This document shows positions 1 through 64,000 of a DNA stretch of 64,000 nt, piece after piece. The position numbers and the translations under genes were made by a program. Within the stretch, counting starts at the first letter, position 1; every line of letters starts with the position of its first letter. The DNA is from Cloacibacillus porcorum (GTDB lineage Bacteria > Synergistota > Synergistia > Synergistales > Synergistaceae): positions 3,250,219-3,314,218 of the forward strand of contig NZ_CP016757.1 in NCBI RefSeq assembly GCF_001701045.1. The letters are read 5' to 3'. Below the pieces are notes generated by a model. That model searched no databases. It worked only from the letters and a program-made list of their open reading frames with translations, and was not told where the DNA came from.

Positions 1-955
1 GAGCGAGGCGGTCAGGCCATCCTGTTTCCCGCCTGCGGCGGGAGATGTGAAGATGATGTTTTTAAGATTCAGACGAAAAGCCGGACGAAGGCCGAAAACC
101 ATCATGAAATGGTGGAAACTGTTGATCATGCCGTCAGGGAGGATGTCCATCGCCATGAAGTGCAGGGGGACGTTGCCAATTCCGCCCGCGCTGTGGAGGG
201 AACGAAGCCACCAATAACCATACTTATTGTTACCTTCGATCTCGGCTCCCTGCGACAGGGCATAGTCGGTAAGCTCCGCTTTGCGGGAATTATCATCGAC
301 AAAACCGTATTTCCTGCCTTTCGCTAACGGCTCGCTTGACGGGTCGGAACTGTCAACATCGGAGAGGGAGAGGAGGAATATTTTATCGGTCGTCTTGGGA
401 CCGGTGGGAGCACCCCATGCGCTCGAGTTGTCCACATCCGCCTTTATTATCCCGCCGCCTTCGCCCACGGAGAAGGCCTTCTCGTAGAAGGAATAGGGCT
501 TCGGGTTCCTCACCGTTATCTTGGTCACATCCGCGGAGACCGACTCGACATATTCTTTGCCGTTGAGGAATTTGCGGATCTCCGATTCGCTCCACCAGCA
601 ATAGTATGGATCGGTATTGCTGTAATCGGGGTTGAATGGCACGCCGCTGTCCAGTAGCTTTTCCGAAAGCATGAGCGCCGTCTTGTCGCCGCTCACTTCG
701 AGCACGCGCCAGAGAACGGGCTCCTCATTGAAGTCAGGAGATGTGCCGGACTGCGGATAGCTGCCGTAATATACGACATCCGCGCTCGTCAGCGCCGCCG
801 CGGGCCGCGCCGTGTTCAGTATTAGTGTAAGTGAAAGTAAGAGAAGAATTAAAATAAAGGGACAGGGATATCTTAAACTCGACTTTACTTCCTGGGGGGG
901 GGGCACTCTCGTTCAATACAAAAATATTACAGTGGTCTCTGTTCTGAGTTTTCAA
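1..955 (-). CDS. Secreted DUF6273-like protein, 3' end outside window, start region carries a C10 tract
   Basis: Read on the minus strand, one frame is open from about 903 to the window edge. It encodes a hydrophobic signal peptide (Leu/Ile-rich, ending Ala-Ala-Ala) and then a domain with the motifs VVYYGSYPQSG, WWLRSLHS and GLRPAFRL. These resemble the DUF6273 type of secreted or surface proteins (family recognition from memory). The best-looking start is a TTG at 955-953 with AAGGAG nine bases upstream, but that start is out of frame with the signal peptide because of a run of ten C (plus-strand G, 894-903); nine or twelve C would join the two. The alternative is a GTG at 906-904, which is in frame now but has no clear ribosome site. 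The left end of an IS lies only about 35 bp upstream, so the native promoter may be lost. Confidence 0.6.
894..903. repeat. Homopolymer G10 (C10 on coding strand)
   Basis: Ten consecutive G on the plus strand sit between the likely TTG start and the signal peptide of the secreted minus-strand gene. Such tracts change length by slipped-strand mispairing in many bacteria, and a change of one base here switches which upstream start is in frame. An assembly or sequencing length error is an alternative. Confidence 0.85.
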
Positions 956-1094
956 CTTAGTTCGCTCCTTTGCACTGCTAAACTAATCCTGTACATATAG
1001 GGGGTAAAAGTGAGACAAGATATAATTGTCTTTTATACATGACAATAATATCTTGTGGCACAAGAGCCATGTTTATATGCACAGGAGGCCTGTA

Positions 1095-1460
1095 ATGCGA
1101 TACACGAAAGAAGAGCGTCTTGAAATCGGACGAAAAGTTTATGAGGGGATAATGACACGTTACGAGGCTGCCGAAGCCTACGGCATCAGCGACGACACGG
1201 CTAGGGACTATATGCGGATGTATCGTGATTCCAACAGTCTGCCGCCCAAGTCTTCCGGAAACGGTTCGGACAGTTATGTTTACAAGCCTTCCGAAAGACA
1301 GCCTGACCTATCAGATTATGAGTCCATGACAAAAAAAGAACTCATTGTTGAGTTGATTAAAGCGAAAGTAGCGGAAGCAAGATTAAAAAAAGGCTACGAG
1401 GTGAAAGGAGATGGTCCGGTAAAGGAATATATCCTTTTAGACAGCTCGAATACCAAGTAA
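1095..1460 (+). CDS. IS3-family transposase OrfA (helix-turn-helix)
   Basis: A 121-residue basic protein starting at an ATG preceded by AGGAGG with six bases of spacing. The N-terminal half (about residues 5-45) has the helix-turn-helix look of IS3 OrfA proteins that bind the terminal inverted repeats, including the segment EAAEAYGISDDTARDYMRMY. Near its end the codons Leu-Lys-Lys lie on an A7 run (1385-1391) in the register needed for -1 slippage into the transposase frame. An upstream in-frame ATG at 1026 exists but lacks a ribosome site. Confidence 0.8.
   Translation: MRYTKEERLEIGRKVYEGIMTRYEAAEAYGISDDTARDYMRMYRDSNSLPPKSSGNGSDSYVYKPSERQPDLSDYESMTKKELIVELIKAKVAEARLKKGYEVKGDGPVKEYILLDSSNTK
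1385..1391 (+). other. Candidate programmed -1 frameshift site A_AAA_AAA
   Basis: Seven A residues fall in the orfA frame as Lys-Lys (codons 1386 and 1389), matching an X_XXY_YYZ slippery heptamer. From 1391 the -1 frame has no stop until 2335, so slippage would make an OrfAB fusion, the active transposase in IS3 elements. A GAGGTGAAAGGAG segment follows just downstream. Confidence 0.7.
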
Positions 1461-2335
1461 TTCTGGAACTATCCGAGTATTTTCCTGTAGTCATCCTGTG
1501 CCGTGTGACGGGGATTCCCAGAAGCAGCTTCTATAACTGGAAACGCAGCCTGTTTGAACCGTCCAAAAGAGCGAGGGATTTTGCTAGAAGCGTAATGCTC
1601 TTTATGGAATATCATAAAAGATATCCGTCGCACGGATACAGATGGCTTAACGCGAAGATACGCCTTGACACCGGAATAGTCCATTCAGATCCGTACGCCT
1701 ATAAATGTTGCAGGGCTGCCGGTATAAAGAGCAAGGCAAAACACTACCGTTATAAAAAACCAGGCAATCCGTACAGATTATTCCCCAACCTGCTTCTTGC
1801 AGGCCTGCCGGTATACTCACCGATGCAGTACATAGCGAGCGATATGACGGCATTCTGCTTCAAAGGTACGTACTATGAGCTGACACTGTATATGGACCTA
1901 TGGAACAACGAAATAGTAAGCCATGCGTTGTCTTCAAGGCGCGGAGACAGAATGACATACATAGACGGGCTGGAAGGACTGATAATGAATAAAGATAAAA
2001 AAACGGAATGGCAGACGATACTGCACACAGACCAGGGCGCGGTATACGCCTCCAAGAAATACAACGACATCTTGGAACTGAACCATATAGCCCACTCCAT
2101 GTCCAGAAGCGGAACTCCTACGGACAATGCGGCGATGGAAGCGATAAACGGCTGGCTGAAAGCGGAGCTGTTTACAGACTTTCATGTAACAGGCAAAGAA
2201 AACATAGAGCGGGAGATAGAGGAATACATAAAATTCTTCAATGAAGAGCGTCCGGCCTATGCTTTGGGATACATGACGCCGAAACAGTATAAGGAGGCGT
2301 ATAGCGGAAACGGCAGTTTTAGGAGTAGGACGTAA
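1391..2335 (+). CDS. IS3-family DDE transposase (OrfB part of OrfAB)
   Basis: The -1 frame relative to orfA, open from the slippery site to the stop; a GTG at 1505 is the first conventional start. The rve integrase core shows the catalytic triad: Asp in IASDMTAF, Asp in LHTDQGAVY, and Glu in NAAMEAINGWLKAEL, followed by the usual C-terminal FNEERPAYALGYMTPKQY segment. All core motifs are intact, so the element may be active. Function is DNA cleavage and strand transfer for transposition. The start given is the frameshift position, since OrfB of this family is normally made as a fusion. Confidence 0.85.
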   Translation, partial: RLRGERRWSGKGIYPFRQLEYQVILELSEYFPVVILCRVTGIPRSSFYNWKRSLFEPSKRARDFARSVMLFMEYHKRYPSHGYRWLNAKIRLDTGIVHSDPYAYKCCRAAGIKSKAKHYRYKKPGNPYRLFPNLLLAGLPVYSPMQYIASDMTAFCFKGTYYELTLYMDLWNNEIVSHALSSRRGDRMTYIDGLEGLIMNKDKKTEWQTILHTDQGAVYASKKYNDILELNHIAHSMSRSGTPTDNAAMEAINGWLKAELFTDFHVTGKENIEREIEEYIKFFNEERPAYALGYMTPKQYKEAYSGNGSFRSRT

Positions 2336-2476
2336 CGAGATACCCCCCTACTATACAGAGTTAAGCAAGTCAACTGTCCAGGTTTTGTTGACTAGTGCAC
2401 TTCGTTATTATTTTTACCTTATTGGTAGGTAGTTTTACTTAGTGCAGTATAGCATAATTTACTTAATCCAGGCAAT

Positions 2477-3013
2477 TTATTCGTTCATGGCCTTTTTTAT
2501 CTTTTTACGGATCGTTTTGAGGCGCGCCGCGACGGCCTGCTGGCTGACGCCCAGGGTGCGCGCGATCTCCCGCTGGCTGCAGCCCTCAAGGAGCGCCAGC
2601 GTGATGTCGAACTCATCGGGGGAAAGGGCGCGCATGAGCGTCTCGCGCAGTTCGATTTCGCGGTAGTTTTGTTCTTCCGCGCCAAGTATCTCTTCCAGCT
2701 CTTCGAGCGGCAGCTCTTTGCCGGCGGCGTGCGCGCGGCGGAGGCGCGCCGCGGCGTCCCTTATGTATCCGGGCAGGTGGTTTTTGAGGAAAAGCGCGAG
2801 CCATTGGGGGTCGGGGCATTTGGGGACGAGGATGAGCAGCGCGAGACAGCCCTCCTGCACGAGGTCGTCGTATTCCGCGCCGCGCCCCTGGTAGCGTTTC
2901 GCAACGGCCTTTACAAGCGGCTTGTAGGCACGGACAGCCTCCGGTATGGGGACGGTGTTCAGCCGTGGTACGGGTAGGGGAGACAAGTGAACGTTCTGGT
3001 TCTCTTTCTGCAT
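2477..3013 (-). CDS. Small sigma-70-like factor
   Basis: A 178-residue protein starting at an ATG with AAGGAGG nine bases upstream; a longer in-frame start at 3049 lacks such a site. Residues about 30-75 look like sigma region 2 (KRYQGRGAEYDDLVQEGCLA), and the C-terminal part is a region-4-type helix-turn-helix (EGCSQREIARTLGVSQQAV) followed by a Lys-rich tail. It is shorter than a housekeeping sigma factor, lacks regions 1 and 3, and has no anti-sigma gene beside it. It lies between two insertion sequences, so it may be part of an old mobile region. Its promoter targets are unknown; a non-sigma DNA-binding regulator remains possible. Confidence 0.7.
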   Translation of the reverse strand: MQKENQNVHLSPLPVPRLNTVPIPEAVRAYKPLVKAVAKRYQGRGAEYDDLVQEGCLALLILVPKCPDPQWLALFLKNHLPGYIRDAAARLRRAHAAGKELPLEELEEILGAEEQNYREIELRETLMRALSPDEFDITLALLEGCSQREIARTLGVSQQAVAARLKTIRKKIKKAMNE

Positions 3014-3101
3014 TGTCGCAGTCCTCCTTATTGGGTTTTGTAAAGTCAAGGTGTGACAACTTTAACAGTGGGAGGAGACGAGGAAGGCGACAACGCCGCG
3101 C

Positions 3102-3122
3102 GGGGGGCCGGGGGTTGGGGGG
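3102..3122 (+). other. G-rich tract, possible quadruplex
   Basis: Three G runs of six, five and six bases separated by CC and TT lie about 90 bp upstream of the minus-strand sigma-like gene, with further GG pairs after them. A G-quadruplex on the plus strand is possible in the promoter region of that gene. No function is shown by the sequence. Confidence 0.4.
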
Positions 3123-3166
3123 TGCTGGTTGTTTGGTTGTGTGATAAGGAGGAGGGGGAATCGGTA

Positions 3167-3423
3167 AGGTAAAAGATAAATTACGATTTAGATTTTGACT
3201 TTGCCCTTACAGCCTCCCTCTCCGAGGCGGCCAGGGAGCCGAAATCTTTGATTTCGTGCGATTCGGCTGGTAGTTACATCAGAGGTGTCGGCCGCCCGTT
3301 TTTGGCGGCTGACGGAAGGAGTGTTGCTCTGTATGGCGCGGAAAGCGCGCCATACAGAGCCCGCGGCAAAAGCCGCGGGAGAACCGAAGGTCAACTCTCC
3401 CTCACCCCGCTTCGTGAACAGCA
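3167..3423. repeat. Structured interspersed repeat (305-bp family), left part, split by IS
   Basis: Closely similar to 58908-59212. It holds the same ordered hairpins: the Gly-Cys-rich GCCGAA...TTCGGC arm, GGCCGCC/GGCGGC, and a long stem at 3326-3360 whose loop-side bases differ from the other copy. The element continues at 4855 after the second insertion sequence. A 79-codon minus-strand frame runs through it but is judged non-coding. Confidence 0.8.
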
Positions 3424-3496
3424 TCCCGAAAATCGGACAGCCAAATAAAGCCCCTGGATTATAATAAAACTAAATACATATAAAGGGGGATCTTCT

Positions 3497-3940
3497 ATGC
3501 GTAAACGTAAAACGGAAGAAAGAATAAGAGCAATTGAGATGCACAAACAGGGAATTCCACGAAGGCGGATTGCTGAAGAACTTGGTGTTAGTCCTGATTC
3601 TATTAAAACATGGATATCTTTATATAAGAGCGGACAGAAGGACTTACTGGATGATACAAGGAAAAAAAGAACCTACAGCAAGGCTGTAAAACTTGAAGCT
3701 GTTTCGGCTCATTTAGAAGAGGGACGTACTATGGTAGATGTTACCTCATCTTTTAACATTTCAAGTCCCTCTCTTTTAAGACGATGGTGTAAGGAATTTA
3801 TCGAACAAGGGGATATTTCTAGTTCAAAACGTGACTGTCCAGATAAGAAATTGGAAGTTACAAATAGCATAGAAAAGATCAAAGAGCTGGAAATGCAGGT
3901 CGACGTATTAAAAAAAGCCTTAGAGCTGCAAAGGTGGTGA
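3497..3940 (+). CDS. IS3-family transposase OrfA with two helix-turn-helix segments
   Basis: A 147-residue protein behind AAGGGGGATC and starting at ATG. It has one N-terminal helix-turn-helix (RRRIAEELGVSPDSIKTW) and a second around residues 70-95 (VTSSFNISSPSLLRRW), followed by a coiled-coil-like tail, the arrangement seen in IS150-group OrfA proteins. An A7 run at 3910-3916 lies in the correct register for -1 frameshifting into orfB, which overlaps its end. Confidence 0.85.
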   Translation: MRKRKTEERIRAIEMHKQGIPRRRIAEELGVSPDSIKTWISLYKSGQKDLLDDTRKKRTYSKAVKLEAVSAHLEEGRTMVDVTSSFNISSPSLLRRWCKEFIEQGDISSSKRDCPDKKLEVTNSIEKIKELEMQVDVLKKALELQRW

Positions 3941-4806
3941 TAGAAAGAAATATTAAATACAGAATCATTTTTGAATTTTCAACAAAACATTCTGTCTGTG
4001 GAATGTGTAGATTTTTGTCCGTATCACGCTCTGCATACTACAGTTGGCTAAAGCGGCGTGGAATGGAAGATAAAGACGGTCCTCTCATAGAAGCAATAAG
4101 AACGGGACAGGATATCAACAAAAACACTTATGGGTACAGGCGAATGACTCTGTGGCTCAACAACTTCATTGGCATTCATGTAAACAATAAGAGGGTAAGG
4201 CGTGTTATGAAAAAAGCAGGACTTCAAGCGGAAATAAGAAAAAAGAAAAAGTTTAAAGTGATGTCAGGAAATATCCACAGCTATGAGAATATCCTGAACA
4301 GAGAATTTCGTTCCGACAGACCAAACCAGAAACTGGTTACTGATATCACATATATACGAACAAAAAAGGGTAATATATTCCTCTCCATGATAAAAGATCT
4401 CTTTGATAATTCCATACAGGGATATCAAATCAGTCGTAATAATAATATTAAGTTAGTAACCGATACATTGAAGAAAGCATTTGAAAACAATAATAAGGTG
4501 GTCGCTGATGGACCAATCCTCCACAGCGACCAGGGGTTTCAATATACAAGCCATGCATATTTCAACCTGACACAAAGATACGGACTCAAGGTCTCGATGT
4601 CAAGGAAAGGAAATTGTTTGGATAATGCCTGTGCAGAAAACTTCTTTAGTCACATTAAATCAGAACTCGTCAACCGAGTAAAATGGGAGAACTACGAGGA
4701 GGCTAAAGATGCTATAGACGAATATATAAGGTATTATAATAACGACAGGATACAGATAAAATTGAAAAAGGCTCCGATGCAATATCGAAGTCTCTTTATT
4801 GAATAA
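3916..4806 (+). CDS. IS3-family DDE transposase OrfB
   Basis: The -1 frame is open from the A7 slip site; a free-standing GTG start lies at 3934, overlapping orfA by seven bases. The protein shows an HTH_21-like segment (TYGYRRMTLWL) and a complete rve core: Asp in VTDITYI, Asp in LHSDQGFQY, and Glu in NACAENFFSHIKSEL. The C-terminal segment YYNNDRIQIKLKKAPMQYR is typical of the family. Everything needed for transposition appears intact. Confidence 0.88.
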   Translation, partial: SLRAAKVVIERNIKYRIIFEFSTKHSVCGMCRFLSVSRSAYYSWLKRRGMEDKDGPLIEAIRTGQDINKNTYGYRRMTLWLNNFIGIHVNNKRVRRVMKKAGLQAEIRKKKKFKVMSGNIHSYENILNREFRSDRPNQKLVTDITYIRTKKGNIFLSMIKDLFDNSIQGYQISRNNNIKLVTDTLKKAFENNNKVVADGPILHSDQGFQYTSHAYFNLTQRYGLKVSMSRKGNCLDNACAENFFSHIKSELVNRVKWENYEEAKDAIDEYIRYYNNDRIQIKLKKAPMQYRSLFIE

Positions 4807-4854
4807 ATTTTTGATACCCTTGGGAGCTTTTATAGCGCTGTGCGGTTTTCGGGA

Positions 4855-5025
4855 CTCTGTTCATCGCGGGGAGCTCCCTCAGAGAGGGCGCCAAAATCTT
4901 TGGTAAATCGGCGTTTATACGCGCAGCTGACTTTGTAACAACGTCAGGCATGACGCTGCCGAACAATGCGGGCAGGGGCGTGAGAGATTCATGTTCTCCC
5001 CGAAATCCCGCCGGGCGCACATTTG
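4855..5025. repeat. Right part of the IS-split repeat plus a degraded stop-codon-type repeat end
   Basis: 4855-4900 continues the element interrupted by the IS, including the CTCCCTCA...GAGGG hairpin arm and the CCAAAATCTTTGGTAAA segment that also ends the copy at 58908-59212. From about 4902 it runs into AAATCGGCGTTTATA, the end sequence of the palindromic repeat found after several stop codons, but the rest is diverged. The remaining bases up to the next gene hold its ribosome site only. Confidence 0.6.
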
Positions 5026-5084
5026 TTTATATCATTATTGCAGGATTCTTTATATAATTAGGATGAATCTATGGAGAGGACGAT

Positions 5085-6569
5085 GTGCCAATGAGACGCG
5101 GCTTTTTTACAATTTTTCTGTTCTTATGCCTCCTCTGCGCCCCCGTGCGCGCCGAAGCGGTAAAGCTCTCCATCGAGATACCATCCGTGTACGAGACGGT
5201 GCTTGAATCGGGGCGCGACTTTTATGTGGCCGGGCGCATCGACCGCGAGGGGATATCTCCCGCCGAACTGCCCATCGACATCCGCGTGGAGGTGGCGGAG
5301 GCCGGACTGATGCGCGACGGCATAAGGATACCGCTGCGCACCGTCGAAAGCCACGTCGACAGGACAAGCGGCCTCACGCCGCGCCGCGATATCTGGTTCC
5401 GTTATGAGGGGAAAGCCCCCTGGACAAAGCTCTCTCCTGAGGAGCTGATGGCCTCGCCGCCGCCGGATCTCGTCTACCGTCACGGCGACCCACAGTCCTT
5501 TTACGACCCCCGGCTCAAAGCGGCGGTGACGGAAGAGGGTTACGCCGCACTGGTACAGGGCGGCAATACAAAGGATTTTGACAGCGACTATAAAAAGTTA
5601 TACCGAGACGATCTCGAATGGAAGTATTACCGCGTCACCGTCTCCGCGATATCCGGAGGCCGGGTCCTCGCGGAGCGTTATGTCGACGTGATGCTCGGCT
5701 CCGTGCCGGACAAGATGCTCGCGCGTTTCTCCCCGCCAGCCCATATGAAAAAGGTGACGGAGTTCGCCGCCGCCAGGGGCTATCGGATATACGGAGACCC
5801 CTTCCCCGGCTACTGGTTCCGCGGCCTTCCCGGGACCTATGAGATTCCGCTGCGCTGGCGGTTCAACGACGCGCTTGAATATAATTCCGGCAGGGTCCAC
5901 GCCGTACTCTATAACATACCGGAAAAGCGCAGCGCCTCGCAGGAGGTGGAGTTGGGGCGCATTGCCTTTGAGGGGCGGATGTTCCGCGACGACGAGGTAT
6001 GGTTTTACTGTTATGACACCGGCGAGCCCTCGCTGAAATATGCCGCCTGGGACGGCGAGCATGTGAAGGATGGAAAGATCATAAAGCTCTATGAGGGAGA
6101 ACGGCTGCGCTTCACGCGCGCGGAGATAGGCGCGCGCCCGGAGAAATACTTCCCCACGCGGAACGCGGGAAATGTCGACTGGAACGTCTACGATTCCGTG
6201 GCTGCGGCTCCCGGTCTGCCGGTGACACTCTACGGAGTGGTGCCGCCGATCCAGCCGCCGCTCTCGGAGGTGGAACAGAACGACGACGGCACCTACACGA
6301 TCAAAAACCGTATCGCCAAGATACGCTACCGCCTGGAGGAAAAGAGTACGGGCGAGGTGATCGAGAAGGATTTTCCCACCGGCCTCGAGCGCTATTATGA
6401 TCCTCGGGACGAAAAATGGGCCTCGCCGTCGATCTATGAGTTCCGCCACACGATAACGGTGCCGGGCGGCGGGAAAAGACGGCTCTACACCGTCACCACC
6501 GAGGCCTTCGACAGCCGCGGCGAGCCGGTCGGCGGGGCGGAGACGATGTTTTACCTCTGGATACGGTAA
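5085..6569 (+). CDS. Secreted protein of unknown function
   Basis: A 494-residue protein starting at GTG (5085) or the in-frame ATG at 5091; GGAGAGG at 5072-5078 fits the GTG better. Residues 1-24 are a clear signal peptide (hydrophobic core, cut near VRAEA). The mature part is rich in beta-strand-like, aromatic and charged segments with no catalytic motif I recognise; repeated pattern-free extracellular domains of Ig or beta-sandwich type are possible. It stands alone, about 120 bp before a secreted choloylglycine-hydrolase-type enzyme in the same direction, and may be periplasmic or surface-attached. Confidence 0.75.
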   Translation: MPMRRGFFTIFLFLCLLCAPVRAEAVKLSIEIPSVYETVLESGRDFYVAGRIDREGISPAELPIDIRVEVAEAGLMRDGIRIPLRTVESHVDRTSGLTPRRDIWFRYEGKAPWTKLSPEELMASPPPDLVYRHGDPQSFYDPRLKAAVTEEGYAALVQGGNTKDFDSDYKKLYRDDLEWKYYRVTVSAISGGRVLAERYVDVMLGSVPDKMLARFSPPAHMKKVTEFAAARGYRIYGDPFPGYWFRGLPGTYEIPLRWRFNDALEYNSGRVHAVLYNIPEKRSASQEVELGRIAFEGRMFRDDEVWFYCYDTGEPSLKYAAWDGEHVKDGKIIKLYEGERLRFTRAEIGARPEKYFPTRNAGNVDWNVYDSVAAAPGLPVTLYGVVPPIQPPLSEVEQNDDGTYTIKNRIAKIRYRLEEKSTGEVIEKDFPTGLERYYDPRDEKWASPSIYEFRHTITVPGGGKRRLYTVTTEAFDSRGEPVGGAETMFYLWIR

Positions 6570-6634
6570 CAAAACCGGCCATTTGGACGATAGTTCCCCG
6601 CAGGATGACGTATTACAATACTCCCGAATTTGGC

Positions 6635-6649
6635 GGTCCTCTAAGGACC
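6635..6649 (+). other. Small hairpin in 5' leader of hydrolase gene
   Basis: GGTCCT-CTA-AGGACC forms a perfect six-base-pair stem 41 bp upstream of the hydrolase start. It has no T tract and so is not a terminator; a role in mRNA stability is possible. Confidence 0.35.
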
Positions 6650-6689
6650 ATATATCACTTCACCACATCTCAAATTTGGAGGTAACAAT

Positions 6690-7700
6690 ATGAAACGTGT
6701 AATACACGAAATCGCCGCCGCGGCGGTCCTTTCGCTCTTCCTGCTCCCCGCCGGAGCCGCTTTAGCCTGCACATGGGCCGTTTACAGCGGAGGCACGTCG
6801 TCTGTCGTAGCACGGACTATGGACTGGTATTCCGACGACGGCGCCGTAGTCGAAGGACACGGAAGGAATGTGGCGGTGAAGGCGGCCGACACCCCCAACG
6901 CGCTGGAGTATAAGTCAAAATATGCGAGCATTCAGATCAGAGGCGGCGTCTCCGGCCTCGTTTCGGAGGCGATGAATGAAAAGGGGCTCCAGTGCAGCCT
7001 GCTCTTCCTTGACGGTTCGCAGCTGCCGGTACCGTCGCCGCAGCACAGGGACGTCGGCATCGCCAATTTCGTCAGCTATATCGTCTCCAACTTCGCGACC
7101 GTGAACGAGGCTCTCGCCGCCCTGCCGTCGATCAACGTCTATCCGGCCGCGTTCCATAGTATTCAGGGTTCCAATGGTCCGCGGCTTGACTATGAGACGC
7201 AGAATACCCCTCTCCACTTCGCCGTTGCCGACACCGGCGGAGACCGGGCGGTGATCGAGTTTATAGACGGCGCTGTGAAGGTCTACCACGGCAGCCAATA
7301 CGACGCGATGACCAACGAGCCGCATTACGACGTGCATCTCTACCTAGACAGCGCGGGATACCAGCCGAACGGCACCAATCTGCCCGTCGACCGCCGCGCG
7401 AGGGCCAGAATGTATCTCGCCGATATGCGGGGGCGTAAAGTGGACGGCAGCCCGCGCACGCTGCTCGCGATGCGCGGCCTTCTGGCCACGGTCAACGCCG
7501 GAACGGAGCAGGTCGACCCGGTGGAGAACGAAGTTTACCCGACAATGTGGTCGGTGCTGGCCGATCAGGAGAACCGGGCCTACTACCTCTCGCGGTATAA
7601 CACCTGGAACACGGAGTATTATGATTTTTCCATGTTCCCCTTTGAGCAGGCCAAGGTCGTGAAGCTCAAAACCACCGCGAAGCCTCCCGTCATCAAATAA
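6690..7700 (+). CDS. Exported linear-amide C-N hydrolase, choloylglycine hydrolase family
   Basis: A 336-residue Ntn-hydrolase start preceded by GGAGG. The signal peptide ends ALA and the next residue is Cys27, so signal cleavage itself would expose the N-terminal nucleophile. The following CTWAVYSGG and ARTMDW segments match the Cys-Arg-Asp pattern of penicillin V acylase and bile-salt hydrolase proteins. Family members hydrolyse amide bonds of bile-salt conjugates, penicillin V or acyl-homoserine lactones; the substrate cannot be set from sequence. Its export to the periplasm resembles Gram-negative penicillin-acylase-like members more than cytosolic gut bile-salt hydrolases. A lipoprotein reading of the Cys is less likely because the preceding residues are not a good lipobox. 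Confidence 0.85.
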   Translation: MKRVIHEIAAAAVLSLFLLPAGAALACTWAVYSGGTSSVVARTMDWYSDDGAVVEGHGRNVAVKAADTPNALEYKSKYASIQIRGGVSGLVSEAMNEKGLQCSLLFLDGSQLPVPSPQHRDVGIANFVSYIVSNFATVNEALAALPSINVYPAAFHSIQGSNGPRLDYETQNTPLHFAVADTGGDRAVIEFIDGAVKVYHGSQYDAMTNEPHYDVHLYLDSAGYQPNGTNLPVDRRARARMYLADMRGRKVDGSPRTLLAMRGLLATVNAGTEQVDPVENEVYPTMWSVLADQENRAYYLSRYNTWNTEYYDFSMFPFEQAKVVKLKTTAKPPVIK

Positions 7701-7738
7701 GAGAGGCAATCCGACGCAGGGCTGACGGCATAACGGGG

Positions 7739-7767
7739 TTGACAATCGCGCCAATCATTACTACAAT
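7739..7767 (+). promoter_or_regulatory. Sigma-70 promoter of the met leader/metNIQ transcript
   Basis: TTGACA at 7739-7744 and TACAAT at 7762-7767 with a 17-bp spacer: a near-consensus promoter. It starts 39 bp after the hydrolase stop and drives the leader peptide and, if transcription passes the terminator at 7908-7938, metNIQ. Confidence 0.88.
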
Positions 7768-7798
7768 GTGTCCCATATTTGGAGAAGGAGGAGCAAAC

Positions 7799-7885
7799 AT
7801 GAGATCTAGTACCGGCTATTTTGCCAACAACATGATGATGTGCATGTACACGCAGGGCTCCTCTTGTGATTTACCGGACGCCTAG
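7799..7885 (+). CDS. Met-rich leader peptide, 28 residues
   Basis: A short gene with a very strong ribosome site (GGAGAAGGAGGAGC) and ATG start, placed between the promoter and the rho-independent terminator ahead of metNIQ. Codons 12-16 read Met-Met-Met-Cys-Met (7832-7846), and a second Cys follows at codon 23. Four Met in five codons in front of a methionine importer is the hallmark of a leader whose ribosome stalls when charged Met-tRNA is scarce. The peptide itself probably has no other job. Leader peptides of this kind are known for trp, his, leu and others; I know of no established case for metNIQ. Confidence 0.8.
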   Translation: MRSSTGYFANNMMMCMYTQGSSCDLPDA

Positions 7886-7938
7886 AGCGTCGCGCGCGTA
7901 AAATCATAAGACCGAGCCTTGAGGCTCGGTCTTTTTTT
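7853..7938 (+). promoter_or_regulatory. Candidate methionine attenuator (antiterminator plus terminator)
   Basis: The terminator stem is 7908-7918 with 7923-7933. The segment CAGGGCTC (7853-7860), inside the leader coding region just after the Met codons, can pair with GAGCCTTG (7914-7921), which is most of the terminator's left arm (eight pairs, one G-U). A ribosome held at Met codons 12-14 would leave 7853-7860 free and favour the antiterminator. A further stem GACGC/GCGTC (7877-7881/7887-7891) overlaps the leader stop and could belong to the alternative fold. The pairing was found by eye. Confidence 0.65.
7908..7938 (+). terminator. Rho-independent terminator upstream of metN
   Basis: AAGACCGAGCC, loop TTGA, GGCTCGGTCTT, then a T run to 7938: an 11-bp perfect stem. 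It lies 51 bp before the metN start and after the leader peptide stop, so it would end most transcripts unless antitermination occurs. Confidence 0.93.
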
Positions 7939-7989
7939 GTGAAGAAGAAGTTTTATAAAATCAAGATTTTGTGCGAAGGATGGATCTGT

Positions 7990-8958
7990 ATGATCGAAAT
8001 CAATAATCTGGGGAAATATTTCGGCGACCATAAGGTGCTCTCCGACATCTCCCTTGAGGTGAAGAAGGGCGACGTATTCGGCATCGTCGGCCATTCCGGG
8101 GCGGGAAAATCGACACTCCTACGCTGCCTCAACGGCCTCGAAAGCTACAGCGAGGGCAGCGTGCGCGTCGGCGGCAAGGAGGTAAAGGACCTTGACGAAA
8201 GTGAGCTGAAGCTCCTGCGCCGCGATATGGGGATGATATTCCAGAACTTCAACCTCATGAACAGAAAGGATGTCTATGAGAACATCCTCTTCCCTCTCAA
8301 GGTATGGGGCACCCCTAAAAACGAGGCGGCGGCGCGCGCCGACGAGCTGCTAGAACTGGTCGGCCTCACGGGGAAAAAGCATGAGAAGGTGCGCAACCTG
8401 AGCGGCGGGCAGAAGCAGCGCGTCGGTATCGCCAGGGCGCTCGCGCTGAACCCCGAGATACTGCTCTGCGACGAAGCCACCTCGGCGCTCGACCCCAAGA
8501 CGACGATCTCGATCCTCGAACTGCTGATGGATATCAATAAAAAACTCAACGTCACCATCATCGTCGTCACACACCAGATGGAGGTCGTGAAGATGATCTG
8601 CAACAAGGTCATCATCCTTGACGGCGGCGAGATCGTCGCCTCCGGCGAGACCGACAAGCTCTTCCTCGCCCCCGGCGAGGAGCTGCGCAAGCTCATCACC
8701 GACGACTACGCCGTCATCCCCTCCGGCACCAACATCCGCCTGATGTTCCCACGCGAGGTCGCCAACGACAGCATCATCACGAATATGGCGCGCGACCTTG
8801 ACATCAACTTTTCTATCGTCGGCGGGCGCATCGAAAAGTACCGCGAGACGGTGATGGGCTTCCTCATCATAAACGTCGCCGACGAGGACGTGGCGAATAT
8901 CGAAAAATGGCTTGGAGAAAACAAGATGTACTGGGAGGTAATGAAAGATGGGCAGTGA
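7990..8958 (+). CDS. metN: Methionine ABC transporter ATP-binding protein
   Basis: A 322-residue ATPase starting at the ATG with GAAGGATGG upstream; an upstream GTG at 7939 lies against the terminator T run and is rejected. Walker A GHSGAGKST (near residue 37), signature LSGGQKQR, Walker B ILLCDEATSALD and a His-loop VVTHQ are intact. The C-terminal about 75 residues form a NIL-type domain (NIRLMFP ... VGGRIEKYR), the regulatory methionine-binding domain of MetN proteins. It overlaps metI by 11 bases and pairs with it in the inner membrane. Regulated, by inference, through the Met-codon leader and terminator upstream. Confidence 0.95.
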   Translation: MIEINNLGKYFGDHKVLSDISLEVKKGDVFGIVGHSGAGKSTLLRCLNGLESYSEGSVRVGGKEVKDLDESELKLLRRDMGMIFQNFNLMNRKDVYENILFPLKVWGTPKNEAAARADELLELVGLTGKKHEKVRNLSGGQKQRVGIARALALNPEILLCDEATSALDPKTTISILELLMDINKKLNVTIIVVTHQMEVVKMICNKVIILDGGEIVASGETDKLFLAPGEELRKLITDDYAVIPSGTNIRLMFPREVANDSIITNMARDLDINFSIVGGRIEKYRETVMGFLIINVADEDVANIEKWLGENKMYWEVMKDGQ

Positions 8959-9583
8959 GCTTGTAGCGGCGCTTTGGGAAACTATATATATGGTGGTCGT
9001 CTCCACCTTCTTCTCGGGGATATTCGGCTCCGGCGTGGCGATCCTGATGATAATCACGGGGCCGAACGGACTGAAGCCCAACAAGGCCATATACGGCGTA
9101 CTCGACGTGGCGGTAAACCTGCTCCGCTCCTTCCCCTTCATCATCCTGCTGATCGCGATTATCCCGCTGACACGCCTCATCGCCGGCACCTCTATCGGCA
9201 GCACCGCCTCGATAGTGCCGCTGACGATCGCGGCGACACCCTTCGTGGCGCGCCTCATGGAGGGCAGCCTGCTTGAGGTCGACCGCGGCGTCGTGGAGGC
9301 GGCAAGGTCATTCGGGGCCTCCACCACGCAGATCATCTTCGGCGTGATGATAAAAGAGGCGATGCCCGCGATAGTCCTCAACTGGGCGATCGTCGCGATA
9401 AACCTTCTCGGCTACTCCGCGATGGCGGGAGTCGTCGGCGGGGGCGGACTCGGCGATCTTGCGATAAAGTACGGCTACAACCGTTTCCAGACAGACGTAA
9501 TGGTATATTCCGTCGCGATCCTCATCGTGATCGTCCAGGTGATCCAGTACGCCGGAAACTATGTCTACGAGAAGATCAGATAA
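8948..9583 (+). CDS. metI: Methionine ABC transporter permease
   Basis: A 211-residue protein with about five membrane segments and the EAA loop (VVEAARSFGAS) that docks with the ATPase. Length and sequence fit MetI of the MetNIQ importer. Its start lies inside the end of metN, showing translational coupling. Three short hairpins follow the stop before metQ. Confidence 0.95.
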   Translation: MGSELVAALWETIYMVVVSTFFSGIFGSGVAILMIITGPNGLKPNKAIYGVLDVAVNLLRSFPFIILLIAIIPLTRLIAGTSIGSTASIVPLTIAATPFVARLMEGSLLEVDRGVVEAARSFGASTTQIIFGVMIKEAMPAIVLNWAIVAINLLGYSAMAGVVGGGGLGDLAIKYGYNRFQTDVMVYSVAILIVIVQVIQYAGNYVYEKIR

Positions 9584-9588
9584 CGGGG

Positions 9589-9671
9589 GTGGTGTCGAAT
9601 AGAATATGAAATGAGCACCACGCGCCTAAAGCAGGAACCTGCCCGTTTAGCGGCTGATACATCTAATCAGC
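9589..9671 (+). other. Three consecutive hairpins between metI and metQ
   Basis: GTGGTG (9589-9594) with CACCAC (9616-9621); CTAAAGCAGG (9626-9635) with CCTGC and TTTAG (9638-9650); GCTGAT (9653-9658) with ATCAGC (9666-9671). None has a T tract. They fill most of the 159-bp gap and could protect or process the mRNA so that the binding protein is made in excess, as is common for importer operons. Confidence 0.6.
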
Positions 9672-9742
9672 GGAATATGCGTTAGTAGTTATTTAGGTAA
9701 AACGAACTTAAATAAAAAAACCAAAAGGAGAGTAAAAACACA

Positions 9743-10522
9743 ATGAAGAAAATCGCACTCGCACTTCTCGCCGCACTCATCATCCCCGCCGCCGCCTTCG
9801 CCGCCGGCAAAGAGATCAAGGTCGGAGTCACCCCCTTCCCGCACAAGGATCTCATGAACGTCGTCAAGGAGCTCGTCGCGAAGGACGGCTATGACCTCAA
9901 GATCGTCGAATTCACCGATTACGTGACGCCGAACACCGCGCTCGCCGAAAAGGCCCTCGACGCGAACTTCTTCCAGCACATCCCCTATCTCGAAAACACC
10001 AACAAAGAGAGGGGCTATGATCTCGTTTGGGTCGCGAAGATACACATCGAGCCGCTGGGACTCTACTCAAAGAAGATCAAGAAGATAGACGAACTCAAGA
10101 ACGGCGCGCAGATAGCGATCCCCAACGACGCGACGAACTGCGCCCGCGCCCTGCGCCTGCTTGAGAAGAGCGGCCTTATCAAGGTCAAAGCCGGAGAGCT
10201 CGTGACGGCGAAGGACATCACCGAGAACCCGAAGAACCTCAAGATCCGCGAACTTGATGCCGCCCAGCTTCCCCGCACCCTTCAGGATGTGGAGGCCGCC
10301 GTCATCAACACCAACTTCGCCGGCGAAGCGGGCCTCATCCCCGCCAAAGACGCGATCGTGATCGAGGGCAAGGACTCTCCCTACGCGAACGTCCTCGTCG
10401 TGCGCGGCGCGGATAAGGACAGCCCCGCAGTGAAGGCGCTCGTGAAGGCCTCCAATTCCAAAGAGGTCAAAGACTACATCAACAAAAATCTCGTGCCGAA
10501 GGGCATTGTCCCCGCGTTCTAA
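9743..10522 (+). CDS. metQ: Methionine-binding protein, NlpA/MetQ family
   Basis: A 259-residue protein behind AAAGGAGAG. A signal peptide ends AFA at about residue 20, and the mature protein begins AGKEIKVGVTPFPH with the NlpA-family segments DYVTPNTALAEKALDANFFQH and NTNFAGEAGL. It should bind D- or L-methionine and deliver it to MetNI. Unlike most MetQ proteins there is no lipobox Cys, so it is predicted to be a soluble periplasmic protein. Last gene of the operon, followed by a strong terminator. Confidence 0.93.
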   Translation: MKKIALALLAALIIPAAAFAAGKEIKVGVTPFPHKDLMNVVKELVAKDGYDLKIVEFTDYVTPNTALAEKALDANFFQHIPYLENTNKERGYDLVWVAKIHIEPLGLYSKKIKKIDELKNGAQIAIPNDATNCARALRLLEKSGLIKVKAGELVTAKDITENPKNLKIRELDAAQLPRTLQDVEAAVINTNFAGEAGLIPAKDAIVIEGKDSPYANVLVVRGADKDSPAVKALVKASNSKEVKDYINKNLVPKGIVPAF

Positions 10523-10577
10523 GAACACCAAATCCCCGGCTTGACGCCGAGGAGCTAAGAATCCAACAAGAAAAACC

Positions 10578-10609
10578 GACGCCCTCCCGTCTGTATTCGG
10601 GAGGGCGTC
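10578..10609 (+). terminator. Terminator after metQ
   Basis: GACGCCCTCCCG (10578-10589), eight-base loop, CGGGAGGGCGTC (10598-10609): a perfect 12-bp stem followed by ATTCT. The T run is weak, but the position after metQ fits the operon end. Confidence 0.75.
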
Positions 10610-10679
10610 ATTCTATCGAACGGACGGCTGACAAACTATGGCTTGTCTTAACACAAGCGGCCTGTCCGGCCATAGCCGC

Positions 10680-11558
10680 CTATAAGGTCACCAGTATCGA
10701 ACCTCCGACCGCCAGCGCGATCCCCGCCCACTGCGAGGGGCGTATCCTCTCCTTATAGACAAACATCGCGAGTATCGAGGCGATTATCGGGTTTGAGGCC
10801 CCTATCGGCGTGGCGACGGCGGGAGAGACGTACTCCAGCGCGCGCGAATAAAACCAGGCACCGAAGCCCAGCGAGCAGATCCCCGCCAGCAGACCGTAGA
10901 GGGAATCGCTCTTGAGAAAGACCCGCCAGGCGTTAAGATCTTTCTTGACCACAAGCACGCGAAAAAACCAGATCAGAAAGGCGAGCGTAAAAAAGGTGAC
11001 GCCGCGCCCCAGCACAATCGTCGCGGGCGAGAGTCCCTCCACCAGCAGCTCTTTATTGAATACGAGCCCCGCGGCCCAGAAAATACTGGCAAGGAAGGCA
11101 TAGGCAAGGCCGGAGACGGAAAGCTTTCCCTCGTCCTTGTCCGAATGGCAGAGCAAAGCGACACCTGCGACGACAAAGAGCGTACCGGTGATTATCGTCA
11201 GCGTAAGCGGCGAACCGAAGAATAGGTACGAGGCAAGCGCGACAAGAATCGGGTAGGAGCTGGCTATCGCCGAGCCGCGCGCGACGCCGAGCCGGTGCAG
11301 CGCGAAAAATAGAAATACGTCGCCGATGACGTTGTTACAGAGCACGAGAGCGGCAAAAATCAGCGCCTCCGAGGCCCCCAGCCGCGCCACATCCGCCCCG
11401 TGCACGAAAGAGACCAGCCCGACGGCGCAGAGCAGGCCGCCGCAGGAGCGCATCAGCGACATCTCCGATGCGTCCAGCCCCTTTATCCCCCGCAGCAGAA
11501 AAGAGGTGCTGCCCCAACAAAAACAGGTAACTACACTCAGAAAAATTCCATAAAGCAC
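10680..11558 (-). CDS. EamA-family (DMT) transporter
   Basis: A 292-residue membrane protein with about ten hydrophobic segments arranged as two EamA repeats; the second repeat carries SPAVATPIGASNPIIASILAM and the ending YKERIRPSQWAGIALAVGG is typical. Members export amino acids or other small metabolites. Convergent with metQ and divergent from the next secreted protein. The substrate cannot be told from sequence. Confidence 0.85.
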   Translation of the reverse strand: MLYGIFLSVVTCFCWGSTSFLLRGIKGLDASEMSLMRSCGGLLCAVGLVSFVHGADVARLGASEALIFAALVLCNNVIGDVFLFFALHRLGVARGSAIASSYPILVALASYLFFGSPLTLTIITGTLFVVAGVALLCHSDKDEGKLSVSGLAYAFLASIFWAAGLVFNKELLVEGLSPATIVLGRGVTFFTLAFLIWFFRVLVVKKDLNAWRVFLKSDSLYGLLAGICSLGFGAWFYSRALEYVSPAVATPIGASNPIIASILAMFVYKERIRPSQWAGIALAVGGSILVTL

Positions 11559-11689
11559 GATATCACCGGCGTATCATAAATTTAATCGGTGCGCGGCCAC
11601 GCAGGCGACTATATTATATAATATCAGAATAAACGCCGCTGTCATTACCCTGGGTGAGGCGGCGAAGCAAAAGTAAAGAGAGGTACAGC

Positions 11690-12310
11690 ATGAAACTGAA
11701 AAAAATAACGATAATCACCGCCTCGGCGGCAATCCTCATCCTGGCCTTCGCGCTGCAGGCCCTCGCGATGGATTTCAGCGCCGAATTCGTAGAAAAAGAC
11801 GGCGACTCCGTGCGTAAGGGAAAGATATACATGACGGGGCAAAAATCCCGCTTTGAGATGGAGGGCATGGACGAGATTGAGGTGACGCGCGCCGACAAAA
11901 AGGTGATGTGGATCATCTTCCCGAAGAAGAGGGTCTACGTGGAGGAGGAATTCTGGGGCGTTATCCCCGGAGATATCGGAGAGACCGGCGCGCCGAAGGA
12001 CACGGGAGACCTCTCGCGCAAAGACCTCGGCTATGAGATGGTCGACAGCTACCGCCTGAAAAAATTCCTCGTCACCGTCAAATACAACAAAGGCGAGACC
12101 CAGGACCAATACTACGAGTGGTACCGCACAGGCTTCCCCATCCCCGTAAAAATGGAATCGATGAACGGCGCCGTCTCCTACGAATATAAGAAGATAAAGA
12201 TGGCCCCTCAGGACCCCAGCCTCTTCAACGAGCCCAAAGGCTACAAAAAGATCACCATCGACGAACTGGAAAAGCTGGAGGCCGAATGGGCGAAGGATAA
12301 AAAGAAATAA
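11690..12310 (+). CDS. Secreted DUF4412-like protein (LolA-like fold)
   Basis: A 206-residue protein starting at the ATG with GAGAGG upstream; an in-frame start at 11654 has no such site. A signal peptide ends ALA at about residue 24. The mature part (MDFSAEFVEKDGDSVRKGKIYMTG ... RFEM) resembles DUF4412/LolA-like periplasmic proteins that bind lipids or lipoproteins; this is family recognition, not proof. Stands alone with a strong terminator after it. Confidence 0.7.
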   Translation: MKLKKITIITASAAILILAFALQALAMDFSAEFVEKDGDSVRKGKIYMTGQKSRFEMEGMDEIEVTRADKKVMWIIFPKKRVYVEEEFWGVIPGDIGETGAPKDTGDLSRKDLGYEMVDSYRLKKFLVTVKYNKGETQDQYYEWYRTGFPIPVKMESMNGAVSYEYKKIKMAPQDPSLFNEPKGYKKITIDELEKLEAEWAKDKKK

Positions 12311-12333
12311 GAGATACGGCAAAAGGCTAAATA

Positions 12334-12376
12334 ATACGGAGGCGAAGGGCGGCACCGCTTCGCCTCCGTATTTTTT
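12334..12376 (+). terminator. Rho-independent terminator
   Basis: ATACGGAGGCGAAG (12334-12347), ten-base loop, CTTCGCCTCCGTAT (12358-12371), then T6. A 14-bp perfect stem 23 bp after the DUF4412-like gene. Confidence 0.92.
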
Positions 12377-12524
12377 GATATTCCGAGGTCTGCGATATTG
12401 AAATAAAGTGAAAAACGGCGGCGCTTATTTCCTGAATAAAAGCATTAAAGCCGACCGCCTGCGGCCGTACCGGCTGGCAGCCTCAGGGCAAACACATCAA
12501 GTCTATTAACAGAAAAATTGAGCA

Positions 12525-12690
12525 GCCAGCGACGGCTGGGCGGCGGCATTTTTCGCTTTCACATGGCAGTGATAGGTCGCAGTGAACATTTACAGAAGGG
12601 AAACCGCGTCATTTTTCTTAATATTTCTAAGGTAATTTACGGCGAACGTTGTGAAAGCGCTAAAAATGACGACGCCCAGCCGCTGCTGGC
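12525..12690. repeat. MITE-like imperfect inverted repeat
   Basis: About 39-42 bp arms face each other across some 85 bp: left 12525-12563 contains GACGGCTGGGCGGCGGCATT, right 12649-12690 contains its near-complement AATGACGACGCCCAGCCGCT; both carry the CGCTTTCACA/TGTGAAAGCG end. No open frame is inside. It could be a small non-autonomous transposon or a large RNA hairpin. The rest of 12377-12703 shows nothing recognisable. Confidence 0.6.
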
Positions 12691-12703
12691 AGATCTTTTA
12701 GTA

Positions 12704-12732
12704 TTGCTGTTGTACTGACATACGCATATAAT
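12704..12732 (+). promoter_or_regulatory. Promoter of toxin-antitoxin operon
   Basis: TTGCTG at 12704-12709 and a perfect TATAAT at 12727-12732, spacer 17 bp, 36 bp before the antitoxin start. Autoregulation through this site is usual for such operons. Confidence 0.75.
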
Positions 12733-12768
12733 AAGGATGCAGAAAACTTTTGAAAGGAGTGATGCACT

Positions 12769-13077
12769 ATGGCGGCTAAATCGGCAAATTTATATGCGCG
12801 AATCGAACCGGACGTTAAAGAGCAGGCGGAAGGCATACTTTCCGCGCTCGGAATCCCAGCCTCGAACGCTATCAATATGTTTTACAAACAGATCATTCTT
12901 CATAGAGGGCTTCCCTTTGAGGTGAAGATTCCTTCCGCACGTCCAGTGGACATGAGAGCTTTATCCGACGCGGAGATAAATGCCGAACTGGAAAGAGGAT
13001 ATGCCGACGCGAAAGCTGGGCGAACTAAACCGGCAGGCAGAGCATTTGCTGACATCCACAAAGATTATGATCTTTGA
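12769..13077 (+). CDS. RelB/DinJ-family antitoxin
   Basis: A 102-residue protein after GAAAGGAGTG. The N-terminal half (ANLYARIEPDVKEQAEGILSALGIP, ASNAINMFYKQI) is the ribbon-helix-helix of RelB/DinJ antitoxins, which bind their own promoter; the C-terminal half is charged and would wrap the toxin. Its last 11 bases overlap the toxin start. The C-terminus is somewhat longer than in DinJ. Confidence 0.9.
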   Translation: MAAKSANLYARIEPDVKEQAEGILSALGIPASNAINMFYKQIILHRGLPFEVKIPSARPVDMRALSDAEINAELERGYADAKAGRTKPAGRAFADIHKDYDL

Positions 13078-13396
13078 AATTGAAATTTCGGCGCAGGCGG
13101 ATGCCGACCTCCGCGGCGTATACGAATATATCGCTTTTGAACTGCAGTCGCCTGAAAACGCCCGCGGACAGCTTGACCGCCTAGAAAAAAGCATCATAAG
13201 CCTCAGCCAAATGCCGGAACGCTTTCGTGAATATGAGAATGAGCCATGGCACAGTCGTGGGCTCCGCGTCATGCCTGTCGGCAGCTACTGCGTATTTTAC
13301 ATTCTTAACATAGAAAAAGCCGTCGTCACAATTATCCGAGTCATGTACGGCGGCCGTGATATTGAAGCTCAGCTTAAAAAGAACGCAAAAATATAA
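13067..13396 (+). CDS. RelE/ParE-family toxin
   Basis: A 109-residue protein starting at the ATG that overlaps the antitoxin stop, the coupling normal for these pairs. The sequence FEIEISAQADADLRGVYEYI, MPERFREYENEPW, RGLRVMPVGSYCVFYI and VTIIRVMYGGRD is that of the RelE/ParE plasmid-stabilisation fold. Whether it cuts mRNA on the ribosome or poisons gyrase cannot be decided; the conserved Arg and Tyr near the C-terminus are present. Confidence 0.9.
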   Translation: MIFEIEISAQADADLRGVYEYIAFELQSPENARGQLDRLEKSIISLSQMPERFREYENEPWHSRGLRVMPVGSYCVFYILNIEKAVVTIIRVMYGGRDIEAQLKKNAKI

Positions 13397-13489
13397 CCGA
13401 ATATTTTTCAAAAGCAGCGGGAAGAACCGTGCCGTCGGCGCAAACCGCCGGCACCTCGCCCCGTCAAAAGTTAAAATAAGAAATGGCTC

Positions 13490-14389
13490 TCAAATACCAG
13501 CTGGCCGTTCTCGCTCGCCAGGCTCTTCCGCTCTTACACCCAGACAGAGGCCGTTTTCCAGCACGTCGCGCCGGAGAGATTCCCAAACATTAAAACATCC
13601 TTTGGCATCCTCATTAGATACCAAAGTTCTAATGCCGGTCCACATTTTATGGTTTATACAGGGCGCTGTCGCCGCCGGACGCGGGAAGCCGATCTCGTCC
13701 TTCAGTTTGCAGGGGAAGAAGCTGTACATACCGTCTATGGGATTCTGATAGGTGGCGCTTTCATATAAGACAAATTCGCAGTCTTTCGCGTTATCGTCAT
13801 GGAGCAGCGGCTCGACCGTGGCCTGCCAGAAGTTTTCCGAGATCGCGCCCTCGTCCTTTAATTTCCCCAGCACCTCCCTGCCGTCCCTTCTAGTAAAGGT
13901 ACAAAGCGGTCGTGAGACGACGAACACCGTGTCGAAACAAAAATGGCCGTTCACTCTGCTCCCGAAGACGATGACCGACCCCGGCAGCAGATTTCTCAGA
14001 AGATGACTTCTCTTTTGCCGGCAATTTGAATAGAGCATATACCTGCCAAATATATAGGGATCGGTGTTGATACATCCGCCTATTTCGCCGCAGCTCTGCC
14101 GATAGCAGGCCGGTCTTAACGTCTGAATGTACCTTGGGTAGCCATCAATATGGGGCCTGCCGCATAATTTATCGTATTTCAGCTGCTGCTCGTATTCACA
14201 CCAGAACATGATATGCGCATGTTCTTCCCCTGAAACCAAGCTATCAGTAATATAATCCCCGCAGTCCTTAACAAACTTCCGTCCGTGCAGTTGGCATAGC
14301 TTTCCATCGGCCTTTTTAATAATTATCTCTTCGGTCTTCTCTCTGCCGGGATGCAGAAACTGAATTGCCAGTCTCTCGCCTTTGTCCAT
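13490..14389 (-). CDS. Unrecognised Cys-rich protein
   Basis: A 299-residue cytosolic-looking protein; ATG start with AGGGAG eight bases upstream (a GTG nine bases earlier overlaps the ribosome site). No signal peptide or membrane segment. It has around a dozen Cys, several close together in CYRQSCGEIGGC and LYSNC, which could hold a metal, and a hydrophobic segment GSVIVFGSRVNGHFCFDTVF followed by VV. I do not recognise the family. It follows a toxin-antitoxin pair and faces it across a 93-bp gap, so it may be accessory. Function unknown. Confidence 0.7.
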   Translation of the reverse strand: MDKGERLAIQFLHPGREKTEEIIIKKADGKLCQLHGRKFVKDCGDYITDSLVSGEEHAHIMFWCEYEQQLKYDKLCGRPHIDGYPRYIQTLRPACYRQSCGEIGGCINTDPYIFGRYMLYSNCRQKRSHLLRNLLPGSVIVFGSRVNGHFCFDTVFVVSRPLCTFTRRDGREVLGKLKDEGAISENFWQATVEPLLHDDNAKDCEFVLYESATYQNPIDGMYSFFPCKLKDEIGFPRPAATAPCINHKMWTGIRTLVSNEDAKGCFNVWESLRRDVLENGLCLGVRAEEPGERERPAGI

Positions 14390-14442
14390 TTGAATCACTC
14401 CCTATTGATAAGATAAAAGCTCCCAAACCAGCGAAAAAATGA

Positions 14443-14474
14443 AAACGGAGGACAGGCGGACCTGTCCTCCGTTT
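14443..14474. terminator. Bidirectional terminator hairpin
   Basis: AAACGGAGGACAGG (14443-14456), loop CGGA, CCTGTCCTCCGTTT (14461-14474): a perfect 14-bp stem just after the surface-protein stop on the minus strand and upstream of the Cys-rich gene. Confidence 0.85.
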
Positions 14475-14482
14475 GACGTCAC

Positions 14483-17188
14483 TTAATGAACGGCCTTGCT
14501 CTTTCTGCGGAAGAAGAGCGGGATGAGCGCGGCGAGGACCACCGCGGCGAGGCCGGAATTACAGCCGCCGCCTGAGCTTCCGCCGGAACCGCCCTTCGTC
14601 ACTGTCACCCTGCAGGTCACGGCAGCGGAACCGTCCTTTACGGTGATATTCGCCTTGCCGGCGCTGAGAGCTTTGACCGTTATCTCCTCACCGGAACCTT
14701 CAATCGCCGCCACCTTGTCGTTGCTGCTCTCCCATTTTAGCGTCGCTCCGGGGGCAAGACCGGATGCCGTTAAGGTTTTGGACTGCCCCTCCGCCAATAA
14801 GAGCTCCGTCGCGGAGAGCGTGAGCCGGTACTGGTTGACGGAGAGCACCGCCGGGTCCAATATATTTCCCTTTGTCTTGTCGAGGTCATACTCGCTGTTA
14901 TCCGCGACGGCAAAGCTGATGAGATACTCCACGCCCGCCTTCGGCGAAGCGTTCGCCTCGACCGCCGTACCGTCTGCGGTCGTGATCGCAAATTCGCCTG
15001 ACTCGATCTTTTTCGGCAGACTCTGGAAAGCGAACTTGAGGACCTTACCCGGTATCACCTTACAGAGCACGATATCTTTGAACTTGTGGGAGGAAAATTC
15101 ATCCAGCCTGCCCCTGAACGACGCGAGCGCCGTCTTGTCCGCGGATACGACGGTCTTGAACACCGGTATGGATTTGATCAGGTTCGTGTCGACCGTGCCG
15201 TTGACGTCGCTGGAAGCCACGGCGGCGGCGAATTTCGCCGAAGTCACGACGATGTCGCCGTTAGGCTGTTTTTCAACGAGCGCGGGAACGCCTGCGGGGA
15301 GATCGTCGACGCTCTTTACCGTCTCCGGCTTTACCGGTATGACGTTGACGTCGTCCGGCTTAATGGGCGGCTCCTCCGGGTTTACCTTTCTCACAACGAT
15401 GTTGCCTTCGATCTTCGCGCCCTCGCCCTTTTCAAGGCTGTTGTTGAGGATCAGCGTCATGCCATCTTCGACGATGAGCGTACCGTCGATCTTCGCGTTA
15501 CCGAGAATAGGATCACCAGTATCTCCGGTTGGATCTTTCACAATACGCAGAGTACTGCCCTTTTCGACTATGAGCTTAACCGTCTCTTTATCGTCGGCAG
15601 CATCCATAAGCTGTGACAGTGACCTGTTAAATGTCACAGAGCTTTCACCTTTGAAAATTATCTCGTCGAACAGGAAAGTCCTGGCACCGGTCGTTCCCTT
15701 AACATTGTCAAAAATCAAACTTGAAGTGCCGACAACGGAATTATCATAGAATCCCATGTTGGCAGCCATCTTGTCATCATTAATACGCCCCTGACCACTG
15801 ATGGCTGTATTATTCATGAGTCTTGAGATATCAGTGATGTTTTTGAATGTAATTTTACCATTGCCCTTTACATCGTTGGAGACTATAGAGTTGTTGTTAT
15901 TGCTCAAGTAACTTCCCGCGCTTATATGAATCCAATCCTTTTCAGGATCAAGAGGGGTTATCATATCAAGCGCAGCATCGCCGCTGATTACAACGTTAGT
16001 ATTTCCCAATATTTCCGCATTTCCCCAGTTTTCTATGTATGAGCCACCAAAGATAACATTCACACCACGCCCCGTAAAGCCATTTGATGGCGCAATTAGA
16101 ATATTAGTATCCCCACTGACCACACTACGACAAAATGGTTCTGTCCGATATGGGGAATTTGCATGCCCTCCACCATAAACGACGGCATCGCATGAAAGGT
16201 TTTTGCCATAAATATTATTTGCACCGTCGATTTCTATGCGTGTGTTTGCTGTATAAGCAATCCCGCTATCCCTAGCATATGACCCACCAACAACTGTTCC
16301 TATGGTACCGTCATTAATTAATACTTCACTACCGCCTTCGATAAAGGAAGTTGAATTTGCCCCAGCCTCGCTACCTCCATATATTAATGGCACGGAACCT
16401 GCAATACTGTCAAGATGTACATAAGATTTACCATTAATAGTGGCTATTGACGTGCCGTTCGTCTCACTTCCTCCAAAAATTTGCACACATGGCAATTTGC
16501 GGGTTCCAAAATCCCATGGTCCATCTATAGTCACGCCTGAATTTCCTAAAATTATATTTCGATTATCATTTCCGATGTTACTTCCACCAAAAATAAAAAT
16601 TCTACTGGTATTTATTTCGTTAGGACCAGGTAAAATTTCTGGGGAATATTCTCCAGTCAGCTGAACGAACGCATCACCGGAAATAACGTGTTCATATCTA
16701 TAATTATGGTAAAGATGGCTCCCGCCAAAAAACAAAATAGGCCGACCTCCATTACCACCGTTATTTAGATTTATCTTAGCCATACTGTTTCCAGTTACTA
16801 TTAGTTCTGTATTACCATTTATTACAGAATCTGATCCGTCACTAGCAGTATTACTTCCGCCACCATAGGCCATAAAACTCGGTGAGTTTTGAGTGTTCCT
16901 TAGGTCAAAATCATTTGATATTACTAGATTCAGTAGAGTACCTTCAATTTTATTTTGACCTGCTCCTAGTAACGTACCACCCAATATACCCATAGTTTTA
17001 TCACGCCAATCTCCGTAGAGATATGCCTCTTCTACGTTTGTATACCACCCTCCTTCTGTACCATTTTGCCAATTAGTTTCCCCTCTTAGTCTATAGAGAG
17101 ATCCATGCCACATTTCAGCAGCCATCGCCGAAATCGACAAGACAAACACAAGACATAACGCCGCAAAAATCCATTTGGTTCTTTTCAT
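14483..17188 (-). CDS. Large surface protein with GGS repeats, Ig-like domain and Synerg-CTERM tail
   Basis: A 901-residue exported protein. Residues 1-23 are a signal peptide. From about 107 to 430 a motif of the form (I/V)(F/Y)GGS recurs about nine times every 30-50 residues (e.g. near 153, 200, 238, 270, 300, 340, 380), as expected for a right-handed beta-helix adhesin. About 790-868 looks like a BIG2-type Ig domain (WESSNDKVAAIEG, SAGKANITV). The end is a Gly/Ser stretch, GGGC with Cys876, a hydrophobic segment and RRKSK: the Synerg-CTERM sorting tail of Synergistota. Such tails are thought to be processed and attached at the envelope. The N-terminal half is more A+T-rich than the C-terminal half, suggesting exchange of the exposed part. 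Confidence 0.85.
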   Translation of the reverse strand: MKRTKWIFAALCLVFVLSISAMAAEMWHGSLYRLRGETNWQNGTEGGWYTNVEEAYLYGDWRDKTMGILGGTLLGAGQNKIEGTLLNLVISNDFDLRNTQNSPSFMAYGGGSNTASDGSDSVINGNTELIVTGNSMAKINLNNGGNGGRPILFFGGSHLYHNYRYEHVISGDAFVQLTGEYSPEILPGPNEINTSRIFIFGGSNIGNDNRNIILGNSGVTIDGPWDFGTRKLPCVQIFGGSETNGTSIATINGKSYVHLDSIAGSVPLIYGGSEAGANSTSFIEGGSEVLINDGTIGTVVGGSYARDSGIAYTANTRIEIDGANNIYGKNLSCDAVVYGGGHANSPYRTEPFCRSVVSGDTNILIAPSNGFTGRGVNVIFGGSYIENWGNAEILGNTNVVISGDAALDMITPLDPEKDWIHISAGSYLSNNNNSIVSNDVKGNGKITFKNITDISRLMNNTAISGQGRINDDKMAANMGFYDNSVVGTSSLIFDNVKGTTGARTFLFDEIIFKGESSVTFNRSLSQLMDAADDKETVKLIVEKGSTLRIVKDPTGDTGDPILGNAKIDGTLIVEDGMTLILNNSLEKGEGAKIEGNIVVRKVNPEEPPIKPDDVNVIPVKPETVKSVDDLPAGVPALVEKQPNGDIVVTSAKFAAAVASSDVNGTVDTNLIKSIPVFKTVVSADKTALASFRGRLDEFSSHKFKDIVLCKVIPGKVLKFAFQSLPKKIESGEFAITTADGTAVEANASPKAGVEYLISFAVADNSEYDLDKTKGNILDPAVLSVNQYRLTLSATELLLAEGQSKTLTASGLAPGATLKWESSNDKVAAIEGSGEEITVKALSAGKANITVKDGSAAVTCRVTVTKGGSGGSSGGGCNSGLAAVVLAALIPLFFRRKSKAVH

Positions 17189-17551
17189 CTACATACCTCC
17201 GTTTGGACTAATAAATCCTCGCTTAAACCTTTAACCGCGCCGTACGTTATTGAAAAATCTGCTTTTCGCATCACCTGTGCCTTCACAATAATTTTTTAAA
17301 ATCAACTTGATACAACTGTGTAAAAAAGGCGGACACGCCGCCTGTTTTTCAAAAAAGACAACAAACAACCTGTTGGATTTTTTCTGTATAAATCCAAATG
17401 ACAATGCTATCTTTTTATTGTAATAGCCATATTTTATACTATAAATTTATAGTGTCAAACATATTAATCATTTTATAGATGATTTATTACGATAATATAA
17501 TCGTTGAAGCCACCACCATAATGAGGTAGCTTTATATGGTGAGGTGAGCAT
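17189..17551. promoter_or_regulatory. Divergent control region with two palindromes
   Basis: A 363-bp A+T-rich gap between the surface-protein gene and the S24-type regulator. It holds ACTATAAATTTATAGT (17438-17453), a perfect 16-bp palindrome, and AATCAT...ATGATT (17466-17484), both likely operators of the adjacent helix-turn-helix regulator. A GGCG-GACA-CGCC hairpin with A and T runs lies at 17322-17348. Exact promoters are not clear. Confidence 0.6.
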
Positions 17552-18235
17552 ATGGAAACTTTTGGCGCCCGCTTGGGTCGTCTGCGCAGGGAAAAAGGTT
17601 TAAAACGTTATGATATCGCAGAGCCGTTAGGGGTGGACGCTGAGACGATCGCGCGTTATGAGAGGGAAGAGCGGGAGCCTAAGGTGAGCGACGCGGTCGC
17701 TATCGCCAATATTTTAGGGGTTTCTGTAGAATACCTTGCCACCGGCATCGCCTCGCCGCTCAAGCATTCCATGTACGCCTACAGCGCTGACGACAGGATC
17801 GTCGTCCCCGTGCTTTCCAGCAGCGATTCGTATAATATCATCCCCTCAACGGATACAATATCAGTCAGCACTGAACACATCCTCATCCCTAAAACCCTTA
17901 TCGGTACGATACAGCCGCAAAACCCGCCTTTTGCGTTTATCGCGCGCGACAGGTCTTTTGAAAAATTCGCCGTACGCGAAGGCAGTTATGTGGTCATTAA
18001 CCCCGCGGAACGTGTGGCAAATTTTGATATCGCTCTTGTGTTTTATAAGGGCAAGCTGACGCTGAAGCGTCCGCAGTATACAAAGAGCGGTGCCCTCTAT
18101 CTCTTTTCCGGCAGCAACAGCGACGCGATCTATGTCCCGGCCGAGGACGCCTCCGACGCCAAGGAATTCAAAATCGTCGGTAAGGCCGTCGCCTATCAGT
18201 TCGAAGAAACAAAAAAAATTTACCATAACATCTAG
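17552..18235 (+). CDS. XRE-type repressor with S24 (LexA/CI-like) C-terminal domain
   Basis: A 227-residue protein. Residues 5-60 are a helix-turn-helix of the XRE type (RREKGLKRYDIAEPLGVDAETIARYE). The C-terminal about 120 residues resemble peptidase S24: a Ser in RDRSFEKF replaces the usual DSM-type motif and the Lys in LTLKR is in place, so self-cleavage is possible but not certain. Proteins of this design repress genes until a signal triggers cleavage or release. Divergent from the surface-protein gene with palindromes between them, so it probably controls itself and perhaps that gene. Confidence 0.85.
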   Translation: METFGARLGRLRREKGLKRYDIAEPLGVDAETIARYEREEREPKVSDAVAIANILGVSVEYLATGIASPLKHSMYAYSADDRIVVPVLSSSDSYNIIPSTDTISVSTEHILIPKTLIGTIQPQNPPFAFIARDRSFEKFAVREGSYVVINPAERVANFDIALVFYKGKLTLKRPQYTKSGALYLFSGSNSDAIYVPAEDASDAKEFKIVGKAVAYQFEETKKIYHNI

Positions 18236-18493
18236 GAATTTTATTTGATCTTTCGCAAAGCGGAGGCCTAGTTATCATTTAGGGTAAGGCTATTTTATTC
18301 ATGAAACCGCCGAAGATAACTGCCTTCCGCGTCAGAGTCTATATCGCCGCCGTATAAATTGACCGGCGGCATAATAGAGCCGCGCCGGATTTTTCGATTT
18401 GTAAAAAATACAGATTCGTCAAATCATTTTAGTCTTTCTCTCAGCAGCTGTGATAAGATTAATGAAACAGAAAACACCGCCAGGGGAAAGTCA
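18236..18493. other. Gap before TonB receptor
   Basis: 258 bp with a GCCGCC...GGCGGC hairpin near 18350-18370 and A+T-rich sequence before the receptor's ribosome site AGGGGAAAG. I see no riboswitch or metal-regulator box that I can support. Confidence 0.4.
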
Positions 18494-20410
18494 ATGTTTA
18501 AATACTTGATATTAATATCGATAAATCTTCTTATTTTCGCCGGCCTCTCAAGCTCCGCCGCAGCCGCCGAGGCGGAGCTTGGCGAGGTGGTCGTGACCGC
18601 CTCGCGGATCGACGAGCGGGCCTTTGACGCGAAGGCCGACGTGAGAGTCATTACGGCGGAGGATATTGAAGAAAACCGTTTCGCGGATCTCGCGGAGGCG
18701 CTTTCATCGCTGAACGGCGTGACGGTCGACACCTACGGCAACGGCGTTGGCTATGAGAACATGCAGACACTCGAAATCAACGGCTCTTCGCAGATCGTCG
18801 TGGTCATTGACGGCATCCGCGCCAACACCAACACCAGCATGTTCAACGTCTTTAACTTCCAGAGCATGCCTAATCTCGACAGCATCGAGCGTATCGAGGT
18901 ACTCAACGGCTCCGCCTCCACCCTCTACGGCGCGGACGCCAAGGGCGGCGTGGTGAATATCATCACCAAGGCGCCGGAGAAAAATGTCTTCAAGTTCGGC
19001 GCGGAGAACGGCACCTTCGGCTTTCAGGACTACCGCCTCTACGCCGCCAGCGGCGACGGAGATCTCTCATGGAGGCTGAGCGCCAACAAGCGGCGCTCCT
19101 CGGATTACAAGGACGGTAACGGAAACCGTTATATCTCCGACGGCGACGCGGAGAATATCAGCGCGAAGTTCTGGAAGAAGACGAGCGGAAGAAGCACGCT
19201 TTCGCTGGCCTTTGACAATTACGAATCGGATACGGTGCACACCGGGACCTATTTCCGGCAGCAGCACGGCATGAGGCCGCCCGCAAGTTTCTACGAGAAG
19301 CAGCAGCGGCTGATCCTCGCCTACCGCACCCAGTTTTCCGAGGAGAGCGACAATCTCCTCTCCCTCTACCGCATCAGGAGCACATTCAACGGGCAGAATT
19401 TCAGCACTGCGGAGGATATGATCGACGGCAAGGCCGACACTACGACCTGGGGCTTCTCCGACCAGTACCGTCTGAAGTGGCATGAGAAGCACCAGCTCGC
19501 GGCTGGCCTTGAATATTCCCACGAAACGATAGACGACTGGGCGGACCTATTGTTCACCTACTCCAATGAGAGCTATTACCATTACTCGTTATACGCGGAG
19601 GACAACTGGGACTTCGACGGCCGCTACAGCCTTACGCTCGGCGCGCGCTATTACCGCCATTCAATCGCCGGCGGCAGGCTCTCGCCCTCGGTCACGCTCG
19701 GCCTCGCGGCGGACGAAAAGACGAATCTCTACCTCAGCGCCAAGGATTATTTCGTGCCGCCCTCGCAGTATCAGCTCTTCAGCGGCTACGGCAATAAAGA
19801 CCTTTCGCCGGAGAGCGGCCAGACATACGAATTCGGCGTCAAGCACGCGCCAGACAACGACACGGTCATAGACGCAAACCTCTTTTACCGCCGCGGAAAA
19901 AATACTATCAGTTACAACAAAGAAATCAAAAAATATGAAAATTTAGATCGTGAAAAGGTCTGGGGCTTCCGCGCAAACGTCACGCGGCAGTTGGACGAAC
20001 ATTTCAAGGCCACCCTCGGCTACGCCTGGATCAGATATAAGAATGTTGACGCAGAGGGAGAGGAGAGCTACAGCAGCAATTATCCCAACGGCGAGATCAA
20101 GGTGGGGCTCAATTATAAAAACAGGGACCTCACCGTCGTACTCTTCGGGCGCGGTGTGATGGGGAGGGAGGGTTCTCGCCAATACGCCTCCAGAACCAAT
20201 CTTTTTTACGGAACATATCCGGTCTCGTCATTCTGGGTCGTAGATATGGCTGTGAATTACAAAACTTCGGAGCATCTTACGTTCTATCTCAAAATAAACA
20301 ACATCTTCGACGAATTTTACTGCGATGACGTGACCGGCGTTTACGGACATGAAGATATTTACGGCGCGCCTGGGCGTAATTTCCGGGTCGGATTCACCTA
20401 CGAGTTTTAG
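18494..20410 (+). CDS. TonB-dependent outer-membrane receptor
   Basis: A 638-residue protein starting at the ATG after AGGGGAAAG; an upstream frame extension to 18359 lacks a ribosome site and would bury the signal peptide. Signal peptide to about residue 24, TonB box-like GEVVVTASR, plug domain (about 35-145, VIDGIRANTNTS, RIEVLNGSASTLYGADAKGG, VVNIITK) and a 22-strand-type barrel ending in GRNFRVGFTYEF with terminal Phe. It takes up a scarce ligand such as an iron complex, cobalamin or another metal-organic compound using TonB energy. The ligand cannot be set: no transport genes adjoin it. Confidence 0.92.
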   Translation: MFKYLILISINLLIFAGLSSSAAAAEAELGEVVVTASRIDERAFDAKADVRVITAEDIEENRFADLAEALSSLNGVTVDTYGNGVGYENMQTLEINGSSQIVVVIDGIRANTNTSMFNVFNFQSMPNLDSIERIEVLNGSASTLYGADAKGGVVNIITKAPEKNVFKFGAENGTFGFQDYRLYAASGDGDLSWRLSANKRRSSDYKDGNGNRYISDGDAENISAKFWKKTSGRSTLSLAFDNYESDTVHTGTYFRQQHGMRPPASFYEKQQRLILAYRTQFSEESDNLLSLYRIRSTFNGQNFSTAEDMIDGKADTTTWGFSDQYRLKWHEKHQLAAGLEYSHETIDDWADLLFTYSNESYYHYSLYAEDNWDFDGRYSLTLGARYYRHSIAGGRLSPSVTLGLAADEKTNLYLSAKDYFVPPSQYQLFSGYGNKDLSPESGQTYEFGVKHAPDNDTVIDANLFYRRGKNTISYNKEIKKYENLDREKVWGFRANVTRQLDEHFKATLGYAWIRYKNVDAEGEESYSSNYPNGEIKVGLNYKNRDLTVVLFGRGVMGREGSRQYASRTNLFYGTYPVSSFWVVDMAVNYKTSEHLTFYLKINNIFDEFYCDDVTGVYGHEDIYGAPGRNFRVGFTYEF

Positions 20411-20452
20411 CGAATTATGCCGCGCCGCGGAACCTCCGGCGGGCACCCTTAA

Positions 20453-23227
20453 TTAAGATGGACGCCCCTTTGTGAATTTCTCCAGTGTCTCATAAAGCAA
20501 CTGCGGCTCCACAGGTTTGGAGAGGTGTACGTCCATACCGGCATCCAGACTTAGACGCACGTCCTCGTCGAAGGCATTCGCGCTCATGGCAATGATAGGT
20601 ATTTTTTTTGCATCATCACGCTCCTCGGCGCGAATAAGCCGCGTCGCCTCCAGGCCGTCCATCACGGGCATCCTGATATCCATGAGGATGGCGTCGTAGA
20701 AGCCCGGAGCGGCGGCGCGGAATTTGTCGAGGGCCTCGCGGCCGTTTTCCGCGACGTCAACGGTGATATTTTTTCTCTCAAGCAGCTTTTTCGCCACCAA
20801 AATGTTAAGTTTATGGTCGTCGACCAACAGCACCCTGATGCCGGAGAGGCCCGCGCCGCCCGCCTCCTCTTTTTGCGGTGTCCGCTCATGGGACAGCCGC
20901 CGTTCCCCCGTCACGGCAAGGGGAACCTTCACCGTGAATTTGGTCCCTTTACCAACATCGCTCTCGCACTCCACAGAGCCTCCCATCAGCGCTACAAGTC
21001 TCTTTACTATCGAGAGTCCCAGCCCGGTACCGCCGGTCGCTCTGCCCTGACGCTCCGTATCAAGCGAAAAGGGCTCGAACATCCTCTTCTGGAACTCCGG
21101 CGAAATGCCGATGCCGTCGTCCTTCACCACCGCGGTAAGCAATGTTTCGTTTATGTCCTCAGTTTTCAGGATAAGTACAACGTGTCCGCCCTCTGCCGTG
21201 AACTTTATCGCGTTGTTGAGCAGATTGACCAGTATCTGCTCTATCCTCGTCTTGTCAGCGTTGTAGACCAGGCTCCGGTCGGCGTCGATATCGCAGTCAA
21301 AAGTTATGCCCCGCGTCCGCACCTGCGGCATGATGATGTTGTTTATCTCTTCAAACAGCTCCCCGAAGGTAAAGTCTACAGGGACAAGCGTCATTATATT
21401 ACTGTCGATCTTGCTCATATCAAGGGTATCGTTGATAAGCGAGAGGAGGTATTTCCCCGCGTTGTTGATATTGCCCAGACTGCGCCGCAGCTCATCTTGG
21501 TCTTTTTCGCCGCCGGCAAACTCCGAGAGGCCGATGATGGCGTTCATCGGCGTGCGCATATCATGGCTCATACGCGAAAGGAAGTCGCTCTTAGCGGCGT
21601 TCGCACGTTCCAGCACGAGATTGCGCTCCATTTCCCGGCGGTGAAAGAACCAAAGCAGCAGCCCCGAGGCCGCCAAACCGCCGAAGATCATAAAGATCAC
21701 GGTAGCTGCCAGCGGATTTTGCCGGGCGAAGAGTACAATCGAGTTCTTCTCCGAATATGTGAAGCTGTCCAGCGTGATATTATAGAGCTCGTTGTTGTTG
21801 ATCGACTCAATATATCTGTTTAGCATCGTGAGGAGCGGCAGGTTTTCTTCTCCGCAGACGACGAAGCCGATATTGGAAAACTTGTTCTGGTTGGGAATCA
21901 CCCTCACGTTGAATCTGTTCTGTGAAACATAAAAGTCCACCGTTCGGCTGTTCCCCACACCGAAGTCCGCCTCTTTGCGTTCCACAGCCCTGATGGCCGC
22001 CTCAATGTCGTCGTAAGGCTTTATTTCAAAGCCATCAGGCCGTTCTCTATCTTGCTGAGAATTGCGCAGTACCGCCATCGTTTTGATCTTTTTGTCCCGG
22101 TCAAAGTAGCCGTCGCTTACAAAGCTCACATCTTCCACCTTGGAAAAGGGACGGGTGGTGACGCGTCCGCCGCCCTTGACTATATCAATGGCCGACTTTA
22201 TGCCGGCGATCACGGTATATTCTCCCGAGGCTGTCAGCTTCTGGATATCACCCGTCGGAGGGGCAGAGACAAACTCCAGCCGCAGCCCGATTGCTTTAGA
22301 GAATACCTTCAGCAGCTCGACCGACATTCCGCGCAGAACTCCGTCGGAATCCTTAAAAACATAGGGAGCTCCCTTTTCGATGCAGAGCACCTTGACCGCC
22401 GTGGCCTTTTTTATATAGGCACGTTCTCTGTCGTTGACTGAAAAGTCGTTGCGCCGTTTTCCAAAATATTTTTCATAAAGAGCGTTCTGATAATTGGGAA
22501 AGGCGATCGATATCTTCCGCATCCCCTCGTCGAGTTCCGCGAGGATATCGTCGCGGTCTTTATTTACAACTAAAAATATGGGCCAAGGAGAAATACGAGC
22601 GACTTCTACAAGACCCTCGCGGGAATGGATGGAAATATCCATTGCCAAATCCGCCCTGTTCTGCCTAAGAGCCTCCATCTGTTCTTCGACGTTGCGGCAC
22701 TCGATAAGTTCATAATCGTAAACTTCACGCGGCAGGAAGAGCTCAAGTTCCTTCCGCCTGTATTCCGACAGCTTAAATGTCGCTATCCTGAGGTGGCTGG
22801 CGAGAAAATTGTTTAGGTCTTTTTTCCGATAGTTGTCTTCCAGCGCGCTGAGAGTGGTGTAAACAGTGCCGTAGGAGGCCCTTGGATAGGAAAATCTCTT
22901 TTCCAGCTCCGGACGGTACATGGTGGCGCCGACGATGTCCACCTCTCCCGAGATAAGCATGCGGTACGATTTATCGACCCGATCCTCAAAAGACGCGTCG
23001 TCTATTTTGATGTATTCGCATTTCCAGTTATTGAATTCCGCCAGCTTTTCGAGGTACTCATAATTGTACCCGCCAATCGTTCCCTTATCGTCGAATTCTG
23101 AGAAACCCTCCTGCAGCGGGAAGGCGACACGCACCGTCTTCGCCGCGGCGGAGACGGAAACGGCGGGATATAGGATCAAAACAAAGAGTATAAGTAAAGT
23201 TATCTGCAAGGTTCTTTTATGCAACAC
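20453..23227 (-). CDS. Hybrid sensor histidine kinase with two periplasmic solute-binding domains
   Basis: A 924-residue protein of BvgS/EvgS design. Signal-like segment 8-28; two SBP_bac_3 domains at about 30-260 and 275-495; one membrane helix at about 505-528; HisKA with His555 in SRMSHDMRTPMNAIIG; HATPase with N671 (LLNNAIKF), DDGIGI and GTGLGL; receiver domain about 797-915 with Asp850 (AILMDIRMPVMDG). It should sense a small molecule such as an amino acid in the periplasm and phosphorylate its own receiver. There is no HPt domain and no partner response regulator beside it, so its output is unknown. Confidence 0.93.
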   Translation of the reverse strand: MLHKRTLQITLLILFVLILYPAVSVSAAAKTVRVAFPLQEGFSEFDDKGTIGGYNYEYLEKLAEFNNWKCEYIKIDDASFEDRVDKSYRMLISGEVDIVGATMYRPELEKRFSYPRASYGTVYTTLSALEDNYRKKDLNNFLASHLRIATFKLSEYRRKELELFLPREVYDYELIECRNVEEQMEALRQNRADLAMDISIHSREGLVEVARISPWPIFLVVNKDRDDILAELDEGMRKISIAFPNYQNALYEKYFGKRRNDFSVNDRERAYIKKATAVKVLCIEKGAPYVFKDSDGVLRGMSVELLKVFSKAIGLRLEFVSAPPTGDIQKLTASGEYTVIAGIKSAIDIVKGGGRVTTRPFSKVEDVSFVSDGYFDRDKKIKTMAVLRNSQQDRERPDGFEIKPYDDIEAAIRAVERKEADFGVGNSRTVDFYVSQNRFNVRVIPNQNKFSNIGFVVCGEENLPLLTMLNRYIESINNNELYNITLDSFTYSEKNSIVLFARQNPLAATVIFMIFGGLAASGLLLWFFHRREMERNLVLERANAAKSDFLSRMSHDMRTPMNAIIGLSEFAGGEKDQDELRRSLGNINNAGKYLLSLINDTLDMSKIDSNIMTLVPVDFTFGELFEEINNIIMPQVRTRGITFDCDIDADRSLVYNADKTRIEQILVNLLNNAIKFTAEGGHVVLILKTEDINETLLTAVVKDDGIGISPEFQKRMFEPFSLDTERQGRATGGTGLGLSIVKRLVALMGGSVECESDVGKGTKFTVKVPLAVTGERRLSHERTPQKEEAGGAGLSGIRVLLVDDHKLNILVAKKLLERKNITVDVAENGREALDKFRAAAPGFYDAILMDIRMPVMDGLEATRLIRAEERDDAKKIPIIAMSANAFDEDVRLSLDAGMDVHLSKPVEPQLLYETLEKFTKGRPS

Positions 23228-23432
23228 TTCGCCTCCGCGGTTTCAAAAACCGACGCACACATTTTATCACAGATACCCGGTAAATTAAAAAAACAGCCAA
23301 TCCGTTCGGGGCAAACGCATAAGGAAGCCGCCAGTGCCCGCGCTGCTGCCCTATGTCCGTCAAAAGATTTGGTGCGTTTGCCCTGACAAGCCATTTTGTA
23401 CATTAACTGGAATAACGTCTCAACTACTCTGT

Positions 23433-24389
23433 TTATATCAGTTTACGCGGCCTGCCGACCGGTTTTTTCTTTTCCCCCGTCAGTATTTCGCAGGCATATA
23501 CCGCGGCGTGTTCGTAGAAGGGGGCCAGCGTCTGGCGAAATGGATGTTCGCCGCGCCAGAAGGGGAAGTCGTTCATCACGTCAAGCGCGGCGGCGCGGCG
23601 TCCCTCCTGCTCCGCGCGCTCGCAGGAGAACTCACCGCCGCGGAACCAGTCCTCGTCGGCAGAGGGTTCTTCGTCGCGGATAACGGCGCTCATCTCCGCC
23701 TCTTCCGCTCCCCCCGAAAGCTCGCCCTCAGAGACCAACTCGTAGTCCACGCCGGACTCTTCCGTAAGTTCACCCTCCTGGGCGCTCTCAAGTGTCAGCA
23801 GGTTTATCAGCGACTCTTTATCCAGTCCGCGCAGTTTCAGCAGCAAGAAGGGATCGTCTTCGAGCTCCTCGCCAAGTATCAGAAGTACCGCGATGATATG
23901 TTTGCAGGGCGAGGCGTCGTCGGGACAGGTACACTTAAAGCGGCGCAGCGCCTCCCGTGTCGGGAACAGCGGCGTTCCCGACTCTTTGAAGATCGTTTCA
24001 ATCTCCTCCGGCATCTCCCCCGCCAGCAGCTTCGCGGCCAAAGCGGCGCTCTCCCGGAAGCGGAAGAGTATCAGCTCGCGAGCCTCCGGCGAGACCGTCT
24101 CAAAGCCGAAGCGTATCTGATAGGGCGTCTTGCGCGAACCCTGCACGAAGGCCGTCACCAGCCCCGGCTCCAACTGGATGTTGACGACCTGTCCCTTGCG
24201 GGCGTAGCTCTTGCCGCGCGCGAGCCTCCCGGAATCGATGCACCTTTCCATGACCTCGACCCAGCGGCGCGACCACCAGTTCGAGCCGTAGACGTGGCCG
24301 CGCGCCGTACGCGACTTGATCCCGCACTTTGTCTCACGCGGCTTTCTATACTTATAAAATTTTTCTTCGCGTTCAAATGAAGACATCAT
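23433..24389 (-). CDS. SWIM zinc-finger protein
   Basis: A 318-residue protein with the SWIM motif CTCPDDASPCKH (CxCxnCxH) near residue 150, preceded by the N-terminal segment seen in SWIM proteins that pair with bacterial SNF2 helicases (SRRWVEVMERCIDSGRLARGK, 20 residues). The C-terminal third is acidic, with a tail GRPRKL resembling an AT-hook. Its start overlaps the helicase stop by four bases (ATGA), so the two are translated together and probably work together on DNA. Confidence 0.88.
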   Translation of the reverse strand: MMSSFEREEKFYKYRKPRETKCGIKSRTARGHVYGSNWWSRRWVEVMERCIDSGRLARGKSYARKGQVVNIQLEPGLVTAFVQGSRKTPYQIRFGFETVSPEARELILFRFRESAALAAKLLAGEMPEEIETIFKESGTPLFPTREALRRFKCTCPDDASPCKHIIAVLLILGEELEDDPFLLLKLRGLDKESLINLLTLESAQEGELTEESGVDYELVSEGELSGGAEEAEMSAVIRDEEPSADEDWFRGGEFSCERAEQEGRRAAALDVMNDFPFWRGEHPFRQTLAPFYEHAAVYACEILTGEKKKPVGRPRKLI

Positions 24390-27300
24390 ATGTTGTCCAC
24401 CGCCTCTCTCTCAAGCGAGAATAGCTCGTGAAGGTCGCTGTCGCTGAGATCTGAGAGCCAGCTCTCGCCGGTGCCGACGAGCATATCGGCAAGTTCCCGC
24501 TTCGCCTCGATCAGTGATTCGATCTTTTCCTCCAGCGTGCCGCGGCAGCAGAAATAATGCACCTGTACATTGTTCCGCTGTCCGATGCGGTATGCGCGGT
24601 CGACTGCCTGCTGTTCCACGGCAGGGTTCCACCAGCGGTCGAACATCACGACGTGGTTGGCGCGCGTAAGGTTCAGCCCCGTGCCTCCCGCCTTGAGCGA
24701 GAGAACGAAGAAGGGCGGTCCCTCTTCCTCCTCTTGGAAGCGCCGTACCATCTCGTCACGCTTCTCGCGCGGCACGCCGCCATGCAGGAAGAGCACCTCG
24801 CGGCCAAAGGTCTCTTGAATGAATTTTTTGAGCAGTTCGCCCATCTCGGCGTACTGCGTAAAGATAAGCGCGCGGTCTCCCGAGGCGAGCATCTCTTCCG
24901 CGATTTCAGCGAGGCGCGCGAGTTTCCCGGAACGGTTGTCTATCTCGGATTTATCCTTCAAATAGAGCAGCGGATGGTCGCAGATCTGCTTCAGCGCCGT
25001 GATCGCGCCGAGCACGACCCCCTTGCGCCGGATGCCCTCCGTGCCCTCGATCTCGCGTTCAAGCGAGGAGGTGACGGCGCTGTAGAGCGTCGCCTGCTCA
25101 CGGGAGAGCGGGCAGAACTCTTTGCTCTCGATCTTCTCCGGCAGGTCGCTGATTATCTCTTTATCTGTCTTCAGGCGGCGCAGAATGAAGGGGGCGGTCA
25201 TGCGCCGCACCCTGTCCATCGCCTTCTTCTCCCCCGCCTGCACGGGGCGCAGTATCTCACGCGAGAAGCGCGCGCGGTTCGGCATGAGTCCGGGCATGAG
25301 GAATTCCATTATCGACCACATGTCGCCGACGTGATTCTCCACGGGCGTGCCTGTCAGCGCGATGTGCCAGTCGGCGCGGATGGAGCGCGCGGCGCGCGAC
25401 TGGCAGGTGTCCGGGTTCTTGATATTCTGGGCCTCGTCGAGGATTATCCCCGCCCATTCCACCTTTGAAAACAGGGAGTTGTCGCGGTAGAGCAGCGAGT
25501 ATGAGGAGATGACGAGCGTCTCCGCGAGCGCTTCGTCGGTGAATACATTCTTTTTGTTTCGCTTCATGCCGTGGTGTATGAGGGTCTTTGTCCCGGGAAT
25601 AAAGCGCTCCGTCTCACGCCGCCAGTTTTCCATCACCGAGGTGGGACAGATGAGCAGCACGGGTCGGCGCTCCCCCATAAGCCGCAGATTCTTGATGAGG
25701 GCCAGGGTCTGCACAGTCTTGCCCAGTCCCATGTCGTCGGCGAGGCAGGCGCCCATCCCGAGCCGCACAAGGCGCGCGAGCCAGGCCAGACCCTTTGCCT
25801 GATAGGGGCGCAGACGCCCCGCAAAGCCCTCCGGGGCCTCCATCTCCTCAAGCGGTTCCGTACCGAGGAGCAGGGAACGGACGTTGGCGAGCCAGGGCGA
25901 ACCCGTCACTTCGGATAACGGCGCATCCATATGTTCCTGCCGCAGCGACGAAAGCAGAGCCTCCTTCCGTTCGATCTTGTCGGGAAGCTTTTTGAGTGCC
26001 GCCGTGATCTTCTCCACTTCGTCGCGGTAGAGGATCACCCAGCGGCCGCGGATACTGGTGAGCGGGGTCTTGAGCTCTGTCAGCATCGCCAGCTCCTCTT
26101 CGGTGAGGATGTCGTCACCGAGCGCCACGGACCAGTCGACGTCGAGCATGTCTGAGAGCTGCATCCTGCCGCCAGGAGCGAAGGCGTTTTCATCGTGGAG
26201 GTTGGCGCGCACCGAGAGGCGGGGACGGTCTGAAATCTGTCCCCAGGTCGAGGGGAACTGCACCTGTATGCCCTGATCCATTATCGAGGGCAGATGATTC
26301 TGTAAAAAGTCGAATAAATTATCAAGCGAAAGACTGCACTCGCAGGGATAGGGGACCTCCAGGCTCTCCGCGATATACGGCACGCGCGTTGCGAGGTGTC
26401 CCAATATCTGCAGCATATAGCGGCGCGGGTTCGTCTGCGTATGTTCGAACCAGCCGCGTTCGGCCTCCGTCGGACTCCAGACACGCTCCGCCGGTATCAC
26501 CAGGCTCGGGTCCTGCGTTGACTGGAGATGCCAGGAGAGGGTCCAGCTCCGTTCTCCCTCGCCGATCGGCTCCTCAAGGCGCATGAAGAGACGCCACGGC
26601 TGCGCGGTGACAGCCTTCAGCGAGTCGGCCCAGGCGCGTATCTGAGGATAGAGCGAAGCCATCTCCTCGTTCCACTTTATGAGCGGCGCCTTCTGCCAGA
26701 TCAGCGAACGCAGCCATATCTCATGGGGATTGCCGGCGTTGACCCGGCGTCCGCGGTCCGCCGCGCCCTGCTGCGAGGAGCGGATGAGCATATCGGTCAT
26801 GGATTCGAGCAGCAGCGTCGCGCCCGCGCGCTTTGAGCGCGGAGCCTCCAGCGGCGCGTCCGTCGAAAAACCACAGAGCACCGGCGGCATCGCGGACGCA
26901 AAGGATGAAAATTCGTCCTGGTATTTAGCGAGGATTATCGGCCTCCACTGGGAGACGAAGCTGTCGCCGCGGGGCTCCATATCGGGGATATAGGTTCCGC
27001 GCTGTACAAGCACCGCGGCGTATTCCAGCGCGCGGCACATAAATTTCAAATCGTCGGCGAAGAGAAGCCCTGGAAATGAAAGGCGTTCGCCGCTCTCACG
27101 GATGATCCGCAGAAGCTGAGTAAATTCCGTGAAACTGAGGACAAGGGCCTCCACGTAATAGGGGGCAAGAGCCGGAGGCTCTCCTGAATCGTGGATCTCC
27201 CCCAATATCGGGCTCGATGGCAGCGGGAACCTCCCGCGCGCCGGCAGCAGCAGCGATACGGTCGGAGCCTCCTCCGCAGGTGCTTTGCGTCCGCCGCGGA

Positions 27301-27463
27301 GGCCGAACGCCCGAAGCGCGGCACGAAGCTGCGGCGGCTTCGCACCCCATGGCAAGAAGCAGCGCCCCTCTTTTTCCCGGCTCCGCAGCCGCCTGTTTTC
27401 AAAAGAGCATTCGCCCCACAGATAAATCAGATCTTGTTCAAATGCCGTATGGAGAATTAACAT
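24386..27463 (-). CDS. SNF2-family helicase
   Basis: A 1025-residue protein. The N-terminal about 500 residues are the SNF2-assoc region of bacterial SNF2 proteins; the motor follows with Walker A DDMGLGKTVQTL, ILDEAQNIKN (DEAQ box), SLKAGGTGLNLT and the final RIGQ motif (AYRIGQRNNVQVHYF). Such proteins move along double-stranded DNA and may remodel protein-DNA complexes or RNA polymerase; the exact bacterial role is unsettled. Operon with the SWIM-finger protein, four-base overlap. Confidence 0.93.
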   Translation of the reverse strand: MLILHTAFEQDLIYLWGECSFENRRLRSREKEGRCFLPWGAKPPQLRAALRAFGLRGGRKAPAEEAPTVSLLLPARGRFPLPSSPILGEIHDSGEPPALAPYYVEALVLSFTEFTQLLRIIRESGERLSFPGLLFADDLKFMCRALEYAAVLVQRGTYIPDMEPRGDSFVSQWRPIILAKYQDEFSSFASAMPPVLCGFSTDAPLEAPRSKRAGATLLLESMTDMLIRSSQQGAADRGRRVNAGNPHEIWLRSLIWQKAPLIKWNEEMASLYPQIRAWADSLKAVTAQPWRLFMRLEEPIGEGERSWTLSWHLQSTQDPSLVIPAERVWSPTEAERGWFEHTQTNPRRYMLQILGHLATRVPYIAESLEVPYPCECSLSLDNLFDFLQNHLPSIMDQGIQVQFPSTWGQISDRPRLSVRANLHDENAFAPGGRMQLSDMLDVDWSVALGDDILTEEELAMLTELKTPLTSIRGRWVILYRDEVEKITAALKKLPDKIERKEALLSSLRQEHMDAPLSEVTGSPWLANVRSLLLGTEPLEEMEAPEGFAGRLRPYQAKGLAWLARLVRLGMGACLADDMGLGKTVQTLALIKNLRLMGERRPVLLICPTSVMENWRRETERFIPGTKTLIHHGMKRNKKNVFTDEALAETLVISSYSLLYRDNSLFSKVEWAGIILDEAQNIKNPDTCQSRAARSIRADWHIALTGTPVENHVGDMWSIMEFLMPGLMPNRARFSREILRPVQAGEKKAMDRVRRMTAPFILRRLKTDKEIISDLPEKIESKEFCPLSREQATLYSAVTSSLEREIEGTEGIRRKGVVLGAITALKQICDHPLLYLKDKSEIDNRSGKLARLAEIAEEMLASGDRALIFTQYAEMGELLKKFIQETFGREVLFLHGGVPREKRDEMVRRFQEEEEGPPFFVLSLKAGGTGLNLTRANHVVMFDRWWNPAVEQQAVDRAYRIGQRNNVQVHYFCCRGTLEEKIESLIEAKRELADMLVGTGESWLSDLSDSDLHELFSLEREAVDNI

Positions 27464-27542
27464 AAAAAACCTCGTTTACTGCCTTCATAGCCCTAAAAAC
27501 ACAAACGGGGGCGGCTTAAACAACGCCGCACCCTCCGGTATA

Positions 27543-29198
27543 TCATTCGAAACAGCTGCCGCCGATAAACTCCCTCAAAACGGAGAGGTTCGGCACGTCA
27601 TCCGAGGGGATGACCGGTACATATTCAAGAAGCGACAAAAGGCGCGTCGCCTCACCGTAAACGGGAGACTCCTCCTTCACCGTCTTTAGAAGCGGCGTGA
27701 CATAGCCCTTCAGCACCGGCACTTCGTAGGCCAGAGAGGTGTTGAAAAGCGTGTCGGCATACTCCTGATAGGGGAATATGTGGCGGTGTGAGCCGCGCAC
27801 CACCGAGGGCCACTGCATGAGGGTCGCCTCCGCGGAGTGGCCGCGCGTCCGCGCGTCGCGCACAAGGCGGCGCAGCAGGCGCGTGTCCGTCGTACCGATG
27901 CGGTTGTGGAAATCAATATTGGTGCCCGTAAGCGGACAGATGAATATCTTATACTTTTTATCCGCCGGGATGCTCTCCGTGAGCCTTTCGTTGAGGCCGT
28001 GGATACCCTCGATGACGAGAATCTCGTCCGGCGAGAGGCGCATCTTATATCCCTTCGTGCGCTTGCCGGCGATAAAGTCGAACTTGGGGACGTCGACCTC
28101 CTCACCCGCGAGCAGCGCCGCGATCTGTTCGTTGACCAGCTCCAGATCAAGCGCCTCCAGCGCTTCGAAGTCAGGCTTCCCGTCGCGGTCAAGCGGCGTG
28201 CGCTCACGGTCCACAAAATAATTGTCAAGTTCAAGTGTTGCCGACTTTATCCCCGAGGAGAGCAGCTGCACGCGCAGACGGCGCGACGAGGTCGTCTTGC
28301 CGGAGCTCGAGGGTCCCGCGAGGCAGAGGAGCCTCACCTCGGGGCGCGCCTCGATCCGCGCCGCGGTATTGCTGAGCAGCTTCGTATGCAGCGCTTCGCA
28401 GACCATGATCATGTCGCGCGCGCGTCCCTCGGTGACCTGCTGGTGGATACCGGCCATCGTGCTTATATCAAGGTTCTTGAGCCAGCCGGTGTGGCTGTCT
28501 ATGAGCCGGAAGAGGCGCGGGGACTCAACAAAGGCCATCGTCTTCGTCGGGTCGGCGAATGTCGGGCCGGAGAGGAAGATACCGCCGCCGTAGCTGCGCA
28601 GCTCAAAGGTGGGGGTAATCGCCGCGCAGTCAGCGAGCGCGCCGCCGAAGAAATCATATACGCCGCAGCAGTTGTAGAGGATGACGGGATCGCTGCCGGT
28701 AAACCGGAGCAGCTGTTCCTTATCCTCGTACTTCTGCGCGCGCATCATCGCGCGCGCCACGTCTTTCGGGAATATCTCGCGCACTATCGGCTCGCACTCC
28801 GCCACCATACGGCGCATCTCCAATTCAAGCTCGCGGCATAGATCCTCGGTGATCTCACCGTCGGGCGATTCATAAAAATATGAATAGGACATCGACTGCG
28901 TGAGATGCAGACGTATCCCCTTCAGCCGCGTCGCCGCCGAGGTGAGCAGGAAGGAGAGGGTGCGGATATAGACCTCGATGCCTTCGATACTGTCCGTCGT
29001 GATAAACTCCACAAAAGAATCCATGACGATCTCCCACGACAGCGGCCGCTGCACATGGTTTACACGGCAGGCAACGACATTTTCCCTCTTCGGAAAATCT
29101 ATCTTTTCAAGAGCCTCACGCGCGGTGATCGGCTTCTCAAATATAAGCGGATCTCGGTCCTTAAATTTTATCTCTATGCTCAAGCTGTTTTCCCCCAT
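27543..29198 (-). CDS. Nucleoside (uridine-type) kinase with TGS-like N-terminus
   Basis: A 551-residue fusion. Residues 5-70 resemble the TGS domain and the next about 170 the second domain of threonyl-tRNA synthetases; from about 285 there is a P-loop kinase with GPSSSGKTTSSRRL and the uridine-kinase/phosphoribulokinase segments LDNYFVDRERTPLD, KFDFIAGKRTKGY and IEGIHGLN. This fusion is widespread and annotated as nucleoside kinase; it should phosphorylate a nucleoside with ATP. The physiological substrate is not shown. It stands alone on the minus strand. Confidence 0.88.
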   Translation of the reverse strand: MGENSLSIEIKFKDRDPLIFEKPITAREALEKIDFPKRENVVACRVNHVQRPLSWEIVMDSFVEFITTDSIEGIEVYIRTLSFLLTSAATRLKGIRLHLTQSMSYSYFYESPDGEITEDLCRELELEMRRMVAECEPIVREIFPKDVARAMMRAQKYEDKEQLLRFTGSDPVILYNCCGVYDFFGGALADCAAITPTFELRSYGGGIFLSGPTFADPTKTMAFVESPRLFRLIDSHTGWLKNLDISTMAGIHQQVTEGRARDMIMVCEALHTKLLSNTAARIEARPEVRLLCLAGPSSSGKTTSSRRLRVQLLSSGIKSATLELDNYFVDRERTPLDRDGKPDFEALEALDLELVNEQIAALLAGEEVDVPKFDFIAGKRTKGYKMRLSPDEILVIEGIHGLNERLTESIPADKKYKIFICPLTGTNIDFHNRIGTTDTRLLRRLVRDARTRGHSAEATLMQWPSVVRGSHRHIFPYQEYADTLFNTSLAYEVPVLKGYVTPLLKTVKEESPVYGEATRLLSLLEYVPVIPSDDVPNLSVLREFIGGSCFE

Positions 29199-29343
29199 TT
29201 ACTGGTGAATTGACGGACATTAAACTTCATCTAAGCATTCTAGCATAATCGCGGCGGAAGTGCACCACCCGCCGCGTTTTTTAATCACTTTCCCCTATTT
29301 TTTGTGCAAAACTAAAAAATACATAAAATCCGCATTCCCGAAG

Positions 29344-29675
29344 GAAATCGGCGTTTATAAGCAGAGAACCAAAACGCTGATTTTGCGTTTTGTGTGATAA
29401 GTGAGAAAGGAAATCTTTGATTTCCGTCTTCGAACTTAGTTTTCCTACCATTCGCGTAGTTTGTTCATCAGAAGTGCGAGTTGCTAAATAGCTTTTGGGC
29501 TCCGGTACCGGAGCCGTATCTTCATACGGCGATTGCAAGGCAATGTCCCCGCCACAGGGCGGGGACATTTTCAAATTATCCATATTGCCGCAGCATGCGG
29601 GTGCGCCCGCCGCAGAATGCCAGAGCCCAAAGTTATGACGCAAATCGTGCTTATAAACGCCGATTTACGCCGATT
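29344..29675 (-). repeat. Palindromic repeat at the cyclophilin stop codon (with nested 55-bp repeat)
   Basis: Read from the cyclophilin gene, TAA is followed at once by AATCGGCG and then AAATCGGCGTTTATAAGC and GATTTGCGTCATAA, the gene-facing end of the repeat family. The far end is the partner arm with AAGTGCGAGTTGCTAAATA (about 29471-29490), and a further AAATCGGCGTTTATAAG stands at 29344-29360. Compared with the copy at 59231-59356 about 80 bp are inserted, including the repeat at 29537-29591. The rest of the 29199-29343 gap shows no feature. Confidence 0.85.
29537..29591. repeat. 55-bp nested repeat, identical to 57104-57158
   Basis: Begins AAGGCAATGTCCCCGCC, contains a perfect CCCCGCC/GGCGGGG stem, and ends ATATTGCCGC; GGCAAT and ATTGCC mark its ends as short inverted repeats. 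The same 55 bases stand inside the repeat next to the hypothetical gene at 57231. Confidence 0.9.
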
Positions 29676-30239
29676 TTATTTAATAGTGACCTTCTCCATA
29701 ACCGCCTTTTTCAGCGGCCTGTCCATCGAGTCCGTCGGCAGTTTGCCGATCTTCTCTACGACGTCCATCCCCTCCACGACCTGTCCGAAGATCGCGTGCT
29801 TGCCGTCGAGCCAGGGCGTCGGGACAAGGGTGATGAAGAACTGCGAGCCGCCGGTGTTGGGGCCGGCGTTGGCCATTGAGAGGATGCCGGGTTTGTCATG
29901 CTTGAGCCCCTTGCCAAACTCGTCGGGAATCGTGTAGCCGGGACCGCCGGTACCGTTGCCCTCCGGGCAGCCCCCCTGGATCATGAACTGGTCGATGACG
30001 CGGTGGAAAGAGAGCCCGTTGTAGTAGCCCTTCTTAGCGAGGTCGACAAAGTTCTTCACCGTCTTGGGGGCAAGGTCGTTGAAGAGTTCAATTTTGAAGG
30101 TGCCGTAGTTCGTCTCAAAGGCAGCTATCTGACGTTTCGGCGCAGCCTCGGCGGCGTCAGCCGCCTCCGCCTGCTTCGCCGCGAATGGGAACATCACCGC
30201 CGCCGCGACCATTGCGCTGAGTGCTAATATTTTCATCAT
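29676..30239 (-). CDS. Exported cyclophilin-type peptidyl-prolyl isomerase
   Basis: A 187-residue protein; GGAGG precedes two adjacent ATG codons (30239, 30236), while a longer frame to 30320 has no ribosome site. Signal peptide to about residue 26 (ending AEA), then a cyclophilin domain with the active-site run [14 protein letters not shown], the SQFFI segment and [10 protein letters not shown]. It catalyses cis-trans isomerisation of prolyl bonds, here in the periplasm. Its stop codon merges into a palindromic repeat. Confidence 0.93.
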
Positions 30240-30372
30240 CGTAATCCTCCGTTTTTCGAGCCGCCGACCATACGCGCCCTCTGTTACCGACAGAAAACAA
30301 ACCCTCGCCGGAACCGGCAAAACGCTCTGATCGGAGGTCCCTTAGTTTTATCTTGGCAATTTTACCATATTT

Positions 30373-31278
30373 TTATATGAATTTTATTTTTACGCGGCAC
30401 TCCTTAAGGAACCCGACCGGCAGATATGACATCTTCGCCGCGCGCAGCCCCGGATCGTTCATATCCTCTTCGCGGTTGACGATCTCAAGCTCCGGATGAA
30501 GCTCGACGATATGCGAAAGGAACTCCTTGTTTATCACCTGATAGGCCGCGCCGTATTCGAGGCTCGCCTTCTCATAGTGGACGACAAGCATGTCGCCCGC
30601 GAGCTCGCCGATAGTATAGGCGACGATCTGGTCCTTTATCTTGACCACGCCGCCGCACAGATTTGGGATGCGGTGCCAGTTCTGCAGTATCTTCTGTATC
30701 CCGTGGTTCTCCTGCATGAGCCCCGCCGTCGTGCCGCAGTTGTTCACCTGGCACCACGAATACTGGAAGTCCACCACCTCCGGCAGCAGCGCGTCCGTCA
30801 TCGGCTCATAGACATAGTCGTAGTTCTTCCTGAACTGGTTGACGCGGTTGCGCTTCTTCATATATTTGTTTCCCGCAAGCGTCGCCAGGTCGCGTATGTT
30901 GTAGAGGTACTCCCACGTGCCGCGGTCGTCTACGACCTCGACATCCGCCTTTCCGGCAAGTTCGGAGCACCATATCTCGGCGAGCTTCTCGGGAACAAGG
31001 AAAAACTCCATCTCATCCCCGTAGCGCTCGCGCAGTATCCGCGGCCAGTCGCCGCGCCGCCAGTTTCCCACCGGCGCGAGATCGGCGAGTCCCACCTTGC
31101 TCTGGTGCAGCCAATAGAGATCCGTACTTTCGTCATAGGCGAGCTTCGTTCCGAAGTCCGCGCCCAAGCTCCATATCACCGGGAAACAATAGTCCGAGGT
31201 GCGCTGTTCGCACATATTCCAGTGCGCGATATATCTCGGCGCCTCTTCCAGCGTTATCTCCTGAAAATTCAAATCCAA
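30373..31278 (-). CDS. DUF2156 (phosphatidylglycerol lysyltransferase C-terminal type) protein
   Basis: A 301-residue soluble protein with the double GNAT-like fold signature of DUF2156: KYMKKRNRVNQFRKNY in the middle, VAYTIGEL, and near the end NREEDMNDPGLRAAKMSYLP. The family includes the lysyl-transferase domain of MprF, but free-standing short members have no membrane part and an unknown acceptor. It might transfer an aminoacyl group from tRNA to a small molecule; this is inference. Confidence 0.82.
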   Translation of the reverse strand: MDLNFQEITLEEAPRYIAHWNMCEQRTSDYCFPVIWSLGADFGTKLAYDESTDLYWLHQSKVGLADLAPVGNWRRGDWPRILRERYGDEMEFFLVPEKLAEIWCSELAGKADVEVVDDRGTWEYLYNIRDLATLAGNKYMKKRNRVNQFRKNYDYVYEPMTDALLPEVVDFQYSWCQVNNCGTTAGLMQENHGIQKILQNWHRIPNLCGGVVKIKDQIVAYTIGELAGDMLVVHYEKASLEYGAAYQVINKEFLSHIVELHPELEIVNREEDMNDPGLRAAKMSYLPVGFLKECRVKIKFI

Positions 31279-31459
31279 GCAAATTACCTCCGAGGTGTTA
31301 TTTACCTTTCTTGAAATTATTACTCAATACCGTAGATAAGAATATACGTTTTCTACGAAAACTGCCATAGCAAAAAAGCATATATCTGATAAAATTTTGT
31401 TAAATACGCGATAGCCAAGCGTGACGTTATAACGATTATATTAAGGAAGGCACACATAT

Positions 31460-32737
31460 ATGAAAAACGAAGAAAATATTGACGGCGAAAATATTAAGTG
31501 TCCAGATATCGTACCAGAAGATCAAAAGGGCATGACCGAAGAGGAGCTTGAGTGGAGCGTAAAAAACCCGCCGCGCCCGAAGGTCCCGAGATATGTCTTT
31601 ATCGCCCTGGCGCTGATCCTCCTCGTCGCTTTTGGAGGCGGAAGCTGGTGGTACTACAGAAAAAACGTGCTCCCTGAGAAATACTACCTGCGCGCCACGA
31701 CGCTGATGAAAGACAAACAGTATGCCAGGGCCGAGGAGCTTTACCGCCGGATAATGAAGATCCGCCCCGAGAGGCGCGACGTCCTCTACAACATCGCCTA
31801 CTGCAAAGAGGAGACCGGCGAGACGGCGGAGGCGATAAAATATTACGAGGAGCACCTAAAAACCGCCAAGAATGACACCAAGGCGATGACTCGCCTCGGC
31901 TGGCTTTATATGAAGGGCGGAGACTACGAACAGGCGCTTAAGTGGCTCAAGGAGGCGGCCTCCCGCGATAAAAAGAACGACGAGCTCTGGCGGCTCACCG
32001 CCGAGGCGGCGGTGAAGGCCGGCGACGGCGAGGAGGCCGGCAAAGCCTGGTCGCATATTGCGACGCTCTGCAAGGAGCCCGACAAGATCATGGCCTGCGG
32101 CAAAGAGCTGCTCGCGCTCAAAGATTACCGCCGTGCGCTCGACGTATACGCCCTCGCGGCCAAGGCGGCGCCCGACGACAAGCGGCCGCTCCACGGAATG
32201 AGCGCGGCGAGGGCGATGCTTGGTCTGCCGACGGAGGCGAAATTCGTCATCAAACCGGGAGAATCGCTCGGCCTTATAAAGCTGGACGCCTCCAAAGAAG
32301 AGGTCAAAGAGGAGATGGGCGGCAGAGCGCCCGACGCCAAGATATTCGGCCTCGTCGGCGGCAAATCGATGATGGCCGATCACCCCGTAGAAATCTGGCT
32401 CTATAACGAGGGAGACCCGCAGCGGGAGCTGCGCGTGATATTCATCTCCGGCAAAGTCAACGAAATAGAGACAGCCTCGCCGCTCTACAAGACGGAAGAG
32501 GGGCTCGGCCTGTCAAACTTCCTGCTCGCGAAAAACGCCGATAAGATAAAGTGGCGCAAAGAGGCGCGCAACAGCGCGCTGGTCTGTCTGGCGAAGGGCG
32601 GCGGCCTCACCTTCTTCGCCTCCGGGCTCAACGAGGCAGGCACCGAGGCGAAGTACAAACGCCTGCGCGTGCACCACGGAGAGGTCAGCATCGACAACGT
32701 CGACGGCTTTTCGCTGATGAACCTCGGCAGCAGATAA
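31460..32737 (+). CDS. Membrane-anchored TPR protein
   Basis: A 425-residue protein with AAGGAAGG upstream. Cytoplasmic N-terminus of about 43 residues, one membrane helix at about 45-64 (YVFIALALILLVAFGGGSWW), then four or five TPR repeats to about residue 250 and a C-terminal domain of about 170 residues without a known match. The TPR part probably faces the periplasm and binds proteins. Followed closely by recQ in the same direction; no functional link is evident. Confidence 0.8.
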   Translation: MKNEENIDGENIKCPDIVPEDQKGMTEEELEWSVKNPPRPKVPRYVFIALALILLVAFGGGSWWYYRKNVLPEKYYLRATTLMKDKQYARAEELYRRIMKIRPERRDVLYNIAYCKEETGETAEAIKYYEEHLKTAKNDTKAMTRLGWLYMKGGDYEQALKWLKEAASRDKKNDELWRLTAEAAVKAGDGEEAGKAWSHIATLCKEPDKIMACGKELLALKDYRRALDVYALAAKAAPDDKRPLHGMSAARAMLGLPTEAKFVIKPGESLGLIKLDASKEEVKEEMGGRAPDAKIFGLVGGKSMMADHPVEIWLYNEGDPQRELRVIFISGKVNEIETASPLYKTEEGLGLSNFLLAKNADKIKWRKEARNSALVCLAKGGGLTFFASGLNEAGTEAKYKRLRVHHGEVSIDNVDGFSLMNLGSR

Positions 32738-32811
32738 AAACACAAACCGGCCTATAACGCTCCCGCTTTTTACTGTGCTATACTCTTCCACGACAGGGAA
32801 GGATAACATAC

Positions 32812-34641
32812 ATGGGACAGACAGAGCAGGCGCTTGAAGTTTTAAAAAAGGTATTTGGCTACGGCTCCTTCAGAAAGGGGCAGCAGGAGATCATCGAGGC
32901 CGTGACCTCGGGCCGTGACGCGCTCGGCATCATGCCGACGGGCGCGGGAAAGTCCCTCTGCTATCAGATTCCCGCGATCCTCAGCGGCGGCACCGCCATC
33001 ATCATCTCCCCACTTATATCACTTATGAAAGACCAGGTGGACGCCCTCGTACAGAACGGCGTGAGCGCCGCCTCGATAAACAGCGCGGTGGACTGGGAGA
33101 CGGCCTCCGACATCTTCCGCGAGGTACGCCAGGGACGGGTGAGCCTGCTCTACGTCGCGCCGGAGCGGCTTGAGGGCGAGGGCTTCGCTGAGTTCCTGCG
33201 CTCCATCGATATAGGTCTCGTCGTCGTCGACGAGGCGCACTGCGTCTCCCAGTGGGGACACGACTTCCGCCCCTCATACCTCAACATCGCCCCAGTGATC
33301 GCCTCGCTGCCCAAACGCCCCACGGTAGCCGCCTTCACGGCGACCGCCACCCCCGAGGTGCGGGACGACATCATCTCCCAGCTTGCGCTGCGGGAACCCT
33401 TTACGCTGACGACGGGATTCGACAGAGAAAACCTCTTCTTCCACGTCGAACATCCCGCCGACAAAAACGCCGCGCTGATACAATATGTCCGGCAGTTCCC
33501 CGATGTGTCGGGCATCGTCTACGCCTCCACGCGGAAAAATGTCGAATCGATATGCGAACGGCTGCGCGGACATGGGATAAACGCCGTCCGCTATCACGCG
33601 GGACTCTCCGACGAAGAACGACGGCGGAACCAGGAATCGTTCATCTACGACAGAGCCTCGATAATGGTCGCGACAAACGCCTTTGGCATGGGTATAGACA
33701 AGTCAAACGTACGCTACGTCATCCACTACAATATGCCCTCTAACCTCGACGCCTACTATCAGGAGGCGGGACGCGCGGGACGCGACGGACTGCCCGCCGA
33801 CTGCATTCTATTCTACGGTTCGAGAGATATCATGACCGCGCGCTTCTTTATCGCCCAAAGCCCAGAGGAGACGCGGCCGGCCGCCTACCGCAAATTGCAG
33901 GCGATGGTCGACTACTGCCACACCAACAACTGCCTGCGCGGCTACATCCTGAGCTACTTTGGAGAGAGCGGAGTCCCGGAAAAATGCAGCGCCTGCGGCA
34001 ACTGCACGAACGAGATAGAGCGCGTCGACATCACCGTCGAGGCACAGAAGATACTCTCCTGCGTCTACCGCATGGCCCAGGCGAGCGGCGGCGGCAAATA
34101 CGGCTCCGTGATGCTCGTCAACGTGCTGCGCGGCTCGAAACGCGAGGAGGTGCGTAGGCTCGGCTTCGATAAAATATCCACCTGGGGGCTGCTCAAGGAA
34201 CACAGCGCTCAGAACGTACACGAGATGATAAACTTCCTCATCTCGGAAAACTATCTGCAGATGGAAAACAGCGACTACCCCGTCCTCTCGTTTACAGAGC
34301 GTACGATGCCCTTCCTGCGCAGCGCGACGCCGCTCATCATGCGCCGCACCGAAGAGCGGGCGCAGAAAGCCGAACGCCTCAAAAAACGGGCCAAGAGCGT
34401 GGAGATCGTCCGCAGCGAACTGTTTGAAGAGCTCCGCGCGCTGCGGCGGGCCATCGCCACGGAAGAGGGAGTCCCGCCATACGTCGTCTTTACCGACAAG
34501 ACGCTCTCCGCCATCTGCGACATGCTGCCGACGGACGAAGAGGAATTCCTCGAGGTCCCCGGCGTCGGCGCGGCCAAGCTAGAACGCTACGGAGAGGCCT
34601 TCATAGACGCCGTCAACGACTGGAAGGGCAGACAGGGATAA
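32812..34641 (+). CDS. recQ: ATP-dependent DNA helicase RecQ
   Basis: A 609-residue RecQ of standard length. Helicase core with MPTGAGKSLCYQIPA, DEAHC and the motif VI segment QEAGRAGRDG; zinc-binding four-Cys set with CSACGNC; winged-helix RQC region about 410-500; C-terminal HRDC domain (VPGVGAAKLERYGEAF). It unwinds DNA 3' to 5' in recombination and repair. ATG start after AAGGA. It forms the left border of the A+T-rich island. Confidence 0.97.
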   Translation: MGQTEQALEVLKKVFGYGSFRKGQQEIIEAVTSGRDALGIMPTGAGKSLCYQIPAILSGGTAIIISPLISLMKDQVDALVQNGVSAASINSAVDWETASDIFREVRQGRVSLLYVAPERLEGEGFAEFLRSIDIGLVVVDEAHCVSQWGHDFRPSYLNIAPVIASLPKRPTVAAFTATATPEVRDDIISQLALREPFTLTTGFDRENLFFHVEHPADKNAALIQYVRQFPDVSGIVYASTRKNVESICERLRGHGINAVRYHAGLSDEERRRNQESFIYDRASIMVATNAFGMGIDKSNVRYVIHYNMPSNLDAYYQEAGRAGRDGLPADCILFYGSRDIMTARFFIAQSPEETRPAAYRKLQAMVDYCHTNNCLRGYILSYFGESGVPEKCSACGNCTNEIERVDITVEAQKILSCVYRMAQASGGGKYGSVMLVNVLRGSKREEVRRLGFDKISTWGLLKEHSAQNVHEMINFLISENYLQMENSDYPVLSFTERTMPFLRSATPLIMRRTEERAQKAERLKKRAKSVEIVRSELFEELRALRRAIATEEGVPPYVVFTDKTLSAICDMLPTDEEEFLEVPGVGAAKLERYGEAFIDAVNDWKGRQG

Positions 34642-34662
34642 AAATCTATCGTTACTCTGTAA

Positions 34663-34690
34663 TAGTGCATAAATAATAAGTTATTTTTTG
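34663..34690. promoter_or_regulatory. GTGCATAA-type A+T-rich motif upstream of gntR
   Basis: GTGCATAAATAATAAG followed by TTATTTTTTG. A related sequence, TTGTGCATAATAAATAATTA, stands upstream of the B12-mutase gene (48641-48660), and a palindrome with the same half site at 54332-54348. It may be a regulator site; found by eye. Confidence 0.35.
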
Positions 34691-34810
34691 AAACCACGTA
34701 GTTTTTACTATGTTTTTATTTTTCTCACAGTTTGATATAATATTCTTATTGTTAATATTCTAGTTAATTTAGACCTTGATCATATTAAAGATAACGTAGG
34801 TGCCAATTAA

Positions 34811-35464
34811 ATGTATACCGAAGAAAAAGCATACCGTTTAATACTTGAAGATATCATCAATGGCAAGTACATGCCCGGTGATTTTTTGTTAGAGTTAGAT
34901 ATTGCATCCCGTTTAAAAATGAGCCGTACACCTGTCAACAGTGCACTGTCTCGTTTAGAGTCTGAGGGATATCTAACAAGAATGCCCAAAAAAGGATGCT
35001 GTATACCAACGCCTACTCCTAAAGAGGTAAATCTCACATTCTCAACCCGTAGCTTTATTGAGGCTGAATCCGCGGCATCGGCCGCAGTGAATATAGAGGA
35101 TGACGAGATCGATATTTTAGATGGAATAATAAATAAAGAACGCTCAATATTTTCTATAAAAGATTCAAAGTGTTGGGCTGATATAAACATGGAATTTCAC
35201 TTCTCAATTGCGAAATTCTCCCATAATCCGTATCTCGAGCGATGGGTAAAACAAATCTATTGGCATTGTTATCTTTACATATCGTACCTTAACGGCTTCT
35301 ATCTCCCTAACGATCTTAATGAAAAAGAATTAGTTACCACATATAAAACCCCGGAGTATCATGCGGAAATTGCAAAAGCGATAAAAAGCAGACAACCGAA
35401 AGAAGCCCGTAAACTTATGGAGGAGCATATACTTCATACATATTCTTTTCATTTTAAAAAATAG
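34811..35464 (+). CDS. GntR-family regulator, FCD type
   Basis: A 217-residue protein: winged helix at about 5-70 (ITRL-like DIASRLKMSRTPVNSALSRL) and an all-helical FCD ligand domain with the conserved acidic/His residues (EFHFSIAKFSHNPYLERW, MEEHILHTY). FCD regulators usually respond to a carboxylate or amino acid and often use a metal. A+T-rich like the three genes that follow. It probably controls the neighbouring symporter and dehydrogenase genes. Confidence 0.9.
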   Translation: MYTEEKAYRLILEDIINGKYMPGDFLLELDIASRLKMSRTPVNSALSRLESEGYLTRMPKKGCCIPTPTPKEVNLTFSTRSFIEAESAASAAVNIEDDEIDILDGIINKERSIFSIKDSKCWADINMEFHFSIAKFSHNPYLERWVKQIYWHCYLYISYLNGFYLPNDLNEKELVTTYKTPEYHAEIAKAIKSRQPKEARKLMEEHILHTYSFHFKK

Positions 35465-35468
35465 CTGC

Positions 35469-36362
35469 TCATTTTTTTGATGTAATTGAAATACATGAAA
35501 TTGCACAAATTATTATTAGACTTCCAATAATCTCAGGATAAGTAGGGATTATTTTTAAAATAATAGCCGTTAACAATATACCGACAACGATTTCAAATGC
35601 ACAGAATAGGCTGACCATCACCGCAGAGATATACTTCAATGCGATGAAGAACGCTCCATACGCCAGAACGCTGGAGATAAGCGCTTGAAAGGTCATTAAA
35701 AATAACGAAAAGTACGATATGATTTTTAAATCGCACCATCCAAAGTACATTGTTTTAAATAAAATTAAAACGATCACACCTGTGAAATTAGAATAAAAGA
35801 GTAAGTTATATTCGTCTAATTGATGATTTAGCGAAAAGCGCCGTACAACTAAAGACTGTCCGCTCATCCCAATAACTGAAACTATGCCCCAAATGATCCC
35901 GGTGATGGATAGGCCGTTATTTTGCGTTCCCCCCATTCCGATATAAACTCCAACGATTATCAAAACTCCTGCAACTACCTGTAGGCAGGTTGGAGATTCG
36001 CGCGTAATAAAATAAGAACCTAAAATTGTAAATAACGGGAACGTGTAATGTATAACGAGGGCTTCTGGAACTGTGAGATACGCCAATGACATTAGAAAGC
36101 CTCCTCCAGCAAACGCAACAGAAAGTATCCCTGAGATAACATAAAAGATAAATATGTCTTTTTTCAAGCAATAAAATGGTTTTTCTTTTTTTACAAAAAT
36201 AATATATTGGCCAACGACAAAAATCGTAAAAATAGAGCGGAATATCATCACCGTCATTAAATTTATCCCCATGCTTGACAATATTTTTGCGATTGGGCTT
36301 ATCATTCCCCACCCGATTGCGGCAGATAAAGCTAGAAAGATACCTTGAATAGATTTTTTCAA
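35469..36362 (-). CDS. EamA-family (DMT) exporter
   Basis: A 297-residue protein with ten predicted membrane helices in two EamA repeats (AAIGWGMISPIAKILSSMGI; GGGFLMSLAYLTVPEALVIH). Likely exports an amino acid or related metabolite. Divergent from the symporter gene, with a strong promoter for the latter between them. Low G+C. Distinct from the EamA protein at 10680-11558. Confidence 0.87.
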   Translation of the reverse strand: MKKSIQGIFLALSAAIGWGMISPIAKILSSMGINLMTVMIFRSIFTIFVVGQYIIFVKKEKPFYCLKKDIFIFYVISGILSVAFAGGGFLMSLAYLTVPEALVIHYTFPLFTILGSYFITRESPTCLQVVAGVLIIVGVYIGMGGTQNNGLSITGIIWGIVSVIGMSGQSLVVRRFSLNHQLDEYNLLFYSNFTGVIVLILFKTMYFGWCDLKIISYFSLFLMTFQALISSVLAYGAFFIALKYISAVMVSLFCAFEIVVGILLTAIILKIIPTYPEIIGSLIIICAISCISITSKK

Positions 36363-36414
36363 TTTTATTTTCCCCCATTAATGTATCTGTATTTTAAAAA
36401 ACAAAAAATATTTA

Positions 36415-36442
36415 TTGACAAATCCATGTTGTTTTATATAAT
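36415..36442 (+). promoter_or_regulatory. Promoter of symporter operon
   Basis: TTGACA at 36415-36420 and TATAAT at 36437-36442 with a 16-bp spacer, both perfect, 90 bp upstream of the symporter start and in the gap shared with the divergent exporter. Confidence 0.85.
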
Positions 36443-36531
36443 AACACATAAATAAATACATTAAAGCATTTTTATAAAAAGGAGGGTAATATGGTTTTTC
36501 ATCAAGTACAAAATTATAGGAGGTGTGTAAA

Positions 36532-37950
36532 GTGGTAGATAACTTACTCAATTCCATCGTTTCTTTTCTGTGGGGGCCGCCGTTACTGGTTCTTTTACTT
36601 GGTACCGGGGTATATTTTTCTGTATTAACGCGTTGCTGGCAAATAAGGAATTTTTTTAAAGCATTTAAACACTGTTTTTTTACAAAAGATAGCAACGATA
36701 ATGACAGTGGCAATAATATATCCTCTTATGAGGCAGCTAGTGTAGCTATTGCTGGTTCTATCGGTGCAGGAAATATTGGCGGTGTGGCTGGAGCAATCGC
36801 ATTAGGTGGACCAGGGGTAGTATTCTGGCTTTGGGCAACGGCGCTTGTTGGAATGATGACAAAGATGGTCGAAGTCACACTAGCCGTATATTTTCGAGAG
36901 AAAAATAACGAAGGAAAATTTATCGGCGGTCCAACGTTCTATATGGAGAAGGGGTTAGGAAGCAAAGGGTTTCCCTGGAAAATTATTGCTATCGTTTTTA
37001 GTGTAGGTATATTGTTGCAAATGTTCCTAAGCCCTGAAAATTTTTCTGTGTCAGAATCGATGTATGAACTTATAGGTGTCGATAGGATATGGGGAGGCGT
37101 CATATATGCAATAGCCTGCTGGGTAGTAATATACGGAGGATTAAGCCGCGTTGCAAAATTTGCATCCCTTATGATGCCATTTATGTCCTTGACATATTTG
37201 ATTTTGGGTTTATGGATCATTGTTGTTAATTATGAAAGATTACCAGAGGTCATAACATTGATTTTCCGTAATGCATTCACCCCAACAGCTGCTGTGGGAG
37301 GTTTTGCCGGAGCGACGTTCATGATTACGGTACGCACAGGTATTGCCAGAGGATTATTCAGCAATGAAGCTGGCTGGGGAACAAGTCCTATGGTGCATGC
37401 CTCTGCAAGGAATAAGCATCCCATTGAGCAAGGCATGTGGGGAATGATGGAAGTTTTCATAGACACAATGGTCGTGTGTACTATAACCGCCCTTGTCATT
37501 CTAGTATCGGGCGAATGGGCCTCTGGAGCTGCTGGTGTTACATTGACAATGAGAAGTTTCCAGCATGGACTGGGTGGTTTTGCAAAATATTTCATCGCGA
37601 TAGCCCTATTCCTTTTTTGCTGGACAACACAAACCGGATGGTTTTGTTATCACCAAATGCTCATCAAGCATGTTTTTAGAGATTATCCAAAAGCATGTAA
37701 TTTTTTAGCAAAAGCTCAGCAATGTACGCAGCCACTTTATGGGTTGATAATGACAATCTTGATAGTTATATTCGGTGTGCAAACAAAATATGCTTGGCTG
37801 GTTGTTGATATCTCGTCCGCCATACCAACTTTCATCAATCTTTTTGTCATAATCTTCCTAACTAAGAAATTCCTTTCTGTGCTGAATGATTTTGAAGGGC
37901 CAAAGAAATTATATGGTAAAGAACTATACGATTCAGTAAAAATTGACTAA
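36532..37950 (+). CDS. Sodium/alanine-type symporter (AGCS family)
   Basis: A 472-residue inner-membrane protein; GTG start chosen because ATAGGAGG lies eight bases upstream, while a GTG nine bases earlier overlaps that site. AGCS signatures are visible: GAGNIGGVAGAIALGGPGVV (20 residues), GGPTFYMEKGLG and ARGLFSNEAGWGTSPM. It imports alanine, glycine or a similar amino acid with Na+. The stop lies 16 bases before the dehydrogenase start, so the two form an operon. Confidence 0.93.
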   Translation: MVDNLLNSIVSFLWGPPLLVLLLGTGVYFSVLTRCWQIRNFFKAFKHCFFTKDSNDNDSGNNISSYEAASVAIAGSIGAGNIGGVAGAIALGGPGVVFWLWATALVGMMTKMVEVTLAVYFREKNNEGKFIGGPTFYMEKGLGSKGFPWKIIAIVFSVGILLQMFLSPENFSVSESMYELIGVDRIWGGVIYAIACWVVIYGGLSRVAKFASLMMPFMSLTYLILGLWIIVVNYERLPEVITLIFRNAFTPTAAVGGFAGATFMITVRTGIARGLFSNEAGWGTSPMVHASARNKHPIEQGMWGMMEVFIDTMVVCTITALVILVSGEWASGAAGVTLTMRSFQHGLGGFAKYFIAIALFLFCWTTQTGWFCYHQMLIKHVFRDYPKACNFLAKAQQCTQPLYGLIMTILIVIFGVQTKYAWLVVDISSAIPTFINLFVIIFLTKKFLSVLNDFEGPKKLYGKELYDSVKID

Positions 37951-37966
37951 TAAGGAGATAAGAAAA

Positions 37967-39106
37967 ATGAAAAAAGTATTGGTTGCGGGATGCGGCTTAG
38001 TCGGTAAAACAATAGCGCTCGATCTTTCCCAGGATTTTGATGTAACAGTTATGGATCCGTCAGAATCTTCACTGGCATCTATAGACAATCCTAATATAAA
38101 AAAAATCAGAAAGTCTGTCACAGACGCTGACAGTCTTTTTGAGATCGCAAAAGATATGGATGTTGTCTGCGGCCTTGTGCCTCAACCGTTCTTAAAACAG
38201 CTGCATACTCAAATAATCGATATAGGGAAAAATTATGTAAGCCCCTCCGGCTATAGGTTAAGCGAAGGATTAGACACTCTTGCAAAAAAACGTGGATGTA
38301 CTGGTGTCTGCGATATTGGAATTGCTCCTGGGATGTCAAACTATCTTTTAGCAAAAGGTGCAGAAATGCTGGAAGAACTTGATTTTGGATGTATCTATGT
38401 GACAGGAATACCAGACAAGCTAGACCCTCCGTTCAATTACAGGATCGTATTCTGCCTTGAAGACACAATGAGGGAATATTGCCGTCCAGCAAGATATATA
38501 AAAGATGGACAACTCACAACAGCACCAGCTCTTAGCGGCATCGAAGATGTCTATATACCGGGAATTGGTAAACTTGAAGCATTCTTTACCGATGGCCTTT
38601 GTTCTGCCGCGGATAATATAAAAGGCAACTATATAGCAGAAAAAACTATGCGCTGGCCGGGATATGTAGACACCATAAATGTATTAAAAGCAGCAGGGTG
38701 CTTTGGCACAGAGCCAATTAGGGTCGATGGCATGGAAATTGTACCTTTTAATGTAACTGCCGAACTATTGCGTCCTATATGGAAACTACGTCCGGAAAAT
38801 GGTGACAGAGATCTCACTATAATGAGAATTGTCGCAAAAGGTCCTAGAGAAGGGAAATATGTAACTTATACTTGGGATATGATTGATAAGTTTGACGAAA
38901 AAAATAATCTGCATTCTATGGCCAGAACTACCGCATTTCCATGCGCAACCGCAGCTAGGGCCATAGCTAATGGAATTATTTCTGAAAAGGGGTTCTTTAC
39001 TCCAGAGTTGCTTATTGAAAATAAAAATTTTGATTCCTTCCTTATGTCAGAATTAAAAATTAGAGGAATGAACTTTAAGTTAAGTACACTTATTGAAGAA
39101 TTATAA
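37967..39106 (+). CDS. Saccharopine/lysine-6-dehydrogenase-like oxidoreductase
   Basis: A 379-residue protein starting at ATG after AAGGAGATAAG. The N-terminus is a Rossmann fold (KKVLVAGCGLVGKTIALDL) and the middle segment CDIGIAPGMSNYLLAKGA with KLEAFFTDG matches the saccharopine dehydrogenase family, in length and arrangement closest to bacterial L-lysine 6-dehydrogenases of about 385 residues. It would deaminate or reduce an amino acid brought in by the symporter gene just upstream. The exact substrate is open: other members act on carboxynorspermidine or opine-like compounds. Confidence 0.85.
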   Translation: MKKVLVAGCGLVGKTIALDLSQDFDVTVMDPSESSLASIDNPNIKKIRKSVTDADSLFEIAKDMDVVCGLVPQPFLKQLHTQIIDIGKNYVSPSGYRLSEGLDTLAKKRGCTGVCDIGIAPGMSNYLLAKGAEMLEELDFGCIYVTGIPDKLDPPFNYRIVFCLEDTMREYCRPARYIKDGQLTTAPALSGIEDVYIPGIGKLEAFFTDGLCSAADNIKGNYIAEKTMRWPGYVDTINVLKAAGCFGTEPIRVDGMEIVPFNVTAELLRPIWKLRPENGDRDLTIMRIVAKGPREGKYVTYTWDMIDKFDEKNNLHSMARTTAFPCATAARAIANGIISEKGFFTPELLIENKNFDSFLMSELKIRGMNFKLSTLIEEL

Positions 39107-39133
39107 AATATAATTTTTCTGTAAATAACATCG

Positions 39134-39180
39134 ATAATGCAGTCTTTTGATTGGTAGGTACAATCAAAAGACTGCATTAT
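39134..39180. terminator. Long perfect hairpin at island end
   Basis: Arms 39134-39153 (begins ATAATGCAGTC) and 39161-39180 are perfectly complementary over 20 bp with a seven-base loop. It ends the symporter-dehydrogenase transcript and, on the other strand, faces the Fe-alcohol dehydrogenase gene. It marks the right edge of the A+T-rich island. Confidence 0.88.
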
Positions 39181-39204
39181 TTATATGCTTTTATATTCGC
39201 TCCA

Positions 39205-40380
39205 TCACCAGGCTCGTTCGTATATCTTCCTTACCGCCTCTTCCGTCAGCTTTCGTGGATTGTTGCCGATAAGCCGCTTCTCCTTCATCGCCGCGGGGGC
39301 CATCCGGGAACAGGCCTCCTTGGGGATGCCGAAGTCGCGCAGGCGCGTCTTTACGCCGCATTCCTCACCGAGCGCGATCATCGCGTCAAGAGCCGCCGAG
39401 GCGGCGCGCTCCGGGCTCATGCCCTCCGTCCTTATCCCCATCGCCTCCGCGATCGGCACAAACTTCTCCGAGCAGCCCTCAAGGTTATACTCCATCACCC
39501 AGCGCAGCATCGCCGTGTTAGCTTCGCCGTGCGGCACATGGAACTCGCCGCCGAGCGGATAGGCCATCGCGTGAACGCCGGCGGTGCCGGACATCGCAAA
39601 GGCCATTCCCGCCGTGAGGCTGCCGTAGGCCTGCGCGGTGCGCGCCCCGATATTGCCTGGCTCGCGCACGCAGAGGGCGAGATTGGGAACGATCTTCCTT
39701 ATCGCGGCGAGGGCCAGATCCTGCGTCAGCCGGTTCGTGCCCAGCGAAAGATACGACTCAACGGCGTGCACCAGCGCGTCCATCCCCGCGGCGGCGGTGA
39801 TATGGGCCGGCAGGCCGAGAGTCAGCAGCGGATCGACGAGCGCGGCGTCGGCGACCATATTGCCGCTCGCAACGCCCTTTTTCATCTTATCCTCCGGGAA
39901 AGAGAATACGGCGACCGCCGAGACCTCCGAACCGCTGCCCGCCGTCGTCGGAATCATCACCGTCGGCAGGCCGCGAGCTGGCACCCGCTCCGAACCGACC
40001 ATCTCGTCCACCCTTATCGCGGGATACTTCGCAAGCACCGCCGCCATTTTGGCAAAATCCATTGAACTGCCGCCGCCGAAGGCGATGAGACAGTCCCCGC
40101 CAAAGTCACGAATATCCGCCGCAGCCCTGTAAAGGAGAGCGGCGGGCGGCTCCGGCTCCACCTCGCGCCAGTGCAGCGGTTCCATGCCCGCGGCCTTCGC
40201 CCCGTCAAGCAGCCGGGCCAGCTCCGAGCTCTCCGCCATGCTGCGTCCGGTCACAAAGACGGGCCGCTTCGCTCCTAAGGCCGCCGCCTTCGAGGCGGCC
40301 AGCGCGGAACAGCCGGCCTCGAAGATGACCTCGCGCGGCATACGGAAATTGAACGGACGCGTCATAATGTCATCCATCAT
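39205..40380 (-). CDS. Iron-containing alcohol dehydrogenase
   Basis: A 391-residue enzyme. NAD-binding GGGSSMDFAKM, the family segment PTTAGSGSEVSAVAV, and metal ligands Asp/His in MADAALVD-like and GMDALVHAVESY, HAMAYPLGGEFHVPHGEAN are present. It oxidises an alcohol or reduces an aldehyde with NAD(P)H during fermentation. It lies eight bases after comB in the same direction, so they are probably one transcript. The substrate is not fixed by sequence. Confidence 0.93.
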   Translation of the reverse strand: MMDDIMTRPFNFRMPREVIFEAGCSALAASKAAALGAKRPVFVTGRSMAESSELARLLDGAKAAGMEPLHWREVEPEPPAALLYRAAADIRDFGGDCLIAFGGGSSMDFAKMAAVLAKYPAIRVDEMVGSERVPARGLPTVMIPTTAGSGSEVSAVAVFSFPEDKMKKGVASGNMVADAALVDPLLTLGLPAHITAAAGMDALVHAVESYLSLGTNRLTQDLALAAIRKIVPNLALCVREPGNIGARTAQAYGSLTAGMAFAMSGTAGVHAMAYPLGGEFHVPHGEANTAMLRWVMEYNLEGCSEKFVPIAEAMGIRTEGMSPERAASAALDAMIALGEECGVKTRLRDFGIPKEACSRMAPAAMKEKRLIGNNPRKLTEEAVRKIYERAW

Positions 40381-40388
40381 ATCCTCTC

Positions 40389-41129
40389 CTATCTGCCGAC
40401 CAGCGCGGGCACGCCGTCGACATCCTTTAATACCGGCACCGTAGAGCTTGAGTCGACCTCGCCGCAGAAAAACAGGTCGTTGTCAAAGCCAAGCCCAGAG
40501 AGAATCTTCCCGTGCGTCGACTCCTGACAGACCACTGTGATATCAGGGCCGAAATGGTGCCAGAGCGCCATCGCCGACATCGCGCCGTCGGTGAGCTCCA
40601 TCTCTTCCGCGCCGTTCGCGGGGGCGAGGGCCAGCAGTTTCTCTACCAGCATCCCTGCGCAGACCGTATCCTCGAGCGAAAACTCGCCGTTGCGCCCGGC
40701 GCAGATTATCCCGACATTATTTCCCGAACAGAGGGCGTCCCAGCAGACCGCCTCCGCGTTGCGCGCGCAGCCGGCGAGCACGCGCCCGCAGCCCTCGGCG
40801 GCGCGCATCAGCGCGCGCGTACCGTTCGAGGTGGTAATGATCGCAAACTCCGGCACACCGGCCTCCAGCAGCTCCAGCGGCGAATTGCCGAAATCGAAGC
40901 CCGGCGCGGGCAGACCGCCGCGCTCTCCCATGATCTTCCAGTCTTTGCCGAGCCGCTCCTTCATCTCAAAGGCCGCCTCAACCTCCTTCAGCGGGACGAG
41001 CACGCTGCCGCCGCCGTCGAAAAAGGTGGTGATCTGGGTGGTCGCGCGCAGGAGATCCACCACTATCCGTACATCATGATCCTTAAAAACTTCAGAGGGA
41101 AGAAATGCAACATCAAATATGTATTTCAA
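40389..41129 (-). CDS. comB: ComB-family 2-phosphosulfolactate phosphatase
   Basis: A 246-residue protein with the ComB motifs VVDLLRATTQITT, GERGG, GFDFGNSPLEL, TTSNGTRALMRAAEGCGRV (19 residues) and AGRNGEFSLED. The characterised enzyme removes phosphate from 2-phosphosulfolactate in coenzyme M synthesis. No other coenzyme M gene is nearby, so in this bacterium it may act on sulfolactate metabolism or another phosphoester. Overlaps no gene; divergent from the stress protein. Confidence 0.88.
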   Translation of the reverse strand: MKYIFDVAFLPSEVFKDHDVRIVVDLLRATTQITTFFDGGGSVLVPLKEVEAAFEMKERLGKDWKIMGERGGLPAPGFDFGNSPLELLEAGVPEFAIITTSNGTRALMRAAEGCGRVLAGCARNAEAVCWDALCSGNNVGIICAGRNGEFSLEDTVCAGMLVEKLLALAPANGAEEMELTDGAMSAMALWHHFGPDITVVCQESTHGKILSGLGFDNDLFFCGEVDSSSTVPVLKDVDGVPALVGR

Positions 41130-41238
41130 CTGACCAAGCCTCCGTCAATTTTATTGATAATATTGATTAATCTGTACAACGTACAACTAGAGATTATAAT
41201 AGAAATGCAAAAATAAGACAGAGGAGGGAACAACTATT

Positions 41239-41703
41239 ATGAAAATGTTGATCGCAGTGGATTTTAGCCCCGTCGGACGCGAGGCGGCCTTCAACGGCTA
41301 CCGTTACGCGCAGCAGCTGGGAGCGGACGTCACCTTTCTCCACATAGTCCCCGCGATGGCTACGCCGCTCGAGGGCTACAACATGCACTTTTACATCACC
41401 CCCGAAGCCCGCAGCACAGAAGAAAAGGTCAAAGCGGCGGCGGCCAAAGAGATCAATACGCTGGTCGATGAGATCAAAGAAAAATACGGCGCGCTGCCCG
41501 ACGGGCATAAATGCGGCGTCAGCGTGAACGTGGCGGACAACCCCGGAAGCGAAATCATCCGCGTAGCCGACAGCGACGGCTATAGCATCATCGTAATTGG
41601 AAACAAGGGCTACACGACGCTGGAACGCATGATCCTCGGCAGCACCGCGCTGAAGGTCGTCAACCAGGCTAAGTGTTCTGTTCTTCTTTATCGTCACCAA
41701 TAA
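41239..41703 (+). CDS. Universal stress protein (UspA family)
   Basis: A 154-residue single-domain Usp with the start MLIAVDFSPVGREAAFNGYR-type strand-helix and the ATP-binding signature GNKGYTTLERMILGSTA (G-2x-G-9x-GS). AGGAGG lies upstream. Its stop codon TAA is the first part of the palindromic repeat that begins here. Upstream, GTACAAC occurs twice in a row before a TATAAT at about 41195. Confidence 0.93.
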   Translation: MKMLIAVDFSPVGREAAFNGYRYAQQLGADVTFLHIVPAMATPLEGYNMHFYITPEARSTEEKVKAAAAKEINTLVDEIKEKYGALPDGHKCGVSVNVADNPGSEIIRVADSDGYSIIVIGNKGYTTLERMILGSTALKVVNQAKCSVLLYRHQ

Positions 41704-41837
41704 ATCGGCGTTTATAAGCACGATTTGCGTCATAAAACGGGGGCCCCGAATCCTCACCGTATGAAGATACGGTTCCGGTATCGGAGCCCCCGTTTCATTT
41801 AGCAACTCGCACTTCTAAACGCCGATTTCCTTCGGGT
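41701..41837 (+). repeat. Palindromic stop-codon repeat, copy after usp
   Basis: 137 bp identical to 56809-56945. Ends AAATCGGCGTTTATAAGC and CTTCTAAACGCCGATTT pair with each other; inside are AAACGGGGGC/GCCCCCGTTT-type arms and a CCGTATGAAGATACGG hairpin. The first bases TAA serve as the stop codon of the stress-protein gene. Confidence 0.95.
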
Positions 41838-41864
41838 TGGGAAAAGAGATAAATATGGATTTAG

Positions 41865-41909
41865 CTCTGTTTTATCATGCAGGGTCAAACCCTGCATGAC
41901 AAAACAGAG
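41865..41909. repeat. Long hairpin between two repeat copies
   Basis: Arms 41865-41885 and 41889-41909 are complementary over about 21 bp with one mismatch (CTCTGTTTTATCATGCAGGG and its complement), loop CAA. The CTCTGTTTT/AAAACAGAG base resembles the main stem of the 305-bp repeat family, so it may be a relic of one. The remaining bases 41910-41961 show nothing else. Confidence 0.8.
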
Positions 41910-41961
41910 GCAACTTAATGCCTTCATGTAACATTAAAATCAAATTTCGCATAACAACAGT

Positions 41962-42090
41962 AAAATCGGCGCGAAGAAGTGCCGTAGGATAAATAAGCCG
42001 GTCTCTGAGTACCGGAGCCGTATTGTTCATACGGCGAGGACACTCAGGGGCCGGCTTATGACGCATACGGTGCTTATTCGCGCCGATTTT
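41962..42090 (-). repeat. Diverged palindromic repeat, inverted relative to usp copy
   Basis: AAAATCGGCGCGAAGAAGTG (41962-41981) and CTTATTCGCGCCGATTTT (42073-42090) are its arms; CCGTATTGTTCATACGG is the inner hairpin. Several arm positions differ from the other copies on both sides so that pairing is kept. Unlike the others its gene-facing end points at an ABC permease start, not at a stop codon. A TATAAT at 42114-42119 follows. Confidence 0.8.
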
Positions 42091-42154
42091 AGCCGATTTG
42101 AGATGTAAAATGCTATAATCATCAGTTGTATATCCGTGATCTGGAGGCTTTGTG

Positions 42155-43255
42155 ATGATTCGACTGAAGTTTGAACCCCGCCTTTACAATCCCCCCTGGG
42201 TAAACGTCCTCATTCCCGTCGCGGCGGTCATTTTCGGACTCCTGGCCGGCGGCGTGCTCTTTGCCTTCCTTGGAGTGAATCCATTGAAAGCCTATCATGA
42301 GGTGCTTAAAGGAGCACTCGGAAGCAGCTACGGAATCAGCGAGATCGTCACCAAGGCGATACCGCTGACGCTGACGGCGCTTGGCGGCCTGATCTGTTAC
42401 AAGATGCTCGTCTGGAACATTGGCGGCGAGGGGCAGCTCTGCCTCGGAGCGATCGCCACCGTCGCCGTCGTGCGCTATTTCCCCGTAGACAACTGGGTTG
42501 TAATGTTCGTAATGATGTTCGCTGCGGGAGCCGCCGCGGGCGGCCTGTGGTGCATGCTCGCCGGTGTTCTGAAGGCGCGCTGGAACGTCAACGAGACGAT
42601 TACGACGCTGATGCTCAATTATATCGGTATAAATCTCAGCGAATATTTCATATACGGACCGTGGAAGGACCCGATGAGCATGGGCTTTCCCTTCACACCC
42701 AATTTCCCCGACGCGGCGCGCCTCTGGGTCTTCGGCAATACGCGCATCCACGGCGGCATCTTCATCGCGCTGGCGATCGCGGTCGTCTTTCAAATTATAT
42801 TGAAGCGCAGCAAGTGGGGCTACGAGATCTCGGTGATCGGCGAGAACCCGCGCGCGGCACGCTACGCCGGTATCGATATCTCAAAGAATATTCTCCTGGT
42901 CACCTTCATCGGCGGCGCGGTGGCGGGGCTCGCGGGAATGAGCGAGATGGCGGGCCTATACGGACGCATGAGCCGCGGCTTCTCGATGGGCTACGGCTAT
43001 ACCGGCATTCTCGTCGCCTGGCTCGCGCGCCTCTCTCCGATATATGTTCCGCTCGTCGCCTTTCTCATGGGCATACTGCTTGTCGGCGGCGACACGCTGC
43101 AGGTGGTAATGGGGCTGCCGCTGGCGAGCCTCCAGATTTTGCAGGGGCTGATATTGTTTTCCGTACTCGCCGCGGAGACCCTGTCCCGTTTTAAGATATC
43201 TGTGGTACATGTTGAAAGAGAAAAGGCCGCCTCCGGCGGCGGGGAGGAAGCGTAA
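42155..43255 (+). CDS. ABC transporter permease, nucleoside/simple-sugar (BPD_transp_2) type, subunit 1
   Basis: A 366-residue membrane protein with about eight to ten helices; ATG chosen over the preceding GTG because GGAGG lies seven bases before it. The segments NIGGEGQLCLGAI and GENPRAARYAGIDI match permeases that work with BmpA-type lipoproteins to import nucleosides or purines. It forms a pair with the next gene (TAATG junction). No ATPase or binding protein is next to it, which is unusual. Confidence 0.88.
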   Translation: MIRLKFEPRLYNPPWVNVLIPVAAVIFGLLAGGVLFAFLGVNPLKAYHEVLKGALGSSYGISEIVTKAIPLTLTALGGLICYKMLVWNIGGEGQLCLGAIATVAVVRYFPVDNWVVMFVMMFAAGAAAGGLWCMLAGVLKARWNVNETITTLMLNYIGINLSEYFIYGPWKDPMSMGFPFTPNFPDAARLWVFGNTRIHGGIFIALAIAVVFQIILKRSKWGYEISVIGENPRAARYAGIDISKNILLVTFIGGAVAGLAGMSEMAGLYGRMSRGFSMGYGYTGILVAWLARLSPIYVPLVAFLMGILLVGGDTLQVVMGLPLASLQILQGLILFSVLAAETLSRFKISVVHVEREKAASGGGEEA

Positions 43256-44184
43256 TGGAATTTCTCACAGTGGTGCTCGCGGCTGCGGTAAGAAGCGGAA
43301 CCCCGGTGCTATACGCCTCTCTCGGAGAGGTAATTTCCGAGAGAGCAGGCGTGATGAATCTCGGCCTTGAGGGCATTATGCTGGTCGGCGCTTACGCCGG
43401 TTTTGCCGTGACGATGACGACGGGCAATCCCTGGCTCGGCATCGCCGCCTCCTTCGCAGCGGGCTGCGCGATAACGCTGATACACGCCTTCCTCTGTATA
43501 ACGCTGATGTGCAACCAGGTCGTGAGCGGCCTCGCGATGGTGCTCACCGGTTACGGCCTCTCCGCGCTGATGGGACGCACGGCGATCGGCCAGACGATAC
43601 AGGGGATGAAGCAGATGAATCTGCCGCTGCTCGCCGATATCCCCTTTATCGGACCGATATTTTTTCAGCATAACGCGATGGTCTATCTCTCGTACCTCCT
43701 CGTGATACTCCTCTGCTGGTTCATCTTCTTTACGCGCCCTGGGCTCAACCTGCGCGCCGTGGGAGAGAACCCGCGCGCGGCGGACGCGATGGGGCTTCCA
43801 GTCACGAGGATACGTTATTTTTACTGCATCCTTGGCGGCGGCCTGGCAGGAGTGGGCGGCGGCTATCTTTCCGTCGTTTACGCGCAGATGTGGATCGAGG
43901 GGATGACCGCCGGACGCGGCTGGATCGCGGTGGCCCTCGTAATCTTCGGGCTCTGGAATCCCGCGCGCGCGGCGCTCGGAGCCTACCTTTTCGGCGGCGT
44001 TGAAGCTTTGCAGCTGCGGCTGCAGGCGATGGGCTCCACAATCTCCACCTCTTTGCTTATGACGCTGCCATATATTATGACTATAATCGTATTAACCGCC
44101 GTCTCTGTTAAGGCCGGCAAGGGCCGGCTGCTGGGCGCGCCGGCGGCGCTGGGGGTACCCTTCCGCAGGGAGGATAGGGAGTAA
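43255..44184 (+). CDS. ABC transporter permease, nucleoside/simple-sugar type, subunit 2
   Basis: A 309-residue membrane protein whose ATG shares a base with the previous stop. Typical second-subunit segments: GTPVLYASLGEVISERAGVM (20), MNLGLEGIMLVGAY and GENPRAADAMGLPV. Imports together with subunit 1. The missing ATPase and substrate-binding protein must be supplied from elsewhere, or lie in a distant operon. Confidence 0.88.
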   Translation: MEFLTVVLAAAVRSGTPVLYASLGEVISERAGVMNLGLEGIMLVGAYAGFAVTMTTGNPWLGIAASFAAGCAITLIHAFLCITLMCNQVVSGLAMVLTGYGLSALMGRTAIGQTIQGMKQMNLPLLADIPFIGPIFFQHNAMVYLSYLLVILLCWFIFFTRPGLNLRAVGENPRAADAMGLPVTRIRYFYCILGGGLAGVGGGYLSVVYAQMWIEGMTAGRGWIAVALVIFGLWNPARAALGAYLFGGVEALQLRLQAMGSTISTSLLMTLPYIMTIIVLTAVSVKAGKGRLLGAPAALGVPFRREDRE

Positions 44185-44281
44185 ATACCGTCAGTATGCG
44201 CAGACAGACAGTCAGGATAATGTTACGGAGTATCCGCACCGCATCCGGCGGATATCCGGTTAGCCCGAGTACAGGAGTAAG

Positions 44282-45526
44282 ATGATGCTATCAAAATATG
44301 CGCAGGAAATTTCGGAATATCTCAGTTCGATGATGGGCCGCAGTATCATCATCACGGATATCAACGGGATCATTATCGGCTCTCCCGCAAAGGAGAGGAT
44401 CGGAGACTTTCATCCGCCCTCCATCCCCTGCATAAAGTATAAGAAGATGAGCTTTGACGACGCGGAGGCGGCGAAGAAGCTCGGCGTATGGTATCCGGGC
44501 TCCACGGTGCCGCTCTTCTATAACGGACGCGTCATCGGCACCTTCGCGATCGCGGGGGAGCCGGAGATCGTGCTGCAGTTCTCGATGCTGGTGAAGAATC
44601 AGATAGAGAGCATGCTGCGCGAAAAGATACTCTCCCCCACCATGAGCTCACCGCAGAAGAAGATAAACGATCTCGTCCGCGAAATCAGCCTCTTCGACCC
44701 GAGCAGCGACGACCACACGTCGCTGACAAAGCGCGCAGAACAGTTCGGGATCGAGCTTGACAGACCGCGCGGCGTGATCGCCGTCTTTTTCTCGAATTTT
44801 CGCGGCCTGGGACTTGAAAAGAACCCGGTGAAGATATCCTACGAGAACTATTCCGACCCGATAGAGGACGAGATAGATTATTCCTCGATGCATGGGCGCG
44901 TCATTGTGCTGCTGCGGGAGATCTTCCCCGATCCCCAGACGATCATTGCAAGCGTGGCACGTGATCGCTTTGTCGTGATACGCCCCTGCGACATCTCCGA
45001 TGAGAAGCGTCTGGACGAGGATGTCGAGAGATCGGGCGAGGCCGCCGAGGAGATATACAACAGGCTGAAAGAGGCCTCCTTGGAGACGATCATCGGCGTG
45101 GGGCACCCCGCGCGCAATCTTTTCGAGCTGCCGAACGCCTACCGAAACGCCTGGGACGTCGCCGGGATCGCCGAAAAGCTGTCGCTGCCCCCCGGCGCCT
45201 ATACCTTCAACAGGCTGCTGCTGGAGGAGATGCTGATCTCGGTAAAACCGCACGTATCTCTGCGCTTTATTGAGAAGAAGCTCGCAGCGCTCGGCAGCGA
45301 CGGCGACGCGCACGACCTGCTGGAGACATTCAAAGTCTACTGTGAAACATTTTTCAGTAAGCAGCAGGCCGCCGAAAGGCTCCACCTGCACAGAAACACC
45401 CTCTCTTACCGCCTGCAAAAGGTAGAGGAGCGCCTCGGCATCTCGATGCAGGATTTCAAGCAGGTGACCGCCTTCTATCTCGCGCTTTACATGAGGGAGC
45501 TCGGAAACCGCGGCGGCAGCCGCTGA
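44282..45526 (+). CDS. CdaR-like (PucR/CdaR family) transcription regulator
   Basis: A 414-residue protein: N-terminal sugar-diacid recognition domain (about 5-135, SIIITDINGIIIGSP, PLFYNGRVIGTFAIAGEPE), a central GGDEF-like PucR region (about 150-300) and a C-terminal helix-turn-helix (AAERLHLHRNTLSYRLQKVEE region, about 355-400). CdaR proteins respond to glycerate, diacids or purine metabolites. Placed 97 bases after the permease pair in the same direction, so it may regulate them. A strong terminator follows. Confidence 0.87.
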   Translation: MMLSKYAQEISEYLSSMMGRSIIITDINGIIIGSPAKERIGDFHPPSIPCIKYKKMSFDDAEAAKKLGVWYPGSTVPLFYNGRVIGTFAIAGEPEIVLQFSMLVKNQIESMLREKILSPTMSSPQKKINDLVREISLFDPSSDDHTSLTKRAEQFGIELDRPRGVIAVFFSNFRGLGLEKNPVKISYENYSDPIEDEIDYSSMHGRVIVLLREIFPDPQTIIASVARDRFVVIRPCDISDEKRLDEDVERSGEAAEEIYNRLKEASLETIIGVGHPARNLFELPNAYRNAWDVAGIAEKLSLPPGAYTFNRLLLEEMLISVKPHVSLRFIEKKLAALGSDGDAHDLLETFKVYCETFFSKQQAAERLHLHRNTLSYRLQKVEERLGISMQDFKQVTAFYLALYMRELGNRGGSR

Positions 45527-45551
45527 CTCACGGATAAATATATACGGTTAA

Positions 45552-45587
45552 AAGAAGAGGGCCGTGCTCATACACGGCCCTCTTCTT
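45552..45587. terminator. Terminator after CdaR-like gene
   Basis: AAGAAGAGGGCCGTG (45552-45566), six-base loop, CACGGCCCTCTTCTT (45573-45587): perfect 15-bp stem. A and T runs on both sides let it serve the minus-strand TRAP cluster too. Confidence 0.9.
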
Positions 45588-45660
45588 CTGTTGGGGTTGA
45601 AACGGCATATCTTGTTTTACGCGGTGCCTCCGCCTTCAGAGTGCGCCGCCGCGGATGTCT

Positions 45661-46701
45661 TTATTGTTTGGTGCTGTTCAGTATATTTTTCATCTCCGTG
45701 CGGAACTCGTCCATCAGTCCTTTGCCCTTTGTGCTGTCAAGCTGGCCCCAGGTCGCCGCAAAGGCCTCCATGAGCGGACGGAGCTGTTCCGTAGTGTAGG
45801 TATGGACCTTGATACCCTTTTTCCTCATCAGGTCGAGATATTTTTTGTCATTGGCCTCCGCGTTCTTTATTGAAAGCGCAGCCTGCTTGTTGACCTCTTC
45901 CTGAAGGATCTTTTTATCGCCGTCGGAGAGTTTGTCCCAGACCTTGGCGCTGATCATGATCCCAAGGCATTCCGTGTTTTTATTCAGGTTGTACCAGTTC
46001 TTGATGACGTCGCCGAGCGCCGTGTAGGCCGCCACGATCGAGTAGCCGGTGTCTCCGTCGCATACGCCCGTCTGCATCGACTGATAGACATCGGCAAAGG
46101 GGATGGAGATCGTGCGGTATTTCGCGCCTTCAAGGGCCGTCTTAAAGACATCCATGTTCGGTATGCGAAGCAGTACGCCATGATCGACCTTCGGGTTGAG
46201 CGGGTCTCTCATCTCTTTCACGGTGCCGATGCCGACCATGCCCTCAAGATACATGCCAAGGAGCTTGACGCCGAGGGCCTTGTTGAATTCATCCATCTTT
46301 TTGAAGAACCAGCCGTTTGGGTCATAGACCTTCGCGACCTGTTCGTAGCTGCTGGTGTAGCCCTGTACGTAGATGAGGTCCATCCTGCTGTCGAACTGGC
46401 TCGGGAAGGAGATGGCCGCCATCTCGACGGTGCCGCGGATGAGCTCTTCATAGACGAGGGAATAATCGCCGAGCTGGTTGGCGGGGTATACCTTGATCTG
46501 GATACGTCCGTCAGTCTTTTTTTCGACCGCCTTCGCGATCTCGTTCATCGACGTCGTCGCGTAGTGGTCAGGTGGATTTTGTCCGGCAAACTTAAGGATG
46601 ACCGGCGCGGCCTGCGCGCTCTGCGCGCAGCAAAGCAGCAGCATCAGCGCGGCCGCCGCGAACGATGAAGCGAAAAACCTGAAAAAACCCTTGTGTAGCA
46701 T
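45661..46701 (-). CDS. TRAP transporter substrate-binding protein (DctP), second copy
   Basis: A 346-residue protein with GGGGAG before its ATG. Signal peptide to about residue 31 (ending AQA), then a DctP fold: LKFAGQNPPDHYATTSMNEI, YPANQLGD, LRIPNMDVFKTALEGAKYRT (20). It captures a carboxylate-type ligand in the periplasm. It is the last gene of the minus-strand cluster, 47 bases after the B12-binding protein, and differs in sequence and G+C from the dctP at 53155. It may feed the same membrane part with a related ligand. Confidence 0.9.
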   Translation of the reverse strand: MLHKGFFRFFASSFAAAALMLLLCCAQSAQAAPVILKFAGQNPPDHYATTSMNEIAKAVEKKTDGRIQIKVYPANQLGDYSLVYEELIRGTVEMAAISFPSQFDSRMDLIYVQGYTSSYEQVAKVYDPNGWFFKKMDEFNKALGVKLLGMYLEGMVGIGTVKEMRDPLNPKVDHGVLLRIPNMDVFKTALEGAKYRTISIPFADVYQSMQTGVCDGDTGYSIVAAYTALGDVIKNWYNLNKNTECLGIMISAKVWDKLSDGDKKILQEEVNKQAALSIKNAEANDKKYLDLMRKKGIKVHTYTTEQLRPLMEAFAATWGQLDSTKGKGLMDEFRTEMKNILNSTKQ

Positions 46702-46748
46702 GATAAATCTCCCCTTTTATATGTATATAATTACAAAGCCCAAGGCCT

Positions 46749-48524
46749 TTATCGGCAAAAATGTTCTTTCGCGGCGGCGGCGCGCTCCGGCAGCAGCCAC
46801 AGGTCGGTCACCACGGCTATCCCCATCTCCTCAAGCTCCCCACTCACCTCTGCCGGCGTCGTTCCCTCCGCCGTGTTCTGGTTGAGCACGCCGCCCATGC
46901 AGACGGGGACTTTATAGTCCTCTTCTTCCATCTCGTCGAGCAGATTGCGGGCGTACTCCAGGGCCATGCCGTTGTGCGTGCTGATGAAGACCATCTCCGA
47001 ACCGCGCTTCGCCGCCTCCGAGACCACCTCGTCGGGGTTGCGTTCAGCGCCGATGTTGTCCACCAGTGCCCCCGCCGCCGATAGCAGGCGGTCTATGAGC
47101 AGCAGTCCGTGTTCGTGTACGTCAGTCGAGGCCAGCAGCACCTTTATGCCGGAGAGTTTTTCGCGCGCCTCGCCGCTCTCGTAGCGCGGACGCCAGATAT
47201 CGACCTGCGCCAGCGTCATGGTAAAGATATCGTTGGGGATCGGCGGGTTATCCTCCGCCGCCGTTTTACTCCGCGCTCCGGGATTTAGTTCGTCCTCAAA
47301 GGCGCGCGGGCCGATACACTTCAATATATAGAGCATCTGGACGGCGTCTCTTGTATCGACGCCGCAGTCCGCGAAGAAATCCAGTGCGCTGTGGAAGATG
47401 GCCTTTCCCTTCGTGCAGATAGATGAGGCAAATTTTTTGCTCGCCGTGAAGTCAAAGTGCGGGTGCATGCGGCGCGCGATACGTTCTATCTCACGGGTCC
47501 AGAGCTGGACCTCGCAGATCTCCTCCAGCGAGGGGGCGCGCAGCGCCTCGGTGAAGGGAACGGGCATCAGTCCGTGCCCGGTAGGACATTCCAGCTGCGC
47601 CATGATGTCCCACAGCAGATATTCGGCGGTCAGCGAACGGTTCTTTTCCGGATCGCGGTCCGAGGATATCGTATCTCCGTAGAACATCGAACCGATGCAG
47701 TCATGGTCGTGTATCTCATCAAGCGCAAAGACCCAGCCCGAGCGCTTTACGGGGTCCGAAACGAGGCCGCCCACGCAGTGGGCCAGCTTAGCTCCGAGAA
47801 GCTCTTCGACGATGTATCTTTCAAGGTAGGCCCAGGCCGCGCTTGTCGCGCAGTCAAGGAAGAGGGCTCCGAAGCCGTCGTCGAGGTAGGAGTGCATCAG
47901 CGCCCCCTTATCTCTCAGCGCCCCCATAATGCCTATCGCCTTGACGGTCTCGACCGTAGTGATGTCCGTGCGCTTCCACATCGGCGCCTCGTGGGCGAAA
48001 AACTGCGAAAGATTACCCACCGTTGTCACGCCGGCGCGCAGCGCCGCCATAGCGTTTACCGTCGAGGCGGGGAAACCGATGATGAAGTCCCCCATGTGCG
48101 GCTGGATTGGCGCGGCCTGCCCCACCTCGCGCCAGTCGTCGTCGTTTTCAAGATATGGGCCGCTCTCCTGCGGCGCCGACTTTCTCATCTCCGGCGGCAG
48201 AGACATGCGGCGGTCAAGGCAGATACCGGCGCGGTCGAGTATAAAACCGTTATCCTGCGCGAAGTTATAGACTCCGTCAAGCGCCTTGGCCGTCTCCTTC
48301 CAAGTGTTCATGCCGATGTGGGCATGGTACATGATCCGCCCCTCTTTGATACAGCGGCGCTTATATTCGAGCTCTGACGAAACGTCATATTTATCCATAA
48401 ATTTTGTGCGGCCTATAGTTATCTCAGAGGCAAGCCTGCGCGATTCGTCCATGACGTCCCGCGCCTTTGGAAGCGGCGTCTCCTTCAATATGTTGGCGAT
48501 ACGTTCTTTCAATGAAATTATCAT
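46749..48524 (-). CDS. Single-chain B12-binding mutase-like protein
   Basis: A 591-residue protein; ATG chosen because GGAGG lies eight bases upstream (a longer frame to 48569 has none). The C-terminal about 130 residues are a cobalamin-binding domain: TDVHEHG fits DxHxxG, ISTHNG stands at the SxL position, and CMGGVL gives the GG. The N-terminal about 430 residues look like a TIM-barrel mutase catalytic domain distantly like the glutamate mutase large subunit (IIGFPASTVNAMAALRAGVT). Size and domain order fit one-chain carbon-skeleton mutases such as 2-methyleneglutarate mutase, but I cannot confirm the reaction. Neighbours are an ASKHA ATPase, a reductase and TRAP importers. Confidence 0.75.
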   Translation of the reverse strand: MIISLKERIANILKETPLPKARDVMDESRRLASEITIGRTKFMDKYDVSSELEYKRRCIKEGRIMYHAHIGMNTWKETAKALDGVYNFAQDNGFILDRAGICLDRRMSLPPEMRKSAPQESGPYLENDDDWREVGQAAPIQPHMGDFIIGFPASTVNAMAALRAGVTTVGNLSQFFAHEAPMWKRTDITTVETVKAIGIMGALRDKGALMHSYLDDGFGALFLDCATSAAWAYLERYIVEELLGAKLAHCVGGLVSDPVKRSGWVFALDEIHDHDCIGSMFYGDTISSDRDPEKNRSLTAEYLLWDIMAQLECPTGHGLMPVPFTEALRAPSLEEICEVQLWTREIERIARRMHPHFDFTASKKFASSICTKGKAIFHSALDFFADCGVDTRDAVQMLYILKCIGPRAFEDELNPGARSKTAAEDNPPIPNDIFTMTLAQVDIWRPRYESGEAREKLSGIKVLLASTDVHEHGLLLIDRLLSAAGALVDNIGAERNPDEVVSEAAKRGSEMVFISTHNGMALEYARNLLDEMEEEDYKVPVCMGGVLNQNTAEGTTPAEVSGELEEMGIAVVTDLWLLPERAAAAKEHFCR

Positions 48525-48640
48525 TATCAATGCCTCCAAATTGTATAGACCCTGCAGCTTATGGCCCATACTTTATATGAATTTAGAAATGGCGTCATCG
48601 TAAAGAGCCGATGAAAGATTGACTCCATAAGATTTAATTT

Positions 48641-48660
48641 TTGTGCATAATAAATAATTA
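48641..48660. promoter_or_regulatory. Candidate regulator site upstream of mutase gene
   Basis: TTGTGCATAATAAATAATTA lies 117 bp upstream of the mutase start, in the 179-bp gap after the HyuA-like gene. The half site TTGTGCA is that of the palindrome at 54332-54348; TTGTGCATGGTGCATAA also covers the end of the HyuA-like gene (48698-48714 region). Inferred by eye. Confidence 0.35.
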
Positions 48661-48703
48661 GATGAACTTTTTGAAGAAATCAGACAAATTATACGCCACT
48701 TAT

Positions 48704-50341
48704 TTATGCACCATGCACAATGGCCTTGCCGTTCAGAGCAACTGACGCAAGCGACAGAAGGGATCTCTCTTTCCCAATATATTCGCGTTCCTCGCTGATC
48801 TCGGCGGCGGCCTCCAGAAAGCCCATCTGCGCCGCCTGCTCTATCAGATATTTCTCGAGAGCCGCGCGGGACCTTGAATAAACGGACTCAAAATCCGTTC
48901 CTCTTATCTGACCGGCGGGAAGAAAGGCGTAAAAGTTCCCGTCAAAGAAGCTGTGCAGGATGGATACGGTGCAGGACAGCGAGAGCGAGCTGGAGGCCGC
49001 GCCTACGGCGCTCGCGATCGCCGCCTCTTCCGGCACCGAGCAGTCCCCGCCACAGGCAAAAGAGGCGACTGGCGCGCCGACGCAGATACGCCGAGACTCT
49101 TCGCCGCTCCCGTGAAGCGCCTCCGACAGCCGCTTCGACACTTCGCCGCGCACAAGACGCGCGAACTCCACCGCCGAGACGCCCAGTCTGCCGCCATATT
49201 CATTTGAGGCGCGGAGGCTCCTGCCGCAGCTGCCGATCGCCGCCGCGCCAAGGGCGGAGAGCGCGTCGCTCGGCGTATAGCCGCATTCCTCTCCCTCGGA
49301 GGTACGGCAGTAGGGACGCACCCTCTCGGGGCCGACGGTGAGCTCTCCTCCTTTGCCAAGTTTCACCGCGCTGTCGCCGCCAAGGGCGATCGAATGTATC
49401 TCAAGCGAGGGGATCATCGTACGGTAACTCCCGATCGAGGCGCCCTCCTTTGAATAGACGGCCTTTCCCCCTTTCACGACGCCGATGTCCGTAGAGGTGC
49501 CGCCCATGTCGGCGACGACAGCGTCCTCATCGCGCACGCCGCCGAGCAGCATCGCGCCGCGCATGCTCGCCGCGGGGCCGGAGAATACCGTCTCCAGCGG
49601 GAAGCGCGCGCACCATTGTCCGCAGACGAGCGAGCTGTCGCTGCGCAGGAACATCACGGGGCAGCGGAGGCCATGCGAGGCCGCGCAAAACTCAACGCCT
49701 TGGATAAGGCGCTCCGTAACCTCCATCAGGGAAGAATTCAGAAAGGCCGTCACGGTACGCTTCACAGAGTTCAGCTTTGAGCGGGCCATCTCGTGGCCGC
49801 AGGTGATCCCAGCGCAGCCGGCGGCCCTGATAATTCCGGCGGCCTCCATCTCATGCAGGGGGTTGCGCGGAGAATAGAGCGACGAGACGGCGAAATAGCC
49901 GCCCGCCTCTTCCCTGGCGAAACGCGTCAGCGCCTCGCGGTCAAGCGGCTCGCGCTCCTTGCCCCAGCCGTTATGGCCGCCGCGGACGGAGAGCAGCGCC
50001 GCCGGCGAGACGGTCCGCAGTATCTCATCCTTTATATGGGGAAAATCCTCATAGCCGATCAGCACCAGCGCCACTGGGGCGCCCTTGCCCTCGAGCAGGG
50101 CGTTGGTCGAAAGCGTTGTGGAAATGTTGAGCGAGATTATCTCCTCGGAGTCAGCGGTACGAAGCAGCCTGCCCAAAGCGGCTTCGATCGAATCCCGATA
50201 ATCCGCGTGGTTGGTTGGAATTTTCTCTGAGGATATGATACGGCGCTCCTCCGTATCGTAAAGCACCCCGTCTGTGTTGGTACCGCCGACGTCGATACCT
50301 ATTGTGAGCCTCTTTCGCCTGTTTTCCCGCTCTTTCCGCAT
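48704..50341 (-). CDS. Hydantoinase/oxoprolinase-family ASKHA ATPase (short HyuA-like)
   Basis: A 545-residue protein; ATG chosen with GGAGG six bases upstream. N-terminal TIGIDVGGTNTDGVLYD and central VVADMGGTSTDIGVVKGG are the two phosphate motifs of hydantoinase/oxoprolinase N-terminal and A domains. It is shorter than HyuA proteins of about 650-700 residues. Alone, without a HyuB partner, it is unlikely to be a hydantoinase. Next to a B12-dependent mutase gene it may instead reactivate that enzyme, as the ASKHA protein MutL does for glutamate mutase; this is inference. Confidence 0.8.
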   Translation of the reverse strand: MRKERENRRKRLTIGIDVGGTNTDGVLYDTEERRIISSEKIPTNHADYRDSIEAALGRLLRTADSEEIISLNISTTLSTNALLEGKGAPVALVLIGYEDFPHIKDEILRTVSPAALLSVRGGHNGWGKEREPLDREALTRFAREEAGGYFAVSSLYSPRNPLHEMEAAGIIRAAGCAGITCGHEMARSKLNSVKRTVTAFLNSSLMEVTERLIQGVEFCAASHGLRCPVMFLRSDSSLVCGQWCARFPLETVFSGPAASMRGAMLLGGVRDEDAVVADMGGTSTDIGVVKGGKAVYSKEGASIGSYRTMIPSLEIHSIALGGDSAVKLGKGGELTVGPERVRPYCRTSEGEECGYTPSDALSALGAAAIGSCGRSLRASNEYGGRLGVSAVEFARLVRGEVSKRLSEALHGSGEESRRICVGAPVASFACGGDCSVPEEAAIASAVGAASSSLSLSCTVSILHSFFDGNFYAFLPAGQIRGTDFESVYSRSRAALEKYLIEQAAQMGFLEAAAEISEEREYIGKERSLLSLASVALNGKAIVHGA

Positions 50342-50407
50342 AAACACCCTCCAAAATGATCCCGGCGGTTTCCCGGCGGCCTTCGCGCGGCGTATCTTCA
50401 GCCGCCG

Positions 50408-51205
50408 TTAATTTTCTTTATTAAATCCCTTGGACCTCTCCCACGCGGCGCGGTAAGACTCCTTAACGGCGGCGCGGAAATTCATCTGGTCCATAACGCG
50501 CAGGCTCTCCACCGAGGTACCCGCCGGCGTGCACGATTTTACGATCAGCTCGTTTAAATTGAAGCCGTTCTTCTCCCACATCTTTAGACAGCCCATTACC
50601 GTCTGAAAGACCATCGCCGACGAAGTTTCGCGGTCAAGGCCGCAGAGGACCGAGGCGTCTATCATCGTCTCAAAAAAGGTCAGCACGGGGGCGGGGCTTG
50701 TCAGTGAGGTGAAGATGTCTATCTTGTCCTCCGGGACGATAAAAGATTTTCCAAACAGGCCGACCAGCTTCATGATACTTTCGACCTGCTCCCCGTCCGC
50801 ATTCCCGCTGATCGTCACTGGTATCGCCCCCTCCCCGATCCCACTGGGAGGATTGGGGAGTATCCGCGCGACGACGGCATCGGGAAGCTCACTCCGGTAG
50901 AGGCCTGTTGAGATTCCCGCACTGACCGATATCAAAATACGGCCGCGCAGGCAGGTATCTTTCAGTTCATCGATAACCTTGCGAACGATATGCGGCTGTA
51001 CGCATACGAAGGTAAAATCCGACCGTGAAACAGCCTCACAGTTGTCCGCCGCCACGGAGACGCCAAACCTCCGCTTCAGCTCCGCGCATCTATTTCCGTC
51101 GGGGTCTGAAATCGTCAGATCATCCGCCTCGAACATTACGTCGGAGACAAGATGGTTTATCAGAAGCTCTGTAATATGACCCGCGCCAATGAATGATATT
51201 CTCAT
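50408..51205 (-). CDS. Pyrroline-5-carboxylate-reductase-like oxidoreductase
   Basis: A 265-residue protein with GGAGG before its ATG. Rossmann start MRISFIGAGHITELLINHLV (20), then FVCVQPHIVRKVIDEL, SVSAGIST, ARILPNPPSGIGEG and the ProC-type end TPAGTSVESLRVM. The usual Pro-Gly-Gly-Thr is altered to Pro-Ala-Gly-Thr and the usual PN(T/x)P segment is kept as PNPP. It should reduce an imine with NAD(P)H, or work in reverse; its place in the TRAP/B12 cluster suggests a substrate other than pyrroline carboxylate. Confidence 0.8.
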   Translation of the reverse strand: MRISFIGAGHITELLINHLVSDVMFEADDLTISDPDGNRCAELKRRFGVSVAADNCEAVSRSDFTFVCVQPHIVRKVIDELKDTCLRGRILISVSAGISTGLYRSELPDAVVARILPNPPSGIGEGAIPVTISGNADGEQVESIMKLVGLFGKSFIVPEDKIDIFTSLTSPAPVLTFFETMIDASVLCGLDRETSSAMVFQTVMGCLKMWEKNGFNLNELIVKSCTPAGTSVESLRVMDQMNFRAAVKESYRAAWERSKGFNKEN

Positions 51206-51226
51206 GTTTCGTACCTCCTGTTTCTT

Positions 51227-52540
51227 TTAATTCTGCATCAGCTGTGGAAGCCATAATGCAATTTGTGGAAATGCGATTATAATAGCCAGCCCTATTATCT
51301 GTAGAATTATGAACGGTATTGCGGCAGAATATATCTCTTCGATAGCGACATCCTTAGGAGCAGCTCCCTTCATGTAAAACAGGGTAAAACCAAAAGGCGG
51401 AGAAAGGTAAGCCACTTGTAAAAGGACCATGAAGATGAGTCCCCACCACAGAGGGTTGAACCCAGCTTTAGCGATTAAAGGAGAAACGATAGGGGCGGCA
51501 AGCATTATCATTGCCGCTGGTTCAAGAAACATTCCTAAAATAAAAATAAATAGTAACGCTACCGCCAGTATCGCCCATGAACCTCCTGGCAGACTCATGG
51601 CAATATTGCTAATGAGGACATTGCCACCTATTCCAGAAAATATTGAGCCAAATGCGGAAGCACCAATGATGATCCAGCAGACCATCGCAGTAATCTCCAA
51701 TGTTTCCACAGACGCTTCCAAAACAAGCGCTTTTGTGAGCTTTCTATTTAAAGCTACAAGCAGAACAGCACCACCAGCACCGAAAGAGGCTGCTTCGGTT
51801 GGAGTCGCAATACCTGTCAATATTGACCCAAGTACGATAATTATAAGCATGCTTGGCAGGAATACATTACGCAGGGCCTCAACTTTCTCTCTTGTTGTAG
51901 CACGTTCATTCAAGGGAAGGGATGGACATAGGCTCTTATTAAAATAACTTCTCAATAGAATATACAGTGAATAGATAAACGCTAAAAGTAGCCCACAGGT
52001 TATGCCTCCCGCGAAAAGTCCACCAATAGAAACTCCTGTCACCGCACCATAGACAACCATGTTTGTGCTAGGAGGAATCAGTTGTCCTAAGGTTCCCCCA
52101 GCCATGACCGAGCCAATTCCTATTTTTCTGTCATATCCATGTTTTGTCATCTGTGGCAGTCCAATCAGCCCAAGGCCGATAACCCCTGCCGCAACAACAC
52201 CGGAAATCGCACCTAGCATGGCTCCGACAAGTATAGTCGCAACAGCTAAACCTCCGCGCAGAGGTCCCGACCACTTGTAAAACGCGTCATAAAGATCTTC
52301 CACTACCCGTGCCTTTTGTAGAACCAATGCCATAAAAATAAAAAGAGGGATAGCGATAAGTGTGAAGTTGTTCATAGTTCCCCACACTGCGGATATCGCC
52401 AGGCTTATTCCTCCCGCACCCCACAAGGCAGTACCAAACAACAGTGCGACAATTAGGAGAGAAAACGAAATAGGAATACCGAATGCAAGAGCCAGCATCA
52501 GCAAGATGAACATATAAAGAGGAGTATAGTCAAAAACCAT
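51227..52540 (-). CDS. TRAP transporter large permease (DctM)
   Basis: A 437-residue membrane protein with 12 or so helices, of normal DctM length. Segments GAMLGAISGVVAAGVIGLGL (20), GGTLGQLIPPSTNMVVYG and PTEAASFGAGGAVL are characteristic. It is the Na+-driven translocation subunit. Three bases separate it from dctQ. A+T-richer than the reductase gene that follows. Confidence 0.94.
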   Translation of the reverse strand: MVFDYTPLYMFILLMLALAFGIPISFSLLIVALLFGTALWGAGGISLAISAVWGTMNNFTLIAIPLFIFMALVLQKARVVEDLYDAFYKWSGPLRGGLAVATILVGAMLGAISGVVAAGVIGLGLIGLPQMTKHGYDRKIGIGSVMAGGTLGQLIPPSTNMVVYGAVTGVSIGGLFAGGITCGLLLAFIYSLYILLRSYFNKSLCPSLPLNERATTREKVEALRNVFLPSMLIIIVLGSILTGIATPTEAASFGAGGAVLLVALNRKLTKALVLEASVETLEITAMVCWIIIGASAFGSIFSGIGGNVLISNIAMSLPGGSWAILAVALLFIFILGMFLEPAAMIMLAAPIVSPLIAKAGFNPLWWGLIFMVLLQVAYLSPPFGFTLFYMKGAAPKDVAIEEIYSAAIPFIILQIIGLAIIIAFPQIALWLPQLMQN

Positions 52541-52542
52541 AA

Positions 52543-53067
52543 TTATTTATCCTCCTTTAAAGGTTTCAAGTCATCCGAATCGGGTGGTGGTAAAATTATG
52601 TTTGCTATAGATTGTAAAGCTATCAATAGAAACGAAACGGGAACAAACCATTTAAACCACCACACAGTTGGGTTAAAGTCTGTTTGATGGACAGATCGCT
52701 CATTAATTAGAGTTGATTCATATGCCCATTTACTTGCATAATAGGCCACAGTAAAACAGGCAATAGCTATCATCACATTTGATATTACACTCAATCTTCT
52801 CTGCCATTTTGGCGATACATATTTAGGAAGGATGTCGACATTTACGTGTTTGCCTTTTAGCTGACACAAAATACCTCCCATGAGGAAGAATATCCCGTAG
52901 ATAAATATCGGAACTTCGTACCCCCATGAAGGCATACTGTCAAAGAAATAGCGTTTTGACGTAGCATAAACTATCAATATAATTAAGGGCAGAATAAGAA
53001 GAGCGGCAATGTTTCCAATGTTTCTTGACAAATTGCTAATTTTTTCAGCAAAAATCTTTAACATCAT
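52543..53067 (-). CDS. TRAP transporter small permease (DctQ)
   Basis: A 174-residue protein with four membrane helices; ATG after GTAGGAG, a longer frame to 53103 is rejected. Segments YEVPIFIYGIFFLMGGILCQ (20) and LKGKHVNVDIL mark the DctQ family. It completes the TRAP membrane complex with DctM. Confidence 0.92.
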   Translation of the reverse strand: MMLKIFAEKISNLSRNIGNIAALLILPLIILIVYATSKRYFFDSMPSWGYEVPIFIYGIFFLMGGILCQLKGKHVNVDILPKYVSPKWQRRLSVISNVMIAIACFTVAYYASKWAYESTLINERSVHQTDFNPTVWWFKWFVPVSFLLIALQSIANIILPPPDSDDLKPLKEDK

Positions 53068-53093
53068 CTTTCTCCTACAGTAATCTTTTAATA

Positions 53094-64000: not shown

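Follow-up and report, generated by a model that had tools for sequence, protein, structure and literature searches.

The window analysed here, a stretch of 64,000 nucleotides from Cloacibacillus porcorum, carries metNIQ, the genes for a methionine ABC transporter, preceded by a leader of about 160 nt that is wholly explained by a short reading frame and an RNA switch. The features at the locus are as follows:

3497-4806 of the window: IS3-type insertion sequence in two frames, a helix-turn-helix frame and an integrase-core transposase
6690-7700, co-directional with metN: choloylglycine-hydrolase-family protein (Pfam PF02275) with an apparent signal peptide, upstream of the leader
7739-7767, + strand: sigma-70-type promoter TTGACA-17-TACAAT, 11/12 consensus matches
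7785-7794, + strand: Shine-Dalgarno AAGGAGGAGC of the leader peptide, doubling as segment 1
7799-7885, + strand: leader peptide gene, 28 codons, ATG at 7799, stop TAG at 7883-7885, product MRSSTGYFANNMMMCMYTQGSSCDLPDA
7832-7846, + strand: sensor codons ATG ATG ATG TGC ATG (Met-Met-Met-Cys-Met), codons 12-16
7853-7872, + strand: segment 2, the 5' side of the antiterminator, made up of CAGGGCTC (7853-7860) and TCTTGTGATTT (7862-7872), as indicated by folding, duplexes and covariation
7877-7891, + strand: hairpin GACGC-CTAGA-GCGTC, the antiterminator tip, with the leader stop codon in its loop
7901-7921, + strand: segment 3, the 3' side of the antiterminator, made up of AAATCATAAGA (7901-7911) and GAGCCTTG (7914-7921), overlapping the terminator left arm
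7908-7938, + strand: intrinsic terminator, 11-bp stem 7908-7918/7923-7933, T run to 7938
7990-8958, + strand: metN, ATPase of the methionine ABC transporter, with a NIL domain (TIGR02314 is the best NCBIfam match, E 5.9e-86, below the curated cut-off; Pfam ABC_tran and NIL above cut-off)
8948-9583, + strand: metI, permease (MetI NF008049, E 6.6e-59, slightly below cut-off)
9743-10522, + strand: metQ, substrate-binding protein (TIGR00363 above cut-off, E 1.6e-71)

The promoter, ribosome site, 28-codon gene, Met-Met-Met-Cys-Met block, 11-bp terminator and metN, all of which had been named in an initial annotation of this DNA, are each present at the bases assigned to them there.

Three mutually exclusive pairings of the metN leader

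The leader can form three mutually exclusive pairings: its ribosome site with segment 2 (7786-7794 with 7857-7865), segment 2 with the terminator left arm (the antiterminator), and the terminator. The segment from 7851 to 7922 folds as one long hairpin (-33.6 kcal/mol, z = -5.3 versus shuffles), in which CAGGGCTC/GAGCCTTG is the outer helix, TCTTGTGATTT/AAATCATAAGA the inner helix, and the stop-codon hairpin (7877-7881/7887-7891) sits at the tip. The pairing of CAGGGCTC with GAGCCTTG had been predicted by the initial annotation and holds up as part of a larger duplex than the one described there, while the placement of GAGCCTTG wholly within the terminator left arm does not, as the arm spans 7908-7918 and GAGCCTTG includes three loop bases.

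In models of a transcript ending at 7921, where polymerase would have completed segment 3, the antiterminator had a probability of 0.98 when the RNA was ribosome-free and of 0.99 with a ribosome stalled at the Met codons, and it dropped from 0.98 to 0.50 when the footprint of a ribosome at the stop codon was masked. The preference of the 7921-ended transcript for the antiterminator is therefore also seen without any ribosome, a point against the explanation that we favour below. The complete transcript favours the ribosome site/segment 2 pairing and the terminator together, and at equilibrium the modelled probability of the terminator was 0.92 without a ribosome, 0.78 with a stalled one and 0.97 with one at the stop codon. 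As the terminator wins at equilibrium for every simulated ribosome position, antitermination must be kinetic, decided during transcription.

Met codons and switch are conserved together before metN

Orthologous metN genes were gathered from 61 genomes and a public genome collection, and 18 non-redundant leaders from the family of the host share the elements. The promoter hexamers recur at the equivalent place in orthologous leaders, and all 18 have an in-frame homolog of the leader peptide gene with a ribosome site as well as the duplex between this Shine-Dalgarno and segment 2. The 12 bases ATGATGATGTGC, which encode MMMC, are 100% identical in 18/18 leaders, versus a mean pairwise identity across the 18 of 43% in the 24 bases on their 5' side and 48% in the 12 bases on their 3' side. 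GGCTCCTCT, which codes for Gly-Ser-Ser, is identical in 17 of the 18 with zero synonymous changes, and this points to RNA pairing, not the peptide, as the constraint. L018 is the exception: its segment 2 is GGTCCCC, and both partners have changed alongside, to GGGGA in the ribosome site and GGGATCC in the terminator arm.

In the family alignment (A2) 85.8% of antiterminator cells are paired versus 82.2% with shuffled partners (reached in 0/500 shuffles) and 25-47% when the alignment is slid; the covariation score is 0.220 versus 0.175 in shuffles (2/500), and the number of pairs changed on both sides was reached in 89/500 shuffles, all of these shuffle controls leaving shared ancestry in. These pair counts are positive but moderate because segment 2 barely varies inside the family. 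For the hairpin around the stop codon, 92.9% of cells are paired and two of five pairs have changed on both sides.

The leader is missing at two metN loci inside the family (L015 and L019), and none of the metN loci from other phyla (Desulfovibrio, Clostridium and Erysipelotrichaceae, L043-L067) has an ATG-triplet leader with the conserved segment; by eye, those of Clostridium have a SAM-box-like sequence instead. Where the leader occurs before metN, its Met codons and start codon are kept along with both the antiterminator and the terminator, the opposite of a terminator that is kept while the Met codons or the start codon are lost, which is the pattern that the initial annotation had set against its own reading.

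The switch belongs to a family found across Synergistota

A covariance model of the switch that includes the Met codons (R1) found matches in 51/188 Synergistota genomes at E<=0.01, mostly preceding metN, metQ, the O-acetylhomoserine sulfhydrylase gene (metY) or the homoserine acetyltransferase gene (metX). Two R1 matches carry Leu/Val/Ile codons within the same switch, suggesting that the switch is a general one. With a second model (R2), built from 35 leaders without the sensor codons and running from segment 2 through the terminator, matches were obtained in 151/188 Synergistota genomes and 60/63 genera at E<=0.1, with up to 17 matches per genome; counting the listed best E-values, 131/188 genomes have a match at E<=0.001. 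By comparison, a search of 299 control genomes from another phylum (the one to which the Clostridium-related genome G192 belongs) yielded 8 matches at E<=0.001, with no score above 30.6 bits, and 27 outgroup genomes gave weak matches only. Those matches outside Synergistota whose DNA was read had the appearance of gene-end terminators or chance matches, had no leader frame and were rejected. R2 thus describes a family that is specific to this lineage within the genomes sampled.

The phylum-wide R2 alignment was fitted on the terminator stem alone, of which 10/12 pairs have changed on both sides. RNAalifold recovered only the terminator from this alignment because segment 2 and its partner have no fixed register; duplex energies of true partners were therefore compared with those of permuted ones. 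The mean energy of the duplex between segment 2 and the terminator arm is -15.6 for true partners versus -12.9 (sd 0.24) for permuted ones (0/10000), and that of the Shine-Dalgarno/segment 2 duplex is -15.65 for cognate versus -13.51 (sd 0.24) for permuted partners (0/5000), shared ancestry inflating both tests. At the variable base X of GG-X-TCC in segment 2, the combinations with the terminator partner are G:C in 29 leaders, A:U in 22, C:G in 13, G:U in 10 and U:A in 3, with 3 unpaired. Compensatory change, which the initial annotation had proposed to look for in its two alternative stems, is found in the antiterminator and in the terminator, and segment 2 covaries with the ribosome site as well as with the terminator arm. 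In addition, segment 2 of a metY leader (L152), GGCAGAGCC, is unlike the family motif and can pair with both the ribosome site GGCTTTGC and the terminator arm GGCTCTGC, predicted pairings that provide independent support beyond the family motif.

Codon runs in the leader peptides follow the downstream gene

For 100 leaders aligned to R2, the peptide and the next gene were extracted by script and a 15-codon window before the switch was scored; the downstream genes were verified with NCBIfam and Pfam in representative cases and assigned from a sequence motif in the others. The sensor window of met-gene leaders (n=42) contains 30% Met and 10% Ile/Leu/Val, versus 1% Met and 63% Ile/Leu/Val in ilv/leu leaders (n=25). 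A Met run is present in 42/42 leaders of metN, metQ, metY or metX versus 3/58 others (Fisher p 5e-25), a comparison that is partly circular, since 37 of these 42 leaders were taken from, or match, the model with the Met codons; a fair test is limited to the met-gene leaders reached by R2 only, and 5/5 of these have a Met run. The three Met runs outside met-gene leaders precede an aspartokinase gene, whose pathway includes Met, and two genes without a family match. Leaders of aspartokinase/homoserine dehydrogenase genes (n=6) have Thr plus Met runs (for example AMTMTS), a threonine dehydratase leader has IIII, and Phe/Tyr runs precede arylacetate-CoA ligases (L212, L215, L231, L246, L254, L257 and L265). 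One and the same switch with codons matching the downstream pathway is what would be expected if the sensor is a ribosome that stalls at these codons.

The codon for Cys that directly follows the last Met run in 37/42 met leaders (7841-7843 in the window) is left unexplained by methionine sensing alone and counts against the explanation we favour. A variant of that explanation, in which the Met-Cys block would jointly sense a shortage of charged Met or Cys tRNA, accounts for it, and the sensor window includes Cys in 41/42 met leaders versus 9/25 ilv/leu leaders; the Streptomyces candidate discussed below likewise reads CMCRRMC (PMC8079986). We nonetheless consider joint sensing unlikely: five leaders have Arg, Gln or Pro in place of Cys, there are usually one or two Cys codons versus two to seven Met codons, and the genes controlled serve Met, not Cys.

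The invariance of MMMC and the apparent conservation of the C-terminal residues G-S-[SP] would also fit an arrest peptide, that is, a nascent chain that stalls the ribosome on free methionine, SAM or another ligand, as TnaC does, and thereby drives the same switch. We regard this as very improbable, as the residues preceding the Met run vary freely (43% identity), and the C-terminal conservation resides in the RNA, GGCTCCTCT lacking synonymous variation within the clade and changing together with its RNA partners. Moreover, at other genes the same switch comes with runs of Ile, Val, Leu, Thr or Phe/Tyr codons, which fits codon sensing instead.

SAM riboswitches, T-boxes and further switch leaders

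SAM riboswitches and Met T-boxes govern met genes elsewhere, and an unrecognised element of either kind could be in control at metN with the short frame being unimportant. The C. porcorum genome does have T-boxes, but all eight matches lie outside the window; Rfam families gave no match anywhere in the 64,000 nt, including RF00162 and RF00230, the SAM-I riboswitch (RF00162) had no match in the whole genome, and the leader is fully accounted for by frame and switch, which together leave this alternative scarcely credible. That the hairpin is a mere 3' terminator of the choloylglycine-hydrolase-family gene and the short frame fortuitous has next to nothing in its favour beyond that gene being co-directional, its end at 7700 and our finding no other terminator between it and metN; it was rejected since a near-consensus promoter separates gene and hairpin and the whole leader is kept with it before metN family-wide despite differing upstream DNA, its frame, Met run and alternative pairings being conserved and covarying.

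The C. porcorum genome has at least five switch leaders, three with Met codons:

window 7739-7938: metN leader
928070-928175: leader of a metQ paralog, peptide VYSASHISIMYMMMCAHCGSSPELTGA
near 3473803-3473881: metY leader, peptide VRNFSYMQMCMMMCDSGRATLRQ (weak model match, E 0.28, accepted on peptide, gene and pairings)
237287: ilvN-ilvC leader, peptide MRRDNLTSNVANIVVVVRIISSGSPEVAGA
G000:C1:2633592-2633680: leader (L269) of a 2-oxoacid:ferredoxin oxidoreductase gamma subunit gene, peptide MLRSTGTQNIIIIIINAAPPRRIGV

Elsewhere in the phylum the two kinds of element occur in tandem at some loci. Of 20 Met-leader loci examined in other families, 7 have a SAM-I riboswitch (71-89 bits) on the same strand, upstream of the Met attenuator (L144, at 201-301, and L149, L139, L148, L122, L123 and L125), and at the one locus inspected (L144) the riboswitch is followed by its own terminator. 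This arrangement suggests serial control by SAM and Met-tRNA. From these comparisons we think it likely that a single attenuator family extends across Synergistota, in which the switch is kept and the sensor codons are exchanged according to the regulated gene (Met, Ile/Leu/Val, Thr plus Met, Phe/Tyr or Ile), with met genes governed by charging of elongator tRNA-Met and, in some lineages, placed in series with a SAM riboswitch as a two-input SAM/Met-tRNA gate.

A model for control of metNIQ

The elements of the metNIQ leader, the way they are conserved and covary, the mutual exclusion of its folds and the codon-to-gene match have been established computationally. On this basis the leader is very probably a transcription attenuator that works through a translating ribosome and responds to charged elongator tRNA-Met; that the ribosome stalls, which way the response runs and that tRNA-Met charging is the signal are inferred. 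A ribosome would translate the leader peptide behind RNA polymerase and, when Met-tRNA is scarce, stall on Met codons 12-16, freeing segment 2 (7853-7872) for segment 3 (7901-7921), so that the antiterminator would form ahead of transcription of the terminator right arm and metNIQ would be read. When Met-tRNA is plentiful, the ribosome would reach the stop codon in the antiterminator tip and disrupt the antiterminator, giving way to the terminator. If the leader is untranslated or the ribosome is gone, pairing of the leader ribosome site with segment 2 would favour termination as well. The proposal of the initial annotation that a ribosome stalled on the Met codons causes antitermination gains support from conservation, covariation and the codon-to-gene match across the phylum. 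Its view that Met-tRNA may be sensed at the importer is likewise supported, though not as restricted to the importer, because the switch also precedes metQ paralogs, metY and metX.

Methionine genes are usually under the control of SAM riboswitches, Met T-boxes or MetJ. In the classical attenuators (trp, his, leu, thr, ilv and phe of enterobacteria) the leader peptide has the regulated amino acid in runs, segments 1-4 give rise to a mutually exclusive antiterminator and terminator, and a ribosome finishing at the stop codon blocks the antiterminator; to our knowledge, methionine has so far been missing from the amino acids with well-supported sensing by leader-peptide attenuation. The metN leader resembles these systems in having a leader codon run, exclusive folds and the same stop-codon placement, whereas it differs in its amino acid (Met), in its genes (the importer and metY/metX), in the use of the leader's own Shine-Dalgarno as segment 1 and in that one segment-2 sequence family serves many amino acids phylum-wide. 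By its predicted architecture it is a variant of classical ribosome-mediated attenuation. The SAM-I riboswitch (S box, RF00162) acts on the same genes as a Met attenuator and likewise has an intrinsic terminator at its end, but it senses SAM through an aptamer; a Met T-box (RF00230) would also sense uncharged tRNA-Met and control termination of met genes, but it binds the tRNA directly without translation.

The closest published case is in Streptomyces lividans TK24, where a candidate metL leader peptide precedes metNIQ and termination is unclear (PMC8079986). Like the frame in the metN leader, metL is short, contains Met and Cys codons and lies immediately upstream of metNIQ. Unlike it, metL is leaderless, has no more than two internal Met codons, which are not consecutive, and is followed by no clear terminator; the accessible part of that report presents neither conservation nor an antiterminator (PMC8079986). 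The suggestion of the initial annotation that such methionine control is undescribed thus has to yield to this earlier candidate, and it stands to the extent that neither a terminator nor an antiterminator has been resolved for the candidate. Ribosome-mediated attenuation outside Proteobacteria also includes leader attenuators of Actinobacteria (PMC1262725) and that of Mycobacterium ilvB1 (PMC13236596), but these serve other amino acids, and no conserved RNA structure was found upstream of Met operons in Actinobacteria (PMC1262725). Leader peptides are known in Proteobacteria and Actinobacteria, with a His case in Firmicutes (PMC2965389). In the open-access literature (most subscription papers lie outside this scope, and absence is not proof) no attenuator with Met codons and a resolved switch came up, nor did any description of a Met-codon attenuator in Synergistota or of a phylum-wide attenuator family. 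The metN leader thus offers a conserved, covarying and directly testable Met case that separates Met-tRNA sensing from SAM sensing, and the phylum-wide family is a natural codon-swap experiment. In a phylum with few experimental studies, this is nearly direct evidence that ribosome stalling acts as the sensor.

Sensor codons as functional annotation

The sensor codons are also usable as annotation, indicating the amino acid served by a downstream enzyme or transporter of unclear role. The Phe/Tyr leaders suggest that the arylacetate (phenylacetate-type) CoA ligases behind them serve aromatic amino-acid synthesis, not breakdown. The two proteins without NCBIfam or Pfam match that follow Met-run leaders at L121 (a hydrophobic protein of 399 residues) and L141 are candidates for unrecognised methionine-related genes, and a hydrophobic protein of about 385 residues behind Leu/Val/Ile leaders (L205, L236, L238, L255 and L261; the L205 copy has no family match) is a candidate branched-chain amino-acid transporter. 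In C. porcorum itself, the six Ile codons of the L269 leader come before the gene for the gamma subunit of a pyruvate/2-ketoisovalerate-type oxidoreductase, a hint that isoleucine may be made by reductive carboxylation. Mixed Thr/Met codons (AMTMTS, TITTMTT) are found in aspartokinase and homoserine dehydrogenase leaders at L208, L213, L216, L218, L250, L204 and L228. Finally, the 17 R2 matches of one genome (G043, family f8) include a Tyr/Phe/Trp-rich leader (L234), and its relative G052 has a similar one (L237).
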